The notes under the pieces: model-generated | Databases searched by the model: none | Told to the model about the DNA's origin: nothing | The model's input: the letters and a program-made list of their open reading frames with translations, nothing else | Translations under genes and position numbers: made by a program | Source of the DNA: Micromussa lordhowensis | Lineage: Eukaryota; Cnidaria; Anthozoa; Scleractinia; Lobophylliidae | NCBI GenBank assembly: GCA_964020085.1 | Contig: OZ026608.1 | Coordinates: 20,733,812 to 20,797,811, forward strand | DNA: 64,000 nucleotides | Direction of reading: 5' to 3' | In this document: positions 1 to 64,000 of the stretch, one piece after another | Layout of the letters: each line of letters starts with the position of its first letter | How positions within the stretch are numbered: the first letter of the stretch is position 1

Positions 1-242
1 TTCTGTACCCTGTTTTTGTGGAGTTTTTTTGAAGTTCCAGATGATCTACATGTTACCGATGTATATCACAGTTTATTAAGTCATTATATTCAGTGATGTA
101 CCAAGTTACATTTAAATTAAGAGATTTAGATAAAGATCATTTAGGATGGTAAAGACTGGAATGACTATCACTGAGGCGGACTTAATATCGCGTATTCATT
201 GGGCTCACATGTCAGTTTATCAGTTTGTTTTTTTTTTTTCAG

Positions 243-1125
243 GGAGATCTGTGGGCAGAGAGCAGCTTTCTTGGCTACAAGCTGCATTTTTATGCCTGTA
301 TGGAGGGTGAAGTGTTTGATGTCACTGAGTGGGCAGCTTGCCAGGTATGGTTATAAACAGGTGGTGGTATAAAGTTTTACTTGTTAACACATAGTACATT
401 TGAAGACATGATCATCATCGCAGTTATGCACACAACTTTAGCAGTTGTGAAATTAAAGCCTGAAAAAAATTCAGGCCTGAACGGGATTCGAACCCATGAC
501 CTTTGCGATACCGGTGCAGTTCATATCTTTTCTCCGCAGTTCAAATATATGATCTTTCATATATTCACTTACATTATACATACGAGTTTAGAGTCAGTCC
601 TTCACGCTGTAGGTGCGCTTGTCTACCTCACGCTCTTCGTACTCAGGTTTTTAGCGTGATTACCTTGCGCTTTCTACGCTCGGATTTCGCAGCTTGGCTT
701 GAAGTCAAGTCTGATACTAGTTCTGTAATGTCAAAAGGTGATCATATCCTTGGTTTAATCATTTGCAGGGTATCGGCAGTTATCGTGTTGAACCAAACCC
801 ACATACAGTTCATCTGAAGCTAAAGACCCGCCAGCCACACCCTAGTGGCTTCAGTTCCAGGTCAGACACTCAGTTTATTGTTAAATTTGTCATCGCTACG
901 CATTGCGGCTCTTCTTTACTTTCCTCTTGTCTTCGGTTTGCCGTTTTTCTTCTAACAAATAACAGAAAAACTTGAATCTAAATAGTATCTGTTTGCTATT
1001 GCAGATCGGAGGAGAGAGATTTTGAGAATTTCATGCGCGCATTTTTCGGACAGTTTCCACCAGACAGGGAAAGATATCAAGGAACAAGCAAGCCACAGAA
1101 AAGACGAAGAAAGAAAAAGCATTGA
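243..1125 (+). CDS. DNAJC14: DNAJC14-like J-protein, last three coding exons (5' part lies outside the window)
   Basis: Three plus-strand exons join in frame: 243-344, 769-860 and 1005-1125. The first has a strong poly-T/AG acceptor and a GTATGG donor, the second a GCAG acceptor and a GTCAGA donor, the third a TTGCAG acceptor and a TGA stop. The peptide starts [20 protein letters not shown], continues [14 protein letters not shown], then [19 protein letters not shown], and ends in a basic tail (QKRRRKKKH). The DLWAESS...EWA.CQ stretch resembles the C-terminal half of the Jiv90 region of DNAJC14. In vertebrates DNAJC14 is a multi-pass ER J-protein that acts as an HSP70 co-chaperone in receptor export; that role is inferred here from the family. 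The J domain and membrane segments must lie left of base 1. A candidate AATAAA follows at 1198-1203. Confidence 0.85.
430..690 (-). repeat. tRNA-derived SINE fragment in a DNAJC14 intron
   Basis: On the minus strand, 484-494 reads as a Pol III B box (GGTTCGAATCC), preceded by a tRNA-like 5' half. Translated on the plus strand the same stretch gives the familiar spurious peptide GIRTHDL, a hallmark of tRNA-type repeats. No intact acceptor stem was seen, so I call a SINE and not a tRNA gene. Outer limits are approximate. Confidence 0.6.
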
Positions 1126-1860
1126 AAGATAGCGAATACAGGGCAGGATTATTACTACTCTGTGCATAGCAGAGCCATTTGATCTGTTAAATTATTAAAT
1201 AAACTAAAACTAAAGCTGATTGGTAAAGGTGAAATACTATAGTGGCAAATATGGGGATGTTTGAGCAGTTAACATCAACCTCAATTTTTTCTGCCTTGGA
1301 AGTTGTGAAATTAAAAATCCATGGCTCAACCGTGGAGAGAATCCAAGGTTTGATAAAGAATCTTGTCTGGTCGGCGTTTATCGTTAATTGGGGTACGAGT
1401 AAAGAGTTTTGTATTAAATTTATTATAAATCGAAAAAAAAAATTGTTTAAAGAAAGTTATGTAGAAAACCCGATATTTTTCCAGTTAAAATATTCATTGC
1501 ATTTGTATACCTCATGTCGCATGACGTTTTGCTTTGAAAGAGATATAAGGAACAATTACATTTCATTAGTTGTTGTTAAATCAGAAATAAACATTTTTCA
1601 ATATATTTCCTTTTTGTCTACCGATCATTTCTTGTCCAGCTTCTTCTCGAGTGAAAATATAGCCGTTACACTGTAAAGGAACAGAGAAGCATTCTCTGTC
1701 CGTGCAGTATTTCTTTGCGTCCGTTTTTCATTGCGGGCAAGGAATAAGGGAATACGAGGAAGTTGTCTTTGTAAGCTGAACCATTTTTGAGGCACCGATC
1801 GCACTAGTATCCCTTTTTGTCTCAACTAAAACGAAGCAAAATATTTTCGCCCTCAGTATC
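1126..1860. other. 3' flank of the DNAJC14-like gene, no further gene seen
   Basis: AT-rich DNA between the two convergent genes. Open frames here (for example 1242-1676) have no recognisable domain and skewed composition, so I treat them as chance. Confidence 0.5.
1198..1203 (+). promoter_or_regulatory. Poly(A) signal AATAAA for the DNAJC14-like gene
   Basis: AATAAA lies 73 bases after the TGA stop in an A-rich context. It is the first canonical signal downstream of the final exon. Confidence 0.6.
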
Positions 1861-1883
1861 GTTCTCGGTTTGTTTACACCTGT

Positions 1884-2164
1884 CTACACGTATGCGATTT
1901 TTTTTTCGAAAACGCATACTTTTTGATGGGTTTCCGCCTATCGTCCACGCTAAAACGCCCGAAAACGCTGATGGAAACCACAGTATATAACGCTTTGCTC
2001 GGCATTTTTCACCTATCCACACTAGAAACGGAGCGTTTTCAAAAGGCCCTACTTTTGAAACCGTTATCGAAAGCCTCCGTTTTCATCAGCGTTTTCGGTC
2101 GTTTTAATGTGGACGATTGGCGAAAACACATCAAAAAGTATGCGTTTTCATACGAGGTCGGGGC
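1884..2164. mobile_element. Fold-back MITE (~280 bp)
   Basis: The left arm (about 1910-1975) is repeated in inverse orientation at about 2075-2155. Both contain AAAACGCATACTTTTTGATG and GTCCAC...AAAACG.CCGAAAACGC. As a result both strands encode nearly the same peptide (LSSTLKRPKTLM). This marks an inverted-repeat element, not a gene. It lies between the convergent DNAJC14-like and MPDZ-like genes. Confidence 0.75.
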
Positions 2165-2227
2165 CTGAATCCCTTCCCAAGACTCATGTGACCCGAGTGT
2201 CTGGTACAAACTCCCTGGCAATGCAAT

Positions 2228-2233
2228 TTATTT
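2228..2233 (-). promoter_or_regulatory. Candidate poly(A) signal for the MPDZ-like gene
   Basis: TTTATT on the plus strand (AATAAA on minus) is the first canonical signal I found downstream of the MPDZ-like stop codon. It would give a 3' UTR of about 600 bases. A weaker signal nearer the stop is possible. Confidence 0.35.
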
Positions 2234-2833
2234 ATAATAAATGCTTTTTACTCCATTCTTGATTTGTTATTTCCACTAGGAATCAACGATTAACACGTTC
2301 GTAAATGAATCATTTAACCATGCAGTTAGACACGATTGCAAGCCTTTCGAGTGTTTTTCCCACATCAAGAGGTGTTTGATCCCGAAAAACCATATAAGTA
2401 ATGTATGGCTTTTTACATAATTTCCAGTTAGTTTCCTGGTAAAATAGTCAACTGGCTATTGAATAAAATCCAATTATTGTATAAAATAATATAAAAACCT
2501 AAAATCTTTCTCTTGGCTTCTTTTATCAAAGCCTTTTTAGTATTAACCCTGTCGAGTGTACAATTCATAAAGCGGGACAGATTCTTTACAGTTCCACACA
2601 TACATTCCAAAACGGAAATCTTCAAAGATAACGAAAACGTTAAAAAAGTTGTCGCTATTTCCTAACAACGTAGCAAAATTACATTAACATACAACAGATT
2701 TGTATCGCTGGCTATATGAATTAAAATAATCTGTTTATATAGAGGCCTTTGCCGGCGCAATTAGCACATGGTGGCCATAGAGTCGCCGTCGCTCCGCACC
2801 ACAGATTGCATTCTCTGTTGAATGCCAATGACT

Positions 2834-3612
2834 TTATGAAAGCACTGTAAGAACAATCCTTCCCTTGGTTCTTTTCAACATAGACACTGCTGACTCGTGT
2901 GCGACTCCCACCAGGCTTTCTCCATTCACAGCAATAATCTGATCGCCGCGTTTCAGTTGTCCGTCACGCGCCGCAGCGCCAGTCGGGAAGACAGTTTTGA
3001 CGTAGATTGGAAGGTCTCCATGAGGACTCCCATGACCACCCACGATACTGAATCCCAGGCCCTCGGGTCCACGTTCTAACTCGATAGTTTTCGGTTCAAG
3101 GGGTCTGAAACGAAACAAGTGACAAGTGTTACTTGCCCCATTCATAAAGCACTTTCAAATTTGACAGCCCGACTTGGCGTTTTTCACAAATATCACCAAA
3201 ACCAACAACCTTCACATGATAATTAGCACGAGAATCACACCAACGCTTTATTAGTCTCTTATATTCGTTTTTAAAAATCTTCGGATCATTTTCAAATATC
3301 CTCGGATGGGCTTCGGAAATTTTCTGAAATCTTCGTAAAAATCTTCGGATGGAGTTCGGAGAACTTTGGAAATTTTCTGAAATCTTCGTTTTGGCTTTGG
3401 CAATACATGTACTTGGAGTGCTATTTGGATACTGAAAACTGTTGGTGCTGATAAAAAAAAAAATGTGTAGTTTACTCACGCCTCGTCTCCTTCTTCGTCG
3501 GACTGAACAAGTTCAACATTTTCCTGCGCCATGGAAGAAGTCTGAGAGAAACCTGGCGGAGGAACACTGGGGACTGATGAAGAATCGGGACCGATTTCCG
3601 TCTGTTCTGGGT
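2834..3612 (-). CDS. MPDZ: MPDZ exons 36-37: linker, PDZ12 and C-terminus
   Basis: Exon 36 is 3480-3612 (acidic linker [14 protein letters not shown]). Exon 37 is 2834-3104 and holds PDZ12: [60 protein letters not shown], then GRIVLTVLS and a TAA stop. The [15 protein letters not shown] block and the abrupt end after the last PDZ strand are the same in vertebrate MUPP1 and PATJ. Confidence 0.95.
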
Positions 3613-6600
3613 CTAAAGAAAGTAGGGAAATAAAAAAAAATAATACGAGTTTGTAATACAAGCTGCGCGTAGCTATATTTTAATAGCTTTCTAGATGAAT
3701 TCAGATTTCATTAACAACAGGGAGCTTAAACAAACCACGACGGCAAAGAGAACGTCACCAAACAAAATACCGATCACTGAATCATGCTTCAGTGTACTAA
3801 CCGAGTGGGACATGGACCGAGATATTCTCCATGCTGCTCATTGATTCGGTCCCAGGGTATATGTTGGGCAAACTGCTCATTGATGACGGCCGGGAACTGG
3901 TACCGTGCTTCAGACGAGCAACTTCAAGAATGACACGACCAGTGGTGCGCTAAAAAGAAAAAGATAGAAAATGAACATTCTGGTCGTAAATAGTGATTGG
4001 TTTGTCTGTTTTACGTAGTTTCAATTAGCCAGAGGTGAGGTGAGGGGAGGAGGGGGAGGGAGGGGCAGGGGAGGAGAAGCCGAAAGGCCTGATGTTCAGG
4101 CTGCCTTAGTTGCGACAAGATTCCAACACAGTTTTCCAGGAAGTAACCCCTCCCCGCTATGGTGCAAAAGGCAGTTATTCTCAACTTTAATCTTGTATTT
4201 CGTGTCGGTTAACTCCTTAATTTACGGCAAGCAAAGACAGCGAGTTAAAGCGATTCAGTTTACCTTCAGTACAGCAGCAGCTATGTCTTGAGTAGCATTC
4301 TTGAGATCTTCACCGTTTACCGAGAGAATCTGGTCACCGGCAATAAGACGACCATCCGCCTCGGCGACGCCTCCTTTGACCTGTCAATCAGAGTGAGAGT
4401 TAACCAATGGGATTTCAGAAACGTTTTTGAAAAAGAAAAACGAAACAACAACAACAGCAGTTCCTGATGAAATATGTTCACTTCACAAATCCATCATTTT
4501 TCCGCTGCGAATGTTACTGATAAATTTGCAAAGCTAAAAGAAGAAGACATTTATCACGCCAGGGTAAATTGTAGTCGGCAAGACGAGGCGACAGAGAGCT
4601 GCCTGTTTCGAAGTGACGGTTGCTATGGGTGAGTGTTAGTTGGAAAGACAGAAGCTAAATTAATTAATTTACCCCTAACAGTGTTAACAGCAACTTACCA
4701 CGTCTGAAACGAACACTCCTGTGTCATTCCTGTTAAAAAAAGCAAAAAAATTAAAAAGACCATTCAAAAATAATCTACAGTTACAAAGACACCAGGCAAC
4801 TTTCGGCACCAGGCAACTTTCGGTTGCCTTAGAAATAATAATTACAGACATTTTATGACAAATGAGTTATCCTACCTTCTTCCAACAATACTCAAACCCA
4901 GTCCCTGTCCAGGAACCTTGTTCAAGTCTAACGTGAGGTACTCAAAGGCTTCTAATAAGGGAAAAAAACTTTGATTAGCGACACGGAACTAACAGCGCTT
5001 GGAACTGGGTAACATCCCAGCAGATTAGTCAATCTATTAAGAGTTCCAGAATACCTTCATCTTTAAACTGGGACTCATCCCTCAGCACAATCAGTCGAAC
5101 AACAGCCGGGGTCTGTCTAAGAGCTGTAATGGCCATGTCATGTGTTGCCTCTCGCAGATCGACATGATTCACCTAGAACATCCAACAATAGCAGTCATGA
5201 CAAGTACAATTTTATTTAAAAAGATCATAGCGCTGAATGGAATAAGTTTTCTCGCGTTTTTCTTCAGTTACATCTTTCAGTTCGAGCGGGTCTTATTGAG
5301 TTTTTCCGCTTCCATCCCCCGTTGGGATTCGTTAAATATCTCAAACAAGTTAAAAACCGCAGATTTCTGCGAGTAGCACAGCGCTTTTCCCAAAGCGTAC
5401 TGTACCTCGCAGGAAGCTGAGGCGATATCCTTTAATCAGCTCTAGAAAATGACCAACAGAAACACCATAACATAACGTAATCTTACTTCTAAAATTTGAT
5501 CGCCAGCCCAAAGTCGGCCATCTTTTGCCGCAGCTCCATCTTCATACACTTCATGGATGACGATGGCGCCCTGAAAAGTGATCATGGATCAGGGGATGAA
5601 TGCTCCTTACAATATCCATGCATTTCTTTTATAGTTACTTCTGAGAATTTAGTGCTACATCAATACAATGATGTACCGAGAGTGTAACTTACCAGCAGCG
5701 TATCTGCACCGCCAACTATGCTCAGCCCCAGGCCCGTGTTGCCTTTGGGAATCTCTATCACACATTCTTGACCGGGAATGATCGGTGTGGTACGGGGATT
5801 TGGCGGCGGGGTTAATGTTGGCGAAGCAGCTGTATACAAAACATAACCAAGAAAAGACTTCGTAAATTACCAAATTCCTCGTAAATGGCAATCCACTGAC
5901 TGGTTTAGTAACGCAATCGAAGTGAGCAAGGCTGTTACAAAACTTACGTGCTGCTTCTCTGGGAGACTGCTGAACAATCTGAACTACTGGCTCAAAAGCT
6001 TGCGGTTGCACAGGTTCTCTTCTCGATGCCACAGGACTTCCTGTCGGCACACTTCCGGTCAGCGCACCTACACTTGGCACACTCTCAAAGGTTTTTTTAG
6101 TCAACTGAGGACTCTCTGCTTTCCTCGGACTTCCGGGTTGTTGGGTTTCGGATATAGATTCCCTGACGGGTTTTTTGGCAACAGGAGGTCCTTTCCTGTC
6201 AATACGAGGACTTCCAGTCTCCCTCCTCGGGGAAACACTGGATGTTGGTTTATCGGAAGCAGGTGGACTTCCGGAAAGTGCCTGTTTCCTAGCAACCACA
6301 AGTGACACTTTCCCCTTGGTCCTCTTCAATATGGCAACGGCCTGTAAACAGATACGTCATCAGAAGCGTCACGCGAGAACAGTTAACATATACATGTATT
6401 ACCACAATCATCAATTGCAAATCTTATGTATATTGTTTACCTCAGCATGAGTAAGTCCCACTATGGGCTGATTGTCCACTGCAATCAGTTGATCTCCTTT
6501 CCTTAGTCGGCCGTCCTGAAGAAAAGGAAAACCTTCAAACAACTTTTTCTCGCGGAATCACGAATCGAAGAAATGACTAAGAGAAAGGTTCTCAGCAGCA

Positions 6601-9600
6601 GCGAGCCTTCTAGGCAACAAGTTGCACTGCGACGTTTCCGCCAAAACTGCCATTTCCAAATACAATCAGTAGTTTAAAGGTTTTGCAACGAACTAATTTG
6701 TTCCACTGTAAGTCAATAACACACATTTTAAAATAGAACTAAGGTACCTTTTGAGCAGGGCCTTCCTCAGTGATGTCCTTCACATAGATGCCTGTCTCAC
6801 CCTCACCAAATCCCGGGCCTTCTACTACAGCGAAACCAAGACCAGTCGGACTCTGTCAAAGGCAAAATCTTGATGTTAACGAACTTCGACTTCTGTACAC
6901 AACACAATGCTTGTTCTGACAGCAGCCAGAAACGAGGAAAGCGCACATTATTTTGTTACTCAATTTAATTTTTTATTATTATTATTCGGGTGATTATAGA
7001 ATGTTGGCTGAATTTACAAACAAGTACACACCTTAACAAAGTCAATAACCTCGACCTTCTGGCCTCCTGACAGTTCCTTCAAGAGCGTGGGTGAAACAGC
7101 GATACCCTCTGCAACCGATGTAGGACTGGAACTAGGGCTTGGACTTGACCGGCGGGGACTTCCGGTCTCTGTACGTTGTGCTGAGGGCGATGACTCGACA
7201 GTGCGAATATTGAGTGGTTTCAGTTCCGGTTCGAACCACTGATGGCCTCTGGGAGATTCTTGAGCCGGCGGTGTCCTGGATCGACTAAGGTAATCAGCGG
7301 CTTCTTGTGACCGGCCTAACACCAGTTGAACCTCTGGTGGGGTGTTCTGTGAGTTGAGAAGAAAAATATATCGTACAGATATCAATGATACCATTCACAA
7401 CGAAATATTTTACATACATCTTGTCCATTTCGGCCGAAGAGGGCTATTCATAGCCCTAATTTCCACTTTTGAGTACGCGTTTCAAAAAGGAACACCCGTT
7501 TATAAATAAAAAGAAGCAAGAACGTGTAGAAGGGCCTTAAATTTTTTAAAACACGACTTCCACGAAGGTTGTTGAAGAATGGTGCTTTTTCATCCACCGG
7601 GAGCGAGTTCACCGGCCCTAGCTTCACACTTTGACTTACCTTCAGGATCGCGGAGGCCTTGTAATGAGTTAAACCTCTAATGGAGATTTCATTAACCTCC
7701 AGGATCTCATCAGCTTGTTGGATTTTTCCATTCCTCTCCGCTGGCCCGCCTGGCTTGACGTCCACCACAAAAATGCGATTTGCCGCTGCGCCTTTGCCGC
7801 CCGCGATACTCAATCCTTGAAAAGAACAACAAGATAAACAGGTTATAAACAGGATTCTCACCCGCGAAAACAGTAGAAATTTTTTATTGAGTGTCAAAAC
7901 ACTAGCATTTCCCTCAACTCGACAAGAGCTTTTTGAAAAAGGACTTTTCTTTACTTACCTAATCCGGTACCTCCTTTCACGAGATCCGTGAAAACGAAGT
8001 CGCCAGTAACATCCGGGTATTTTATCCTAAGCTCTCCTGTAAACGAAATACCGCAAGTGAAAATGTTGGCAAATGAAGTAAAGTGAGCAAAATACGCATC
8101 ACGTGGTACGTTTACCTGTACCACGCGAACAGTTTTTTCTTGCTCCTGTAAACATTTGTTTTTAAGGTAGGGGCGATGTACCACGTGATGAAGGGGGGCT
8201 GCAAGGAGTGCTCGCATCGCACTTGCCTCCTGTGTTTCACCTCAAATACTGACTTTTTTCGATTGTTAAACAACCAAGGCCAAAGTTTCTAGCCATGAAA
8301 TCCTGGGTACCCAGCACTAAAGCTTATATGTAAATGAATCACTGCGTAAACTGTGTCACAATCAACAGAATGTGCCGCAGCATTACTATCTTTTAGATAC
8401 CCTAGTATGTAAATTAATTGTAGAATGCCCTTTCCTCGGGATTTCGTGCTGCTCAATTAGATGAGGAATACGTTTGCCACATCTAAAGTTAAGTTAAGTT
8501 AAGCGAGGTAAACATAAGAATAAATAATAGATATTAGAATACATTGAATGGCACGGCTCATGGCTGACTGACTCATCCTCAATAAACTTTTCACATCGAA
8601 TCTCTCGTGTGAGTGTAGTCAGAATAGTGAGTTCCTCCAGTCGCTCGAAGGCAAAAATCAATCGCCTGTGGCACCATGGCGCTTCAAGAGCACGGTCATA
8701 ACAACCACATCAAATCAAGGGCTAGCTTACGTTTTTTAGTCTCTTCGCTCTTGACCACCTTAAAACGAGGCGGCAGGTTCATCAGCTTGCTCTCAATCTC
8801 GGCTTGCACGCCCTCAGTCTTGACAACGGTTGTGATTGGCTCCTCCACCTCGTCAGCTGTCAGATTTTTGGCGGGAATTGGAATGTCTTTCCTGAGCGAC
8901 TCATCTGAAGGTAAACCAGCCGCCTCGGTCGAGGGCCTGGCACTGGTTACCGTCACACTACTGGGCTCCACCTTGTAAGAGACAAAGATCTTATTTATTA
9001 ACGAAAAGCGCCCCCCCCCCCGAAATTTCGTATGTTCTCACATGGAAACGGGGGAGGGATGGTGGGTGGCATTCCGCAGGAGAACAATTAACACCACATA
9101 TAACGAACAATGCGTTTGAAATAAAAAACGTGAAATACCCTAAGATCCGGGTTATACCAGCTCCTGACTTCATCTACTGGTACATACAATTACTGTTTTT
9201 TTTATGTCGTGTTGGCTCTCCCCGACCCCACCCCCTACGGGATAAGCTGTTCAAGTTACAAGCCCACCCATGTCTTTTTATAAAGTTACATGAGTCCATG
9301 ACTAACTGAGATTTCACGGTACACTTCAAGGCTTCTGTACCAAGATGAAATCTTGTTTCATCGTAATAGGACGCGACGAAGTTTTGTATAAAGTGATACC
9401 GCACTGTTCTTGTTCATTTTGGCGTTACAATATCTCGGTGAAATCAAATTAGAGTTTAATTGTTAGCCTTGCAACACTACACGCGACGAATACAATTAGT
9501 ACAAAAACCTACAACAAAAGCAAAAAAGTGCATATTACAATGAGGATCATACAAGATTTTCAAACCACATAGAATATCAGTTGTTGAGACGTGATCAATT

Positions 9601-12600
9601 ATAATCCACTTAAGTATATCACTTAAATCTTAATTTACGTCTCCGTTTAAAAACTATTGAAAAGAAACAAAAAGCACGGCAGTAAAAATATTTATAAGAA
9701 TCTTCATAAAACATTTTAGCATCTAAACATCCAGTATAATGAATGTACAACTGCGAAGGGCAACTAAATACTTGGAAGCTGATCTCTTGTAATTTACCTT
9801 TCAGCACGCTAGCTTAACAAGACACAAAACTCACTCAAGTACAAACACGCTTCATAAAAGGAGTATTACTTTTAGATATTACCTCAGAGATGTAACTTCT
9901 CCCCAGTTTTAATCCCTTCGATTTGCCAAAACGAAACGGCATTTTAAAACAACGGCAAAATCCGCTTATTGCTCAAGATTACAGTAGCAATGTTTGCGTT
10001 TTCTGCGAAAGTTTCGTGGCGATATTTCACACATATGTCGCGTTTTCCTCCGTTTTCGCAGCTGATGTGTTTGTATCTTTGCCGAATAGCAGTCGTTTCC
10101 AATCTGCTACATTCTCCATTGAAGCGTTGTAGGAAATTGTAATAAATCCAATATATCCTATTGCTAAAACGTGATCTGTTCTCGATAAATCTCCATCAAA
10201 GACCCCGAAATTTAACACTCGTCGGAAATAAATCTTATCTCTCAGGCAGTTATCAAATTTATCGCACCTTTTCTTTTACTTTACTCTGCAAAGCGCAAAA
10301 ATAATAATATTTCTGTTTCAACCGAGACTTTTTTGTTATTTCTTCCCGTAATTGACAATCAAACGCAAAACTCTCCAATTAGAAAATAGAACCTCGATTA
10401 ATTAATAACAAGCAATTAATCATTAACGAGTTTAGGCTAAACAAAACACAAATCTTTGATCGGCGAAATATCACCAAGACAATTCTAAACAGCAACAAAA
10501 GTCTGTTATATCGTATTCTCAGCTTAGACATTTTCTCTGGCTCATTTTTTAGAAACATTGTATACCCCAAAAACGGAAAATCACGGATAATTGCCGCAGA
10601 ATCCCTCTTAAAAACCCTTCGTATTATAATCCTCACGGTAACAAGACCCCCGCCAAGCAGACTTTTAAAAAGCCTATTATAATTTGATCCTTTAAAAAGC
10701 ATCACGAGGCCGCCTAGGCTAGTTTTCCGGCTTTGATTAAATTTTTGTTGATGTCTCTTTTCTTGTTACGTTTTTCAGTGCTTTACAGTGCTAGTAGTCT
10801 CTTAGGCAGACACTCTTTGGGCTCGTCACGCAATCTTGGTGACGAGCCCCTAAAGCGTCTGCGTAGAAGGCCCACTTGCTAGCTGCTTACATTATTGAGG
10901 GTGACTTCAGGCATGCGCGGCGGTTTGGGTGGAGCTACTGTCCTAACAACAAACCGCACTGGATTCTTGGCTCGCTTGATAATCTCCACTGCCTCATCGT
11001 GTGACGCGTCACGAAGATCATGTCCATCAACCTAACAGGGGTAGAGTGAGTAGGGTTAGTAAACAACTTTACAAGTCAGTCAAACCAAGACCAACATCAT
11101 CACCTCCAAAATCTGGTCACCAGTGGCCAGCGTTCCTAAACGCGCAGCAGGACTGGACTCCAGTACATGCCTGATAAAGATTCCTTTGAGGCCCATGCCC
11201 TGCGGGCCAACTTTACCACCGATGATACTAATTCCCAGGCCACTGTCTGGCTCGCGGTTGAGCTCCACCACACGAACTCCTGGTTCATCGTAGATGGGCG
11301 GCCTTACTGGTTGAAGCAGGTCAGGCAAGTTTTGTACTCCCTCAGGAATGTTGTACTCTTCAGTTTCCTCTCTGAAAGTTTGAACAAACTGGACGTTAGG
11401 CTAAATCACGATATTTTATATCTAATACAAACTGGGCTGTAAATTAAACGAAATTTCAAAATAACGAACTAAAACAGAAGAATAACATCAAGGCAACGCT
11501 AAAAAGTCCTACACACGGACAGTCAAAACAGTACAAGACAAAAAACGAGTTATAAAAACTCATAACGTAATGACCTTCTCTGCTCCCGCTCAGCTTCAAC
11601 CTCCAGGGACTGGGACGACGAGTGTACTGATGACGTAGAGCTGTCTTCCAGGAAGGACGAGGGGGACTGTTGAATAGCTCGTGCTGGCGTCATCTCACTA
11701 CGAATGAATGTGAACCTGGAGAGCGAAATGGGATGGGTGAGCTAAAAGACAAAACGAACAAATTAACAACAAAATTGTGGAGAAATTAAGTCAGAAATAC
11801 TTACACTATGTCCTTCAGCAAAGATTGCTTTCTGAGCACAGACCTGCAAAAAATAAACAGGAGTAATGTTAACAATATTGTTTCCTTGGAAACGTCATTG
11901 ACGTTGCTTAGCAATACGACGTCACGCCCATCTTACCTGGCCCTGTGGCCTGATAAGCCAATGACACTTTCGTCATTTACAGCAACAATGTGATCTCCAA
12001 CTCCTATCCGCCCATCTAGCCCCACAGCACCGCCTTTAAGTACAGACTTCACCACGCAACCCCACCCGTCTTCATCACCCTTCAGAGTCAACCCTGGAAT
12101 GACATGGGAGAAAATACAGCAAATGAAAAAGTTTAAACTAGTTGTGCGTAACATGGATTGGCGAAAGCACGGAGAAAATGCAGCGTTGAAAGTAACCAGG
12201 CATTCCAGAGATTCGGAAGTTCTGTGCAGATCCAAGTGGGCATTCCGGAAACTCGAGTAAATTGTCATCCGTTGCTTGATTTTACAGGAAACAATAAGAC
12301 GGAAAGATATCAAAACGTCCTATGCACGGTTGTTAGCTGTTTTGTTGGCTGCGAGGTTTGGAAAACGAACAAAAAAGTCAGGCACCGCTAACACTACACC
12401 GGAGGAAATTGAAAACGCTCTTCAAACCGGAGGAATTTGAAAACGCAGGGTTTGGTGTGGACGCAAACCATTTTCGCCGAAAACGATGGCGTCACGATAA
12501 TCATGTGATTTCCCTGACCGAGTTTTATTCAAACACAAACCCATGTTAGAAATGTATAAGAGCGTGACAGTGCGTGACAATTTGTTAGCGTTACTTTTGA

Positions 12601-15600
12601 TATTCAAGATGATCTTAGCAATGACGTAAATCGTATTTCCTTAGAAACCTTATCGAGGGCGTATAAAAAGAGCCTTTCTTTGCTTGTATTGATTGTGATA
12701 GAAAAGAGTGACAGTGACTAGGACATACACTGTATTCGAGACACAGGGAGTGATTTTGCTGTGAGCATTAAAATATATTACAACGAGATCGAGAGTGACT
12801 AGTGTTGATATCCGCGATTCCAACACCCAAAATGAGTGTTGATTGTTGCGTTTTCCAATTCCTCCGGAGGAGTGTGGACGGAAACATTTGACAGATTTTC
12901 TGAGTGGCGCCACTGTTTTCAAATTCTTTCGCTGTAGTGTCTACGGGGTCTCATTCTTCAACTCAAAACCCCAGACACAAAAACAAAATACACTAACCTA
13001 GTTTTCCAACCATCTGTCTCCGAATAGTGATAGTCTCCATTCGTGATTTAATATTATCAGGTAAACTGTCCATGTCAATGGAATCTCCTGAAAACAACAG
13101 CGGTGGTCCAAAGTCGAACTTGGAGGACTGCTCACTTTCGCTTCCACTAGACTCATTGTCACTCATTTTTTCAACTTCAATATCACCCAACAAGGCGGCC
13201 TGTTGATCTGAAAAAAAGGAACAAATAAAAAACCGTGTCAAGAGCCTACAGTGTTAAAGTGAGTTGATGAGACCCTGGTATATGACCATTCAAACAAAAG
13301 CTACTGGGCAGACATGTGGTGTTGCTTATAGTGCTAAACACGGTAGACCTCCATTGTAACTTTGAAGTTTGTGGATGAAACCCTGGTGTGTGACCATTCA
13401 AATGAAAGCTATTGAGCAGTACTTTCATGTGGTACTGTTTGTTATGCCACACAAGGTGGTCCCAACTTTTAAGTCTGTGGATGAAACCCTAGTGTGTGAC
13501 CATTCAAATGAAAGCTATTGAGCAGTACTTTCATGTGGTACTGTTTATTGTACGTTACAAGGTGGTTCTAATTTTTAAGTCTGAGGATGAAAAAATTATG
13601 TGTGACCATTCAAATGAAAGCGATCAAGCATTATTTTCATGTGGTGATGTTTGGACACAAGAGGGAATGAAATGGAATGAAGTTACCTCGTTTCAGCTGA
13701 ACAGCATCTTTGAGCAGTGGCTCGACATTGTACCTTGCAGTGTCTGGTGGACTCTCTTCATATTCTTCTTCGTCATCAGGCAAAGGTATTGGCCTAGCTA
13801 CACCAATCCTAACTTTGCCTGCAAGATAGCGGTAGCTTTTGTAATGAATGTGGTAAAACAACAACAACAACAACAACAACAACAAATACATGCATCTGCC
13901 ATCACAACAAACACTCTATAATTAAAACGATTACCAAAACACTTGCAGTGCACTTCAAAGTCCTCTTCCTTCTTTCAATTAGTGAGAAAAGAAACCAGGT
14001 TATTTGCAATTTGCGAAACACCATTAAAAGTTCCCAGCTTGAAACTTTGCAGACGATCAACAAAATAACAACAACAACAACATAATTTATTCATGATGGA
14101 AAACAAAACAACTATAAAGATACATCATGAAAAGGAAACACGAGGTTAACCCTATACACAACGTTTCCTGAAATTAAAAACTAAAAAGTACATAATACAT
14201 TCAATGCCTAAGGATAAAACTATTTACATATTTACAAGTTAAGAAAAGACTTTAATCTAGTCTTAAAAATTTTAAAAGATTCAGCTCCAACAACGTGCAG
14301 TGGTAGATTGTTCCAATCCTTAACTATGCGAACAAAAAACGAGTACTTGTATGGATTTACTTTTGCGCTTTTCACAGATAATTTATAAGGGTGGTTAGCA
14401 CGTGTCCGGGTATCTAAAGCTACAGTAGTTCGAAAAAGTCGCTAAGATTCAGACCATTCAGGCTAAATACGGTTTTGTAACACTCTACAAGGGATATATA
14501 GTGTCTGCGTTTCTCTAAGGTGGGCCAATTTAAAATTTTGAGGCGATCTTCATACTCCATGTCTCCTGCAAGGCATGATGCTCTTCTCTAGACTTTTTCA
14601 AGGGCTAGAATGTCTTTGGCTAGATATGGACACCAGACTGGAACGGCATATTCAAGAATAGGATGCACTAGGGTCTTATACAAGGTAGAAAAAGCTTCAA
14701 CGTTTGAGGGTCCAAGTATTCTATAGACGACACCGAAGGATCTATTTGCCTTGAGTACAACAGCATGAATTTGGACGCTCCACGATAAATCAGAGGAGAT
14801 AAGAATTACTGCTTCCATTCTTTACTAAAGTGATTTAACACTCACCTTTTGGCGTTCCTTTGAGTGTCTCAACAGCAAAACTGAGTGAAGAATGTTCCAG
14901 GATGGTATCATTAACGGACATTAGGCGGTCCACTGGCTTCAGGCGGCCATCTTGTTCTGCCACACCTCCAGGTACCAGGCTTCGGATCACAATCACAGTC
15001 TTCTCAGGGGAGACTGGATCCTAACAATGGAAAAATAGCAACAGCATTTGTAGGGGATATAACCGTTTAGCAATCTGTACAGCACTAATATAAAAATGTC
15101 CCATCATATTTAGAGGTTAATATTATTGAGTTTCTAAAGGTACCGTGGTGGGGAAATTGGACAATTATACACAATGACAGTCTCACATATCTATCAGTTA
15201 CTGCTTTTGTAGACACTATTAAGCTGTGTCATATGACTTACCATGTCATATTACACAGTAAGCTTGAGATTAAACAGCTAACACACTACTGAAACAAAAG
15301 CATTTAGCTTCAGTCACACCAACTGAAACAAAATTCACCATAACAGTCTTTCTTTTCACTTATCTGCATGCCACGGAACAACATTGTACAACGTGTCATC
15401 ACACACAAGTATTTGTATTATTACTATATTACTTTAGTTGGTCCTGTATGTTAAACTCACCTTGTAATCCAAGATACTAAATCCCAGTCCTCTATCCCCT
15501 TTCTCCAGATCCACGTACTCAATCTCCTCAGTCCACATGGACTGGGACATGGTGGATTCATTGAACCCTGTGGGACTGGGGCTATCAGGCAAGACCGGCA

Positions 15601-18600
15601 GCATGGGGCTTGGACTCGTTATATCCATCTCTATATATCCATCATCTTGAAAATAAGATGTAACTATTATTACTAGTAGAATAGTAACATCAGAGAGTGC
15701 CGTGTTCTTATACGTTATAGAGCAGCCTGTCAGCAGGCTCTTTTGTTTGGGCAGGGGGTGAAAGAGACAAAAACGTGAGATAAGACAAGCCATTGTGCAA
15801 AGCGTGCCAGCAAGTTGAGTCAAGTCTAGTTCCCAAGCCTCAAACTTACTCACGCGCCAAAGTGAAAAGCCAGAAAGCAGCACTTGAGTGCGAAACTCAG
15901 TCCCTAGAGCCCGCTCACAGGCTAGTTATACATGTAGTGCACCATAGACATTCAAAGTGTTAGCTTTTACCAGGAGCAAAGAGACACAGCACTCTACAGG
16001 CTCAGAAAAAACTTGAATTCCAGCTTGCCTTCAGGACAAGTATCTCTCCAATATTGCTTGCCCAGGGCAAGTCTTAGTTTGCTCTTTTAAGGATGATTTG
16101 CCTGATCCCTTGCCTATGGCTAGTGACATTGAAAAGTTACTTGCCCAGAAGGAGAATCTACTTGTCCCGGACGACCGGATGGCAATTTATTTGATCCCTG
16201 CTCTACACACTCTTCTCCACCACAACCCAAGTAACACACAACCTTTTGGACTGAAATCATCTGATTGAAATGATCTCTCACCTGGTCCCTCACTCTCGTT
16301 CGGTTGGCTTTCCACATCCATCTCAGCCTCTGCTGTGATTGGTTCATCCTCTGCCAAGTCGCGTTTCCTAGCAACTACCAATCGAAAGTCCATTGGCAAT
16401 CCTTGAATCAGTGCAACAACTTCTGAATGACTCAACTCCAGGACACTGGCACCATTCACCTTTGAGGCAAAAGAAATGTTCAAAGAAATGTGGACCTAGC
16501 CGGCAAGGAATTACTGTAGTAACTAGCCTAAGCAATCACATTCAAAAATTTAAAGAAATCATCATTATTACTGAGCTTTATAGGCACCAAATCCATGCAA
16601 AGAAATAAGTCAAGTGGCGACTCTTTGCATGCACGAAGGGGATGCAATAAAAGCAGACATTCTACAGCGTATATGTACATGATGGTTAAGCAATTTTAGT
16701 CTTTATTACCTCCACTAGATGATCACCTGGTTGAACAATTCCATTCTTTCCGACAGGACCCTCAGGGCTAACAGCATGCACTCTGTGCCACGGCAGGGAA
16801 CCATCTTCAAAAAGCATACAATAACAAGAGTGGTCAAGGACACTTTTAGTGCCATGATTAATCAGAGTAGTTTGGGTATACTTTACACAACAGGCCCCAG
16901 TTGTTTGATGGGAGGCACGGTGGCCTCATGTTTAATGTGCTAGACTCTGGAGCGAGCAGTCCAGGTTTGAGCCCTGGCTGGGGCCACTTAACTCTCACAG
17001 TGCCTCTCTCCACACAGGTGTATAAATGGGTACACATGAATCTAATGCTGGGGGTAACCCTGTGATGGACTACATGTAGCATCTCATCCAGGGGGGAGTA
17101 GAATTACTTAGTTACTTCATGCTACTGAAACCGGGATAAACTCCGGCCTGACGAGCCACTTGGCTTGTATGCAGATTTTACCTTACCTACCTACCCCAGT
17201 CGTTTGAAGGCTGGACAAGGCTATCCAGGGGATAAGTGATAACAAAACAAACCATGCCATCCACTGGATAGTGATTTATCCAATGGATAGCGGTGTCTGC
17301 CTTTCAAACAACCTGGTAGTTATCGATCTGTAGTCGGATCTATAGAACTTTACATGTACATTGCGTATGAAACAACCACCTTATTTGTTGGTCACCCTTT
17401 TTTTTCATGCATCAAATGAAATGTAAACGTGATGTTACAATAAGCAATATATTCTACATACATTTACAATAATTACATTTCCCTTACCTTGTGGATTTTG
17501 TGTTCCTTCTAAACTGATCCCCAGACCTCCACCTGTTTGGAATTTTGATATATCTGCAACCTGTTGACATGCATGCCATAAGAGAAGTTATGGTTACTGT
17601 TGACATACAAATGGACAGACAGACAGAAAACGTAAGGGAGTGAGGGCGGAGGTCAAAACGGACAAGAAAATGGAGAAAAGACATAAAAATAACTACACAT
17701 ACATGTACCACCATCTGTCCAGATCACAAAACACCTTACTCACCAAAACATCCACACTATCTCCGAGCAGATTGCTGTAATACTCCTTAACACTTTCCGG
17801 ATCTGTAAAAGTAATATTCTCGTTAAGTTATAAATTTTTCACTACCATTTGAATTTGAAAATCCTTGAAATTAGAAATTAGACTGTGTTGGAAAGGCCTA
17901 TGATCTCAGAACAAGTCATCACTGTGGTTTGCTTATCATTACCGGTAACTTCCAAACACACTCTGAGTTCATGTATGCTGTATATCAAGTGTCCTTGAGA
18001 GTTAAGGAGTTTCTTTAACTTCAAATAGCAACTCATTGTACAGGTAACCCCTACCAGTCTTTGGTTCTGAAGCGACTGAATCCACCTGCACGACAGATGC
18101 TAGACTTGTACTGGACTGTGCACTCAGTGAAGCTGTTGCCATCACCTCATCTACAAAAGAAGGTTACAGAAACATAACTAACCCTTGAAAAAAATCATAA
18201 AGGGAGGGTTGAGATGCATTTATGGAAAGACAGGTGGAGGTTTTTAGTTCCGCCAACGCTTTTCCTCTTTAAGGATCTTTAAAAAGATTCATTAAGATTG
18301 TTGAGGATCCTATTGAAGAATTTAACAAGCTCTACAAAAATTCTTGCTAAGATCCTCAAAGGATTTTAATATTCTAGTCAGGATCTTACTGCGCTTTTCA
18401 ATAACATGCGGACTCTAAAATTCAAAGCTCAACCAACAAATGCGTTTTTCGCTACCATCAATCAAATGTTCGGCGGCTCCTCCCAGCTTCCGACTACTAC
18501 TGTTGCCGAGCGCGCGGTAATCAAATCAAATCGTTCACAGTTCAGACAACATAGTCATTAGCTGGGAGGAGCTGCCGAACATTTGATTGATGGTGGCGAA

Positions 18601-21600
18601 AAATACATTTGTCGGTTGAGCTTTGAATTTCAGAGTCCCCTTGTTGAAAGGTGCAGTAAAGGATCTTCAACTTTCTTGTCAGGATCTATCCGAGGATCTT
18701 GATCTTTCTCACCAAGATCTTTGATGAGCTAGAAGGATCCTTTCAAAGATCTTTACAAGATCTTTCATTTAAGGATCTTTGCAAGTTAGATCTTTTAAAG
18801 ATATTAAAGTATTCTTGAAAGATCCTTACATTTGAGTGGGTGTACAATCATGTGGCTGAAGCCTTCTGCACGTAATTAATCAGTTGTGCATTCATGCACA
18901 TAGCTGCATCTCTTTGCACATATTGCATGCCTACATGTACAATGCTGCACAAGTTATCAGTTCTTTGATGAGTTATTCACTAACTAACCACATCACATTA
19001 CTTACCAACAGGAGTCTGTGGTCTGCTGAGACGATGTTTGACATGTCGTGCGACCCTAAGTCTGACAACAGCTCCAGTATGTTTAAGAATTTCTACAGCT
19101 TGCTGGTTATCTTTCCCATGTAGGCTGATATCATCAACTTCAATAATTTGGTCATTAATTCTTAGCCTGCCATCAACTGCAGCAGTACTTCCCTCTGCAA
19201 TACTTTTCACAAAGATTCCTGATAACTCAGCTGAAAATATAAGAAATAATTTTAGGCATTATTCAACACAACATTTTTTTTATAATTTTTTATCAATGAA
19301 ATCAAATTTTATTCAGGGGCATCCAATTTAGCATAAAGCTTTAAAGTGCTGGCCACTAATATAAATCACCTTTTTCTCCTGATCACCACTGTGAAAAAAT
19401 TATCATTGTAGCTATTTTTTGTTAATATTCTATGAATTTTCAAAGTTTGTAAAATTGGCCTCTTCCATGTTCCCAACCAAGGAATAGCGGAGAATGGGAT
19501 GAGTTTGCTTCTGATGTCATTTCGGGAATAACAATGTGTTTGTTAACTAATAAGTCAAGGTTAATAGTCAAGACCTCCCAGGTTTTAAGTGAGTGTAAGA
19601 TTGACTTTTCAAAATAACAGTGAAGTACAAAATGTATTCACTGATACTATACTGTATGTATGCAAAATATTACGGTCAGTTGACATCAATAACGAAGCGT
19701 AAAGTTACATGTACATGTATCTTACCTTTGGATATTGTTTGCCAACATCTCTGCTTATCTCTGATGTTAACAATATTTTCAGTCAGAGAAGTAGGCAGGA
19801 GTGGACTTTGACTCCATCACATTTTAAGCTTGTATTTCAGGGAAAATCAATGTTTGAAACTAAAATTGTTTTGATTAAGATTAAATTAAAACATGGGGTA
19901 CCCATTTGTTACTAACTGTATTGTATATGTTGTGGTTTAAATTTTTTTTTAGTTCAAAATTTTGAAACTAGTTCAAAATTTTGAAACTAGTTCAAAATTT
20001 TGAAACTAGTTTAAAATTTTGAAACTAGTTTAAAATATTCAAACCAGTTTATTTTTCAACTATCTAAAAAGGGATTTTCCCTTTTTGGGGGTGTGGTTTC
20101 AAAAACAATAAAATGCAAAAGAAAAAGCTAAAGTTGTGTTACTTTTATCTAGTCCATTTTCTATCCTCTATCCTATTGACCAGTCTTATCTTCTACCCTC
20201 TCCTTTCATCAATCCTATCTTCTATCCTCTATTCCATTGACCACTCTTTTTGTTTTCATTAACCCTTCCCCACACATCCTTTAACTATCCTACCTCAACC
20301 TCCCTGACTACCATTTTTTCTCAGATTATTCTTTTTACCTCGTACTCACCAGGATTTGAACCACCAACCTTTAGAATTGCTTCCCTCTGTCATAACCACT
20401 TGACCACGCAAGCAATGGATGCAGAGTCAATCATATATTTTAATATTGTCGGTGTATCGCCCCAAGCTCCTCTCATATAAATTTTAATTTATTCATACAT
20501 GCGCATACGCAACTAACCGTACTGTTAAAATGGCAGACTCAACACGCGATCGTAACTGCGTAAACGAAGCAGATTTCTACGTTCAAATAGAGCAATTGAA
20601 AAGCAAACTTAAAACAAAAGAATCTCGAATAACGTTATATTTAGATGATGATTTCTACGACAAAGCAAAGACTTTCTTGAAGAAGAAAATGGAGAATCAA
20701 CTCGGCCTTTCAGGAAACGAAGATCGATCCGAGTTAACAGAAGAATTAACCACATGGGAACAACAAACAGTAAGAAGAAAGAAATGGGTTTATAAAAACG
20801 GTGAACTCGTCACAGCAAACGACAAAAAAGTTGTTCCAAAACGGGAGCTCTTTCAAGTCTTGTGTTATGCCCACAATCGAGTTTCCCACAGAGGAAGGCA
20901 AATCACGGAGAAGTGGCTGCAAGAAAATTATGCAGAAATCAGCCAGAAAGTAGTAAACACGTTCGTGCAATTGTGCCCATATCACGCAGAGAAAAAGCCT
21001 ATAACAAGCCGTGTAAAGAATGTCCACCAGCCGATGGAAGCTCCAACCTTTCTGTCTTTGACAGAGATCGATTTGATGGACTTTCGCAAGTGCCCTTGCG
21101 ACTGCAAAGAATCCCATACCTGGGTCACAGCACGAAAAGTTAAATTTACGCATTCGTAAAGATGGCGTAAAGAATGCGTAAGGATCCTCTTTACGTTTCA
21201 TTACGTATGTCTTTACACAGTCGTAAAGAACGTCTTTACGCATTAAAATCATAGTGCGTAAAGATTCCGGAGAGAGACTATAAAACGCAATCTTTACGGA
21301 TGTTGTAAAACGTCGTACAGATAGACATTAAAACGCAATCTTTACGCATGTTGTAAAAAGTCGTACAGATAACCTTAACAATGTTTGTAAAGTTAGGAAA
21401 AGGGGGTTCTTTACGCACCGTAAATTGTCGTAAATGGACTGTAAACTACATGCCCATTTTGTGAGTACTTTTATTTTGCTACATGTACGTTTGCGTTTTA
21501 TCTGGCCCTTATGTAAAAGAGTTTGTTCCAATACCCACTAAAGGTTACATTTACGCGTGCTATAAAAAAGCCTATTGTATGTTTACGATAAAGCAAAGTG

Positions 21601-23951
21601 ATAACAGACGGAAGCGATCATAAAAGCACGTTACTAAACAGTGCTAATGAAATGGCGCAATATAAGGTACACGGCTCTCTGCGACCCACCCAACAAAAGC
21701 AGCAACACAATGTTACATTGTAATCCATTTTATTGCAGTCACTTTAAGAAGCTCTTTACATTATATACAGAAAACCAGAGTTTCAAACGGAAAAACATTA
21801 TGTACATACAATGTTGACAATACAATCTGATAACACAATCATTACAAATATTTTATATAGAGCGTTATACAACAGGTCTAATTGACACCTTAAATTTCTC
21901 TCAGTCTATTACTTGAGCCATTGTCACTGTCACTGCTAAAAATAATGGTGACAAAAAGAGTGAAAAGTATGGGAGAGGGAAATAAAACGCATTTTCATGT
22001 TACACATCCACATGCACTCAAACGAGGACATTTCCACCCTTTACATGGTAAAATTAATTCCATAATGCACTCCCCTTATCTCCTGTAAATTTATGCACTT
22101 TATTCACAGGAAAAGATAAATAGTTTCAACTGGAACAAACTTTATGTTTTCCACACTCAACAAAGAGATACAACTATCTTATAGTTTTGCTTGACAATTC
22201 TCACTGATTTTATAAATAATTCCGAAAGTACTTTCTGAATAAGTGAGTTCATTTAAGTCTAGGACACAATTTTGAAGAAACTCCCAATTTAAAACAATAG
22301 CAAGTTATCAGGAAAACAACACAGCACTTTTTAGTATTTCTTAAAACAAATGCTTTGAAAGTAACTACTGTTGTTGTCAATTTGGATTCATTGTATTGTT
22401 TCATAATTTCAAGAGAACCAATGAAAAAAAAAAATCAATCTTATCATATTGCAACTTGCATGTATCAGTTGCTGGTGATTTTGATTTGTAAAAGCAAACT
22501 AATTACCTACTAAAACTACATGCTGATTCACTGCATTCACAGTCATAACCTGCGCATTTCTTGTTTCTCACTGCTGAAAGCTATTAAGCCAACTAGTTAT
22601 CTACTAAAACTGCATGTACTTTCACTGCATTCACAGTCATTACCTGCACATTTCTTGTTTCTCACTGCTGAAAGCTATTAAGCCAACTAGTTATCTACTA
22701 AAACTGCATGTACTTTCACTGCATTCACAGTCATTACCTGCACATTTCTTGTTTCTCACTGCTGAAAGCTATTAAGCCAACTAGTTATCTACTAAAACTG
22801 CATGTACTTTCACTGCATTCACAGTCATTACCTGCACATTTCTTGTTTCTCACTGCTGAAAGCTATTAAGCTCAACCAGCATTGGAAAAAGGATTGTTTT
22901 CTCTTACTGTCATGTGTTCCATTTAATATATATGATAATTTGTCTGAAACTACTAAACAAGAGGAGCCTAACCTTAAAAGGCCTGGCCATTCTTACCCAA
23001 AATTGTCAATTTACAAATTACAAGTAACCTGTAATGCATAAGCAAAGTGTTCAACTACAAACATCATTTATGAAACTATTTAGTTTCTAATGAAAATTTG
23101 TACCACGGCCTACGTTCCTTTTTGTCATCCTCCTAGTCCAGGAACTTGATGGCAGACACTCAGCGAGTAGTTTTCTGCAAAAAAATGGAGGGGGGGGGGG
23201 GGGGGGTAAATACATGCACATATACTGCCAAAAAAACAAGCAGCTTACACAAGTGAAGTATTGAAACAGGAAAATATATCAACCCAAAAAATTAGTCACA
23301 CAAACTACTTTTGAAAACAAAGAAAAAGATGGAGTGCTCTTGTGTTTTGGTTATGGCATTAGAATCTGGGCTTGTATTGGCATGAAAACAGAAATTACCA
23401 GTGTGTAGTAAGCTGATCTCTACAAATAAAAGTGGATAGCTGACTATACAATGTCAATCCTGTGTGTGGATGCAGCAGAACAGTTAATTTTGCTCAGAAA
23501 CTACATGCCTTATAACAACATGAGACTTTGAAACCAGGCTTTAATAAAAAATCTTTTCATCCAAAAATCCCAGAAAATTTGTAAACTATGGGGTATAGAC
23601 AATAAATGTTTTGAATTATTCCTCTCACACCAAATGGCAAAACTTTCAAAAACTTATGTACAATTTATTCATTTCTAACAATTCCAGACACCTACAGTTG
23701 TATAATACATGTAGTCTGGCCTGGTTCACACTAGTGACATACACTGTAATGACATAATAATAAAACATTATTTCTGCTTATGTCAGTGATGTGAACATCG
23801 ACATAAAAACATAAGGGAAAGATGTTTCTTTTTGATTTTCTGTTGTTTTATGTTCATGCTCTTATGTTGCTATTATAACACAACTGTGTATGTCAGGATA
23901 TTCACTCAGCAAACCAAAACATCCTTTTAAGGAATGGACAATGTCTAGCGT

Positions 23952-23987
<36 letters not shown>

Positions 23988-26900
23988 GAGAGCACGAAGG
24001 TAGTGTAAGAGATGCTCGAGGTGCAGCCAAGAGCATCTCTAGCTACCTAACATTACTAATCTATGCATTCAATCTAATGTTTCATGATCACTAGAAATTT
24101 TTGCACACTCATTGGCTGTCTTTTATAATTTGTCAATATGCAGACAGACACATGAATTTAAGCTTATAAGTTATGTGATATGTCAACAAGTGAGAGCAAT
24201 TTCACAATAAATTTGTTTTGAGCTTTGTAACAGCATTGTCAAAGTAGTCTGTGGATCTACTTGGATATTGCCTTACAGATCTACAGGTACTTTGAAAATG
24301 TTATGATGAAATTAATCATCATTGATCAATAACAATCATCAATATTTATGCCCTTCCAAATCTGTAGTCTTTACATTGTCTTCATCATCATTTACTCTTT
24401 TGTCGAAACGTTTGCTTCGATCGAAGATTTGGTTTTGATGGAATGAACTCTCGATCGAAACAACCTTCGATCGAACTGACTTGTTTAATACCCTTAGTTT
24501 ACTTTATCCTTGAAACGGGTTAAACGTAGTCGCACAACACAACAAATTGCTGCAATTTTTGCTTACCTGATGTTGTTGTCTCGAACGCACCCACCGCCAT
24601 AATGATGTCTTCAAGGATACGAAGGATCGCCAGGACAAGAAGCTATGGTAAACTGGATTTTCCAAGCCAAAGCAGAGTTCAAACAGCGAAAAATGATCAA
24701 AAGATCGATCGACTCTTGTGCTGAATTCGACACTTTCCCACCTTCAAGAGGACGCCAGCATAGAAAATGGCGGGAAAACCGAGAGAACCTGGTACCTAAT
24801 GTGGAAAACCGCTGATAGAAGTCCCGGCCGGACCATTATAAATGCCCGGGCCAACAACTAAGCCAACAAACGATGATCCTCCTCTCTTTTAACAGTTTGG
24901 TTAAAAAGATGCGTAAAAACACTGATAACTAACACGCAACACGCTTTCCGAAAAAAACAACGCAAAGATACATTTTTATACGTTTACGCGTTCCATAAAG
25001 GTGCAGTAAGATCGTCCGGCGTAAAGAAAGTTAAACTTCCGTAAAGGTTGTTGCGTAAAGAATGTTACAGATGCGTAAAGTTTGTTAAGTGAAAGAGGTC
25101 AAAATAATTAGGCTTTTTTTTTTTTGAAGATGGAAAAGACATAATTATTTTACTTCTTTTAGCATTTCTCTAAATAGAAAGTTGTGGATTATATTCATGC
25201 AGATCCTTGTCCTTTACGAACATTTAATATCCTTTACGCAGTCGTTACGAGTTCTGGCGTAAAGAAAGTTAAAGGTCCGTAAAGGTTGTTGCGTAAAGAT
25301 TAGTAAAGAATGTTAAAGATGCGTAAAGTATGTAAAGTAAACAGGTCAAAATATTTGCGTATTTCTTTTGATAATGAATAAGACATAATGATTTAACTTC
25401 TTTGAGTACTTCTCTAAATAGAAAGTTGTGAATTGTATCCATCCAGATCCGTATACTTTACGAACATTTAATATCCTTTACGAAGTCTTTACGCACTCTC
25501 TGAATTTACGCATCTATACGGAACGTGGAACTTGTCCGTAAAGAAGAGGCCTTATATTTACGGTTCTTTACGCACGAGTTAAAGATCCGTAAATTTTTGA
25601 TTTCATGCTGTGGGTGATGAATGTTACAGATCATCACACAAAGCATGTTGCCCTTTACCCTTTGGCAGCTAAATCTGGGGAAAAAGTACTGGAAGCCTTG
25701 CAGCAACATTGTCATACATACGGATATCCTAAAAAAATAATATCCGACAATGGAAAAGAATTCTGTAATAAGAGTATGGAGACATTTTGCCAAAACAATG
25801 GGATAACTATGAGACACGGGGCACCAAGAACACCCACAACACAGGGTTTAATTGAAAGATCCAACAGGTCATGCAAGGAAGACATGCATACTCTCATAGC
25901 AAGCACAGCTACAAAGGTTTCGAACTGGTGCAAGAAGCTTGGCGAAATTTCATACACCAGAAATATAACCTACCACACTGCCATTAAGACATCTCCATAT
26001 GAAGCAGTTTATGGAATCAAACCACACAGGGAGCTACTACAACAAAGCATGGAAATTATTCCAGTAATAAACCCTCCACAGGTAGAGAACTTAAACCACA
26101 ATTTAGAACAAAATGCTAGTAACAGCCCTGAAGTTGAAGCTGATCATGATCTATCACAACCGGATGAACGCCAAAGAAAACGGCAAAAAATTTCAGCAAA
26201 CCAAGAAGCATATAACAAGAAAATGGTGGAACAAAGTAAAAAGAGAGCTGAACGAAAATCTAACCAGTTTAAAGTTGGAGATGTAGTTTCCATAAAAATA
26301 GACAAAGTCGATAAACCATCACCATTCTACCCTAATTTGCTTTTAGGTAAAATAACTGAACTTGAAAACCATTATGCCCGTGTAGTGACAAGGTTTGGCA
26401 AAATCAAAACACTTATTTCCCCTACAAGGTTAAACATTTGCACAGCTACCAATCTTACTTTTGATTATTCCAAAGAAATTACCTTTACATCAGCTTGCAA
26501 ACAGGCCAATGTTCAAACTGAATAATTTCAATGATAAAATAAATTATATCGTACTACACGGAATTAAGAACATGTGTAAGAACAATAACTGTATAATATG
26601 TGTTCTTGAAAAGGTTTGACAAATATTTATTGAGTCTTGTATTGAGGAAAAACATAGTTGAAATGTTGTTACAAAAGGACTCATTAAACAATATCAAAGT
26701 CTTCTAATTTTCTACTTATGAACTGTGTTTGTTTCACAACAATCCAATATTCTTATGATATCTGCACTATCCCTTATCTTGAATACCAACCATTACGGAG
26801 TTGAGCACTTACAGTAACAGTGCAGTCCTAATGCAGACTTGAGTTGAGTTTCATGGCGAGGTGGACCGTGGTACGAACTTGCTACACCAGCAATTGGCCA

Positions 26901-29900
26901 CCCAGCAGCAGGGGCAAAAACAAATGACATCATCACCAAACCTTGTGATGTACATTTTGTTTCTGTGTACATTTCATGTCCATCTGCTATGTCATTCCTG
27001 ATTTCTTTGGTGGCTTCCTTCGTTGTTTTCGAAGTTTTGGAGTCTTTGAACTGGTTTTTCACACGGATTTACATTTGAGAAAAGAGGAAATGAAGTCCTG
27101 ACTAGAGTATTATTTTTTTAGGCCGGGCAAAAGAAAAAGCATGTGTAGACACGATGATTTGCTTTTTACATAGCACATCGTTTCAATCGCTTGTTGGTTG
27201 TTTTGATTATGGATAGTGAGTGGCCTCTTTTGTCAGGATGTTCATTAAATAGCAACTAGAAAAACAATTATTAATCTGTTCATGAAAACGGCTTTAAATC
27301 GCCTTGGCTTTGGGAGGTTAGCTGTGGGAGTTACAGCTGTTTTTCGGGTATTTCTTTAATTGGCTATATTTTGAGCACATTAACTGCATTAAGCAAATTT
27401 TGTTGACTAATAATTACTTAGTTCCAGTGGCCAAAAATAGTTCAGTATTCAATGAAGCTTAAAATTGAGTTCATGGAAGGGTACTCTGAAGCCAAGATCA
27501 ATGAGATCAAGCCAGAACTAAGGAACAACAATGTAAATGCTGACTATTTCTATTCATCGGCGGAAATATTCAAATCAGTAGCCAGATGCACTATAGTTCG
27601 TTTACGATAAACCACAGACAAACCGGTACATGAGTGCAAATGCGAGCAGATCGATATTGGTGCTTCCAGCTTAGAATACTATATTTAATACAAGATTTAA
27701 TACTTCTAAAATATGAAAGTAATTGTTCTGTTTTAAAAACTTGTGACCTAATGAAACTGGAGCCGTCACGCAATGTTTCAATGATAAAGCAAGGAAATCA
27801 AAATACATCTGAACCTCTATTAAGCGGCCCCCTCTTAAGCGGCTTTTTTTCCTTCGCTGCCAGCAGCCAAAATCCCGGAAAAAAATTGTCAGCTACACAT
27901 TGTAATAAAAACCTCTCTTCAACGGCCACCTCTATTAAGCGCGCGGCCGTGGTCAGCTTTTTGCTCTCCCAAGGTTGATTTTATTTTTGATTTATACCTC
28001 TAAAAAGCGGCCAGTCATCTTGTCCCCCAGAGTAGCTGGTTTTCAGAGATTTGACTGTAATTTACAGAAAAATAGAAGACTAGGTCATGATGCTACATCT
28101 GTCTAAAAACAAGCTGTTCACAAAGATAATAATTTCAGTAACACACTCATACGAACACACTCATAATCTTTGATTACTACCAGTCGAAATTACTAAGAAG
28201 CTACAAATTCCAATTACGGTGGTTAGGCCTATTCACTAACCTGAGAGCTCAAACCAAACTACAAAGTCCCATGCAGAGTTCCCAGCCTAACATTAAAGCT
28301 AACCAAACTGAATAAGTGCTTAGGCCTAATCACTAACTTGAATGCTTAACCCAAACCACCAAGACACATGCTAACATTCTGTCAAAAAGTCAATTTAAAA
28401 ATTGCTCAAGAGTGCTGGAAATGGAAAATAATACTCCAAATGGGAAAAAGTGTTTAAAAAAAGTGCCCAGCACAAATGAAAAGAACCCAGGAAAGTCGCT
28501 AAACCAACTTTTAAAAAATATAAGTTTGTAAAATATGAACCATTTTAAAAAATATGAACCAGTTTGAAAAATTTGAACCAGTTTGAAAAAATATAAACTA
28601 GTTTGAAAAATATGAACCAGTTTGAAAAATATAAACTAGTTTGAAAAATTTAAACTGGTTTAAAAAAAATTAAACCAGAAGTAAATTTAAACCATAACAT
28701 ATATGTACATGTATGCTAACATTAAACATATATCACATACACTGAGGTGATGTATGATTAAAACACTTCTACACGATCAGTGTGCAGCACGTAAACATAC
28801 CTGACGACTGTTCAACATATCCTGCAATGGTAATACCCAAGCCTCTACTGTCTTTTACAAGTTCAACATCAAATGTTTCAACAGGTACATCCTTGATTTC
28901 CTGCCAAAATATCAGCCGAATATATCATGCATGATTAAAGGAGCTACAGTACATGTACTGCAGTGTATGTCACGGTTGTGGGTATCCTGGAGAAGTTAGC
29001 CTGATTTAGCCAAAGTGAATTCCAATAGCTACAGGTAGCTTATAAGTTTGTCATTTGAAATCTGTATCAATCCTCTCCATCTTTAACCATCCTTGTTTCT
29101 TTAACTAAGGTTTATTGTTATCTCTTTGGTGTTTTTCTGTCTTAGCAAACTTCTATTTTCATGTTTCCTTCATGAGTTAATTCTGGACACAGCCAAAATA
29201 CGCCAAAATATCATGACTGAGCTCCTTTAAGAGAATTAAACCAGCAAACTTATTTACAGTGTATGACTTAAAGTCAGTATTTCATTTCGCTTAACTCAAT
29301 TTTATGAGATGCAAGAACTACAGTGTACCTCTTCTCTGGAGGAAGCATCAACATTGGAGTCATCTGTCACCAGTCTGGCAATAACTAGTTTGACGTGTTG
29401 TCCCACTTTACGTAACACTTGAGCTACCTGTTCACTACCCATGCCACCAACATTAACTTCACCAATTTGAAGAATGTGATCACCACTTCGTAGATGCCCA
29501 TCCTACAGTTAATCAGAGATTACACGAGTCAGTTTAAACATATGTGTAGCTTATTATATATTTTAACACTGATTATTACCTATCAAAAATATTTATCAAG
29601 CCAAAGTCCATACACACCCTATCAGCGACCCCTCCTGGAAGGATGGTCTTCACAATAACTCCAGTGCTTCTTCCACCAACAATACCAAACCCAAGGCCTG
29701 AGCCATCATTATGTAACTCCACAGTCTCAATGTGCCGCAAATTCTCCCCATCACCAGCCTAGAATATACAAAGATAAGTTCTGTTATATACACCTGTCCA
29801 AAGTTTCCAAACAATACAAATGTATCTGTGAACAAGGTTCATGACTTGTATGTGACATGATTTACTTACAGGTACTGTCACAGCTGATGTTCGGGAAACA

Positions 29901-32900
29901 GTACTAACATCCGAGGGTGTCCGGGACAACATTGAACTTGCTCCAGAGGTTGTACGTGACAAATTTCGTGATCGTGGAATTCCACCTCTGGCCACAATCA
30001 GTTCAACTTCTCCACTAGTTTGCTGTAGAACTCCAATAGCTTGCTGATGAGATACTCCACTGTCAAGCTGTTTGCCGTCTATTGCAAGAATCTGGTCACT
30101 CTCTTGCAAACGCCCATCACTACAAAGTTAAGAAAAGAACAGATCCATGGTAATGTTGATAAATACCGTGTATAACTTAATTTTGGTGATTTATATACCT
30201 CTTCATTCGTGATCAACTCAAGTTAATATATTTGGGAGCAGCTACATGACAATTTCAAAGAAGTATGAGAATTGTGCAACCTGGGTTGAGAAATGTCGTA
30301 AGGTGATGACTTGTAACATTTTTAACTCTCCCTTAAAGTACTGAATCCAGTAGAGTTTTCACACACCATCAATCAGCTTCCTCCATGAACTTCCTTCAGC
30401 AGGTCATGACACATTTATATGTTGTAGGTCAAAATGAAATTCAGGTTAAAATGAAATTCCTTTGTCTCTTAACCCTAATTATTCATGATCCATGAATAAT
30501 TAGGGTTAAAAGACAAAGGAAATTAAGAATCAAACTAGGTTAAAATCAATTTAACTTGAATTTCATTTTGATGTACAACACATTATGCTGTTAAATGCAA
30601 TTTAACAGAGTTAACAACAAAGAGTAGCTGGTACATCTGGTCAGCAATATTCATATGGTATTGCAGGCTCACTGCACTTCACCATTGTACTAGCTTGTTC
30701 CAGTGTGGCAGTCCCTGGAACGTTTTGGTCATATGATTGAGCAGCTTCATACACATCTTTGGTCTATTCGTCAACATCTTTCCGCCCGCCCCCCCCCCCC
30801 CCCCTTAATCTCCCCACCCCATCTCCACTGGTGACTCAGTGTGACGCTTGCCTGGAAGACTACGTGGGGGCTCATGACTGGGTTGCAGGGATTGCCAGCC
30901 ATGGGAGCGTGATACTGTCTAGGGGTCGGCTGGTCACAGTAGAGGCCCCTGGATATAACAGGCACCCATCTTCCATACAGCATGATGCAGTTGTTAAACA
31001 TAATATGTACAGATGTGTCATGACTGTAAGCGAGAACGCTAAAGTCTTATATCAATCCTTTCACCTTCATGTACTGGGCAATTTTGAGCTTGCCCAACAA
31101 ACACTGGTCCACAGACCATCCATGAGTTACTTGCAAACACTGTTTAACTAATTTACCTTCCAGCAACACCTTCAGGCTGAATCTCTTGGATGAAAATTCC
31201 TAACTCTCCACGATTTTCACTCTTCAACCCAACAACACTAAAACCCAAGCCACCCTGGTCTGGTTTCATCAACTTCACAGTCTCTACCTCACGGCCTTGC
31301 GCCAGAGTTTCAATACCCTTTTGGAAGTCTTCATTCTTGGCAAATTTAGATTTCTTAAGCTCTTTGGCAATTTGATCTCTGTTGTCATGAGGTAACTCAA
31401 ATTCAACTTCAGCTGGAAGGTCATCAGGAGATGAATAGGCATATGATGACTGCTGAGCATCTAACCATGCTTCAGGCTGATCATTCCTTGCAACCGGTTC
31501 AACATTTTCATGTGGACCTTGGTCAAACACGCCAGCTGTAGAGGCTGGTTCATTTCTTATAGTACCGGTAGTCTCTTCTCCTTCTGATGTAGAATGGCGT
31601 GGAAACACCAGCTCTCCTGTTGGAGAGAACTCAAAGTCTTGAGCCGCTCCAGGTGGCAAATGCTCAAGCTTTTTGTTTAGCTCTTTCACAGACTGTTGTA
31701 TAACCAGAAGCTGACGAAACAGAGGACTTTCCAACATCTGCTTGATTCGCTCAAGTTCCTCGTCATTATCAGTGTCTCCTTGGGATTTGAGCTTCTGTTG
31801 AAAGCCATCCAAAATTTCCACAGCACGAGATGTATCTGATAGTCAAGAAATAAGACCAAAAGTGAATTAATTTTGTATGGCTTGTGTAGTTCCCCTCTTT
31901 ACTACTCTTTAAAAACTTAGTCAACACAATTGAAGGGTCAAGTTTGAGTGGTGAGAGTACATGTGCAGGTAAAATACAACATGTAAGGTTTACGGAGATA
32001 CATGTACATGCAGCAAAAATTGAGACTGTACACATGTCTCATTGATGAGAATTGTAGATCCAAGGATAGGTATTACTCACAATTTTATTTCAGCAAGCAA
32101 TACCTATAACTTACCTCGCATAGTCAGTAGTGAATCTGGGGGAGGAGGGGGGAATCACCTTCAGATTGAAAACTTCGATCTCACGCCAGCTCATGCTTAC
32201 AGACCAAATTCTCATGCCACATTGAAAAATGTGGGTGGTTGCACCTTTGCTTGACACAATTTCAAAAAATATGTAAACTCAAACTGATGTAAGAAATGAA
32301 AACTATGTGTAAATGATGGTACTTTGACCTTCAAATACATGTAGACAGCATTGGAAGTGAGGTTGTGTTTAGCGATACACATCCTGAGACTGGGACTGGG
32401 AAATGTCAGAGCCGTTTCCACTACCGCTATTGTATGCAACTTTGATAACCTCATCTTCGGAAGACTTCAGATGTCTTCAAAAGCTTTTCAATGTCTTCGG
32501 GAATCTTTAAATATGTTTGCATCGTCTTCGAAAAACCCGGCAATCCCAGGATAAAAATCTCATGCCTATAACTCAGAAAAAGTTGGCACGTATCAGAGAG
32601 GGCATTTTTTAAAATTGCTTTTTCTACAGCTAGAGGTCAAACTCTACCTTGTCATTCACCCCGATCTTCCTTCTTGCTCATTATCCTTATATTATTCTTA
32701 TATTGTTATACATGGTGGTAACTACACTCAAGCTGCATGTACTGTAAATGCAGTAATGTCTACAATTTTGACTAATTACTTTTCTAGATTTCTAGTAGTA
32801 TTGTCACAGTGGCTGTTTTACACAATTCTACAACGACAGGCAAATAATTTGCCCAAGAAAGCCATGCACCATGGTGCAGTGCACAAAGGTCAACCTTGTT

Positions 32901-33706
32901 TTCAGAAGTGTTTAGCATTTTATAATTAACAATAGCCTGTAACTTTGATGTCAAAAAATAAAATGGAATGTTATAAATGGACTCTCTATTGTTTATATTT
33001 CCATAATTTGCTTTAGGCCAGTCAACGCAAAGAGATATTTATGGCTGCTATTAAAAAATCATTCTAGGAAACTAAAAGACTCACTCATCCTCTAGCGGGG
33101 AAATTATGGATTACCAACCCTTGAAATATTTGTGGAATGTTGACAACACTTACATGTACAAGTAAATACATGAACTTCCACAAAAAAATATTTAGGCTCA
33201 CATGAAATGCTCATTAAAAAAAATTACTACTGGAATTCGGTGGGATATCTTAACAAAGAAAGTTTGGAAATGCTTCTAAGCTTTAATCTAAGGCTCGGCA
33301 TTATCAAGTACATGTAGTCCTTTTAAGAGCTTTAAGCTCACATTAGTCAAGTCAGGACCATGGAATCCGATGTGATACGAACAAACCATATCGCAGCACT
33401 GTAGCACTTGAATGCGAGATAATTTGTAGTTAGACAAGATTAATTCAGGCAATAGTGGTAAATAACACTTAAACCTTGAGGGCTACCAAAACAGAAATGC
33501 TTACCTGATAAAATAGGCATAGTGGTCGAATATAGTTGCTTAGTTTCTGCGATACAGCGAGAAAACTTGAAACTATTTCGGCATGCAAAGCACTTCTCCT
33601 TAGAACCGTAAATAACCTTTAAACCTTGATAGCTCTTACAATTCCCATATACATGTATATATATAGGGCCACAAAAACTGAAACGCTTACCTGATAAAAT
33701 AGGCAT
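2834..33706 (-). CDS. MPDZ: MPDZ/MUPP1-PATJ-type multi-PDZ scaffold protein (whole gene)
   Basis: A minus-strand gene of about 31 kb. I joined 37 coding exons with GT/AG sites into one continuous frame of 6,033 nt, that is 2,010 residues plus stop. Human MUPP1 is of similar length (about 2,070). Order: short N-terminus, L27 domain (about residues 6-62), then 12 PDZ domains. L27 in this family binds the Crumbs-complex adaptor PALS1, and the PDZ domains hold claudins, JAMs, receptors and channels at apical junctions; this role is inferred from the family. Carboxylate loops GLGF/GLGI/GLGL are visible in 11 PDZs. PDZ6 has a degenerate loop (KLGLTL), as in MUPP1. The alpha-B1 histidine of class I PDZs is present in PDZ1, 4, 7, 8, 9, 10 and 12. 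Human MUPP1 has 13 PDZs and PATJ 10, so this is one short of MUPP1. Exons are listed in the following entries. Confidence 0.93.
3265..3395. repeat. Short tandem-like array of ATCTTCGGA motifs
   Basis: Variants of AAATCTTCG, TCGGATGG and GGAAATTTTCTGAAATCTTCG recur in the last MPDZ intron. Similar CTTCGGA/GTCTTCGGGAATC motifs are seen at 32450-32530. Confidence 0.6.
3802..4951 (-). CDS. MPDZ: MPDZ exons 32-35: PDZ11 (with a 31-nt microexon)
   Basis: Exons 4876-4951, 4699-4729, 4264-4380 and 3802-3949. They encode [60 protein letters not shown] and [12 protein letters not shown]. Exon 33 is a 31-nt microexon that supplies [10 protein letters not shown], part of the peptide-binding groove. Skipping it would shift the frame. 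The alpha-B1 position is Gln (NATQD), as in MUPP1 PDZ12. Confidence 0.93.
5055..5829 (-). CDS. MPDZ: MPDZ exons 29-31: PDZ10
   Basis: Exons 5693-5829, 5487-5570 and 5055-5172. They encode [20 protein letters not shown], then [40 protein letters not shown] and [20 protein letters not shown]. The [30 protein letters not shown] block is almost invariant in MUPP1/PATJ and identifies the family by itself. Confidence 0.95.
5948..6852 (-). CDS. MPDZ: MPDZ exons 26-28: PDZ9 and basic Ser/Pro linker
   Basis: Exons 6748-6852, 6441-6515 and 5948-6341. PDZ9: [59 protein letters not shown] and [19 protein letters not shown]. The long exon 28 continues with a linker of repeated SPR/GSPR motifs ([15 protein letters not shown]), likely disordered. 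Confidence 0.9.
7032..8036 (-). CDS. MPDZ: MPDZ exons 23-25: PDZ8, linker and start of PDZ9
   Basis: Exons 7959-8036, 7640-7815 and 7032-7346. They encode [75 protein letters not shown] and [11 protein letters not shown]. The pattern (K.GD..G......L....GLGLS.AG, IFVV.I.PGGPA) resembles MUPP1 PDZ10. A Ser/Pro-rich linker follows, and exon 25 ends with PDZ9 strand A ([12 protein letters not shown]). Confidence 0.9.
8097..8192. repeat. Short inverted repeat with CATCACGTGGTAC arms
   Basis: CATCACGTGGTAC at about 8098-8110 pairs with GTACCACGTGATG at about 8179-8191. A second pair (GTTTAC...GTAAAC) lies inside. It is probably a small MITE in the intron before exon 23. Confidence 0.5.
8731..8971 (-). 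CDS. MPDZ: MPDZ exon 22: long linker before PDZ8
   Basis: Acceptor CTTACAAG, donor GTAAGC. It encodes a Ser/Thr/Glu-rich linker ([20 protein letters not shown]) ending [19 protein letters not shown]. No domain is seen. Its position equals that of the MUPP1 linker after PDZ7. Confidence 0.85.
8972..10890. other. 1.9-kb intron 21 of the MPDZ-like gene
   Basis: AT-rich, with a short poly-C run at 9010-9020. I found no coding exon on either strand and no clear repeat. Open frames such as 10379-10705 lack domain character. Confidence 0.6.
10891..11371 (-). CDS. MPDZ: MPDZ exons 20-21: PDZ7
   Basis: Exon 20 is 11104-11371 and exon 21 is 10891-11031. They encode [59 protein letters not shown] and [17 protein letters not shown]. 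The LKGIFI..VLE.SPA block is diagnostic of MUPP1/PATJ PDZ7. Confidence 0.92.
11575..13207 (-). CDS. MPDZ: MPDZ exons 16-19: PDZ6 and linkers
   Basis: Exons 12998-13207, 11937-12093, 11805-11843 and 11575-11715. An acidic Ser-rich linker ([19 protein letters not shown]) leads to [20 protein letters not shown], then [37 protein letters not shown] and [20 protein letters not shown]. The carboxylate loop is degenerate, as in MUPP1 PDZ6, so ligand binding may be atypical. Exon 18 is only 39 nt. The exon 19 donor GTCATT is weak but keeps the frame. Confidence 0.85.
12340..12955. mobile_element. Possible TIR element in an MPDZ intron
   Basis: The left part has CACTACACCGGAGGAAATTG and the right part, read on minus, CACTACAGCGAAAGAATTTG. 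Both are followed by GAAAAC and by GTCCACA / GGTGTGGAC-like stretches. The arms are imperfect, so this is a weak call. Confidence 0.4.
13251..13645. repeat. 106-bp minisatellite (3-4 units) beside MPDZ exon 15
   Basis: AAGT.TGTGGATGAAACCCT recurs at 13365, 13471 and 13577, exactly 106 bases apart, with a more diverged unit before. Each unit contains GTGTGACCATTCAAATGAAA and CTATTGAGCAGTACTTTCAT. Single related segments occur at about 40270, 44105 and 56052. Confidence 0.8.
13687..15645 (-). CDS. MPDZ: MPDZ exons 13-15: PDZ5 and acidic linker
   Basis: Exons 15461-15645, 14846-15020 and 13687-13818. They encode [20 protein letters not shown], then [35 protein letters not shown] and [14 protein letters not shown]. 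This matches MUPP1 PDZ5, including the FSILDY and RSLVPGG blocks. A linker with [12 protein letters not shown] follows. Confidence 0.92.
13857..13885. repeat. (CAA)n microsatellite
   Basis: About ten CAA triplets just upstream of MPDZ exon 15 on the minus strand, where they read TTG and extend the pyrimidine-rich side of the acceptor region. Confidence 0.9.
14058..14818 (-). mobile_element. 3' fragment of a LINE (reverse transcriptase C-terminus)
   Basis: The minus-strand frame contains [20 protein letters not shown], then [14 protein letters not shown], the typical C-terminal RT signature of CR1/Jockey-like LINEs. The frame then breaks. The 3' end runs into a (GTT)n-type tail at about 14060-14080. 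It is 5'-truncated and lies in the intron between MPDZ exons 14 and 15. Confidence 0.75.
16282..17560 (-). CDS. MPDZ: MPDZ exons 10-12: PDZ4
   Basis: Exons 17488-17560, 16710-16804 and 16282-16459. They encode [19 protein letters not shown], then [20 protein letters not shown], then [20 protein letters not shown] and [10 protein letters not shown], followed by an acidic tail. A SINE lies in the intron between exons 10 and 11. Confidence 0.9.
16905..17180 (+). repeat. tRNA-derived SINE in an MPDZ intron
   Basis: It starts GGAGGCACGGTGGCCTCATG, with an A-box-like segment and a B-box-like AGGTTTGAGCCC at about 16964-16975, then a non-tRNA tail. It lies opposite to the gene's strand. Limits are approximate. 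Confidence 0.6.
17190..17326. mobile_element. Short MITE with AGTCGTTTGAAGGC ends
   Basis: Left end CCAGTCGTTTGAAGGC and right end GCCTTTCAAACAACCTGG are imperfect inverted repeats about 135 bases apart. The interior has paired GGATAAGTGATAA / ATCCACTGGATAG segments. Confidence 0.55.
17744..18150 (-). CDS. MPDZ: MPDZ exons 8-9: linker between PDZ3 and PDZ4
   Basis: Exon 8 is 18055-18150 (Ser/Thr/Val-rich, [20 protein letters not shown]). Exon 9 is 17744-17802 ([20 protein letters not shown]). The latter matches the helix-like lead-in to MUPP1 PDZ4. Donors are GTAGGG and GTGAGT. Confidence 0.85.
18240..18840. mobile_element. Non-autonomous element rich in AAGGATCTT motifs
   Basis: Dozens of AAGGATCTT/AAGATCCTT variants fill 18250-18380 and 18655-18835. 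Ends read TTTAAGGATCTTTAAAAAG on the left and, on the minus strand, TGTAAGGATCTTTCAAGAAT on the right. It is interrupted by a fold-back element. Confidence 0.55.
18393..18654. mobile_element. Fold-back element with ~100-bp arms
   Basis: The left arm TTACTGCGCTTTTCAATAA...CAAAGCTCAACCAACAAATG...CCATCAATCAAATGTTCGGC is repeated in inverse orientation up to TGAAAGGTGCAGTAA. AGGATCT abuts both ends, but the surrounding array makes a target duplication ambiguous. Confidence 0.7.
19006..19230 (-). CDS. MPDZ: MPDZ exon 7: second half of PDZ3
   Basis: Acceptor ATTTTCAG, donor GTAAGT. It encodes [20 protein letters not shown], then [20 protein letters not shown] and VVRLRVARH. It joins exon 6 in frame (G|CT) despite the 9.57-kb intron, so splicing must skip the whole transposon nest. 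Confidence 0.92.
19951..20045. repeat. Left subterminal 19-bp palindromic tandem array
   Basis: About five copies of AGTTCAAAATTTTGAAACT with a 19-base period, starting at 19951, 19970, 19989, 20008 and 20027. The last copies are degenerate. The unit is itself nearly palindromic. A related, more divergent array marks the other end of the element. Confidence 0.85.
20345..20425 (-). repeat. tRNA-like SINE head inside the Ginger-like element
   Basis: On the minus strand, 20352-20362 is a B-box-like GGTTCAAATCC. An A-box-like TGGTCAAGTGG lies upstream. No matching acceptor stem is visible, so it is read as a SINE fragment and not a tRNA gene. Confidence 0.5.
21729..21734 (-). promoter_or_regulatory. 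Poly(A) signal AATAAA of the gene inside the CACTA-like element
   Basis: Minus-strand AATAAA about 155 bases after the proposed TAA stop. It is correctly placed for the three-exon gene. Confidence 0.5.
21890..24600 (-). CDS. Candidate three-exon gene for a 48-residue Cys-containing protein inside the CACTA-like element
   Basis: Minus-strand exons: 24567-24600 (ATG, ends TCA G, donor GTAAGC), 22507-22573 (acceptor CTTTCAG, donor GTAATT) and 21890-21935 (acceptor TTTTTAG, stop TAA). Lengths 34+67+46 sum to 147 nt and the frame stays open across both junctions. The peptide starts [17 protein letters not shown], has a Cys cluster [15 protein letters not shown], then [14 protein letters not shown]. 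There is no signal peptide or membrane segment. AATAAA lies at 21729-21734, giving a ~160-nt 3' UTR. I do not recognise the protein. It may be a captured host gene, or the two ends of a transposase gene left after an internal deletion. The splice model is inferred, not shown by transcripts. Confidence 0.5.
22493..22868 (-). repeat. 94-bp tandem array (4 units) that multiplies an exon-like segment
   Basis: Units 22587-22680, 22681-22774 and 22775-22868 are nearly identical, with exactly 94-base spacing. 22493-22586 is a diverged fourth unit. Each holds on the minus strand an acceptor (GCTTTCAG) and the Cys-rich coding stretch. Only the diverged unit keeps the 3' donor (AGTAG|GTAATT). In the other three the same site reads AGTAGATAAC, which both removes the donor and puts a TAA in frame. 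Confidence 0.85.
23127..23174 (-). other. Possible alternative terminal exon in the CACTA-like element
   Basis: A minus-strand acceptor with a long pyrimidine run (poly-C then TTTTTTTGCAG) precedes a segment that joins exon 24567-24600 in frame and adds [16 protein letters not shown] before TGA. This gives an alternative 27-residue product. The evidence is only the site and the frame. Confidence 0.3.
24080..24370. repeat. Diverged copy of the fold-back repeat also present at 34000-34486
   Basis: It shares CATTGGCT..TTTT.T..TCAATATGC, GACAGACACATGAATTT and CATTGTCAAAGTAGTCTG with the 34-kb copy, plus an inverted TACTTTGA.AATGT.ATGA. It lacks the MITE found inside the other copy. Confidence 0.65.
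25020..25510. repeat. 244-bp tandem duplication in the right end of the CACTA-like element
   Basis: TAAATAGAAAGTTGTG occurs at 25171 and 25415. The surrounding ~240 bp (AGGTCAAAATA...AGACATAAT...ACGAACATTTAATATCC) is repeated with divergence. It increases the number of subterminal GTAAAG motifs. Confidence 0.75.
26812..27062 (-). other. Unassigned open frame in the right part of the Ginger-like element
   Basis: A minus-strand frame with [20 protein letters not shown], then [20 protein letters not shown], then [24 protein letters not shown] donor follows LGLHCY, so it could be an exon. There is no recognisable domain and no clear acceptor. Confidence 0.2.
27806..28060. mobile_element. Small MITE with CTCTATTAAGCGG ends
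   Basis: CTCTATTAAGCGGCC is repeated several times, and the right end on the minus strand reads TACAGTCAAATCTCTG. This type of 'tattaagcgg' short DNA element is widespread in invertebrate genomes. Limits are approximate. Confidence 0.5.
28505..28685. repeat. Right subterminal tandem array
   Basis: Repeated units of the type AACCAGTTTGAAAAATATG / AAACTAGTTTGAAAAAT, the inverted counterpart of the left array. They are less homogeneous than on the left. Confidence 0.8.
28801..28900 (-). CDS. MPDZ: MPDZ exon 6: first half of PDZ3
   Basis: Acceptor TTTTGGCAG, donor GTATGT. It encodes [20 protein letters not shown], close to MUPP1 PDZ3. Its 3' intron is 9.57 kb long and is filled by the nested transposon. 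Confidence 0.9.
29329..29758 (-). CDS. MPDZ: MPDZ exons 4-5: PDZ2
   Basis: Exon 4 is 29618-29758 and exon 5 is 29329-29502. Together they encode [18 protein letters not shown], a [15 protein letters not shown] loop, and [20 protein letters not shown]. The exon 4 donor is a slightly weak GTGTGT, chosen because it keeps R-DGHL in frame. The alpha-B1 position is Ser (MGSEQV), not His. Confidence 0.9.
29870..30119 (-). CDS. MPDZ: MPDZ exon 3: second half of PDZ1 and Ser/Thr linker
   Basis: Acceptor TTTGTAG, donor GTAAGT. It completes PDZ1 ([15 protein letters not shown], alpha-B1 His in VSHQQA) and adds a Ser/Thr/Arg linker ([20 protein letters not shown]), a plausible phosphorylation region. 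It joins exon 2 as GGA AG|T GAT. Confidence 0.9.
30421..30582. mobile_element. 160-bp palindromic MITE
   Basis: CCTTTGTCTCTTAACCCTAATTATTCATG is followed after a 3-base centre by its inverse. Outer arms GTTGTAGGTCAAAATGAAATTC and GAATTTCATTTTGATGTACAAC also pair. It lies in the intron between MPDZ exons 2 and 3. Confidence 0.8.
30786..30804. repeat. Poly-C tract
   Basis: A run of about 18 C. Comparable G runs occur at 23189-23206 and near 50297-50308. These are slippage-prone and may be miscounted in the assembly. Confidence 0.85.
31157..31835 (-). CDS. MPDZ: MPDZ exon 2: L27 domain, acidic linker, first half of PDZ1
   Basis: The acceptor is CTATCAG and the donor GTAAAT. It encodes [16 protein letters not shown]...[19 protein letters not shown], which matches the MUPP1/PATJ L27 pattern (E.L..LQ.KLK..GD....SPLF.Q.L..Q.S). 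A Glu/Pro-rich linker of about 120 residues follows, then PDZ1 strands A-B ([17 protein letters not shown]). PDZ1 continues in exon 3. Confidence 0.92.
33505..33520 (-). CDS. MPDZ: MPDZ-like alternative first coding exon 1a (downstream copy)
   Basis: Sequence and donor are identical to exon 1b: an ATG at 33518-33520, a 16-nt coding stretch and GTAAGC. The 5' flank (GCGATACAG.GAGAAA, GGCATGCAAAGCA) is also duplicated. The promoter or 5' UTR was therefore copied together with the exon. Confidence 0.65.
33691..33706 (-). CDS. MPDZ: MPDZ-like alternative first coding exon 1b (upstream copy)
   Basis: ATG CCT ATT TTA TCA G followed by a GTAAGC donor. It joins in frame to exon 2 (phase 1) to give [16 protein letters not shown], which leads directly into the L27 domain. 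It sits in a ~186-bp tandem duplication whose other copy is exon 1a. Either copy gives the identical protein start. Confidence 0.65.
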
Positions 33707-34114
33707 AGTGGTCGAATATAGTTGCTTAGTTTCTGCGATACAGGGAGAAAGCTTGAGGTTTTGTCGGCATGCAAAGCAATCCTCTTTACAATTTACGATC
33801 TAGGGATCATAGCAAAACGATAAAATGCAGCATCTGTGCACAGAATGATAAGTAAACTGTAAAAATGCCTGGAATAACTTGCAGTTCAGTAACGTTTGTA
33901 AATAGTAAATGAGAATGTAGGCCAGGTCACTAAGCTCAAAGTGCCAACTAAAGAATAATGCAATGCGAGCTCATTTTTTACGATAACTGCAAAAATTCTC
34001 GCGCGCTCATTGGCTAATTTTTATCGTCAATATGCGGACAGACACATGAATTTGAAATTCGTGCGACGCGTCAGCGAGCGAGAGCGGACAATTCGACCAT
34101 TTGTTATCGTAAAA

Positions 34115-34486
34115 AACAAATTGACGTCAGTTTTTAATGAGTCTGTCCTGTTATACACCTTATTCCAATATGGCCACTTTTTTAGTGGTCTTTTGTTTGC
34201 CTTCAAATGAGCCCTTGTTGCCTCGTTCTTAAACTCGAAATACAAAAGAATATTTTCCCTTAAACGAGGCAACAAGGGCTAATTTGCAAGCAAACAAAAG
34301 AACACTAAAATGGCAGCCATTTTGGAATAAGGTGCATTGACAATGAATTTCGTCATCACATTGTCAAAGTAGTCTGCGGATCCACTCGGCTATCGCCTCG
34401 TGGATCCACAGCTACTTTGACAATGTGATGACGAAATTTATGATCAATAACAGGACAGACGCATGAAAAACTGACGTCAATTTGTT
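34115..34486. mobile_element. Fold-back element carrying a nested MITE
   Basis: Outer arms AACAAATTGACGTCAGTTTTT...GTCTGTCCTGTTAT (about 34115-34155) and their inverse (34445-34486) enclose a second palindrome, TTGTCAAAGTAG.CTG.GGATCCAC. The left arm is interrupted by the 179-bp MITE at 34156-34334. Confidence 0.75.
34156..34334. mobile_element. 179-bp MITE with ~80-bp arms (CACCTTATTCCAA)
   Basis: It begins CACCTTATTCCAATATGG and ends CCATTTTGGAATAAGGTG. Inner arms GCCCTTGTTGCCTCGTT and AACGAGGCAACAAGGGC are perfect inverses. No clear target duplication was identified. Confidence 0.8.
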
Positions 34487-34631
34487 AAATATTTGGCCTG
34501 CGAGCGAAGCGAGGGTCAGTCACTGTCTAGTCAGATTATTTCGACCTGTTGACTATTTTATTCCCTATGAGAACGTATTTCTTCGCATTTCCTCCAAAAT
34601 AAGAACTCACGTTTTTACTTTTCTTCATCAA

Positions 34632-34736
34632 TTGGAGGCAGCGTGTCCGAGTGGTTGGGGCGCCGGAAGTCCGGAGCTCGAGGGTTTAAGTCCCGCTCTG
34701 AGCACAAGCTGGAGTTGTTTCTCAGTAGAGGGGGCA

Positions 34737-34773
<37 letters not shown>

Positions 34774-34870
34774 TATTACAAGATAATTTGGTTTTATCAA
34801 CTGGGTTGATAATGTGAATTGTCCACCGTAAAGAGATTCGGAAGCTGACGTTCCGAGCGTTAGCCCTTCG
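34632..34870 (+). repeat. tRNA-Ser/Leu-like SINE
   Basis: It starts GGCAGCGTGTCCGAGTGGTT with a B-box-like GGGTTTAAGTCCCGCTC, followed by a tail with CTGACGTTCCGAGCGTTAGC, a sequence I recall as common in coral genomes. The head departs from a functional tRNA (altered T-loop) and is not called a tRNA gene. Confidence 0.6.
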
Positions 34871-35257
34871 TCGGAGCGAATCCAAGTCCGGTTTAGACCC
34901 TAGTCCAACTCCTTGTTCATGCTTGAAAATATCCCACTGGTCTGCCTCTCGCCAGTTGGGATTTTTAAGTCTATTAGGAAGCATGCCTGTGCTAGCTAGG
35001 TGTTGCTGAGCGCATTGACCAGTATGAAGAACAACATTTAAGCATTTTTTTTAACAACAATTCACTTTTCCAAGCTTTTGCGATCACCCGCATTACGGAC
35101 TTTATACTGACAACACACAGCAGATTCGGTAGTCCTATGGTATTCACACTTTCAATTGTTCTGAGAGGAATTGTGTTTTGGTTCTGAAGTGAAAAGAAAT
35201 TTGTATTTTAAGTCAGTTTATCAAGCTTTCTCCATAGGCTACCTTATTCATTATTAG

Positions 35258-35426
35258 TATAGGAAATAGCACGGTTTCTAGGGGTATTTGGGATAAATAC
35301 CGCGAGTGATATTTCAAAATTCGCCAAAATATCACGAGCCGCCGCGGCGAGTGATATTTGGAGAGTTTTGAAATATCACGAGCCGGTATTTATACCAAAT
35401 ACCCCGAAGAAACCGCGCTATTTTTT
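35258..35426. mobile_element. Palindromic MITE next to a larger TIR element
   Basis: GGAAATAGCACGGTTTCTAGG pairs with GAAGAAACCGCGCTATTTTT, and GGTATTTGGGATAAATACCG and GAGTGATATTTCAAAA pair inside. The two arms are about 80 bases each. Confidence 0.7.
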
Positions 35427-35484
35427 GTTTATACTACAAGGCAAAGAAATTTCGCATCTTGTCATAGTCATTTTTCTTGGACAA

Positions 35485-35730
35485 TTCTGTCCAAGGGGGA
35501 AAGGTGCATGAGGTTATCCCTATGTAAAGCACCAACCCGTGAGACAAGGCCAGACCACAACACCGGGAACTACGTGCCCTACTCTTTTCGATAAGTGTGT
35601 GGGTTCTTTAACGTCCCCTGCTAACCATGTAACATTGAAGATGCAGGAGACGGGGCCTACGGTTTATAGTCCTTATCCGAGAAGACCTGAACATCTAACC
35701 ATTTGCAGATGAATTTACAAAGGCAGCACA

Positions 35731-35771
<41 letters not shown>

Positions 35772-35840
35772 TGGGGCTCGAACCCTCGACCTTCCGCACA
35801 GCAGACTGGCGCTCTACCAACTGAGCTAACCGCGTAACGC
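35485..35840 (-). repeat. tRNA-derived SINE (full-length-looking)
   Basis: On the minus strand the head reads ACGCGGTTAGCTCAGTTGG, with A box TAGCTCAGTTGG (35818-35829) and B box GGTTCGAGCCCC, then a ~270-bp unrelated body (GGACCAACACTCAGGGTCTT, GGGACGTTAAAGAACCCACA, AGGGCACGTAGTTCCCGGTG). I recall this body as a common anthozoan SINE. The best-preserved Pol III promoter in the window. Confidence 0.75.
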
Positions 35841-36237
35841 GTTTTAGTCACGCGCGAGTGATTGGTTTTACTCCAACATGTGATCAAACATGTGATCGCA
35901 CAAAGGTCACACATGTTCAAATGATTTTCGCTTCAACTGCGATAAAACAGTACTTGAATACCTGTAAATATCTTTTGAAGGGTACATTTTGAACAGCCTA
36001 ATCGTCAATCGAAGTTTATCAATAGATTTTTAACCGATTCTGCTTGTGTGGAAACTTGGACTTTGGGCTTTCATTTAAGCAGCAGGCGGTGAAAATTGTT
36101 GGCTATTTATCGTTTCTTTGGTCACCACAGCAGCGGAAAATAGTTTCCAGCGGACGACGTTTACTTCTGGTTGCTTGTGCTTCTGAACTGTTGAATAAAG
36201 ACTGAAAGGAACCGTTTTTCGTTCTCTCACCTTCTTC

Positions 36238-36486
36238 GATAGCAGTTAAAAGAGTGCTCGACGATAAAGCTATGCACCGAACTTCGTCAGCTGAGTTGGT
36301 TCGCGTTGCATGCAGCTCACTGAAAATATCAGGACTGTATCCTTTGCCTTCCACCTTAAATCGACGATACAGTGACCTAGATCTTTGTACATTCTTTGCT
36401 GTTTCCATATCTTGGTAATTTCCTTTAGCTCTTGCAGTGTTTTCCACAGAATTTTGAAAATCTTTCCGCCATATTGTTTCGATCAT
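36238..36486 (-). CDS. Unrecognised exon-like open frame inside the 1.17-kb TIR element
   Basis: An ATG at 36484-36486, 112 bases from the element's right end, opens MIETIWRKDFQNSVENTARA, then DMETAKNVQRSRSLYRRFKV, GKGYSPDIFSELHATRTNSA. A GAAGAAG|GTGAGA donor could end it after TAIEE at about 36233. Read through, the frame would end at 36103. Basic and Ser/Thr-rich, no domain recognised. It could be the first exon of the element's own or a captured gene. Confidence 0.3.
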
Positions 36487-36598
36487 TTAGGTTTCCATGG
36501 AAACTGAAATTTTTACATGTAAGTATTTCAAATTTGGCAGAAATACTACTGGTCTTAGCCAATCGCATTTGAGAAATTTCTTAGCCTGTAGTATAAAC

Positions 36599-39500
36599 GG
36601 TAAAACCTTACCATAACCCTCGCGCGCCTTTCATTAATGTTCAGCTTGCGAATCTCTGTGTGGTTCACAAACATGTTTCACGCTGATAAAAAAAAAACTG
36701 GTGATCCAACGCAGCACTTCACAATACTGCCTAACTTTCCAAAAGGAAGTCACTAGATCTGCATACTGAAATCAACTGATCGCCAGAATTTTTAATCTAA
36801 AGGTTTTGGAAGGAAATACGAATTCATTAATTCCTGTGTAAAGAGACCACTCCACAAATTTTCCTTCTTTCCTCTTTGGCAGTCGGATGTCTTGTCGCTG
36901 TAGTGTTTGAGACAAATCTTAATCTTAAATCTTTCAACGGCAGCACAGTGCCTTAACAATCGCTAATTTTTCGCAGGCCTTGCGAGAAATCTACAGAAAT
37001 CCTTCGGCCTTAATCGAGAGAAAAACTACACAGAATTGTCGCGTAAGCCTATTTGTTCTCAGTTTGAAACCCTTATGGATTTCTTTCAGTGCGCTTCTGT
37101 GATAACGCAGTCTCTCTCAAGATATGCTTGTAACAGCGACACAAATTAAAGAGGTGGCTGAGAACTGTTAGGATAACGCCCATTAAAAGTGTGTATGAAT
37201 ATTTCTTCAGAAAATTCTTCCGGGGAAAACATTTTGCTTTAATATTTCTTACAGTTAAGCAGCTCTCATCCATACACTTTCTGATTTGCCAGCAGGGAAA
37301 GAAGTGATGAGGACTGTATACTGAGTTTGTATGAAAAAACTGGCTGATGTATTCTTTGGCTCAGTTAGGTTTGCTATTTCTTGCTCTTGTTACCCGAAAA
37401 AATGGGCAACAGATATATTGGCGTGAATTACTTTATCATCAGAAAAAATCAGATAACAGATATATTGAATAATAAAACGGACTGATCGGATTAATATTCA
37501 TTGTGCTTACTATAGATATCACAAATATTATTTTGAGAAGTTTGTATTGATGCAGTCGTTTCGCGCTTAATCGATCTAAATTCATTTGTCCGCTGTAAAG
37601 TTCTGACCGCTGAAATTCTTCGGGAAAATCTACAAATATATGAAGTTGGCCGGATGGTAGTAGAAACCTGGGAAAAATAAGGGAATTATCTCCTCATCAC
37701 ATTTGCCCTGACTGGCTTGTCTGAAATGTGAAAACTGTTGCGTAATCTTATAGGATCTAAAGACCTTAATTTTGACTTTGATCGATCAGCCATTAATTTT
37801 ATTCTGTTGCGTGATATTCTACGATTATAGATGATAAACATGTTTCAAAATGTTTTCAAAACATGCTCTATTTTTTACCGACTTTTAACCGATGTAGATG
37901 CAATTCCGAGGAAGTCATTAGTCATGTTTGATTTTGTCTCAAAGGGTTTGTCCCAATGATCAGTACACTTTCTTTCTTGACCCCCAAAGAGCAACAACAC
38001 GCGGAACACAGCTGTTTCGACAAAGGTTGTCCCACTCTATAACTCTCTATGACTCTATAACCTACAAAGTCACTGAATTTGATTTGTAAGGACCTGGCAA
38101 CAGACCTTGTCTCATAACTACAAGTATCCAAATACGTCGTCTACACATTTTTCCCTCTTATTTTATCGTTGTTTTTGTCACGCGTTTGATACATGAGCCT
38201 CTGGCTCCGATACCCAGGCAACCTCTTCCCATGCGCGACAGTAATGAATTGATTGACTTTTTTTAAGTTTTTTTTTCTACCAACTTTTTTTTAACAAATA
38301 CGCTGTCTACACGGTTATCTATAATGTTTCTGTTTTCAATACTGTGCAAGATAAAAATATATCTAATCTCTACCATACTGCTTGATTTAAGGTCATGGTA
38401 TTCCAACAAGAAGCATAGAAGCATGGACAAAGAATGAATACACGTAATTGAGCTATATGTATTTTTAGCGAGTTTGTGCAATATAGTACTCCGAACAGAA
38501 ACTGAGGGACATTTGTGATCTTAGATAGTTGAGTGAAATTTCTCTTCGTTGTAAATGTATGATTTCTTGATCATGGCATAGCATGGTAGAATTGCTTGAT
38601 ATTTCTTTCTCTACTGTTCTAGAATTGCTATATTTGTTATGAATTGTTTCCAAAACTCGACTATTGAAAGCTTATTGCTTCAGTTTCCACCATCATGACC
38701 ATGTTACGACGTATCCATGGCTATGTCCGTGTGTTTGGAAATACTGTCTAAGTGATGTGGAGTTTCCTTATATGATCAGATGAGCTAAATCTGCAGTCTA
38801 ACATCGCCCTCTCGGGTGGAAACAGCACTTAAAATACAACTTACTGTACGATTTTGATGAAAGTATGCAGAAAATAATTTTCTTTTCTTTCTGCTTAAAA
38901 AGAGTTAAATTATTCATATCATAAACGCTAAATAGCGTAGCTAATTAAATGCGAATTCAGAGGCAAAACCGATAAACAACAAATAAATCACATTAAGACG
39001 GACTAATTATTTTTCAAATATTGGTGCAATGTCGTGGAATCAAGGGTCTGCCGCAAAAACAATCAAAATCAGCCATTAAATACTTTCGCAAAAGAAAAAA
39101 CAGGAGATTTTTTATGATTTGTTGATATTACTTATCGTATTCTGACTGAAAAGTGCGTCCCAAAATGTTCACTTTAATAATTAATTCGTGACAAACCACA
39201 ATGTGTTTTGTCTTATTAATCCCCTCCTGGCTTTAAGTACCGGAAACAATATTCAGTTGTTCGTTAAAAAACCTTCTCGATGCACGAAAGACGTTTTTCC
39301 AGCAGAGATGTCCACTGGTAGCGTCTTCACGAATGGAAATGCAGACTATCTTAACGGCAGATGTGCTCGACCTACATATCTCAGAACTTTAACTTCAGCT
39401 TTTGCATCTACTTTTTAAGGTATGGTTAATGCGTTTTCGGTTTCTGTTGTTCAATTGCTTTACAGTATAGGCTATTGTTTTTCCACAAAATACCATATGG

Positions 39501-42500
39501 GTTGGTCTCTATTTTTCACTGCTGATATATACATTTATAAACCTTCAAATTAAGGGAGAGTTTTGGCTGGAATAGTTTGAATATTTTTTCCTTGCATAAC
39601 ACACAAATCACGAAATGAGGAGATTTAAAATGTTACAATAACACGATTTCGCAAAATATTACAGGCAAAATCGCCCATAAACATTTTTGCTCCAAGATGG
39701 CGGCAAAATAGAGTACACTTGAAGTTCTAGAAGTACATGAGCGAGATAACAAACAAAAACAGCGAGCTTTTCTTTCTCCTTTGAAAGCTTTTCTAATTTC
39801 TTACTTGAATGCTTGCGAAATATGTGCGTAAGTCAAGTGAGAGAGAAATATTACTTTGTGGTTTAGAACCGCACACTTAACCAGTAAGGGCTCGTTTCTG
39901 GTAAATTCAAACTATAGAATGCGTTTTCTTCCAAGAGCACAATTTGTTTTTTATTACGTATAAAGTTAACGTTGGGTGTAGAATCATGTAGAATTGAAAC
40001 ATTTTCTCATCTGATGAGCATGCCATAAAACTCTTCTAAGTTATAAATCTTTTCAGTACTCAATCGATTGCATACGTTCAGAATTGAAAGTAAAATGTTG
40101 ACAAGGAACTGACTAAATTCTGTGGAACATCAGTAAAAAATATGATGAATAGCGCCAAATTGAAACACTGCCCGCACGCGATGGCTTTATTAGAATGGCA
40201 GTAAGCGGGAGTTTTATCCAGCAACTGAACTTAGAATCACTTTGTACAGCACTGACAAGTAACACATGAAATTAAAATACTGCTCAATAGCTTTCATCTG
40301 CATGTTATGCAATGAGTTGTTTACTCTAAAACTCTAATGTTACAGCATAATAAAGACCACTACATGGAAATATATTTTTTTTATAGTTTCAATTATATTT
40401 AACGAATGTTTACACACTAGAGGTTCATAGAATTCAAAGGATTCATTTCACTCTGGAATTGAAAGAGTTCAACAATTTTAAGATTCAAGAAATTTAACGC
40501 AATGTACCGAGCACTGCCCGGATATTGAATTGTTAAACTAACACTGACTGATGCACGGCCGTTGTTTGCGGGAACAAATTAAAACTTCTAGATTCAAACC
40601 AAGCCGTGAACATCAACTTATACTAGATCGATCCGATATAATCATGGAAGAATTCAAAACACGTACAAAAAATGTTAAGGTTGGGTTATGTTTTTATCCT
40701 AACATCTAGCCTATAGTTAGACTATATATATTTTATTCTGATCGTTTCTGGTTATGTTATAATTCTCGTATTCAAATGTTGACGCAAGTAAACAGCAAGA
40801 AACTGAACAAGAGCCTGATATGTATCGTCTCCAAGGATTAACAGCCACTACTTTATCAAGATGAACGGATGAACGAGTAATATCTGCGCCAGGGAGTCGG
40901 TGAAAACATACTAAACTTCCGGATGCGATAGAGTAAGACTTGTATGTTTATTTGTAGTGTGTTTCCTCCGATTTGCAGAAGCAAGCCAGTACTGTTTTTG
41001 TTTGCTTAAAAGTTAAGGTGTTAAGTAATGTAGGACAAATCAAATAAAACAACTGTAAAAAAGGTTGCAGGAAAGAACTCCTTTCACAATAAAGTTATTG
41101 AAGACAGAGAATTAGATAGCTTTATACAAATCACTGAAGGCTCTGTCGTGATGTGGCCACAGGGTTTGCAAGATGACAAACGTTCTGTAAACATTGTCGA
41201 AATTTGATTGGTAATAAATCAACTGATATAGCAAAGATGTTTGTGTACAAGATGGCATGAAAATTATATAAGTATGACACATTGTATTTTCCATAACTGA
41301 TAGCCAACGTATATACAAAAAATGGCTGAAAAGCGTTAACATCGAGCGAGTGACCAAATTTTGAATATATGAAGCATTTTATGCAATATTTATCAAAGCC
41401 TGCATAAGCAATTATTCGCCTTTATTCACTCTATTTATAACAAGACACTGATACAAAGGTCATTTTAAATCATTACGGCTGAACTATAATTTTGCAACTG
41501 ATGAATAATTTAGATAAACCTTCTTTTTCTGTTTGACTCGACTTTTGTTCATAGAAAAATATGAAATGAATCCAAACAGCTGGAAATGTATGATTGAGAA
41601 ATATGAATAAACAGTGAGGTTTGGCTGGTTACGATTTGGAGAATTTGTCGGAAATGCCATCAAGAATATGAAAGAGAAGCTAGAACTATTGTTGTGTGCT
41701 AATCAAACGGATGTTTTTCACACCCTCTCGAATAATCCCAGCTGGAACATCCGAGCTGAAAATGCGTATGTTCGTTCTCTTTACCTGTTTCTACAAATTG
41801 AAGGCATTGCGCCAAGCAAATTCTGGTTCGTATACTGCGGATACGATCTCAAACAGGATTTGCATTGGAGGTATTTTCGTCCCTTTTAATCGCACAAGCT
41901 GTGTACCAGGAGGTTTCCCCACGTAAATGAGAAGAAATCAACCTTTTCAAATAACTAACTGAAGCTTTTTTTAGCCCTGACCAGATTCGTACCCAGACCC
42001 CCAGTACTTCCGAGTCTACAGCGACAGCTAAATTAGCTGTTTTAAATACCTAATGAAAACTTTATGCCAAATATTGAAAAATATTCAGTCTGTCATGTAT
42101 ATCTCGAGGCCTACTCACTTACTTAGTTAACCTCGGAGAACCTTTCTGCTTTTTAGCGCAAGGCTCTGGAGACTGAAATATACACTAACCAGTCATGATA
42201 ATTCATGTTATCAGTCCACGACCATGTAAAATACCGGGGATTCAAACTAATTAATGCAAAAGAGTGTCACATTTTTCAAAAGCTTAATAGATAAATCAGG
42301 AATTAGGAAAGCTTATGAATATAAGTAAATTAAATCAAAGGTGCGTTTGACAGTGATTAAAAAACGCATCAAATTGGTTATTTTCACAAGCATGCTGGAC
42401 AGTACGTGTAAAGACAGTTTTTTTACGTAACAACTAACAACTGATCTTATTGCATGACTCATTTGTACATCCTTCAATACATGTACATATATTTCTTATT

Positions 42501-42800
42501 TTATTGATTATTAGATACGTAATTGTAGTTAGGAGTCCCAATTAGTGTACACCGTATGCTAGCGACTTCGACACATTTTTGTCTTATCTTATCTTACCTT
42601 TTCGTAAAGTCAAATGGAAAAAAAGAAGAAAAATACCACTCCTTTCCACGTTTCAATGATGTAAAAATAGCTCGTTTTGGTTTTAACGAGGATTCATCAT
42701 TATTAATTTAGGGGGAAAGGAGAAATGAATTTACTAGCGTTTTTATTTCGTTCAAGATTGCAGGATTTGTTTCCAGGCTTCCCTGTCCTTTGCAGCCGAT
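36599..42800. other. Long AT-rich intergenic stretch
   Basis: About 6 kb with no exon model I can support. Short open frames (37073-37273, 39188-39418, 41112-41357, 41614-41926) have no domain and no splice context. A single ACTGCTCAATAGCTTTCAT segment at about 40275 is related to the 106-bp minisatellite. Confidence 0.5.
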
Positions 42801-42810
42801 GCTGTCTCGG

Positions 42811-43046
42811 CCCAGGGGCCCGTTTCTCGAAGGTCCCGAAACATTTTCGTACCCGGAAAGCCGTAGTAAAATCTCAAACCTTATGATTACATAGCTGTTT
42901 TATTCTCCCATTTTAATATGAACAGAGGTTCTTTTCATACAAGGAGTTTCAGGCGTATACACCTCTCTGTTTTTAGATACAGATTGATTGAAAATGACTT
43001 TGCGGGCCCGAAAAGTTTCCGGGGCTTTCGAGAAACGCGCCCCAGG
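42811..43046. mobile_element. MITE with GGGCCCGTTTCTCGAA ends
   Basis: CCAGGGGCCCGTTTCTCGAA at the left and TTCGAGAAACGCGCCCCAGG at the right are inverted, followed by GGTCCCGAAACATTTTCG / CGAAAAGTTTCCGGGGC. This terminal sequence type is frequent in marine invertebrates. The open frame 42918-43163 overlaps it and is not a gene. Confidence 0.8.
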
Positions 43047-44853
43047 TTGTTAGTTCTTTCTCCTTATGCTCCGGCATTTCCACTGTTCTCCTCCTATCTT
43101 TCGCGGTCGAGCACGTTTCCCTTTGTCTCTAGCCATGTAAGAGCAAGTGGTGATAAATTCTAAGAACGTGACCAAGCCACGTACCGTCTCCTCCTTTCAT
43201 CATGCTTCCTTTATCGCTCCACTCCCATTCTTATTCCATTCTCTTCACTTGTCATCCGCATTGTCCAGTAGATCTGTAATATCCGACAGAGGGTCTTATG
43301 TGAGAACACGTCCAAGTTTTTCTCGTCCTTTACCCGCCGACAAATTAAATAAAAAAAGTATAAGATAACGAAAACTCTGGAACTTGGAGACACGTGATCG
43401 GAAGCAAGAACTGCTGAAACAGAAAGTAAAAGTAATATTCCTCAATTTGATCGTTAGAAATGTGTAGGATTAAAAATAAAAAGCGAAAGCATTATAGTCT
43501 TTGCGTCATATAGCTGCGTCATATGGCTTAAAGTTTGACTGAATCAATTCATCAGCAACAGTCTCCAAATTGCTTTTATATAGCACGGCGCCATGAGGCC
43601 CTCCATAAATATAGACGCCAGCGTAATTCATCTGATACAATGGTTGTCATCTTGCTATGCGGGCGATCTGGGGGAATTATCTTTACAACTTGAGTGCAAC
43701 AGCAAAAAGTAACGGGATTTTGTGAAAGTGAGAGATATAAGTACCACATAATATTGAAAGCTTCTGGATTATCCTTTCTAAGACGCTTAGCAGGGTAAAA
43801 ATAGCTGATAAACTCTTGAATGGCAGATTAGTTAAAATTGAAGAAAATATTTCACATATGGACGTGATGCAGTGCTATTTGTAAACTAGGGTTTTCGATC
43901 TAGGTCTCACGTTTTCCGGATCTGAATTGTGCTGGAAAAGAAGCATACTTATAAGAACGTGCCAACTATGCTCAGAAGATTGAATCTAGGATCAGACACG
44001 CCCAATTAACGTTTGCTCTTCATAATCGTTCAGGAAGCCTGGAAAAGTCTCAAAACTGTAAAAAATGCTTCTGGTTTTCAAATATTGAAAGACATTCGTA
44101 AGGACTGTTCAATAGCTTTTATTCGAATAGTCATCCTTTTTGTTTTGTTGTCCACAGACTTATAAGTTTTGGCCATGTTAATTGACTCGCGGTTTAATCG
44201 GAATCTTCTAACTGCTCTGATTTCTTGACATTTTAAACGTCTTATCCTTTTTCACTTAACTTGTAACAAAAATTCCGCACATTGTAGCCGGGGCGTTCCC
44301 TTCAAACTTTCGATAAAGATAAAAGAATAGAATACGTAATCATAATATATAAGGTCTAAGTGTTATTGTCAAATTCTCCCAAGCAGTGCTGTGAAAAATG
44401 TACCAATACCATCCAGTAAGATGGGTTGGAAGCATCATCAAATTTTCCAGACTTGTGCAATAGGGAAAGAATAGTGGTGGAAATAACAAAGGCGTTTTTC
44501 TATATTAGTATTATGGTATATAGTGACATGTGGCAGCCGGGCTGGTTTTACATTCACCAGAGTTAACTTCAAATTTTTTCGGTAATAAGATTACCGAAAG
44601 GTTTGTAACCACTTATTTATTATCCTCCCTAGTTTTTCAAAGCATCTACGTGACGGATTCTGCAAACAATGGCAAATAAAAAACATTCTTACTTTGGCAA
44701 AGCCTAAGTGCTTTTCCTTGTATTTACAAGTTTTATTCTGAATTAGTCGTGGGAGATTAATGGCCTTCTATTAGAAACCCCTATTTGGAATGTGAAATAG
44801 ATACTGGGGGTACAGCTGTCCATTAGGACTTTATAATCCGACCGGGAGGTCAG

Positions 44854-44861
44854 TATATAAG
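44854..44861 (+). promoter_or_regulatory. Candidate TATA box (TATATAAG) for the GPCR gene
   Basis: TATATAAG is followed about 100 bases later by a GTGAGG donor at 44967, so 44885-44966 could be a non-coding first exon. It would splice to the acceptor CTGTTTTCAG ending at 48113, just before the GPCR start codon. The pairing is inferred. Confidence 0.35.
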
Positions 44862-45870
44862 AACCGTATTTTCCCAACATCCTTCTATGTTAGACTGATA
44901 AGACGAAGGAAAAGTTTAGCTTCATTCTGAAAGGACTGGCCAGGAACTTCTAGAAAACTGAATTTGGTGAGGCTGATTTAGAACTTGTAAAAGTGTGAAT
45001 GTGTGATTTTATGTTGTTGACTGCATCGGTAACCCACAATTTGAACATCATAAATGATATTTCATCACGTAGGTTAGACTCTTGTTATTTTGTTGATGTT
45101 GTTGTTTTTCGTTCTCCTGCATGGTCTTTTTCGGGAGAACCAAAGTTTCGCGCTGTATTTGTTTAGTGGTTTAGTTGTTGTTTTTTCTTGCCTTCAAGTA
45201 AAATCGATTTAGTATCACTTGTTGTTGTAAAAGCAATACTGACTAGGTGTCGTTAGCAAGTCCAGTCTGTAAGATCTATCGAAATGCGCAAACTCGAGCA
45301 TTTTCTAGAAACGCTGGATGCCTCAATTTCTGGCGAATTCGAAGTCGATTAGGCATCTATGGCTGTTCATAAAACGGCAAATATCTGTATGATGTGAAGG
45401 ACGACTGACTCAGGCCAAGTTTTAACTTTATGAAAGCAAAGATCTATACTATGAAATTACTGATATTTGTCACCAGCCAAAATAGATCGAGGAGTCGCGT
45501 GGAAAAAGTGACGCAAGTCTGTAGGCCCTGAAGAGAACCTCGTGTAGTCAACTGAAACATTTTAGTTAAAAGCGATTGTTAAGGGTTCTAAATCGTCAAA
45601 ATCAGTGAAAAATTGGTCTTCGTACCTATGTGACCTTGGCTAAGTAAGTGGTGAAGTGTTCCCCTTAATCTTCAATCAGACCGCTTTCAGCTGAGGTTCA
45701 CTTTTCGTTTAGTACAGTCGCTTAACTTTTGTCGCCGCCGTTTTGAAGTCACAATACAAAGCGGTTTAAAGCCTCCTACACGCGTGTTTCGTTTCAAATG
45801 TTTTCAATTCATTTAATTTAATCGAAGCTGAAGGTAATGTATGCTAGTTAGTAAGCACGAAAGAAGCGAT

Positions 45871-46120
45871 CTCTATCTTTTCATCTAAAAGCTTTTTTCG
45901 CAGATACCTACCATTTATCACTTGACATAAAGGCCAGAAACAAACCAGTCTCGTAATGATTAAAATAGGTTCTAACTGTCCGCATATGAAGCTTTCTCTA
46001 TCTTTTCATCTAAAAGCTTTTTTCGCAGATACCTACCATTTATCACTTGACATAAAGGCCAGAAACAAACCAGTCTCGTAATGATTAAAATAGGTTCTAA
46101 CTGTCCGCATATGAAGCTTT
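45871..46120. repeat. Perfect-looking 125-bp tandem duplication
   Basis: CTCTATCTTTTCATCTAAAA through CTGTCCGCATATGAAGCTTT occurs twice, at 45871-45995 and 45996-46120, with no difference noticed by eye. It lies in the proposed 5' UTR intron of the GPCR gene. Identity suggests a recent event or an assembly artefact. Confidence 0.85.
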
Positions 46121-46492
46121 TTAAGCGGATTTTTATTAATCTCTGGTTGCACCTTGCTATTGACGCTTTCAGATAGTCCTAGATTTCACGTTCTTGGAGA
46201 AAAGTAATGACATTTAACCTTACTCCAAAAACATGTACTAATTTGTACATGAACGAGAAAGAGATAGTTTAGATGGAGCAAAGATGTACATTTGTGATAA
46301 AGTAATATAGCTAATGGTGGCATAAGTGACGAAATGCGGTTTCAGAATCGACAATAATAGACCGGATCTACAGATAGTGTCCCTTAGTTCTTCCTGAAAA
46401 AGAGAAAAAAAAAGCAAGGAAAAAAAATTAAGGGTGTTCATATACAGCAATTTAGGGAATTGTGAATTCGAAACCCGGTTTGACAAAGGCTT

Positions 46493-46717
46493 CTAAAGGC
46501 TTCCAGATAGTTCCCGCATTGTTTTTCTTTGGTCAAAATATGTTTCCGATAACCGTAAGAAGATTATCGACCTTTTGTCGGAAATTTTATCTACATCCTC
46601 GGCCGTGTTCTTTATAGACTTTAAAACCATGTAAGAAGTCAACTGTGAGATCCGAATCAAACCCCAAGGTATTTCCGTTGTATGAATTCCCTTTGGCTTA
46701 GAATCGAAAACTGACAT
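46493..46717 (-). other. Unassigned open frame and splice-like site
   Basis: A minus-strand ATG frame (MSVFDSKPKGIHTTEIPW..., 74 residues, no domain). At about 46398 on minus a strong acceptor (TTTTCTCTTTTTCAG) is followed by a 51-residue frame (EELRDTICRSGLLLSILKPH). A non-coding or lineage-specific transcript is possible, but there is no supporting homology. Confidence 0.2.
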
Positions 46718-48100
46718 CTATTTGACCGATCGCTGCGCCCAATTAGATGTAATGCGCCGCTGAAAGAAAGCAAAGTTTTATTTTCAGTCTGGCGGTGTAC
46801 TTTGTAAATTAATTTCTTCAAATAACAGCTATTTAACGCCCTGAAAACTCAAATTAAAAGGCCATAAAACGTGACCCGACCTGCAAACGTTTCGTCGTGC
46901 GCCCACAATTTACTAACGGAATTAAGTCGGTACTATTTAAGATAACAAAAGCCAGCGGGCAAGGCTGGGCACATGCCAAAGAGGGTGTACTATGCTATAT
47001 ATGCTGTCAAATCGTCAGATGCTTCTCAGCTCCGCAGGTTTACTTGGCAGTTCAAAGCAAATATTCCATTAGATCGCCTATTTACAGTTTTTGAAACGCG
47101 AAGAATTGTTATTTCAGCTGGTTATTTAGGCCTTAATCCGCCTAAAGTAAAGTCATTAGTTTCAAGTAAGTAAAACTTTACTTGAATTGTAGTGAATTGT
47201 ATTGAACTGTCCTCTGCTTTTCAAGGGCTCATATCTGCTGGTTTAGGACGTCTCACATGGAATTCATCAATGATTATTTCTTTTTCTGCTTCTTGATAAT
47301 TTTTAGTATTTTTATTGTCATTTGTATTTATAAAATTATTAGATCTTCTCGTCCGTCTTGTATACCTCGGCCCGATGCTGTAGCCAACAACGTAATTTAA
47401 GGCACTAATTGTCGCTGGCTTAATTTCATTCTGAGTGTCCCTTCAATATAAAAAGTTTGGATGGAATGCAGGTCACAAAATGCTAATAATCTCTTATGGC
47501 ACAGCAAGGTTTTATAAGCGGGTCATTACTAAAGAAAGGAAGGTTTTAGAAAAATACTCAGAACGTTGACGCCTAGCAAGATGAGATCACACAGAACTTA
47601 AAATTAATTAACCAATTATTTGTTAATTTATATTATTTTGTCGTAGCATAATTTAGTGAAGTCTTTCCTGAATATAGTACATGGTTACGTACATTTTTAA
47701 GTACATTTTTTGAATGGTATATTTGCTATTTTATATTTTATTTGATTTTAATGTTTATGAGATGATCGTATATTGCCTGGCAGATCTTCTTGACACGTGT
47801 TTTGAGTGTCACATAGGTAGCAGTGGTTCTTTCTGCTTTGACTTGGCATACAGATGCTTACTGCATACACATACATACTTTATTGTGCATGAACTTCACC
47901 ACGAGTTGAAGGCCGGCGTTTTTAAGACTATCATGATATTATGGTTTTCTCGGAGGTACTCCAAAAGTTTGAGCTGTTTTAAAACACAATTACCTCGAAT
48001 TCTTATATAGCTTTCTTCATAGAATATCTAGAAAAGTCGAGGGAATATATTTGAACATGGTCTGTTAAGTGTGCTGGCTGAAATTATATCTGTCATTTAT

Positions 48101-48113
48101 TTCCTGTTTTCAG
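48101..48113 (+). promoter_or_regulatory. Splice acceptor upstream of the GPCR start
   Basis: TTCCTGTTTTCAG, a canonical pyrimidine tract plus AG, lies 27 bases before the ATG. It implies a 5' UTR intron and argues against an N-terminal extension. Confidence 0.6.
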
Positions 48114-48140
48114 CTTAAACCCCGTGTCAACCATCAAATA

Positions 48141-49286
48141 ATGGACTCAACTGTGGCGCCCAGTTTCCAGTGGTCCTCATTATCTATCGGCCTGTTGGTT
48201 CCGTTTGTCAGTCTTATCATTCTATTGGGAATGATCGGCAATATTCTTGTTGTAATTGTCCTGTGGCAGCAACAACGTCGCTCGCATCGCATAACTGGAA
48301 GTTATTTCCTCATAAATCTCGCGATTGCGGACATTTGCGCCTCGGCGAATTTAATATTCATGTTGTCCACCATTATCAACCGCGGTGAGTGGATATTTGG
48401 TGAACACCTCTGCAGACTTAACGGTTTCTTGACAGTCCTGTTGGGCGCAACATCGCTCCTTACCCTGTGTGCAATCAGTGTAAACAGGTATTTCAAGATC
48501 GTCGAGGGTGGAAAATACAACAGAATCTACACCATCACTAATACGCTTCGAATCCTGGTGGTCACGTGGTTTGTGCCATTTGTGTTGTCAATCGCGCCAA
48601 TCTTTGGCTGGTCTGCGCATGAGTATCAGGTCGGGAAATGCGTCTGCCATTTTTTGTTCAGCCGCAACATTTCCTACACGGTAACATTTGCTATCATCAT
48701 TGTGATAGCGCCCTTCTCCATAATACTTTTCTGTTATCTGAAAATCTACAAAATTATTAAAGCCCATGGAGCAATCATGGGAAATCTCCGCCGCAGCCAG
48801 CCCTCAGTTAATGTTGAAGACATCCGAATCGCTACCACATTGTTTACCGTCATCATAGTGTTTATTATCTGCTATATTCCCGCCAGTGTAGTGAACATTG
48901 TGCAGATGGTTCAGCCTGGTTTTGATATACCTCACTGGTTAGACATGATGTCTTTCCTCTTAGTTGTCTCCAACCATGCTAACAACCCTTTGATCTACAA
49001 CGCCCTCAACCGTTCCTTCAGACAGGCATTCCGAGAGGTCCTGCGTCTGCAGCCCCGTGAAGACTCGCACGGTACGAGCGAGAGTGGCGCCAAGTATACG
49101 GGCCCACGAAGCATGCAGAACAGCGGAGGCACAATGGGAAGGTCTCCTAGCAACCCATGCTATCAACACTCCAGCAGTTCTCATGGCTCTTGTGAAAAAC
49201 ACGCTCCTGAAAACATTGACGACGTTGACAGTTTGGAGAAAAACGCTCCAGTATGTACCTGTCAACACAAGTCTTCAAGCTGCTGA
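48141..49286 (+). CDS. Class A (rhodopsin-family) GPCR, melatonin-receptor-like
   Basis: 381 residues with the coding sequence in one exon. I start at ATG 48141 (MDSTVAPSF): a splice acceptor ends at 48113, so upstream in-frame codons are intronic or UTR. Seven hydrophobic segments are seen. Motifs: GNILVV (TM1), LAIADI with Asp2.50 (TM2), LCRLNGF with the disulfide Cys (TM3), NRYFKI in place of DRY, CYIP in TM6 in place of CWxP, NPLIY in TM7. NRY is typical of melatonin receptors, but they have NAxxY, so the ligand is not settled. There is no lysine at the retinal position in TM7 (Val), so it is not a photopigment opsin. The Ser-rich C-tail ends CTCQHKSSSC, with possible palmitoylation cysteines and Ser phosphosites. 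Cnidarian genomes carry large families of such receptors. Confidence 0.9.
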   Translation: MDSTVAPSFQWSSLSIGLLVPFVSLIILLGMIGNILVVIVLWQQQRRSHRITGSYFLINLAIADICASANLIFMLSTIINRGEWIFGEHLCRLNGFLTVLLGATSLLTLCAISVNRYFKIVEGGKYNRIYTITNTLRILVVTWFVPFVLSIAPIFGWSAHEYQVGKCVCHFLFSRNISYTVTFAIIIVIAPFSIILFCYLKIYKIIKAHGAIMGNLRRSQPSVNVEDIRIATTLFTVIIVFIICYIPASVVNIVQMVQPGFDIPHWLDMMSFLLVVSNHANNPLIYNALNRSFRQAFREVLRLQPREDSHGTSESGAKYTGPRSMQNSGGTMGRSPSNPCYQHSSSSHGSCEKHAPENIDDVDSLEKNAPVCTCQHKSSSC

Positions 49287-50750
49287 ATTGGATACAATAT
49301 GACTAACGTCTTAAACCAAATGGACCTGAAGTGTAGCAGATGCAATATTCAAGTCCACTATGGAGCTCTTAAGTAGCAGCAAAGTAGCAGTAGCATAAAG
49401 GTCCGTCTTGGGAGACCTAAAGACGCACCTTTAAATCAGGACATAAAATTACACATCTTGACTCTGGAATGACTATACGCAATAGCCCTTTTCACCATTA
49501 ACTTTTGCATTGCAATACAATCTAGTACGCATGTGAAGCAACTTCGGGCTATTTTGTAATTTCTGCCCTAAATTGCCTCGCATCCATGTTGGATTACATT
49601 GTAATGCAAATGAGAAATACTAACAGTGAAAAAAGCTATTGATTTCTGTCCTGCTCTAGAAAGAGCTGATTTAGATACATGAGGCTCACCTTTTGAATTA
49701 AAACCAATTTTTCAGACTCGAGAGTTTAATTTGGGCTAATGAAAAATGTGTTGTGGACCCTAGCTAGGAAGACATTGAAATGCCTTATTCCTCTGATTTG
49801 ATATTAATTATTAGCTCTAAAATTGAAAATGATTCCAGTGATAAATCCTCACGAAGACAAACGACAACGAGTACTTTGTAACCCTTCAGCTGTATCAGAC
49901 ACTGATCGTGTTTGCTAGTTCTCTTGCTCAAAGCCGTTAAAGCCTCTATATCTGTGGACAAAGGTCACCAACGAAACCACTAAAGGCCCAGATCAAACAT
50001 CGACCTTCTCATGAGAGGAGCTAAACTGAGCGAATTACGTTCGTGATAAGTTCAGCGTTTGACTCAACCGAGTCTGCCGAAGCAGACGAAAAGAACGTGT
50101 TAATCGATCTAAATTCGAATTAAGTTTGACGTTTGACTCGACGGTCGAGCTTTACCCGTTTGGATCGATTCAAATTGCAATTTAGTTCGTCTCGCGTGAA
50201 GTTCGAAGTAGTTAATCCTTTAATCCGGGACTATATAAAACTCCATTTAGTTGATGTACACATAAATGAGTCTTGAGACTGGCTGAAAAGGTCAGGGGGG
50301 GGGGGGGTGTGGGGGAACAAAAACAGCTAAATAAGACTCTTAACATAGGCTGTTAGTTTTCCTCTAGTATATAGCTTGCCATGGAAAAAAAGTACTCAGC
50401 TTTACTCGAGCATAAAAGCGAATCAAGACAGACACTGTTTAGAGACGAAACATTGTATTTTTAGTGTAGGGGCGGGGGGATTTTTGTGAACAATAATGAA
50501 TCAATCGAATCCCGATCTTTTTTTTATTGTACATAAGTTTTGTTCACTTTCTCTGTGTAGGTAGTTTTAGGTAATTACGACAAATTCGTATTCTTATTTG
50601 CTAACGATTGAAATTACCAAATCCTGTCTGCTTTCGAAGAATTCCTCTGCTTAAAAGTTTTATTTATTGGATTAGTTCTAAAAGCATGCCAAAATATAGA
50701 ATTTGTAAATAGAACAACACTGTAGAATAATGCAAAAAGAATCTTTGTAA
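49287..50750. other. 3' flank of the GPCR gene
   Basis: Probably 3' UTR and intergenic DNA. No canonical AATAAA close to the stop was found. 50035-50215 has inverted GTTTGACTC.AC.G / TCGATC motifs and may be another small element. Confidence 0.4.
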
Positions 50751-50756
50751 TATACA

Positions 50757-50993
50757 GGGCTGGGTTGTTTGAAAGCCGGTAAATGTTATCCCAGGATTAA
50801 AAGTTAACCGAAGCATTAATTTGTCTTGCGTAAAAATGTTTTTCGCTTCCTATTTTTTGTTTAGTTTGAGATTATTCAAATTCAAAAGAGAAGGCCAAAC
50901 AATATAAACAGAAAACCTCTCCGAAAAGTTGCAATCAAAATTCTCGCTAATCCTGGGTTAGCTTAATCGGGCTTTGAACAACCCGGCCCAGAT
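50757..50993. mobile_element. MITE with GGGCTGGGTTGTT ends
   Basis: Left GGGCTGGGTTGTTTGAAAGCC and, on minus from the right, GGGCCGGGTTGTTCAAAGCC; both continue to an ATCCCAGGATTA / ACCCAGGATTA block. This terminal type is common in animal genomes. Confidence 0.75.
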
Positions 50994-51228
50994 CTTTTCC
51001 CAGAGCAAAACATTCCGCTTGAGTAAAGACGCATTAAAAACAACGAGCATTCTCCAACGTGTTGTCAGACATTAATTCTATAGAAAACTACAGTTTAACC
51101 TCTTTGTACGGACACCAAAGGGACAGACATGAGTGTCTGTATTACAGGGCGAGAGAGATTATATGAATTTCTATGGGACCAAGTTAAATGTCTGTAAGAT
51201 AGAGCTGCTTATATTATGTGGTTCACTC

Positions 51229-51252
51229 CTCCCCTCCCCTCCCCTCCCCCTG
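51229..51252. repeat. (CCCCT)n microsatellite
   Basis: About five CTCCC/CCCCT repeats. Confidence 0.85.
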
Positions 51253-51967
51253 AGGGTACACCGTATAATAATTCAGAACTCCCAAGAATTCAGCTAAGCT
51301 AGACCTCAGTACACTACATTCACAATTAAAAATCACAACAAAATGAAACAGCAAAATAAAACAGCTGCAGCAAAATAGTCTTTTTCTTCCCAGCTAACAA
51401 AATTAAAAACAATACTAAAGTTGCTTTGACTTCTTCTGATGCTTAACTCAAGAATTCTGGGTTTGATTTTACGAGTAACAGCATATTTTGTTCAAATCCT
51501 CACAGTTATTTTTATTCTACCTGGCGACAGCGATCGAAGAGCGAGCTGCTAGACGCGTGCGACCCATTTTTGGCGCCAAATTAAAAGCTTTCGTGTATCT
51601 TTCACGTTTTACTGAGCTCCTCCATCATCATATCCTTTATTTAAACACGATAGGGTTTAAAGCTTAGAGCTTGTGGGGTCGTGTGGAAATAATTACAATA
51701 TGAAACTAAATTGAAATAGTGATAACATTACTTACAGATATGGTATGGTTTTGGAATGATAAATCTCTTTTCGTGAATATTCAATGCCGTCGCCACCGAG
51801 AAAAGTTGCCAGACTACACTGCTAACATACATTAAACGTCAGGACAGTAGTACAGTTTTCCCCCTTCTAAATCCTGATTGATCAATTCAAATTTTAGACC
51901 TATTAGCCGTACGCAAGGAGGTAAATTCATAAACATATATAACTTGCATTTGCAAAAAACTGATTAA

Positions 51968-53281
51968 GATGGGTGCACATATAATTGGTCACTAGATGAG
52001 AGACAAACAGTCTCTGCGGTGTCTATAGATCTGAGTAAGGCGTTTGACACTATATGCCACTGCCTCCTGATAACAAAGTTAGTGGCATATGGGCTTCAGG
52101 ACCATTCCATTCAACTGATTCGCTCTTACCTCATTAATCGCAAGCAACGAGTCAAGATAGAGAACGCTTATTCCAACTGGCGTGTAGTCCAATGTGGTGT
52201 CCCGCAAGGATCTCTTCTGGGACCGCTTTTGTTTAATATATATATTAATGATATAACCCGTATTACCAAGAATATGGAATTGAGGCTCTACGCAGATGAC
52301 ACAACCGGTTATGCTGCTAGTAACTCACCCGCGACCTTGGAATTCTACATCAATAGTGACCTGGCGAGATTATCACATTGGCTTGAAGATAACTACCCCA
52401 CCATCAATGCCATTAAGACGCAGGCTATGATTGTTGGTAAATCCAACTATAATTATGAGCTCACTTTAAAGTCAAATAATATTCTGACTATCGATGAACT
52501 TAAGTTGCTGGGAGTGACGATTGACAATAACCTCACTTTTTCTTCACATATTAAATTGGTTCTTAGTAAAATTCATGCAAAGATAGCTGCCTTGCGCAGA
52601 ATCAGGAATTTTATTGATAGTGACACTGCGGTTAAACTATATAAGTCGTACATTCTACCTCATTTTGACTATTGTAGTCCTCTTCTAATAGGAATTAATC
52701 AAACTTTATCTGATAAATTAGAAAATGCCAATTATTACGTACTTAGAACTCTCTTCAATCTACCTAAGTCTATTAGTTACGAGCAGATCTTGTTGCAGTA
52801 TAATTTAGATTCCATTAAGCATAGGCGCATGGTCCAAGCTCTGACACTTGTGTACAAAAGCTATCCCAATTATATAAGTAATATGTTTAGAATCAAAAAC
52901 TGTGTTTACAATCTTCGCGGCAATGGTAGCAGATTCGATCAGCCGGCCCCTAATACTGGTTTTAAACACAGATCTTTTTCGAATATTGCATGCCGCCTCT
53001 GGAACAAGATACCTTTGCATGTTAGGGAGGCCCCAAATCTTAAGAATTTTATGGCCAAACTAAAGAAACTTAAGTTGAGCCAGGACGAGTGTCGTTGTAA
53101 TTTCTGCTCTAATTAGATGCTATTATAAATTTATAGTATGGATAGGTAATTTTATTTTGGATTCTTATTCTAGTATTTTCTTAATCTATATACTAATGTA
53201 GATACACGTACATTTTTGTAACGAGTCTTTTTTTAGGCTCATCAATGTCACGTGTTGAAATAAAGTTTTTCAGTTCAGTTT
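51968..53281 (+). mobile_element. 5'-truncated LINE with RT domain (CR1/Jockey-like)
   Basis: The frame is open from 51968 to the TAG at 53114-53116. RT motifs: SIDLSKAFDTI (block A), QCGVPQGSLLGPLLFNIYIN (block B), LYADDT (catalytic YADD), TINAIKTQAMI and LKLLGVTIDNNLTFSSHI. It ends with a Cys-containing tail (CRCNFCSN). No stop interrupts it, so the insertion may be young. The endonuclease and the first RT blocks are missing, as expected for incomplete reverse transcription. The 3' end, near 53280, is a short AAAGTTTTTCAGTTCAGTT-type tail. The exact clade is not certain. Confidence 0.88.
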
Positions 53282-53376
53282 TTTCAGTCACAGAAGATAC
53301 CCTTTAATGAATTCGGAGATCTGAAATGCCAGAGGAACGATTCAGATCAGCGGCATGACAGTGTCCTAACCTTCCC

Positions 53377-53394
<18 letters not shown>

Positions 53395-53410
<16 letters not shown>

Positions 53411-53690
53411 GAGAGTTTTCCGATTGGCTTAGCCATCATGGGCTATGAGCCATTATACCATGCTCTACGAATATGGTGAGCGTACGCGTGATTTTTTTTT
53501 TTGAGGCGTTTTATTTCTTTTAAGTTTAGTTTGCTATATTTTTGGGGCGTTTTTAATAAAACAATATTCCACTCGCGCTTGTTGGATATTGAGATGATTA
53601 TAGCCAACTCGGCGCTATGCGCCTCGTTGGCTATCTACCATCTCATATCCAACGCGCGCTTGGGGAATAATTGTTAATTAGTATTTCTTC
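53395..53690. repeat. Interspersed repeat with paired CCAAC..GGCGC..GCGCC..GTTGG hairpin
   Basis: GCCAACTCGGCGCTATGCGCCTCGTTGGC forms a hairpin. TGTTGGATATTGAGATGAT...ATCTCATATCCAACGCGCG and ATTCCACTCGCGCTTG...GCGCTTGGGGAATAAT pair outside it. This is a fold-back organisation around 53560-53675. Confidence 0.6.
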
Positions 53691-54514
53691 ATTCTGGATG
53701 AAACACACACTCGCAGTTTCCAAGAATAGGCGGATTCATGTGACGTCATTGTTTACATTTTTGCTCATTTGCATAGGCCTTTGCGTACAGAAGGCAACAC
53801 GTTAGATATGAATTGACTTCAGGCAGCTAAACAGCTAGTGAAACTTAGTACATGGTGAAATATTTAGCTCTTTGGGTGTAATATTCAAGGAGAAATTGTC
53901 TTTCAAAAACTGCAAAATTTCCGGGTGGCAAAAGCGCTAATGAGCTTATATATTTTTTGTTAAATTTTGAGTTTTTAAACCCGTGTTGCACAAAAAGTAT
54001 TCAATACATCAGGCTCATATTCACTGGCAGAGTTAATCGTACTATGACCTTTCCAGCTGGAAAATCAAATGGTTCGCGCCATTCCGTTTGGGAAACTTTG
54101 GGAAGCTGAGATTTGAGGTGATGCTATTTTTCTGCTCTTTTAAGTCCCTCTAGCTGATGTGAATAGACTTTATAGCGACTTCCTCTCATGTAATGTCGCA
54201 TTTAAGTGTTTAATGTGAGCCGTTCTCCCAACCCTACGTCGAACTCACAATTTCTTCTCCGTTTTCTGGTTTTATTCACTGCTCAATGACTCACTGAAAA
54301 GACTTAAAACTCACAATATAAAACTCTAGAAAAACTTCCTCGCTACTCGCTACCTTTTTCACATTCCGATCGTCTTATCCTGCTCGCACGTGTTCATTAC
54401 CTTATTTGGTAGTTATCGCATGTCAACAACTAACAAGGGTGGGGTCGGTCAAAACTCTCGTACAAATGTTTATGTCTGAAATTTCCAACCCGATGGTTTT
54501 TGTAAATGCACCCT

Positions 54515-55625
54515 TTTGAGAGCGGAGGACGTAATAAACATGCGCAAGTTTTGGCCGCGTGCTAGGCTCCAAGTTTGAAAAAAAATGGCGGGAATTTCGT
54601 CGTTCATGTAAACAAGAAAGTTTACGAATTTAATATGCTTACCCACTTTTCCCCTGTAAGTAGCAACATTTTATGTCCTTCATTGAAAGCTGGTGCGTGA
54701 ATGTTCTCATGGGGAATCAATTTTTGGACAAAATTAACAGAATTAAGCACAACGCTTAATATATAAGCAAACTTCGCAGCAGGCAGGGGGAAACTTGTTT
54801 TCTTAACAGTGAAATGCCGAAAAAAAAATCCTGCTTGCCCAAGTATAAATAAATCAACTTAGCGACATCCTCATCCTCTCGGCATTGGACTGGGACTAGC
54901 TTGCAATTGAGGCTAATGCTGGGAGGCTTATCAAATGCAAATGACATTTTAAAATCTCTTTTTAATAATATTCCCCGGCATCCATTGCAAGCTAGTCCAA
55001 TACCGAGAACACCTATTGCACAGCTTTCTGAGCATTCCTAGCTCTACTTGCGGGTTCAGGTAATAATACGAGCTGCAATGGTGGAAAGAAGAGCAGAGTC
55101 AACTGCGCACAGTCATAAGGTACGCGAAGATGACATTCGTCAAGAGATTATGATCAGATCATATTCGGTTGATATATATATTTACACTTGAGCAAGAATG
55201 ATTTTTTTTCAGCATTTCACTGTTTAAAAAAAAACAAGGTTCCCCCTGCCTGCAGAGAGCCTCTTTTGCTTATATATTCAGTGGTTTGCTTATATGGATG
55301 CAATATGTAAAGTGGTTTGTGGGAAAATGTGTCTTCGCACCGAAATTTCTTCTGTCCCGCGGGGGAATAAAGGGTTCGGAAACCGTCTTAAGGTTAATTT
55401 TGTCCGAAAAAATTGAATCCCCTCGGAAACAATGCACCAGCTTTTCATCAGCGATGTGAAAATGTTGCTGCTTAACTGGAAAATTGGGAATGAAAGGATG
55501 TTAAGTTTGTAACTTTTTTTGTTTACACGATCGTTCAATTTCCCGCCATTTTTTCAAACTTGGAGCCTGGCGCACAGCCAAAACTCGCGCATGCTTATTA
55601 CGTCTTTTCACTCGCGATACTCTCA
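54515..55625. mobile_element. ~1.1-kb element with long (~300-400 bp) inverted arms
   Basis: Left GACGTAATAAACATGCGCAAG...AGGCTCCAAGTTTGAAAAAAAATGGCGGGA matches the inverse of TCCCGCCATTTTTTCAAACTTGGAGCCTGGCG...GCGCATGCTTATTACGTC at the right. Inner blocks (GCAGGCAGGGGGAAACTTG, ACAGTGAAATGC, GGTGC.TGAA.GTT) also pair. A second small palindrome, GACTAGCTTGCAATTG / CATTGCAAGCTAGTC, is at the centre (54895-55000). No transposase frame was seen. Confidence 0.75.
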
Positions 55626-58600
55626 GTTAAGGATTACCACGTGACGTGGAAACTAAGGACTAACAACTGCGACTAAGGAAGACTGGGGCGGATTTAATAT
55701 AGGGGATGAGACTGTTAAGCTAATGTGGTTCGTCATGTCCATTCCACTACTATACTCAGTGTTGTAATCCTCGTGTACCCGCTTATTAAGCCATCGACGA
55801 AGTCGTATTTTAGGTGAATTTAAGCTCAAAATATCGCCGCATTTGACTCCTTTTGTAATCAAATTAACACGTATGGTAGTCTTAAATCGTTCACCGTGCC
55901 GTCTGAGTAAACTCTTTCACTCCTAAGAGTGTCAAAGTTCAACAATACCACATGAAAGTGATGCTCACAATAACACAAACATATTTGAATGATCACAACA
56001 AGTTAGAAACGTCTGAATAACATGTTCAGCACAGTATACTATACTACTTGAAAGTCCTGTTCAATAGCTTTAATTTAAGAGGACGTCATCTCTTAGGGTG
56101 TTATCCACAAAATTAAGAATTGGGTGAACACAATGGGTCACTAGTTGAATGATGACAGAAGAAAGGAAAAAACATTCGTTGGAACCGAGCAGGAGGATCG
56201 CATGCCAAGGAAATAAGAGTTTGGTATACGGCAAGGACTGGAACACGAAAAGTTTCTATTAATCCGGTTAGTTAAGCTTCGGTCTAGCCAAAAGTCATTT
56301 GTTTGATATTGTCTGGTCGCGCTATGCGATTGTTGGCAAGAATGCAAGTATTGTGGTTGGCTTGGCTGCCATTTCTCACAAGCTGTTTGCAGTGCTTGAG
56401 GATACTAAGTAGATGACAGGAAAACCACAGTTTGAAAAGATAATACCCAAGACCCTGACGAAAAGGAAGTTCTTATTGGATTTGCTATCAGCTACAGACA
56501 CAAAAAGACAAGGTTTGTCTTTGAAAAATACAACCTTGGCCCTCATCTATTGTGCTTATCGAACATGACGACTGTCTCTAAAGCATTGCTACTCTTGGGC
56601 GTGACTCTGAAATCTTCCTTGACTCGTTTATTCAAAACGATGCGATTTTCCCCGGCTCCGTTTTTTCAATCCTAACCTCTGTATACAATAAATGGACTGC
56701 ACTTCTGGTTCCCTTAGTAGAGGTAACTCATCTTGCAGAGATCTACACGCACATACGGGCGGACTGAAAAGTGGCCAACCAATTCCCTCCTCACCCTTCC
56801 CCAGATAGGCTACGATTTGTCAGCGTTCGCCAAACATTTCGCAGCTCCATGTTCCGGATATACTAAGCTTAGCTACCTCAGTTTTTTTCCCATAAAAATA
56901 GTACAACACTAATACTACCAACACAAAGGCATGGAAAGGCAACATGCAGATTGCCTGTTTACGAAAACAGAGACAAATATTTTTGTCTCTCGTAAGGTCA
57001 AAGCGTGCAAGAAACTTGACATACAAAAATATGATGGAAAATCGATATTGAAAAAGTTTCCTTCCCAGACAGCTACCTTCCTCACATTTTCAGATATCTT
57101 AAGGGAGCTCCGTCGCGAGGCGGTACAGCTCGAAGAATTATGGACAGAGGTTTAGTTTATGACATTACGTAGTCCTTCGCAATCTCCTCGGTCGTAAGGC
57201 CGGGATACTCGTTATTTAGATTATTAATTACTTCTTTGTTGTTTTCCGCCATAAAAAACTTTTATCTTGAAATTTCCTTTCTAAATAACTTGAAAGTTTG
57301 TAGGTAAGTAAAACTCGTACCTGGCGTTTCATAGACTTCACAGACGAAACGCTGCTGTTTGCATGATGGAAAATGGATGCGAAAACAGTCAACAACCCTC
57401 TCTGAAATTTGCCAATATTGCCATTAAATTAACATAGAAGGCTTCTCTTCCGTATCCGAGACACCCCAAATCAAGAAATCGGGTACATCTTCCTTAACAT
57501 GTTTCGATTCACCGACTCACATGAAGAAGAAATAAAGACGGTCATTCCTTTTTATTATTTTTACTAGAGCCAACAAGTGGGAATTTCATCAGAAAGGCAA
57601 AAATTTATTAGATCGGTTTTCTTCATGGCCATTTATCTCAATAAAGGGTACTAAAATAATATATTGTGAATGTTTGCTCCTTCTTTATAATACAATACTG
57701 AACAAACAACAACAACAACTAAAACGGACGTAGCGGGAAGGTCATCCCTAATATGCCACACCCCTGCAGTCTAGTAGCGGGTGTCTTTGAAAAACAAACG
57801 CCTTGAATTCTTCCTATGCGCGGCTAGTTCTGTAAGTCTCCCAAGGGAGAAAAGAAACAAGATTCCAAGTACTCTGAGAATTGTACAATCCCACTAATAC
57901 TGCATGATCTAATTATCGATTTGTACAACCAACATGTGTTGCGTGTCGGGTTCGTCTTTACACGCGTCCAGCTACGAATGATTTGTGAGGTCATTTCACA
58001 TTAATTGACTAATTATGTTAGTCATATTTGCTAATCGTGTATTCAAAGGAAGTTTTATAAAAATCATCTGTCAGCCCACCCAAGAGACAAACAAATTCCT
58101 TTTTCCTTTATTACTCGGGGTTCTTTTTCATAATATTTCCTTTAATTTCTTTTGTCTTAAGAAATTTTGGTGTGGGGACAACGAGTAGAATATGATAGTC
58201 TCTTTAAATTCAGGCTATATTTTAGCATTGTTTTCTGTAATATCTTTCATAATGTCGAATTGCTCTGTTTTATAACTGAAACCACCCAGTACAATTGAAA
58301 AGCGGAAGATATGTTTATGTTTTAAAATGGGATTCTGGAAATTTAGTCTCCTTCAGATCTAATCACCAGGCCGCCATTTATGTCGCGGGTTGTTGAAAGG
58401 TGTTTTTATTAATTAGTAGGATGAGATAGAAATTCCGCCCTCGACTGCGGACAGATAATTAAAATGGTTACTTAGGAAACGTTTGGAAAATGTTTAGGTT
58501 TTTAGTTTGGAAAAGCGAAACAAGTCTGCCTTTGTAGAGAGAAGCCAGAGTGTATTCTAATTATAAAATCACGAATTTTTGACATAGCATTGGAAAATTG

Positions 58601-61600
58601 ATGACGAAATCATTTAAGCTCATTCTCGGGACCCGACGAGCGTTCTCAAATGTCCTCACGAAATACGCATAAATATGCGTCCTTCACTCGAGGCTTCAAG
58701 ATAAGCCCTGTGAGTTTATGTTAAACATCTGGTGAATCACAATTTCGGAAACATTTTGGCCGCGAAGGAAATCCGTTTCGTCTTTTCGGCAACTCAAGCT
58801 GGTTTTTCCTGTTTAGAATTATTCTCACGCAATTAGCAGTCGAAGGAAGAAAAGAACAGGTAACAATTTCATTTTGTTCTTTCTATATCATTGTTACATT
58901 TGAATTCAAACTCCGAAGTATACAGGCCTCGAAAGACAGGCCTTGGAAGTGAAGCACAGAGATCGTTGTCTGTTTTACCGATGTGCTTAGTATAAATACA
59001 ACTTGTATAAATTTTGATATTTGTGGGGCCAAGCGAAGGGTCCATTTTAAAAGTGAGATGTAACAATAGTTCGACTGTTGGCATGGTAAAAGATTTCGAT
59101 AAAATTTCACAAGAGGTTTTGAATGTGGAATCTTCAGCTACCCCAGTAACACGACTTGGTAGAAATACGTTTTTGCTCGAAAAGCTTTTTTATCACGGCA
59201 AACCACTCATAATAAGTGTTTACCCATGGCCAAGTAAACTTGACTCCGACCAAATCGAAAAGAAGACTTAGTTTTGCATCGCCAATACAACGACAGAGAA
59301 AGAAAGATACAAATGCTTTGCACCTTTTCATTGGTGTGGTGCATTTTGGAAACCACCCATGGTTTATTTTATACCGTTGTAGGAGGACATTAGGAACTAT
59401 TTCGTTACCAGTTTGGAACTTAACCTACACGGAGTTGACATCAGTTTTAACCCTTCGACTACCCTTAAGACGAAGACTTAAACATCACTTTTATTCCTTT
59501 CGTTCACGTTCCCGTGCATTGGTCAGCTTAATGTGTGCAGTTTCGTGTTATATTGTACGTGTAAACTGTTCGAAAGGGATTGATTGCACGTGCACCATAC
59601 ATCTCTCATTCTGTTCAGTTGACGAACGTTTGATCTGCAATTGTCAGTCTGTAAGAAAACAACCATCTCCTATATTCATTTTTTTCGATGACCTCATGGC
59701 AACTCTGAAATAATAGCCAACGGATTGAATTTTAGGCTGCAGGGTGAGTGAGAACAGTATTGTGTTGTAAGCCCTTTCTCTACAATTAGTACAGTTTGTT
59801 GTTGTTGTCCAGTACAGTGAGCGACCAAGGTTAGATTCTAGAATGATTAGAAATTAAACTTTACTCATTGTTTCGAATGATGTTTTGGCAACAGGGGTGC
59901 TATTAACTGCATTTTTGTGTGTCTGCTGAACTTTTTAACGACTTACGTTGTAGAATATACAAGAAATTTGTAAACAAAACAAAGTCTAAGTGTATGATGA
60001 CGTATGGTGCTGTTGTTGATTATGGAGTGCGCAGATTCTAGACTTTGCGCTGATGAAATTAGGAAAAAGGAACAACGGAAGCAGCGCATTGTGTTTGGTG
60101 TTTGATGCGAGAATTAAGAAATCGCTATGGTAATATACTGTTTGCGCTTAGCTTAGTGACCTGTCTTTGTCTCCACACTCAACACAACACGAACAGATAG
60201 TTTAATGACCAAAAAATGTACAGAGAATTCAAACAACTAGATGTGTCGAGGACGCCAAAGTTTGAATACCAATTGCAAGTAAGTATAAAGAAAATTTGTA
60301 CTTCTTCTGCATGCTTCAGTTATTCACAGACAAACGTTTTCATATTCATTAACGGTGTGATAAAGAAACTGTTCTTGAAGTTTTTTCAATTGTAAGACTT
60401 CCTGGCAGCATCATGTCTGAAGATGTGAGGTTACGGCAGCAACATTTCATCCTACAAGATAAAAACGCCTCAGAATTAAAGTGAATAGATTTACATTTTT
60501 GTGGGTTGCTGGGAAGTGATTCTATAATTGTTCACAATGATTCACTCTTTGGAAGATTTCGTAATATATATATTTTCCCCCTGATGATTGCTTCTGAAGA
60601 AGCATGACACTCTGAGTAGCAAGTAAATGTCTTCTAATCCAGCTCATTACTTCTGTTCTTATAAATTGCTCTAGTTTAACTACTGAGCTCTCTAATAGCC
60701 GATGAGGATTTCAACCTGCCATTTGGTTATATTTTTCCATGCATGTATGTCGATTTCTCATCTAGGTACCTACCTCATGTCCGATAGTCTCTTCGATGTT
60801 GACGATAGATCACTTTCTAAACTGTCCTTTGTAGACGGTATAACTGATTTTGTTGCTAATTAGTTTGGCAAAGCTCATAAAGCCTCCGTTGATTCGTTCC
60901 TTTTCAATTCAGTTAGGTCAAGACTTACGGTGCATATTTTCTATACAAATTGCCAAATTGTGTTCAACACTTCAACAACTTCATTTCAGGACCCCTGTCA
61001 TGGAACTTAAGGTTTCATTTCTCAGCAGTAAATGTGTTCACAATACTATACAATGTAAGCTGATAGTAAGAACCTTGCTCATTTAAAAAGGCGAAGATGA
61101 TTTTTTTTCTGTGAAATATGTTAGTTTGCGTCACCACCTCGCCTTTAGTAAAACCCTGTTAATTATCGTAGAAATGGTTCCAAAGAAAATAAACATAATC
61201 TGAAATTCGTACGTCTAGGGCGTGTAATCATTCAAAGTTACGGATGAAATAAGGAAGGAAAATAAATAAATGAGTTTTTGAGTTTTTTCTTTATCTAAAC
61301 TCAAGAGATGTCCATGCAATGCTGACATGTCTGTAAAACCATCTCTTTTTTACAACAAAATAAACTTATCTTTATTTATGGAGATTGTCTACAACGAGTA
61401 TAAGAAGACATGGCAAATTGCTTCCCAATGCAGAACATATTATTATAGTCGTTAATTGACAAATAAATCAGGCATTATGACAGAAAATGTTTTTTATCTA
61501 TCAAGCTTTAGCTATAAGCTTGAGAATAAACATGAACTGATAAATTGACTTCAAGAGATTACTATTATAAGAAAAAGTTTTAAACTATAAGAAAAATATT

Positions 61601-62556
61601 TCACACACCAATAATAAAAAAAACAAAGGAAAAGAGGAAACTTCAGATCTATACGTGCAAAATGTTTGGTTCAATTTTCCTAATGTTACAACTATTAGTC
61701 ATTTTGGTTTAACCTGATGTCCTGGGAATTTTTTTGCCTTAGAAAACTTTTATTTTCAGGTTCCCTTTAAGTGTTTCATGACAAACCACATCTGCAATAG
61801 CGTGATAGTCCCCAGTAAGTCAACATTGGCGGCTAACTAGGTGGTAAGGGAATTTCCTGCTTATAAGAACAAATGGACATATCTTATCAGCCTGTCAGGT
61901 TAAAGCTGGGTTTATACATACAAAAGAGACAATAACGAGCATAATTTTCACTTGAGAAAACCCACACCGAGCTTTAAAGCCAATTCTAAACCACTTTTTT
62001 TACCTTTTAAAAACAAACTCCTCACGTTTTGGGCACGTGAGAAAAGCACATTTACAAACATCTATCTTTGCTTCTGTACGTGAAGCAATTTTATTATAGT
62101 TTCCTTGTAAAGTAAACAGGCTGCTTTGATTACGGAAGGTATAGGAAGTGATTTGGGCAAGTCTAAAAGTCCTCCAGAAGCGACTGGAACATTTCATGCT
62201 AAAATAGTCTGTTCTCTTCTCTTTTTTCATGACAAAAGTTGGGTAGGGGGAAGGAATGGTTAAGCTAGACGTTCATAAGCTAGCTGCAATAATTATGAAG
62301 GGAAATAATTATGAAATAGAAAATACAACCCAGCCGAGAAAGAAAATACCAGAACTAATGAAACAACATTGTCAAAAACAACAATCTTCTAATTAAAGCG
62401 AGCAAAATCAACAGTTTCACTGATTTTAATTTGGCACGCCTTTCAGCCATTGTTTTTGTGCCTAGAATTGATCTTCTATTGCGGACAAAGCGAGATATGC
62501 GAGATTTTTCTAAAAATGAGTTTGTGTTCGGAACTGAGGATGACCAAGAAGAAGAA

Positions 62557-62588
<32 letters not shown>

Positions 62589-64000
62589 AGAAGTCTTTTT
62601 ACCTGCTTTTAGCAACATGTCGACGTTAGGTCTCGATCTGATAAGGTATAGTATTTAAATATTATTTATAGTTTTTAATCTGATAACCCTTGAACTATCC
62701 AAGCTTGGAAGGTAAAAATAAACTTATTTTCTTTCCCAAAAGATGCATATTGCCTGACATGCTAGCCCCACATACAGAGAGATTATTATAGTCATATGTG
62801 TCCATAAGAAGCTCTTCTGAAAATGGAATGGAATATTTGTCTAAATATGGCTAGAAAGGATACCTCAAAAGAAAACACTAGAAAGCAATAGATATTTAGA
62901 GATCAACATAACAGAACAGAAGAAAAGTATGTTGATTCAAACCTGATGAGCTGTCGTGAATTCTTGTCTCCATGTGAAGCACATAGCTGAGTCCACGCAG
63001 TAATCCTGGGATCTCAGATCGGAACAGGCAAACCAAAGCACTTACCTCAGTCATTTACATTCCTTTTCATTGTTTACAGTCATCATAAACACCCTTGATA
63101 CCAGACATGGACATGGACATTGCCTCAGCCATAATTTTGTACAAAGGGTGTGGATGAAGTTGAACTGATGCCAGCTGAGAATAGGCCGAAATCTTAACTG
63201 ACTGGCTAAGAATGACACGTTTACTGACCGATAGACTGAAAACTAAGAAGTGCCGGATCTTCAATACTGACTAATAGCTCGGAAATATACTGAAATTTTA
63301 ACTTGCAGCTCAGGAAACGCTGAAAATTCACTGATAAGTTAGATTGCAGTGACCCCTTCCAGACCCTCAATTACTGTTTCCACACATCTTATCTTGTCCA
63401 ATTCCGGCCCACAAAGGTTTTTGGTTGCTATGTGTTTTCCTGAAAGACTTTCGCTCTTCATGAGGCAGTCTTTGCCTGACAATCCCTTGTGAAACGGTAA
63501 TGATTCGAGGTGGCGTTTTTAAAATTCCTTCTAGCAGGTACTAAGGCCCATTCCAATGATGGGTGTCGATTTTGAAAGTGTTATCTTACAGACAAAACGG
63601 GTCAAAACTTCTCACCGATAACAAAATGATGAATTTATCAATGAAAATTTGATTTTATTCTTCCTCCATCATTAAAACAGCAATAAAATTTAATACTCAA
63701 ACGCTTATCGAATGCTAACTGGATTAATACCCAGCTTTGCCCTAAAGACACGCGAAAATCAGACCACCCCAAATTTTGCGAATCCTGGCTCAATTATCAA
63801 CACCAAATGCCGCATATATAGGTACGAGTTTTTTGTTGTCAATTGTTTTGCCAATTGCTTTGTAACCCTTTTGATAAATACAAAGACCGAAGTGAAGCAT
63901 TTTGGTTGAAATAAATTGGGAGATTTGTTGTGTAGTTTTTATTTGACGTAGATTAGGGACACGCTTCGCATTCCCCTGTGCTTATGGTGTGTCGAGAAAT
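55626..64000. other. AT-rich non-coding stretch to the window end
   Basis: No gene, RNA or full repeat that I can defend. A CCTGTTCAATAGCTTTAATT segment at about 56050 belongs to the dispersed family of the 106-bp minisatellite. Open frames such as 59216-59713 and 60850-61086 show no domain, and their composition fits chance. Confidence 0.5.
62547..62595. repeat. (GAA)n microsatellite
   Basis: About 15 GAA/GAG triplets. They create a poly-Glu frame on plus and a poly-Ser frame on minus; neither is supported as a gene. Confidence 0.9.

What the first reader, a model, noticed from the sequence alone, without database searches (positions are those of the whole stretch)
21890..24600. A small three-exon gene with a Cys-rich core hidden inside a CACTA-like transposon
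On the minus strand three exons (24567-24600, 22507-22573, 21890-21935) have canonical GT/AG sites, compatible phases (34+67+46 = 147 nt) and an open frame of 48 residues, followed by AATAAA at 21729-21734. The core CAGYDCECSESACSF looks metal-binding or disulfide-forming. I know no family with it. Two explanations: a captured host gene carried by the element, or the remaining ends of the autonomous element's own gene after internal deletion. Either would be new information.
Basis: partly seen in the sequence, partly recalled or inferred. Interest (0 to 1): 0.85.

Follow-up and report, generated by a model that had tools for sequence, protein, structure and literature searches.

The report
Broken gene remnant in CACTA transposon
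The apparent tiny three-part gene is mostly an accident of one transposon copy: its last two parts are probably leftovers of a helper gene carried by larger relatives of this jumping DNA, and the first part reads on into them only because of a small insertion in this copy.

Summary
The three exons, splice sites, phases, 48-residue frame and AATAAA are present as described. On these signals alone they are no better than chance: 36 of 40 shuffles hold an equally good three-exon gene. The element is a real non-autonomous CACTA transposon of 4,487 bp (TIR CACAGCAYGAAA, TSD GGT, clustered CGTAAAG subterminal repeats) inserted in a KRBA2-like integrase ORF.

Other copies in the genome decide the matter. 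All seven other stretches found with exon 1 lack a 4-bp insertion that the window has; in all six of them that hold the three exons, the proposed frame stops at codon 12.

Exons 2 and 3 recur in larger relatives. These encode a tnp2 transposase (PF02992, E 4.2e-16) on the other strand and an accessory gene diverging from it; exons 2 and 3 fit as its last two exons (240-aa model). The window keeps a stub of that gene's main exon, with two stops. By-product: a conserved accessory protein family without a Pfam match.

The parts
21126..25612 (.). non-autonomous CACTA-type transposon, 4,487 bp
   Evidence: TIRs, 3-bp TSD and subterminal CGTAAAG clusters, longest stop-to-stop frame 81 codons
21126..21174 (+). 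left terminal inverted repeat
   Evidence: 71% complementary over 49 nt to the right end
25564..25612 (-). right terminal inverted repeat
21123..21125 (.). target site duplication GGT, left
25613..25615 (.). target site duplication GGT, right
24634..24816 (-). module upstream of exon 1, 72% similar to L023 and L024
23112..23174 (-). stub of the accessory gene's main exon, KTTR*VSAIKFLD*EDDKKER, two stops
22492..22867 (-). tandem array of four 94-bp units carrying exon 2 or its donor-less copies
21729..21734 (-). AATAAA; also present downstream of exon 3 in L021
20530..21125 (+). 5' part of the KRBA2-like integrase ORF that the element interrupts
   Evidence: empty-site reading open for 501 codons
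25613..26525 (+). 3' part of the KRBA2-like integrase ORF
   Evidence: rve E 3.8e-13; 44% to Nematostella KRAB-A domain-containing protein 2-like

Best explanation
The feature is the wreck of the 3' end of an accessory gene inside a non-autonomous CACTA transposon. Larger relatives in the same genome carry a tnp2 transposase on one strand and, diverging from it, a second gene: a coiled-coil-like first coding exon, a main exon with a YTSSDES...W core and, as modelled, two short exons ending in a C-x4-C-x-C-x4-C motif and a Ser/acidic tail. The window's element kept the two short exons, the poly(A) signal and a stub of the main exon with two stops. Its 5' half, with exon 1, is a promoter/first-exon module related to one in another element. 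A private 4-bp insertion in exon 1 shifts the frame so that exon 1 happens to read into exon 2. Shown: copies, TSDs, frames, stops, transposase match. Inferred: that the element is moved in trans by a related transposase; that the short exons are spliced to the main exon in the relatives; that the accessory protein binds the CGTAAAG repeats as TnpA binds its own in maize. The window copy should make at most a chance peptide.
For: Exon 1 is 34 nt in the window and 30 nt in 7 of 7 other stretches found; the frame stops at codon 12 in 6 of 6 other copies with all three exons. Exons 2 and 3 recur in six diverged copies, with four Cys in 6 of 7 relatives that show the Cys exon. A four-exon model in L021 is in phase and gives 240 aa. 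tnp2 transposase on the opposite strand of L019. The same two stops are in the stub of the window and of 7 of 7 other family A copies that have it. Perfect 3-bp TSDs in 10 of 10 copies read at both ends.
Against: Exon 2 is no better conserved than the intron (54-56 of 67, against 84-87% of aligned intron 2; exon 3 is higher, 40-43 of 43) and non-synonymous changes outnumber synonymous ones, in the five B copies compared. Fewer gaps in the exons is not significant (P about 0.1, and two of five copies have one). The donor from main exon to exon 2 is weak (2.8, against 5.8-12.1 for the others). Five distant accessory loci lack the Cys motif within 3.1-3.5 kb downstream. No fetched copy is shown intact in both genes: L021 has the four exons but a broken transposase, L019 an open transposase but a split exon 3. 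No RNA data.
Confidence: 0.7

Rival explanations
1. Exons 2 and 3 are not coding anywhere: the accessory gene ends at the stop two codons after the modelled donor of its main exon, and the Cys motif is a chance open frame in its 3' region.
For: Weak donor; no excess conservation of exon 2; five distant accessory loci lack the motif and close their main exon with their own stop.
Against: Phases fit through four exons; the Cys exon has no stop in 7 of 7 relatives; the poly(A) signal lies beyond exon 3 in window and L021; exon 3 is 40-43 of 43 identical.
Confidence: 0.23
2. A captured host gene fragment carried by the element.
For: The Cys motif is missing from five distant accessory loci, so it could have been added from outside.
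Against: All 15 genome matches to the exon-3 region are this element or its relatives; no protein relative of 26-84 or about 360-1,145 aa. The test is incomplete: 84-360 aa was not searched and the peptide genome search did not complete.
Confidence: 0.04
3. A working 48-aa gene newly created in this one copy by the 4-bp insertion.
For: Open frame, best donor of the region, poly(A) signal.
Against: 1 of 7 complete copies; equal structures in 36 of 40 shuffles; three more copies of the exon-2 acceptor lie between exon 1 and exon 2.
Confidence: 0.03

Closest known systems
CACTA (En/Spm, EnSpm) transposons, Transposase_21/tnp2 type
   Same: CAC-type inverted ends, 3-bp duplication, clustered subterminal repeats, tnp2 transposase in the larger relatives
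   Different: ends read CACAG instead of CACTA; the window copy has no transposase; in the relatives the second gene is on the opposite strand from the transposase
TnpA of maize En/Spm (comparison of role only)
   Same: a second protein of an element that has a tnp2 transposase and subterminal repeats (role described in passages of PMC2613891)
   Different: no sequence comparison with TnpA was made; DNA binding is untested; separate divergent gene instead of an alternatively spliced transcript
SmTRC1 of Schistosoma mansoni, an animal CACTA element
   Same: Transposase_21 domain plus a further, poorly conserved protein proposed to act like TNPA (passages of PMC1636069)
   Different: its TIR core is CCC, its TSD 2 bp, and its proteins come from alternative splicing
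deletion derivatives of CACTA elements
   Same: ends kept, coding middle lost, many near-identical copies
   Different: the 5' half is not the B relatives' own but resembles a module in L023/L024

Membership tests
CACTA (EnSpm) superfamily | inverted ends beginning CACTA or CACTG | tested here: inconclusive
   ends begin CACAG in 10 of 10 copies read at both ends; the consensus of the family is recalled and
CACTA (EnSpm) superfamily | short (2-3 bp) target site duplication | tested here: met
   3 bp, perfect in 10 of 10
CACTA (EnSpm) superfamily | clustered subterminal repeats | tested here: met
   CGTAAAG 9 in the left 500 nt, 0 in the middle 3,300, 15 in the right 687, 4 in the rest of the window
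CACTA (EnSpm) superfamily | tnp2 (Transposase_21) transposase | tested here: met
   met in the relative L019, E 4.2e-16; not in the window copy, where 20 interior frames gave no transposase match, so the window copy is non-autonomous
TnpA-like accessory proteins | binding to the element's subterminal repeats | not testable with these tools
   no assay; works-like inference only
TnpA-like accessory proteins | sequence similarity to TnpA | not tested
   no comparison made; 0 Pfam families at E 0.1
   0 of 6 other copies with all three exons
   no RNA data

The most novel reading that the evidence does not exclude
CACTA elements of this cnidarian-type genome carry an undescribed accessory protein family (core KIxRR...YTSSDES.SEDE.G...W, 32 invariant columns in 8 aligned sequences) that diverges from the tnp2 transposase and acts as an animal counterpart of TnpA. 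One lineage has added a metal-binding C-x4-C-x-C-x4-C tail through two new 3' exons, one of which then multiplied as a 94-bp tandem array in the non-autonomous offspring.
Probability: 0.35. Interest if true: 0.5.

Novelty: new member of a known kind. Interest (0 to 1): 0.3.

Why it matters
As a gene the finding falls; it shows how splice signals in a transposon can give a convincing but accidental gene and how sister copies expose it. What remains is the accessory protein family of these CACTA elements: 59 matches to its main exon in this genome, some of them to the same copies, and no Pfam family. It could be tested as an animal equivalent of TnpA.

Tried and rejected
Tried without result: a protein search with the 48 aa (only proteins of 26-84 aa can match) and one with an X-padded 654-letter query (about 360-1,145 aa; 41 candidates, none at E 10 or better). 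Proteins of 84-360 aa, the size of the 240-aa accessory protein, were therefore not searched. The third search shows that the database holds cnidarian proteins. PDB gave one chance hit, haemadin, E 4.9. Rfam gave seven matches, all below their gathering scores. Pfam on 20 of the interior frames listed gave only weak matches (DUF7275 E 0.018, OmdA E 0.22) and no transposase. Pfam gave 0 families for the accessory model and four relatives.

Rejected: host gene capture; a new 48-aa gene; 'ends of the transposase gene' (the transposase is on the other strand). The idea that the array gives alternative exons was dropped: of the copies read, only L015 keeps a GT donor in both of its units, and family A has lost the rest of the gene.

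Never answered (not completed): a genome search with the Cys peptide (and later, last 96), a PF02992 search, a search with 23372-24363.

Full report
OBSERVATION. As a gene model the signals are weak. With generic splice matrices recalled by me, 36 of 40 dinucleotide shuffles of 21600-24950 contain at least one three-exon gene that is as good. The real minus strand contains 146 such structures, which 3 of 40 shuffles reach. No protein relative was found at 26-84 aa or about 360-1,145 aa, although the database holds cnidarian proteins.

THE ELEMENT. It spans 21126-25612. Its ends read CACAGCACGAAAAG and, on the other strand, CACAGCATGAAATC, with 71% complementarity over 49 nt, and it is flanked by GGT on both sides. 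CGTAAAG occurs 9 and 15 times in the outer 500 and 687 nt, not once in the middle 3,300, and 4 times in the rest of the window. The element interrupts a KRBA2-like integrase ORF (rve E 3.8e-13; 44% identical to a Nematostella KRAB-A domain-containing protein 2-like). With one GGT kept, the flanks read as one open frame of 501 codons and a stop.

COPIES. The window is G000:C14:20733812-20797811 of a 581-Mb assembly. The exon-3 region has 15 matches including the window: nine at 99-100% (family A) and six at 83-88% (family B). I fetched stretches around the 14 others; all align to the element, L012 only in part. Both ends were read in 10 copies, seven of A and three of B; all 10 have perfect 3-bp duplications. 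L011, L012, L017, L018 and L022 are not in that count because both ends were not read.

THE FRAME IS PRIVATE. Seven other stretches were found to hold exon 1 (L009, L010, L013-L016, L027). All seven lack the 4 bp that the window has after ATGGCGGTG. L027 may be the displaced 5' part of the copy whose 3' part is L011, since both lie on C4 about 40 kb apart. In the six that hold all three exons the proposed frame reads MAVRSRQQHQQ*. L011 and L012 show no exon 1 in the fetched stretch and do not enter this count.

WHERE EXONS 2 AND 3 COME FROM. Family B copies are larger. The one on C9 (L025 and L019 are overlapping stretches) is 11,481 bp with TSD TAA. The main exon is open in 4 of 7 B copies (L019, L020, L021, L033) and broken by shifts or stops in L017, L018 and L022. 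Further on lie the counterparts of exons 2 and 3. In L021 the four join in phases 0, 1 and 2 to 240 aa ending PVKNKKCQSYDCECGESTCGFSSDSDNGSSNKLSEI. The Cys exon has no stop in 7 of 7 B copies and four Cys in 6 of 7; L018 lost one. Exon 3 is split by an insertion of some 370 nt in L019 and L020; L018 has a small deletion there; in L033 the stretch reads N. No fetched copy is shown intact in both genes: L021, the source of the 240-aa model, has a deleted and interrupted transposase. The window keeps a stub of the main exon at 23112-23174 with two stops, KTTR*VSAIKFLD*EDDKKER, and so do 7 of 7 other A copies with that stretch. The coding loss therefore seems to predate the spread of family A.

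EXON 1. The region 24634-24816, just upstream of exon 1, is 72% similar to L023 and L024. Their elements begin CACTGCGTGAAAG and have clustered CGTAAAG; no matching right end was found. A MAFFT alignment carried through exon 1 keeps the donor CAG/GTAAGC but not the ATG. The best reading is a promoter with a 5' exon that need not be coding. Without the 4 bp, exon 1 ends in phase 0, which would fit the main exon and not exon 2. No convincing match to this module was found in the C9 copy of B.

AGAINST THIS READING. In the five B copies compared with the window (L017, L019-L022; L018 and L033 were left out), exon 2 is 54-56 of 67 identical, slightly below aligned intron 2 (84-87%); exon 3 is 40-43 of 43. 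There are 5-8 non-synonymous and 2-4 synonymous codon differences over the two exons. Three of the five have no gap in the exons and two have one; the expectation from the intron is about two (P of none about 0.1). Family A is non-coding, so part of that divergence is expected to be neutral; that is an inference. The main exon among B copies gives rough dN/dS of 0.29-0.8 on few changes, and a transposase stretch of L021 against L019 gives 3 synonymous, 6 non-synonymous and 1 stop change. The donor from main exon to exon 2 scores 2.8. Five distant accessory-gene loci have no Cys motif within 3.1-3.5 kb downstream. I therefore give 0.23 to the view that exons 2 and 3 are not coding at all.

THE ACCESSORY FAMILY. 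The main exon has 59 matches in this genome, several to the same copies and many at 30-43% identity with open frames. Of five distant loci fetched, L028 and L032 also hold transposase sequence, divergent from the accessory gene, within the 6 kb taken; in the other three (5.5-6 kb) none was seen. Eight sequences (three of them B copies; L029 and L031 are nearly the same) align with 32 invariant columns. Pfam gives 0 families at E 0.1 for four relatives and the 240-aa model. In maize, TnpA is a second element protein that binds subterminal repeats, and CACTA elements carry such proteins with little sequence similarity (passages of PMC2613891). For the Schistosoma element a further, fast-evolving protein is proposed to do the same (passages of PMC1636069). 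A TnpA-like role here is inference. I do not claim that the family is unpublished: seven paper searches were made, seen as listings, and passages of two papers were read.

VERDICT. Its second explanation is partly right: these are leftovers of one of the element's own genes, but of the accessory gene. Interest 0.3.

Noticed in passing
window 19950-20049 and 28509-28675: Two 19-bp minisatellites on either side of the KRBA2-like ORF, perhaps repeats of the element that carries it.
   Followed up: no
window 2834-31842, minus strand: Scattered PDZ exons and an L27 domain (PDZ E 1e-21, L27_2 E 2e-10; frames) of a large PDZ scaffold gene; the transposon nest seems to lie in one of its introns.
   Followed up: partly
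window 48069-49286: Open frame of a rhodopsin-type GPCR (7tm_1 E 8.4e-50).
   Followed up: partly
window 51968-53116: Reverse transcriptase frame (RVT_1 E 9.6e-22), a retroelement piece.
   Followed up: partly
window 45863-46120: A 125-bp tandem duplication, 98% matches.
   Followed up: no
L015 8123-8337: Two exon-2 units, both with GT donors; elsewhere in family A the extra units have AT. This may be the older state of the array.
   Followed up: partly
L019 8506-8894: Insertion of some 370 nt with inverted-looking ends in exon 3 of the accessory gene, also in L020.
   Followed up: no
L023 3539-4840: 434-codon frame that looks to me like a PIF/Harbinger nuclease (recalled, untested) inside the element that shares the exon-1 module.
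   Followed up: no
L018, stretch inside the family B copy: Three long frames (878, 295 and 665 codons) that look like a retrotransposon inserted in the copy (recalled, untested).
   Followed up: no
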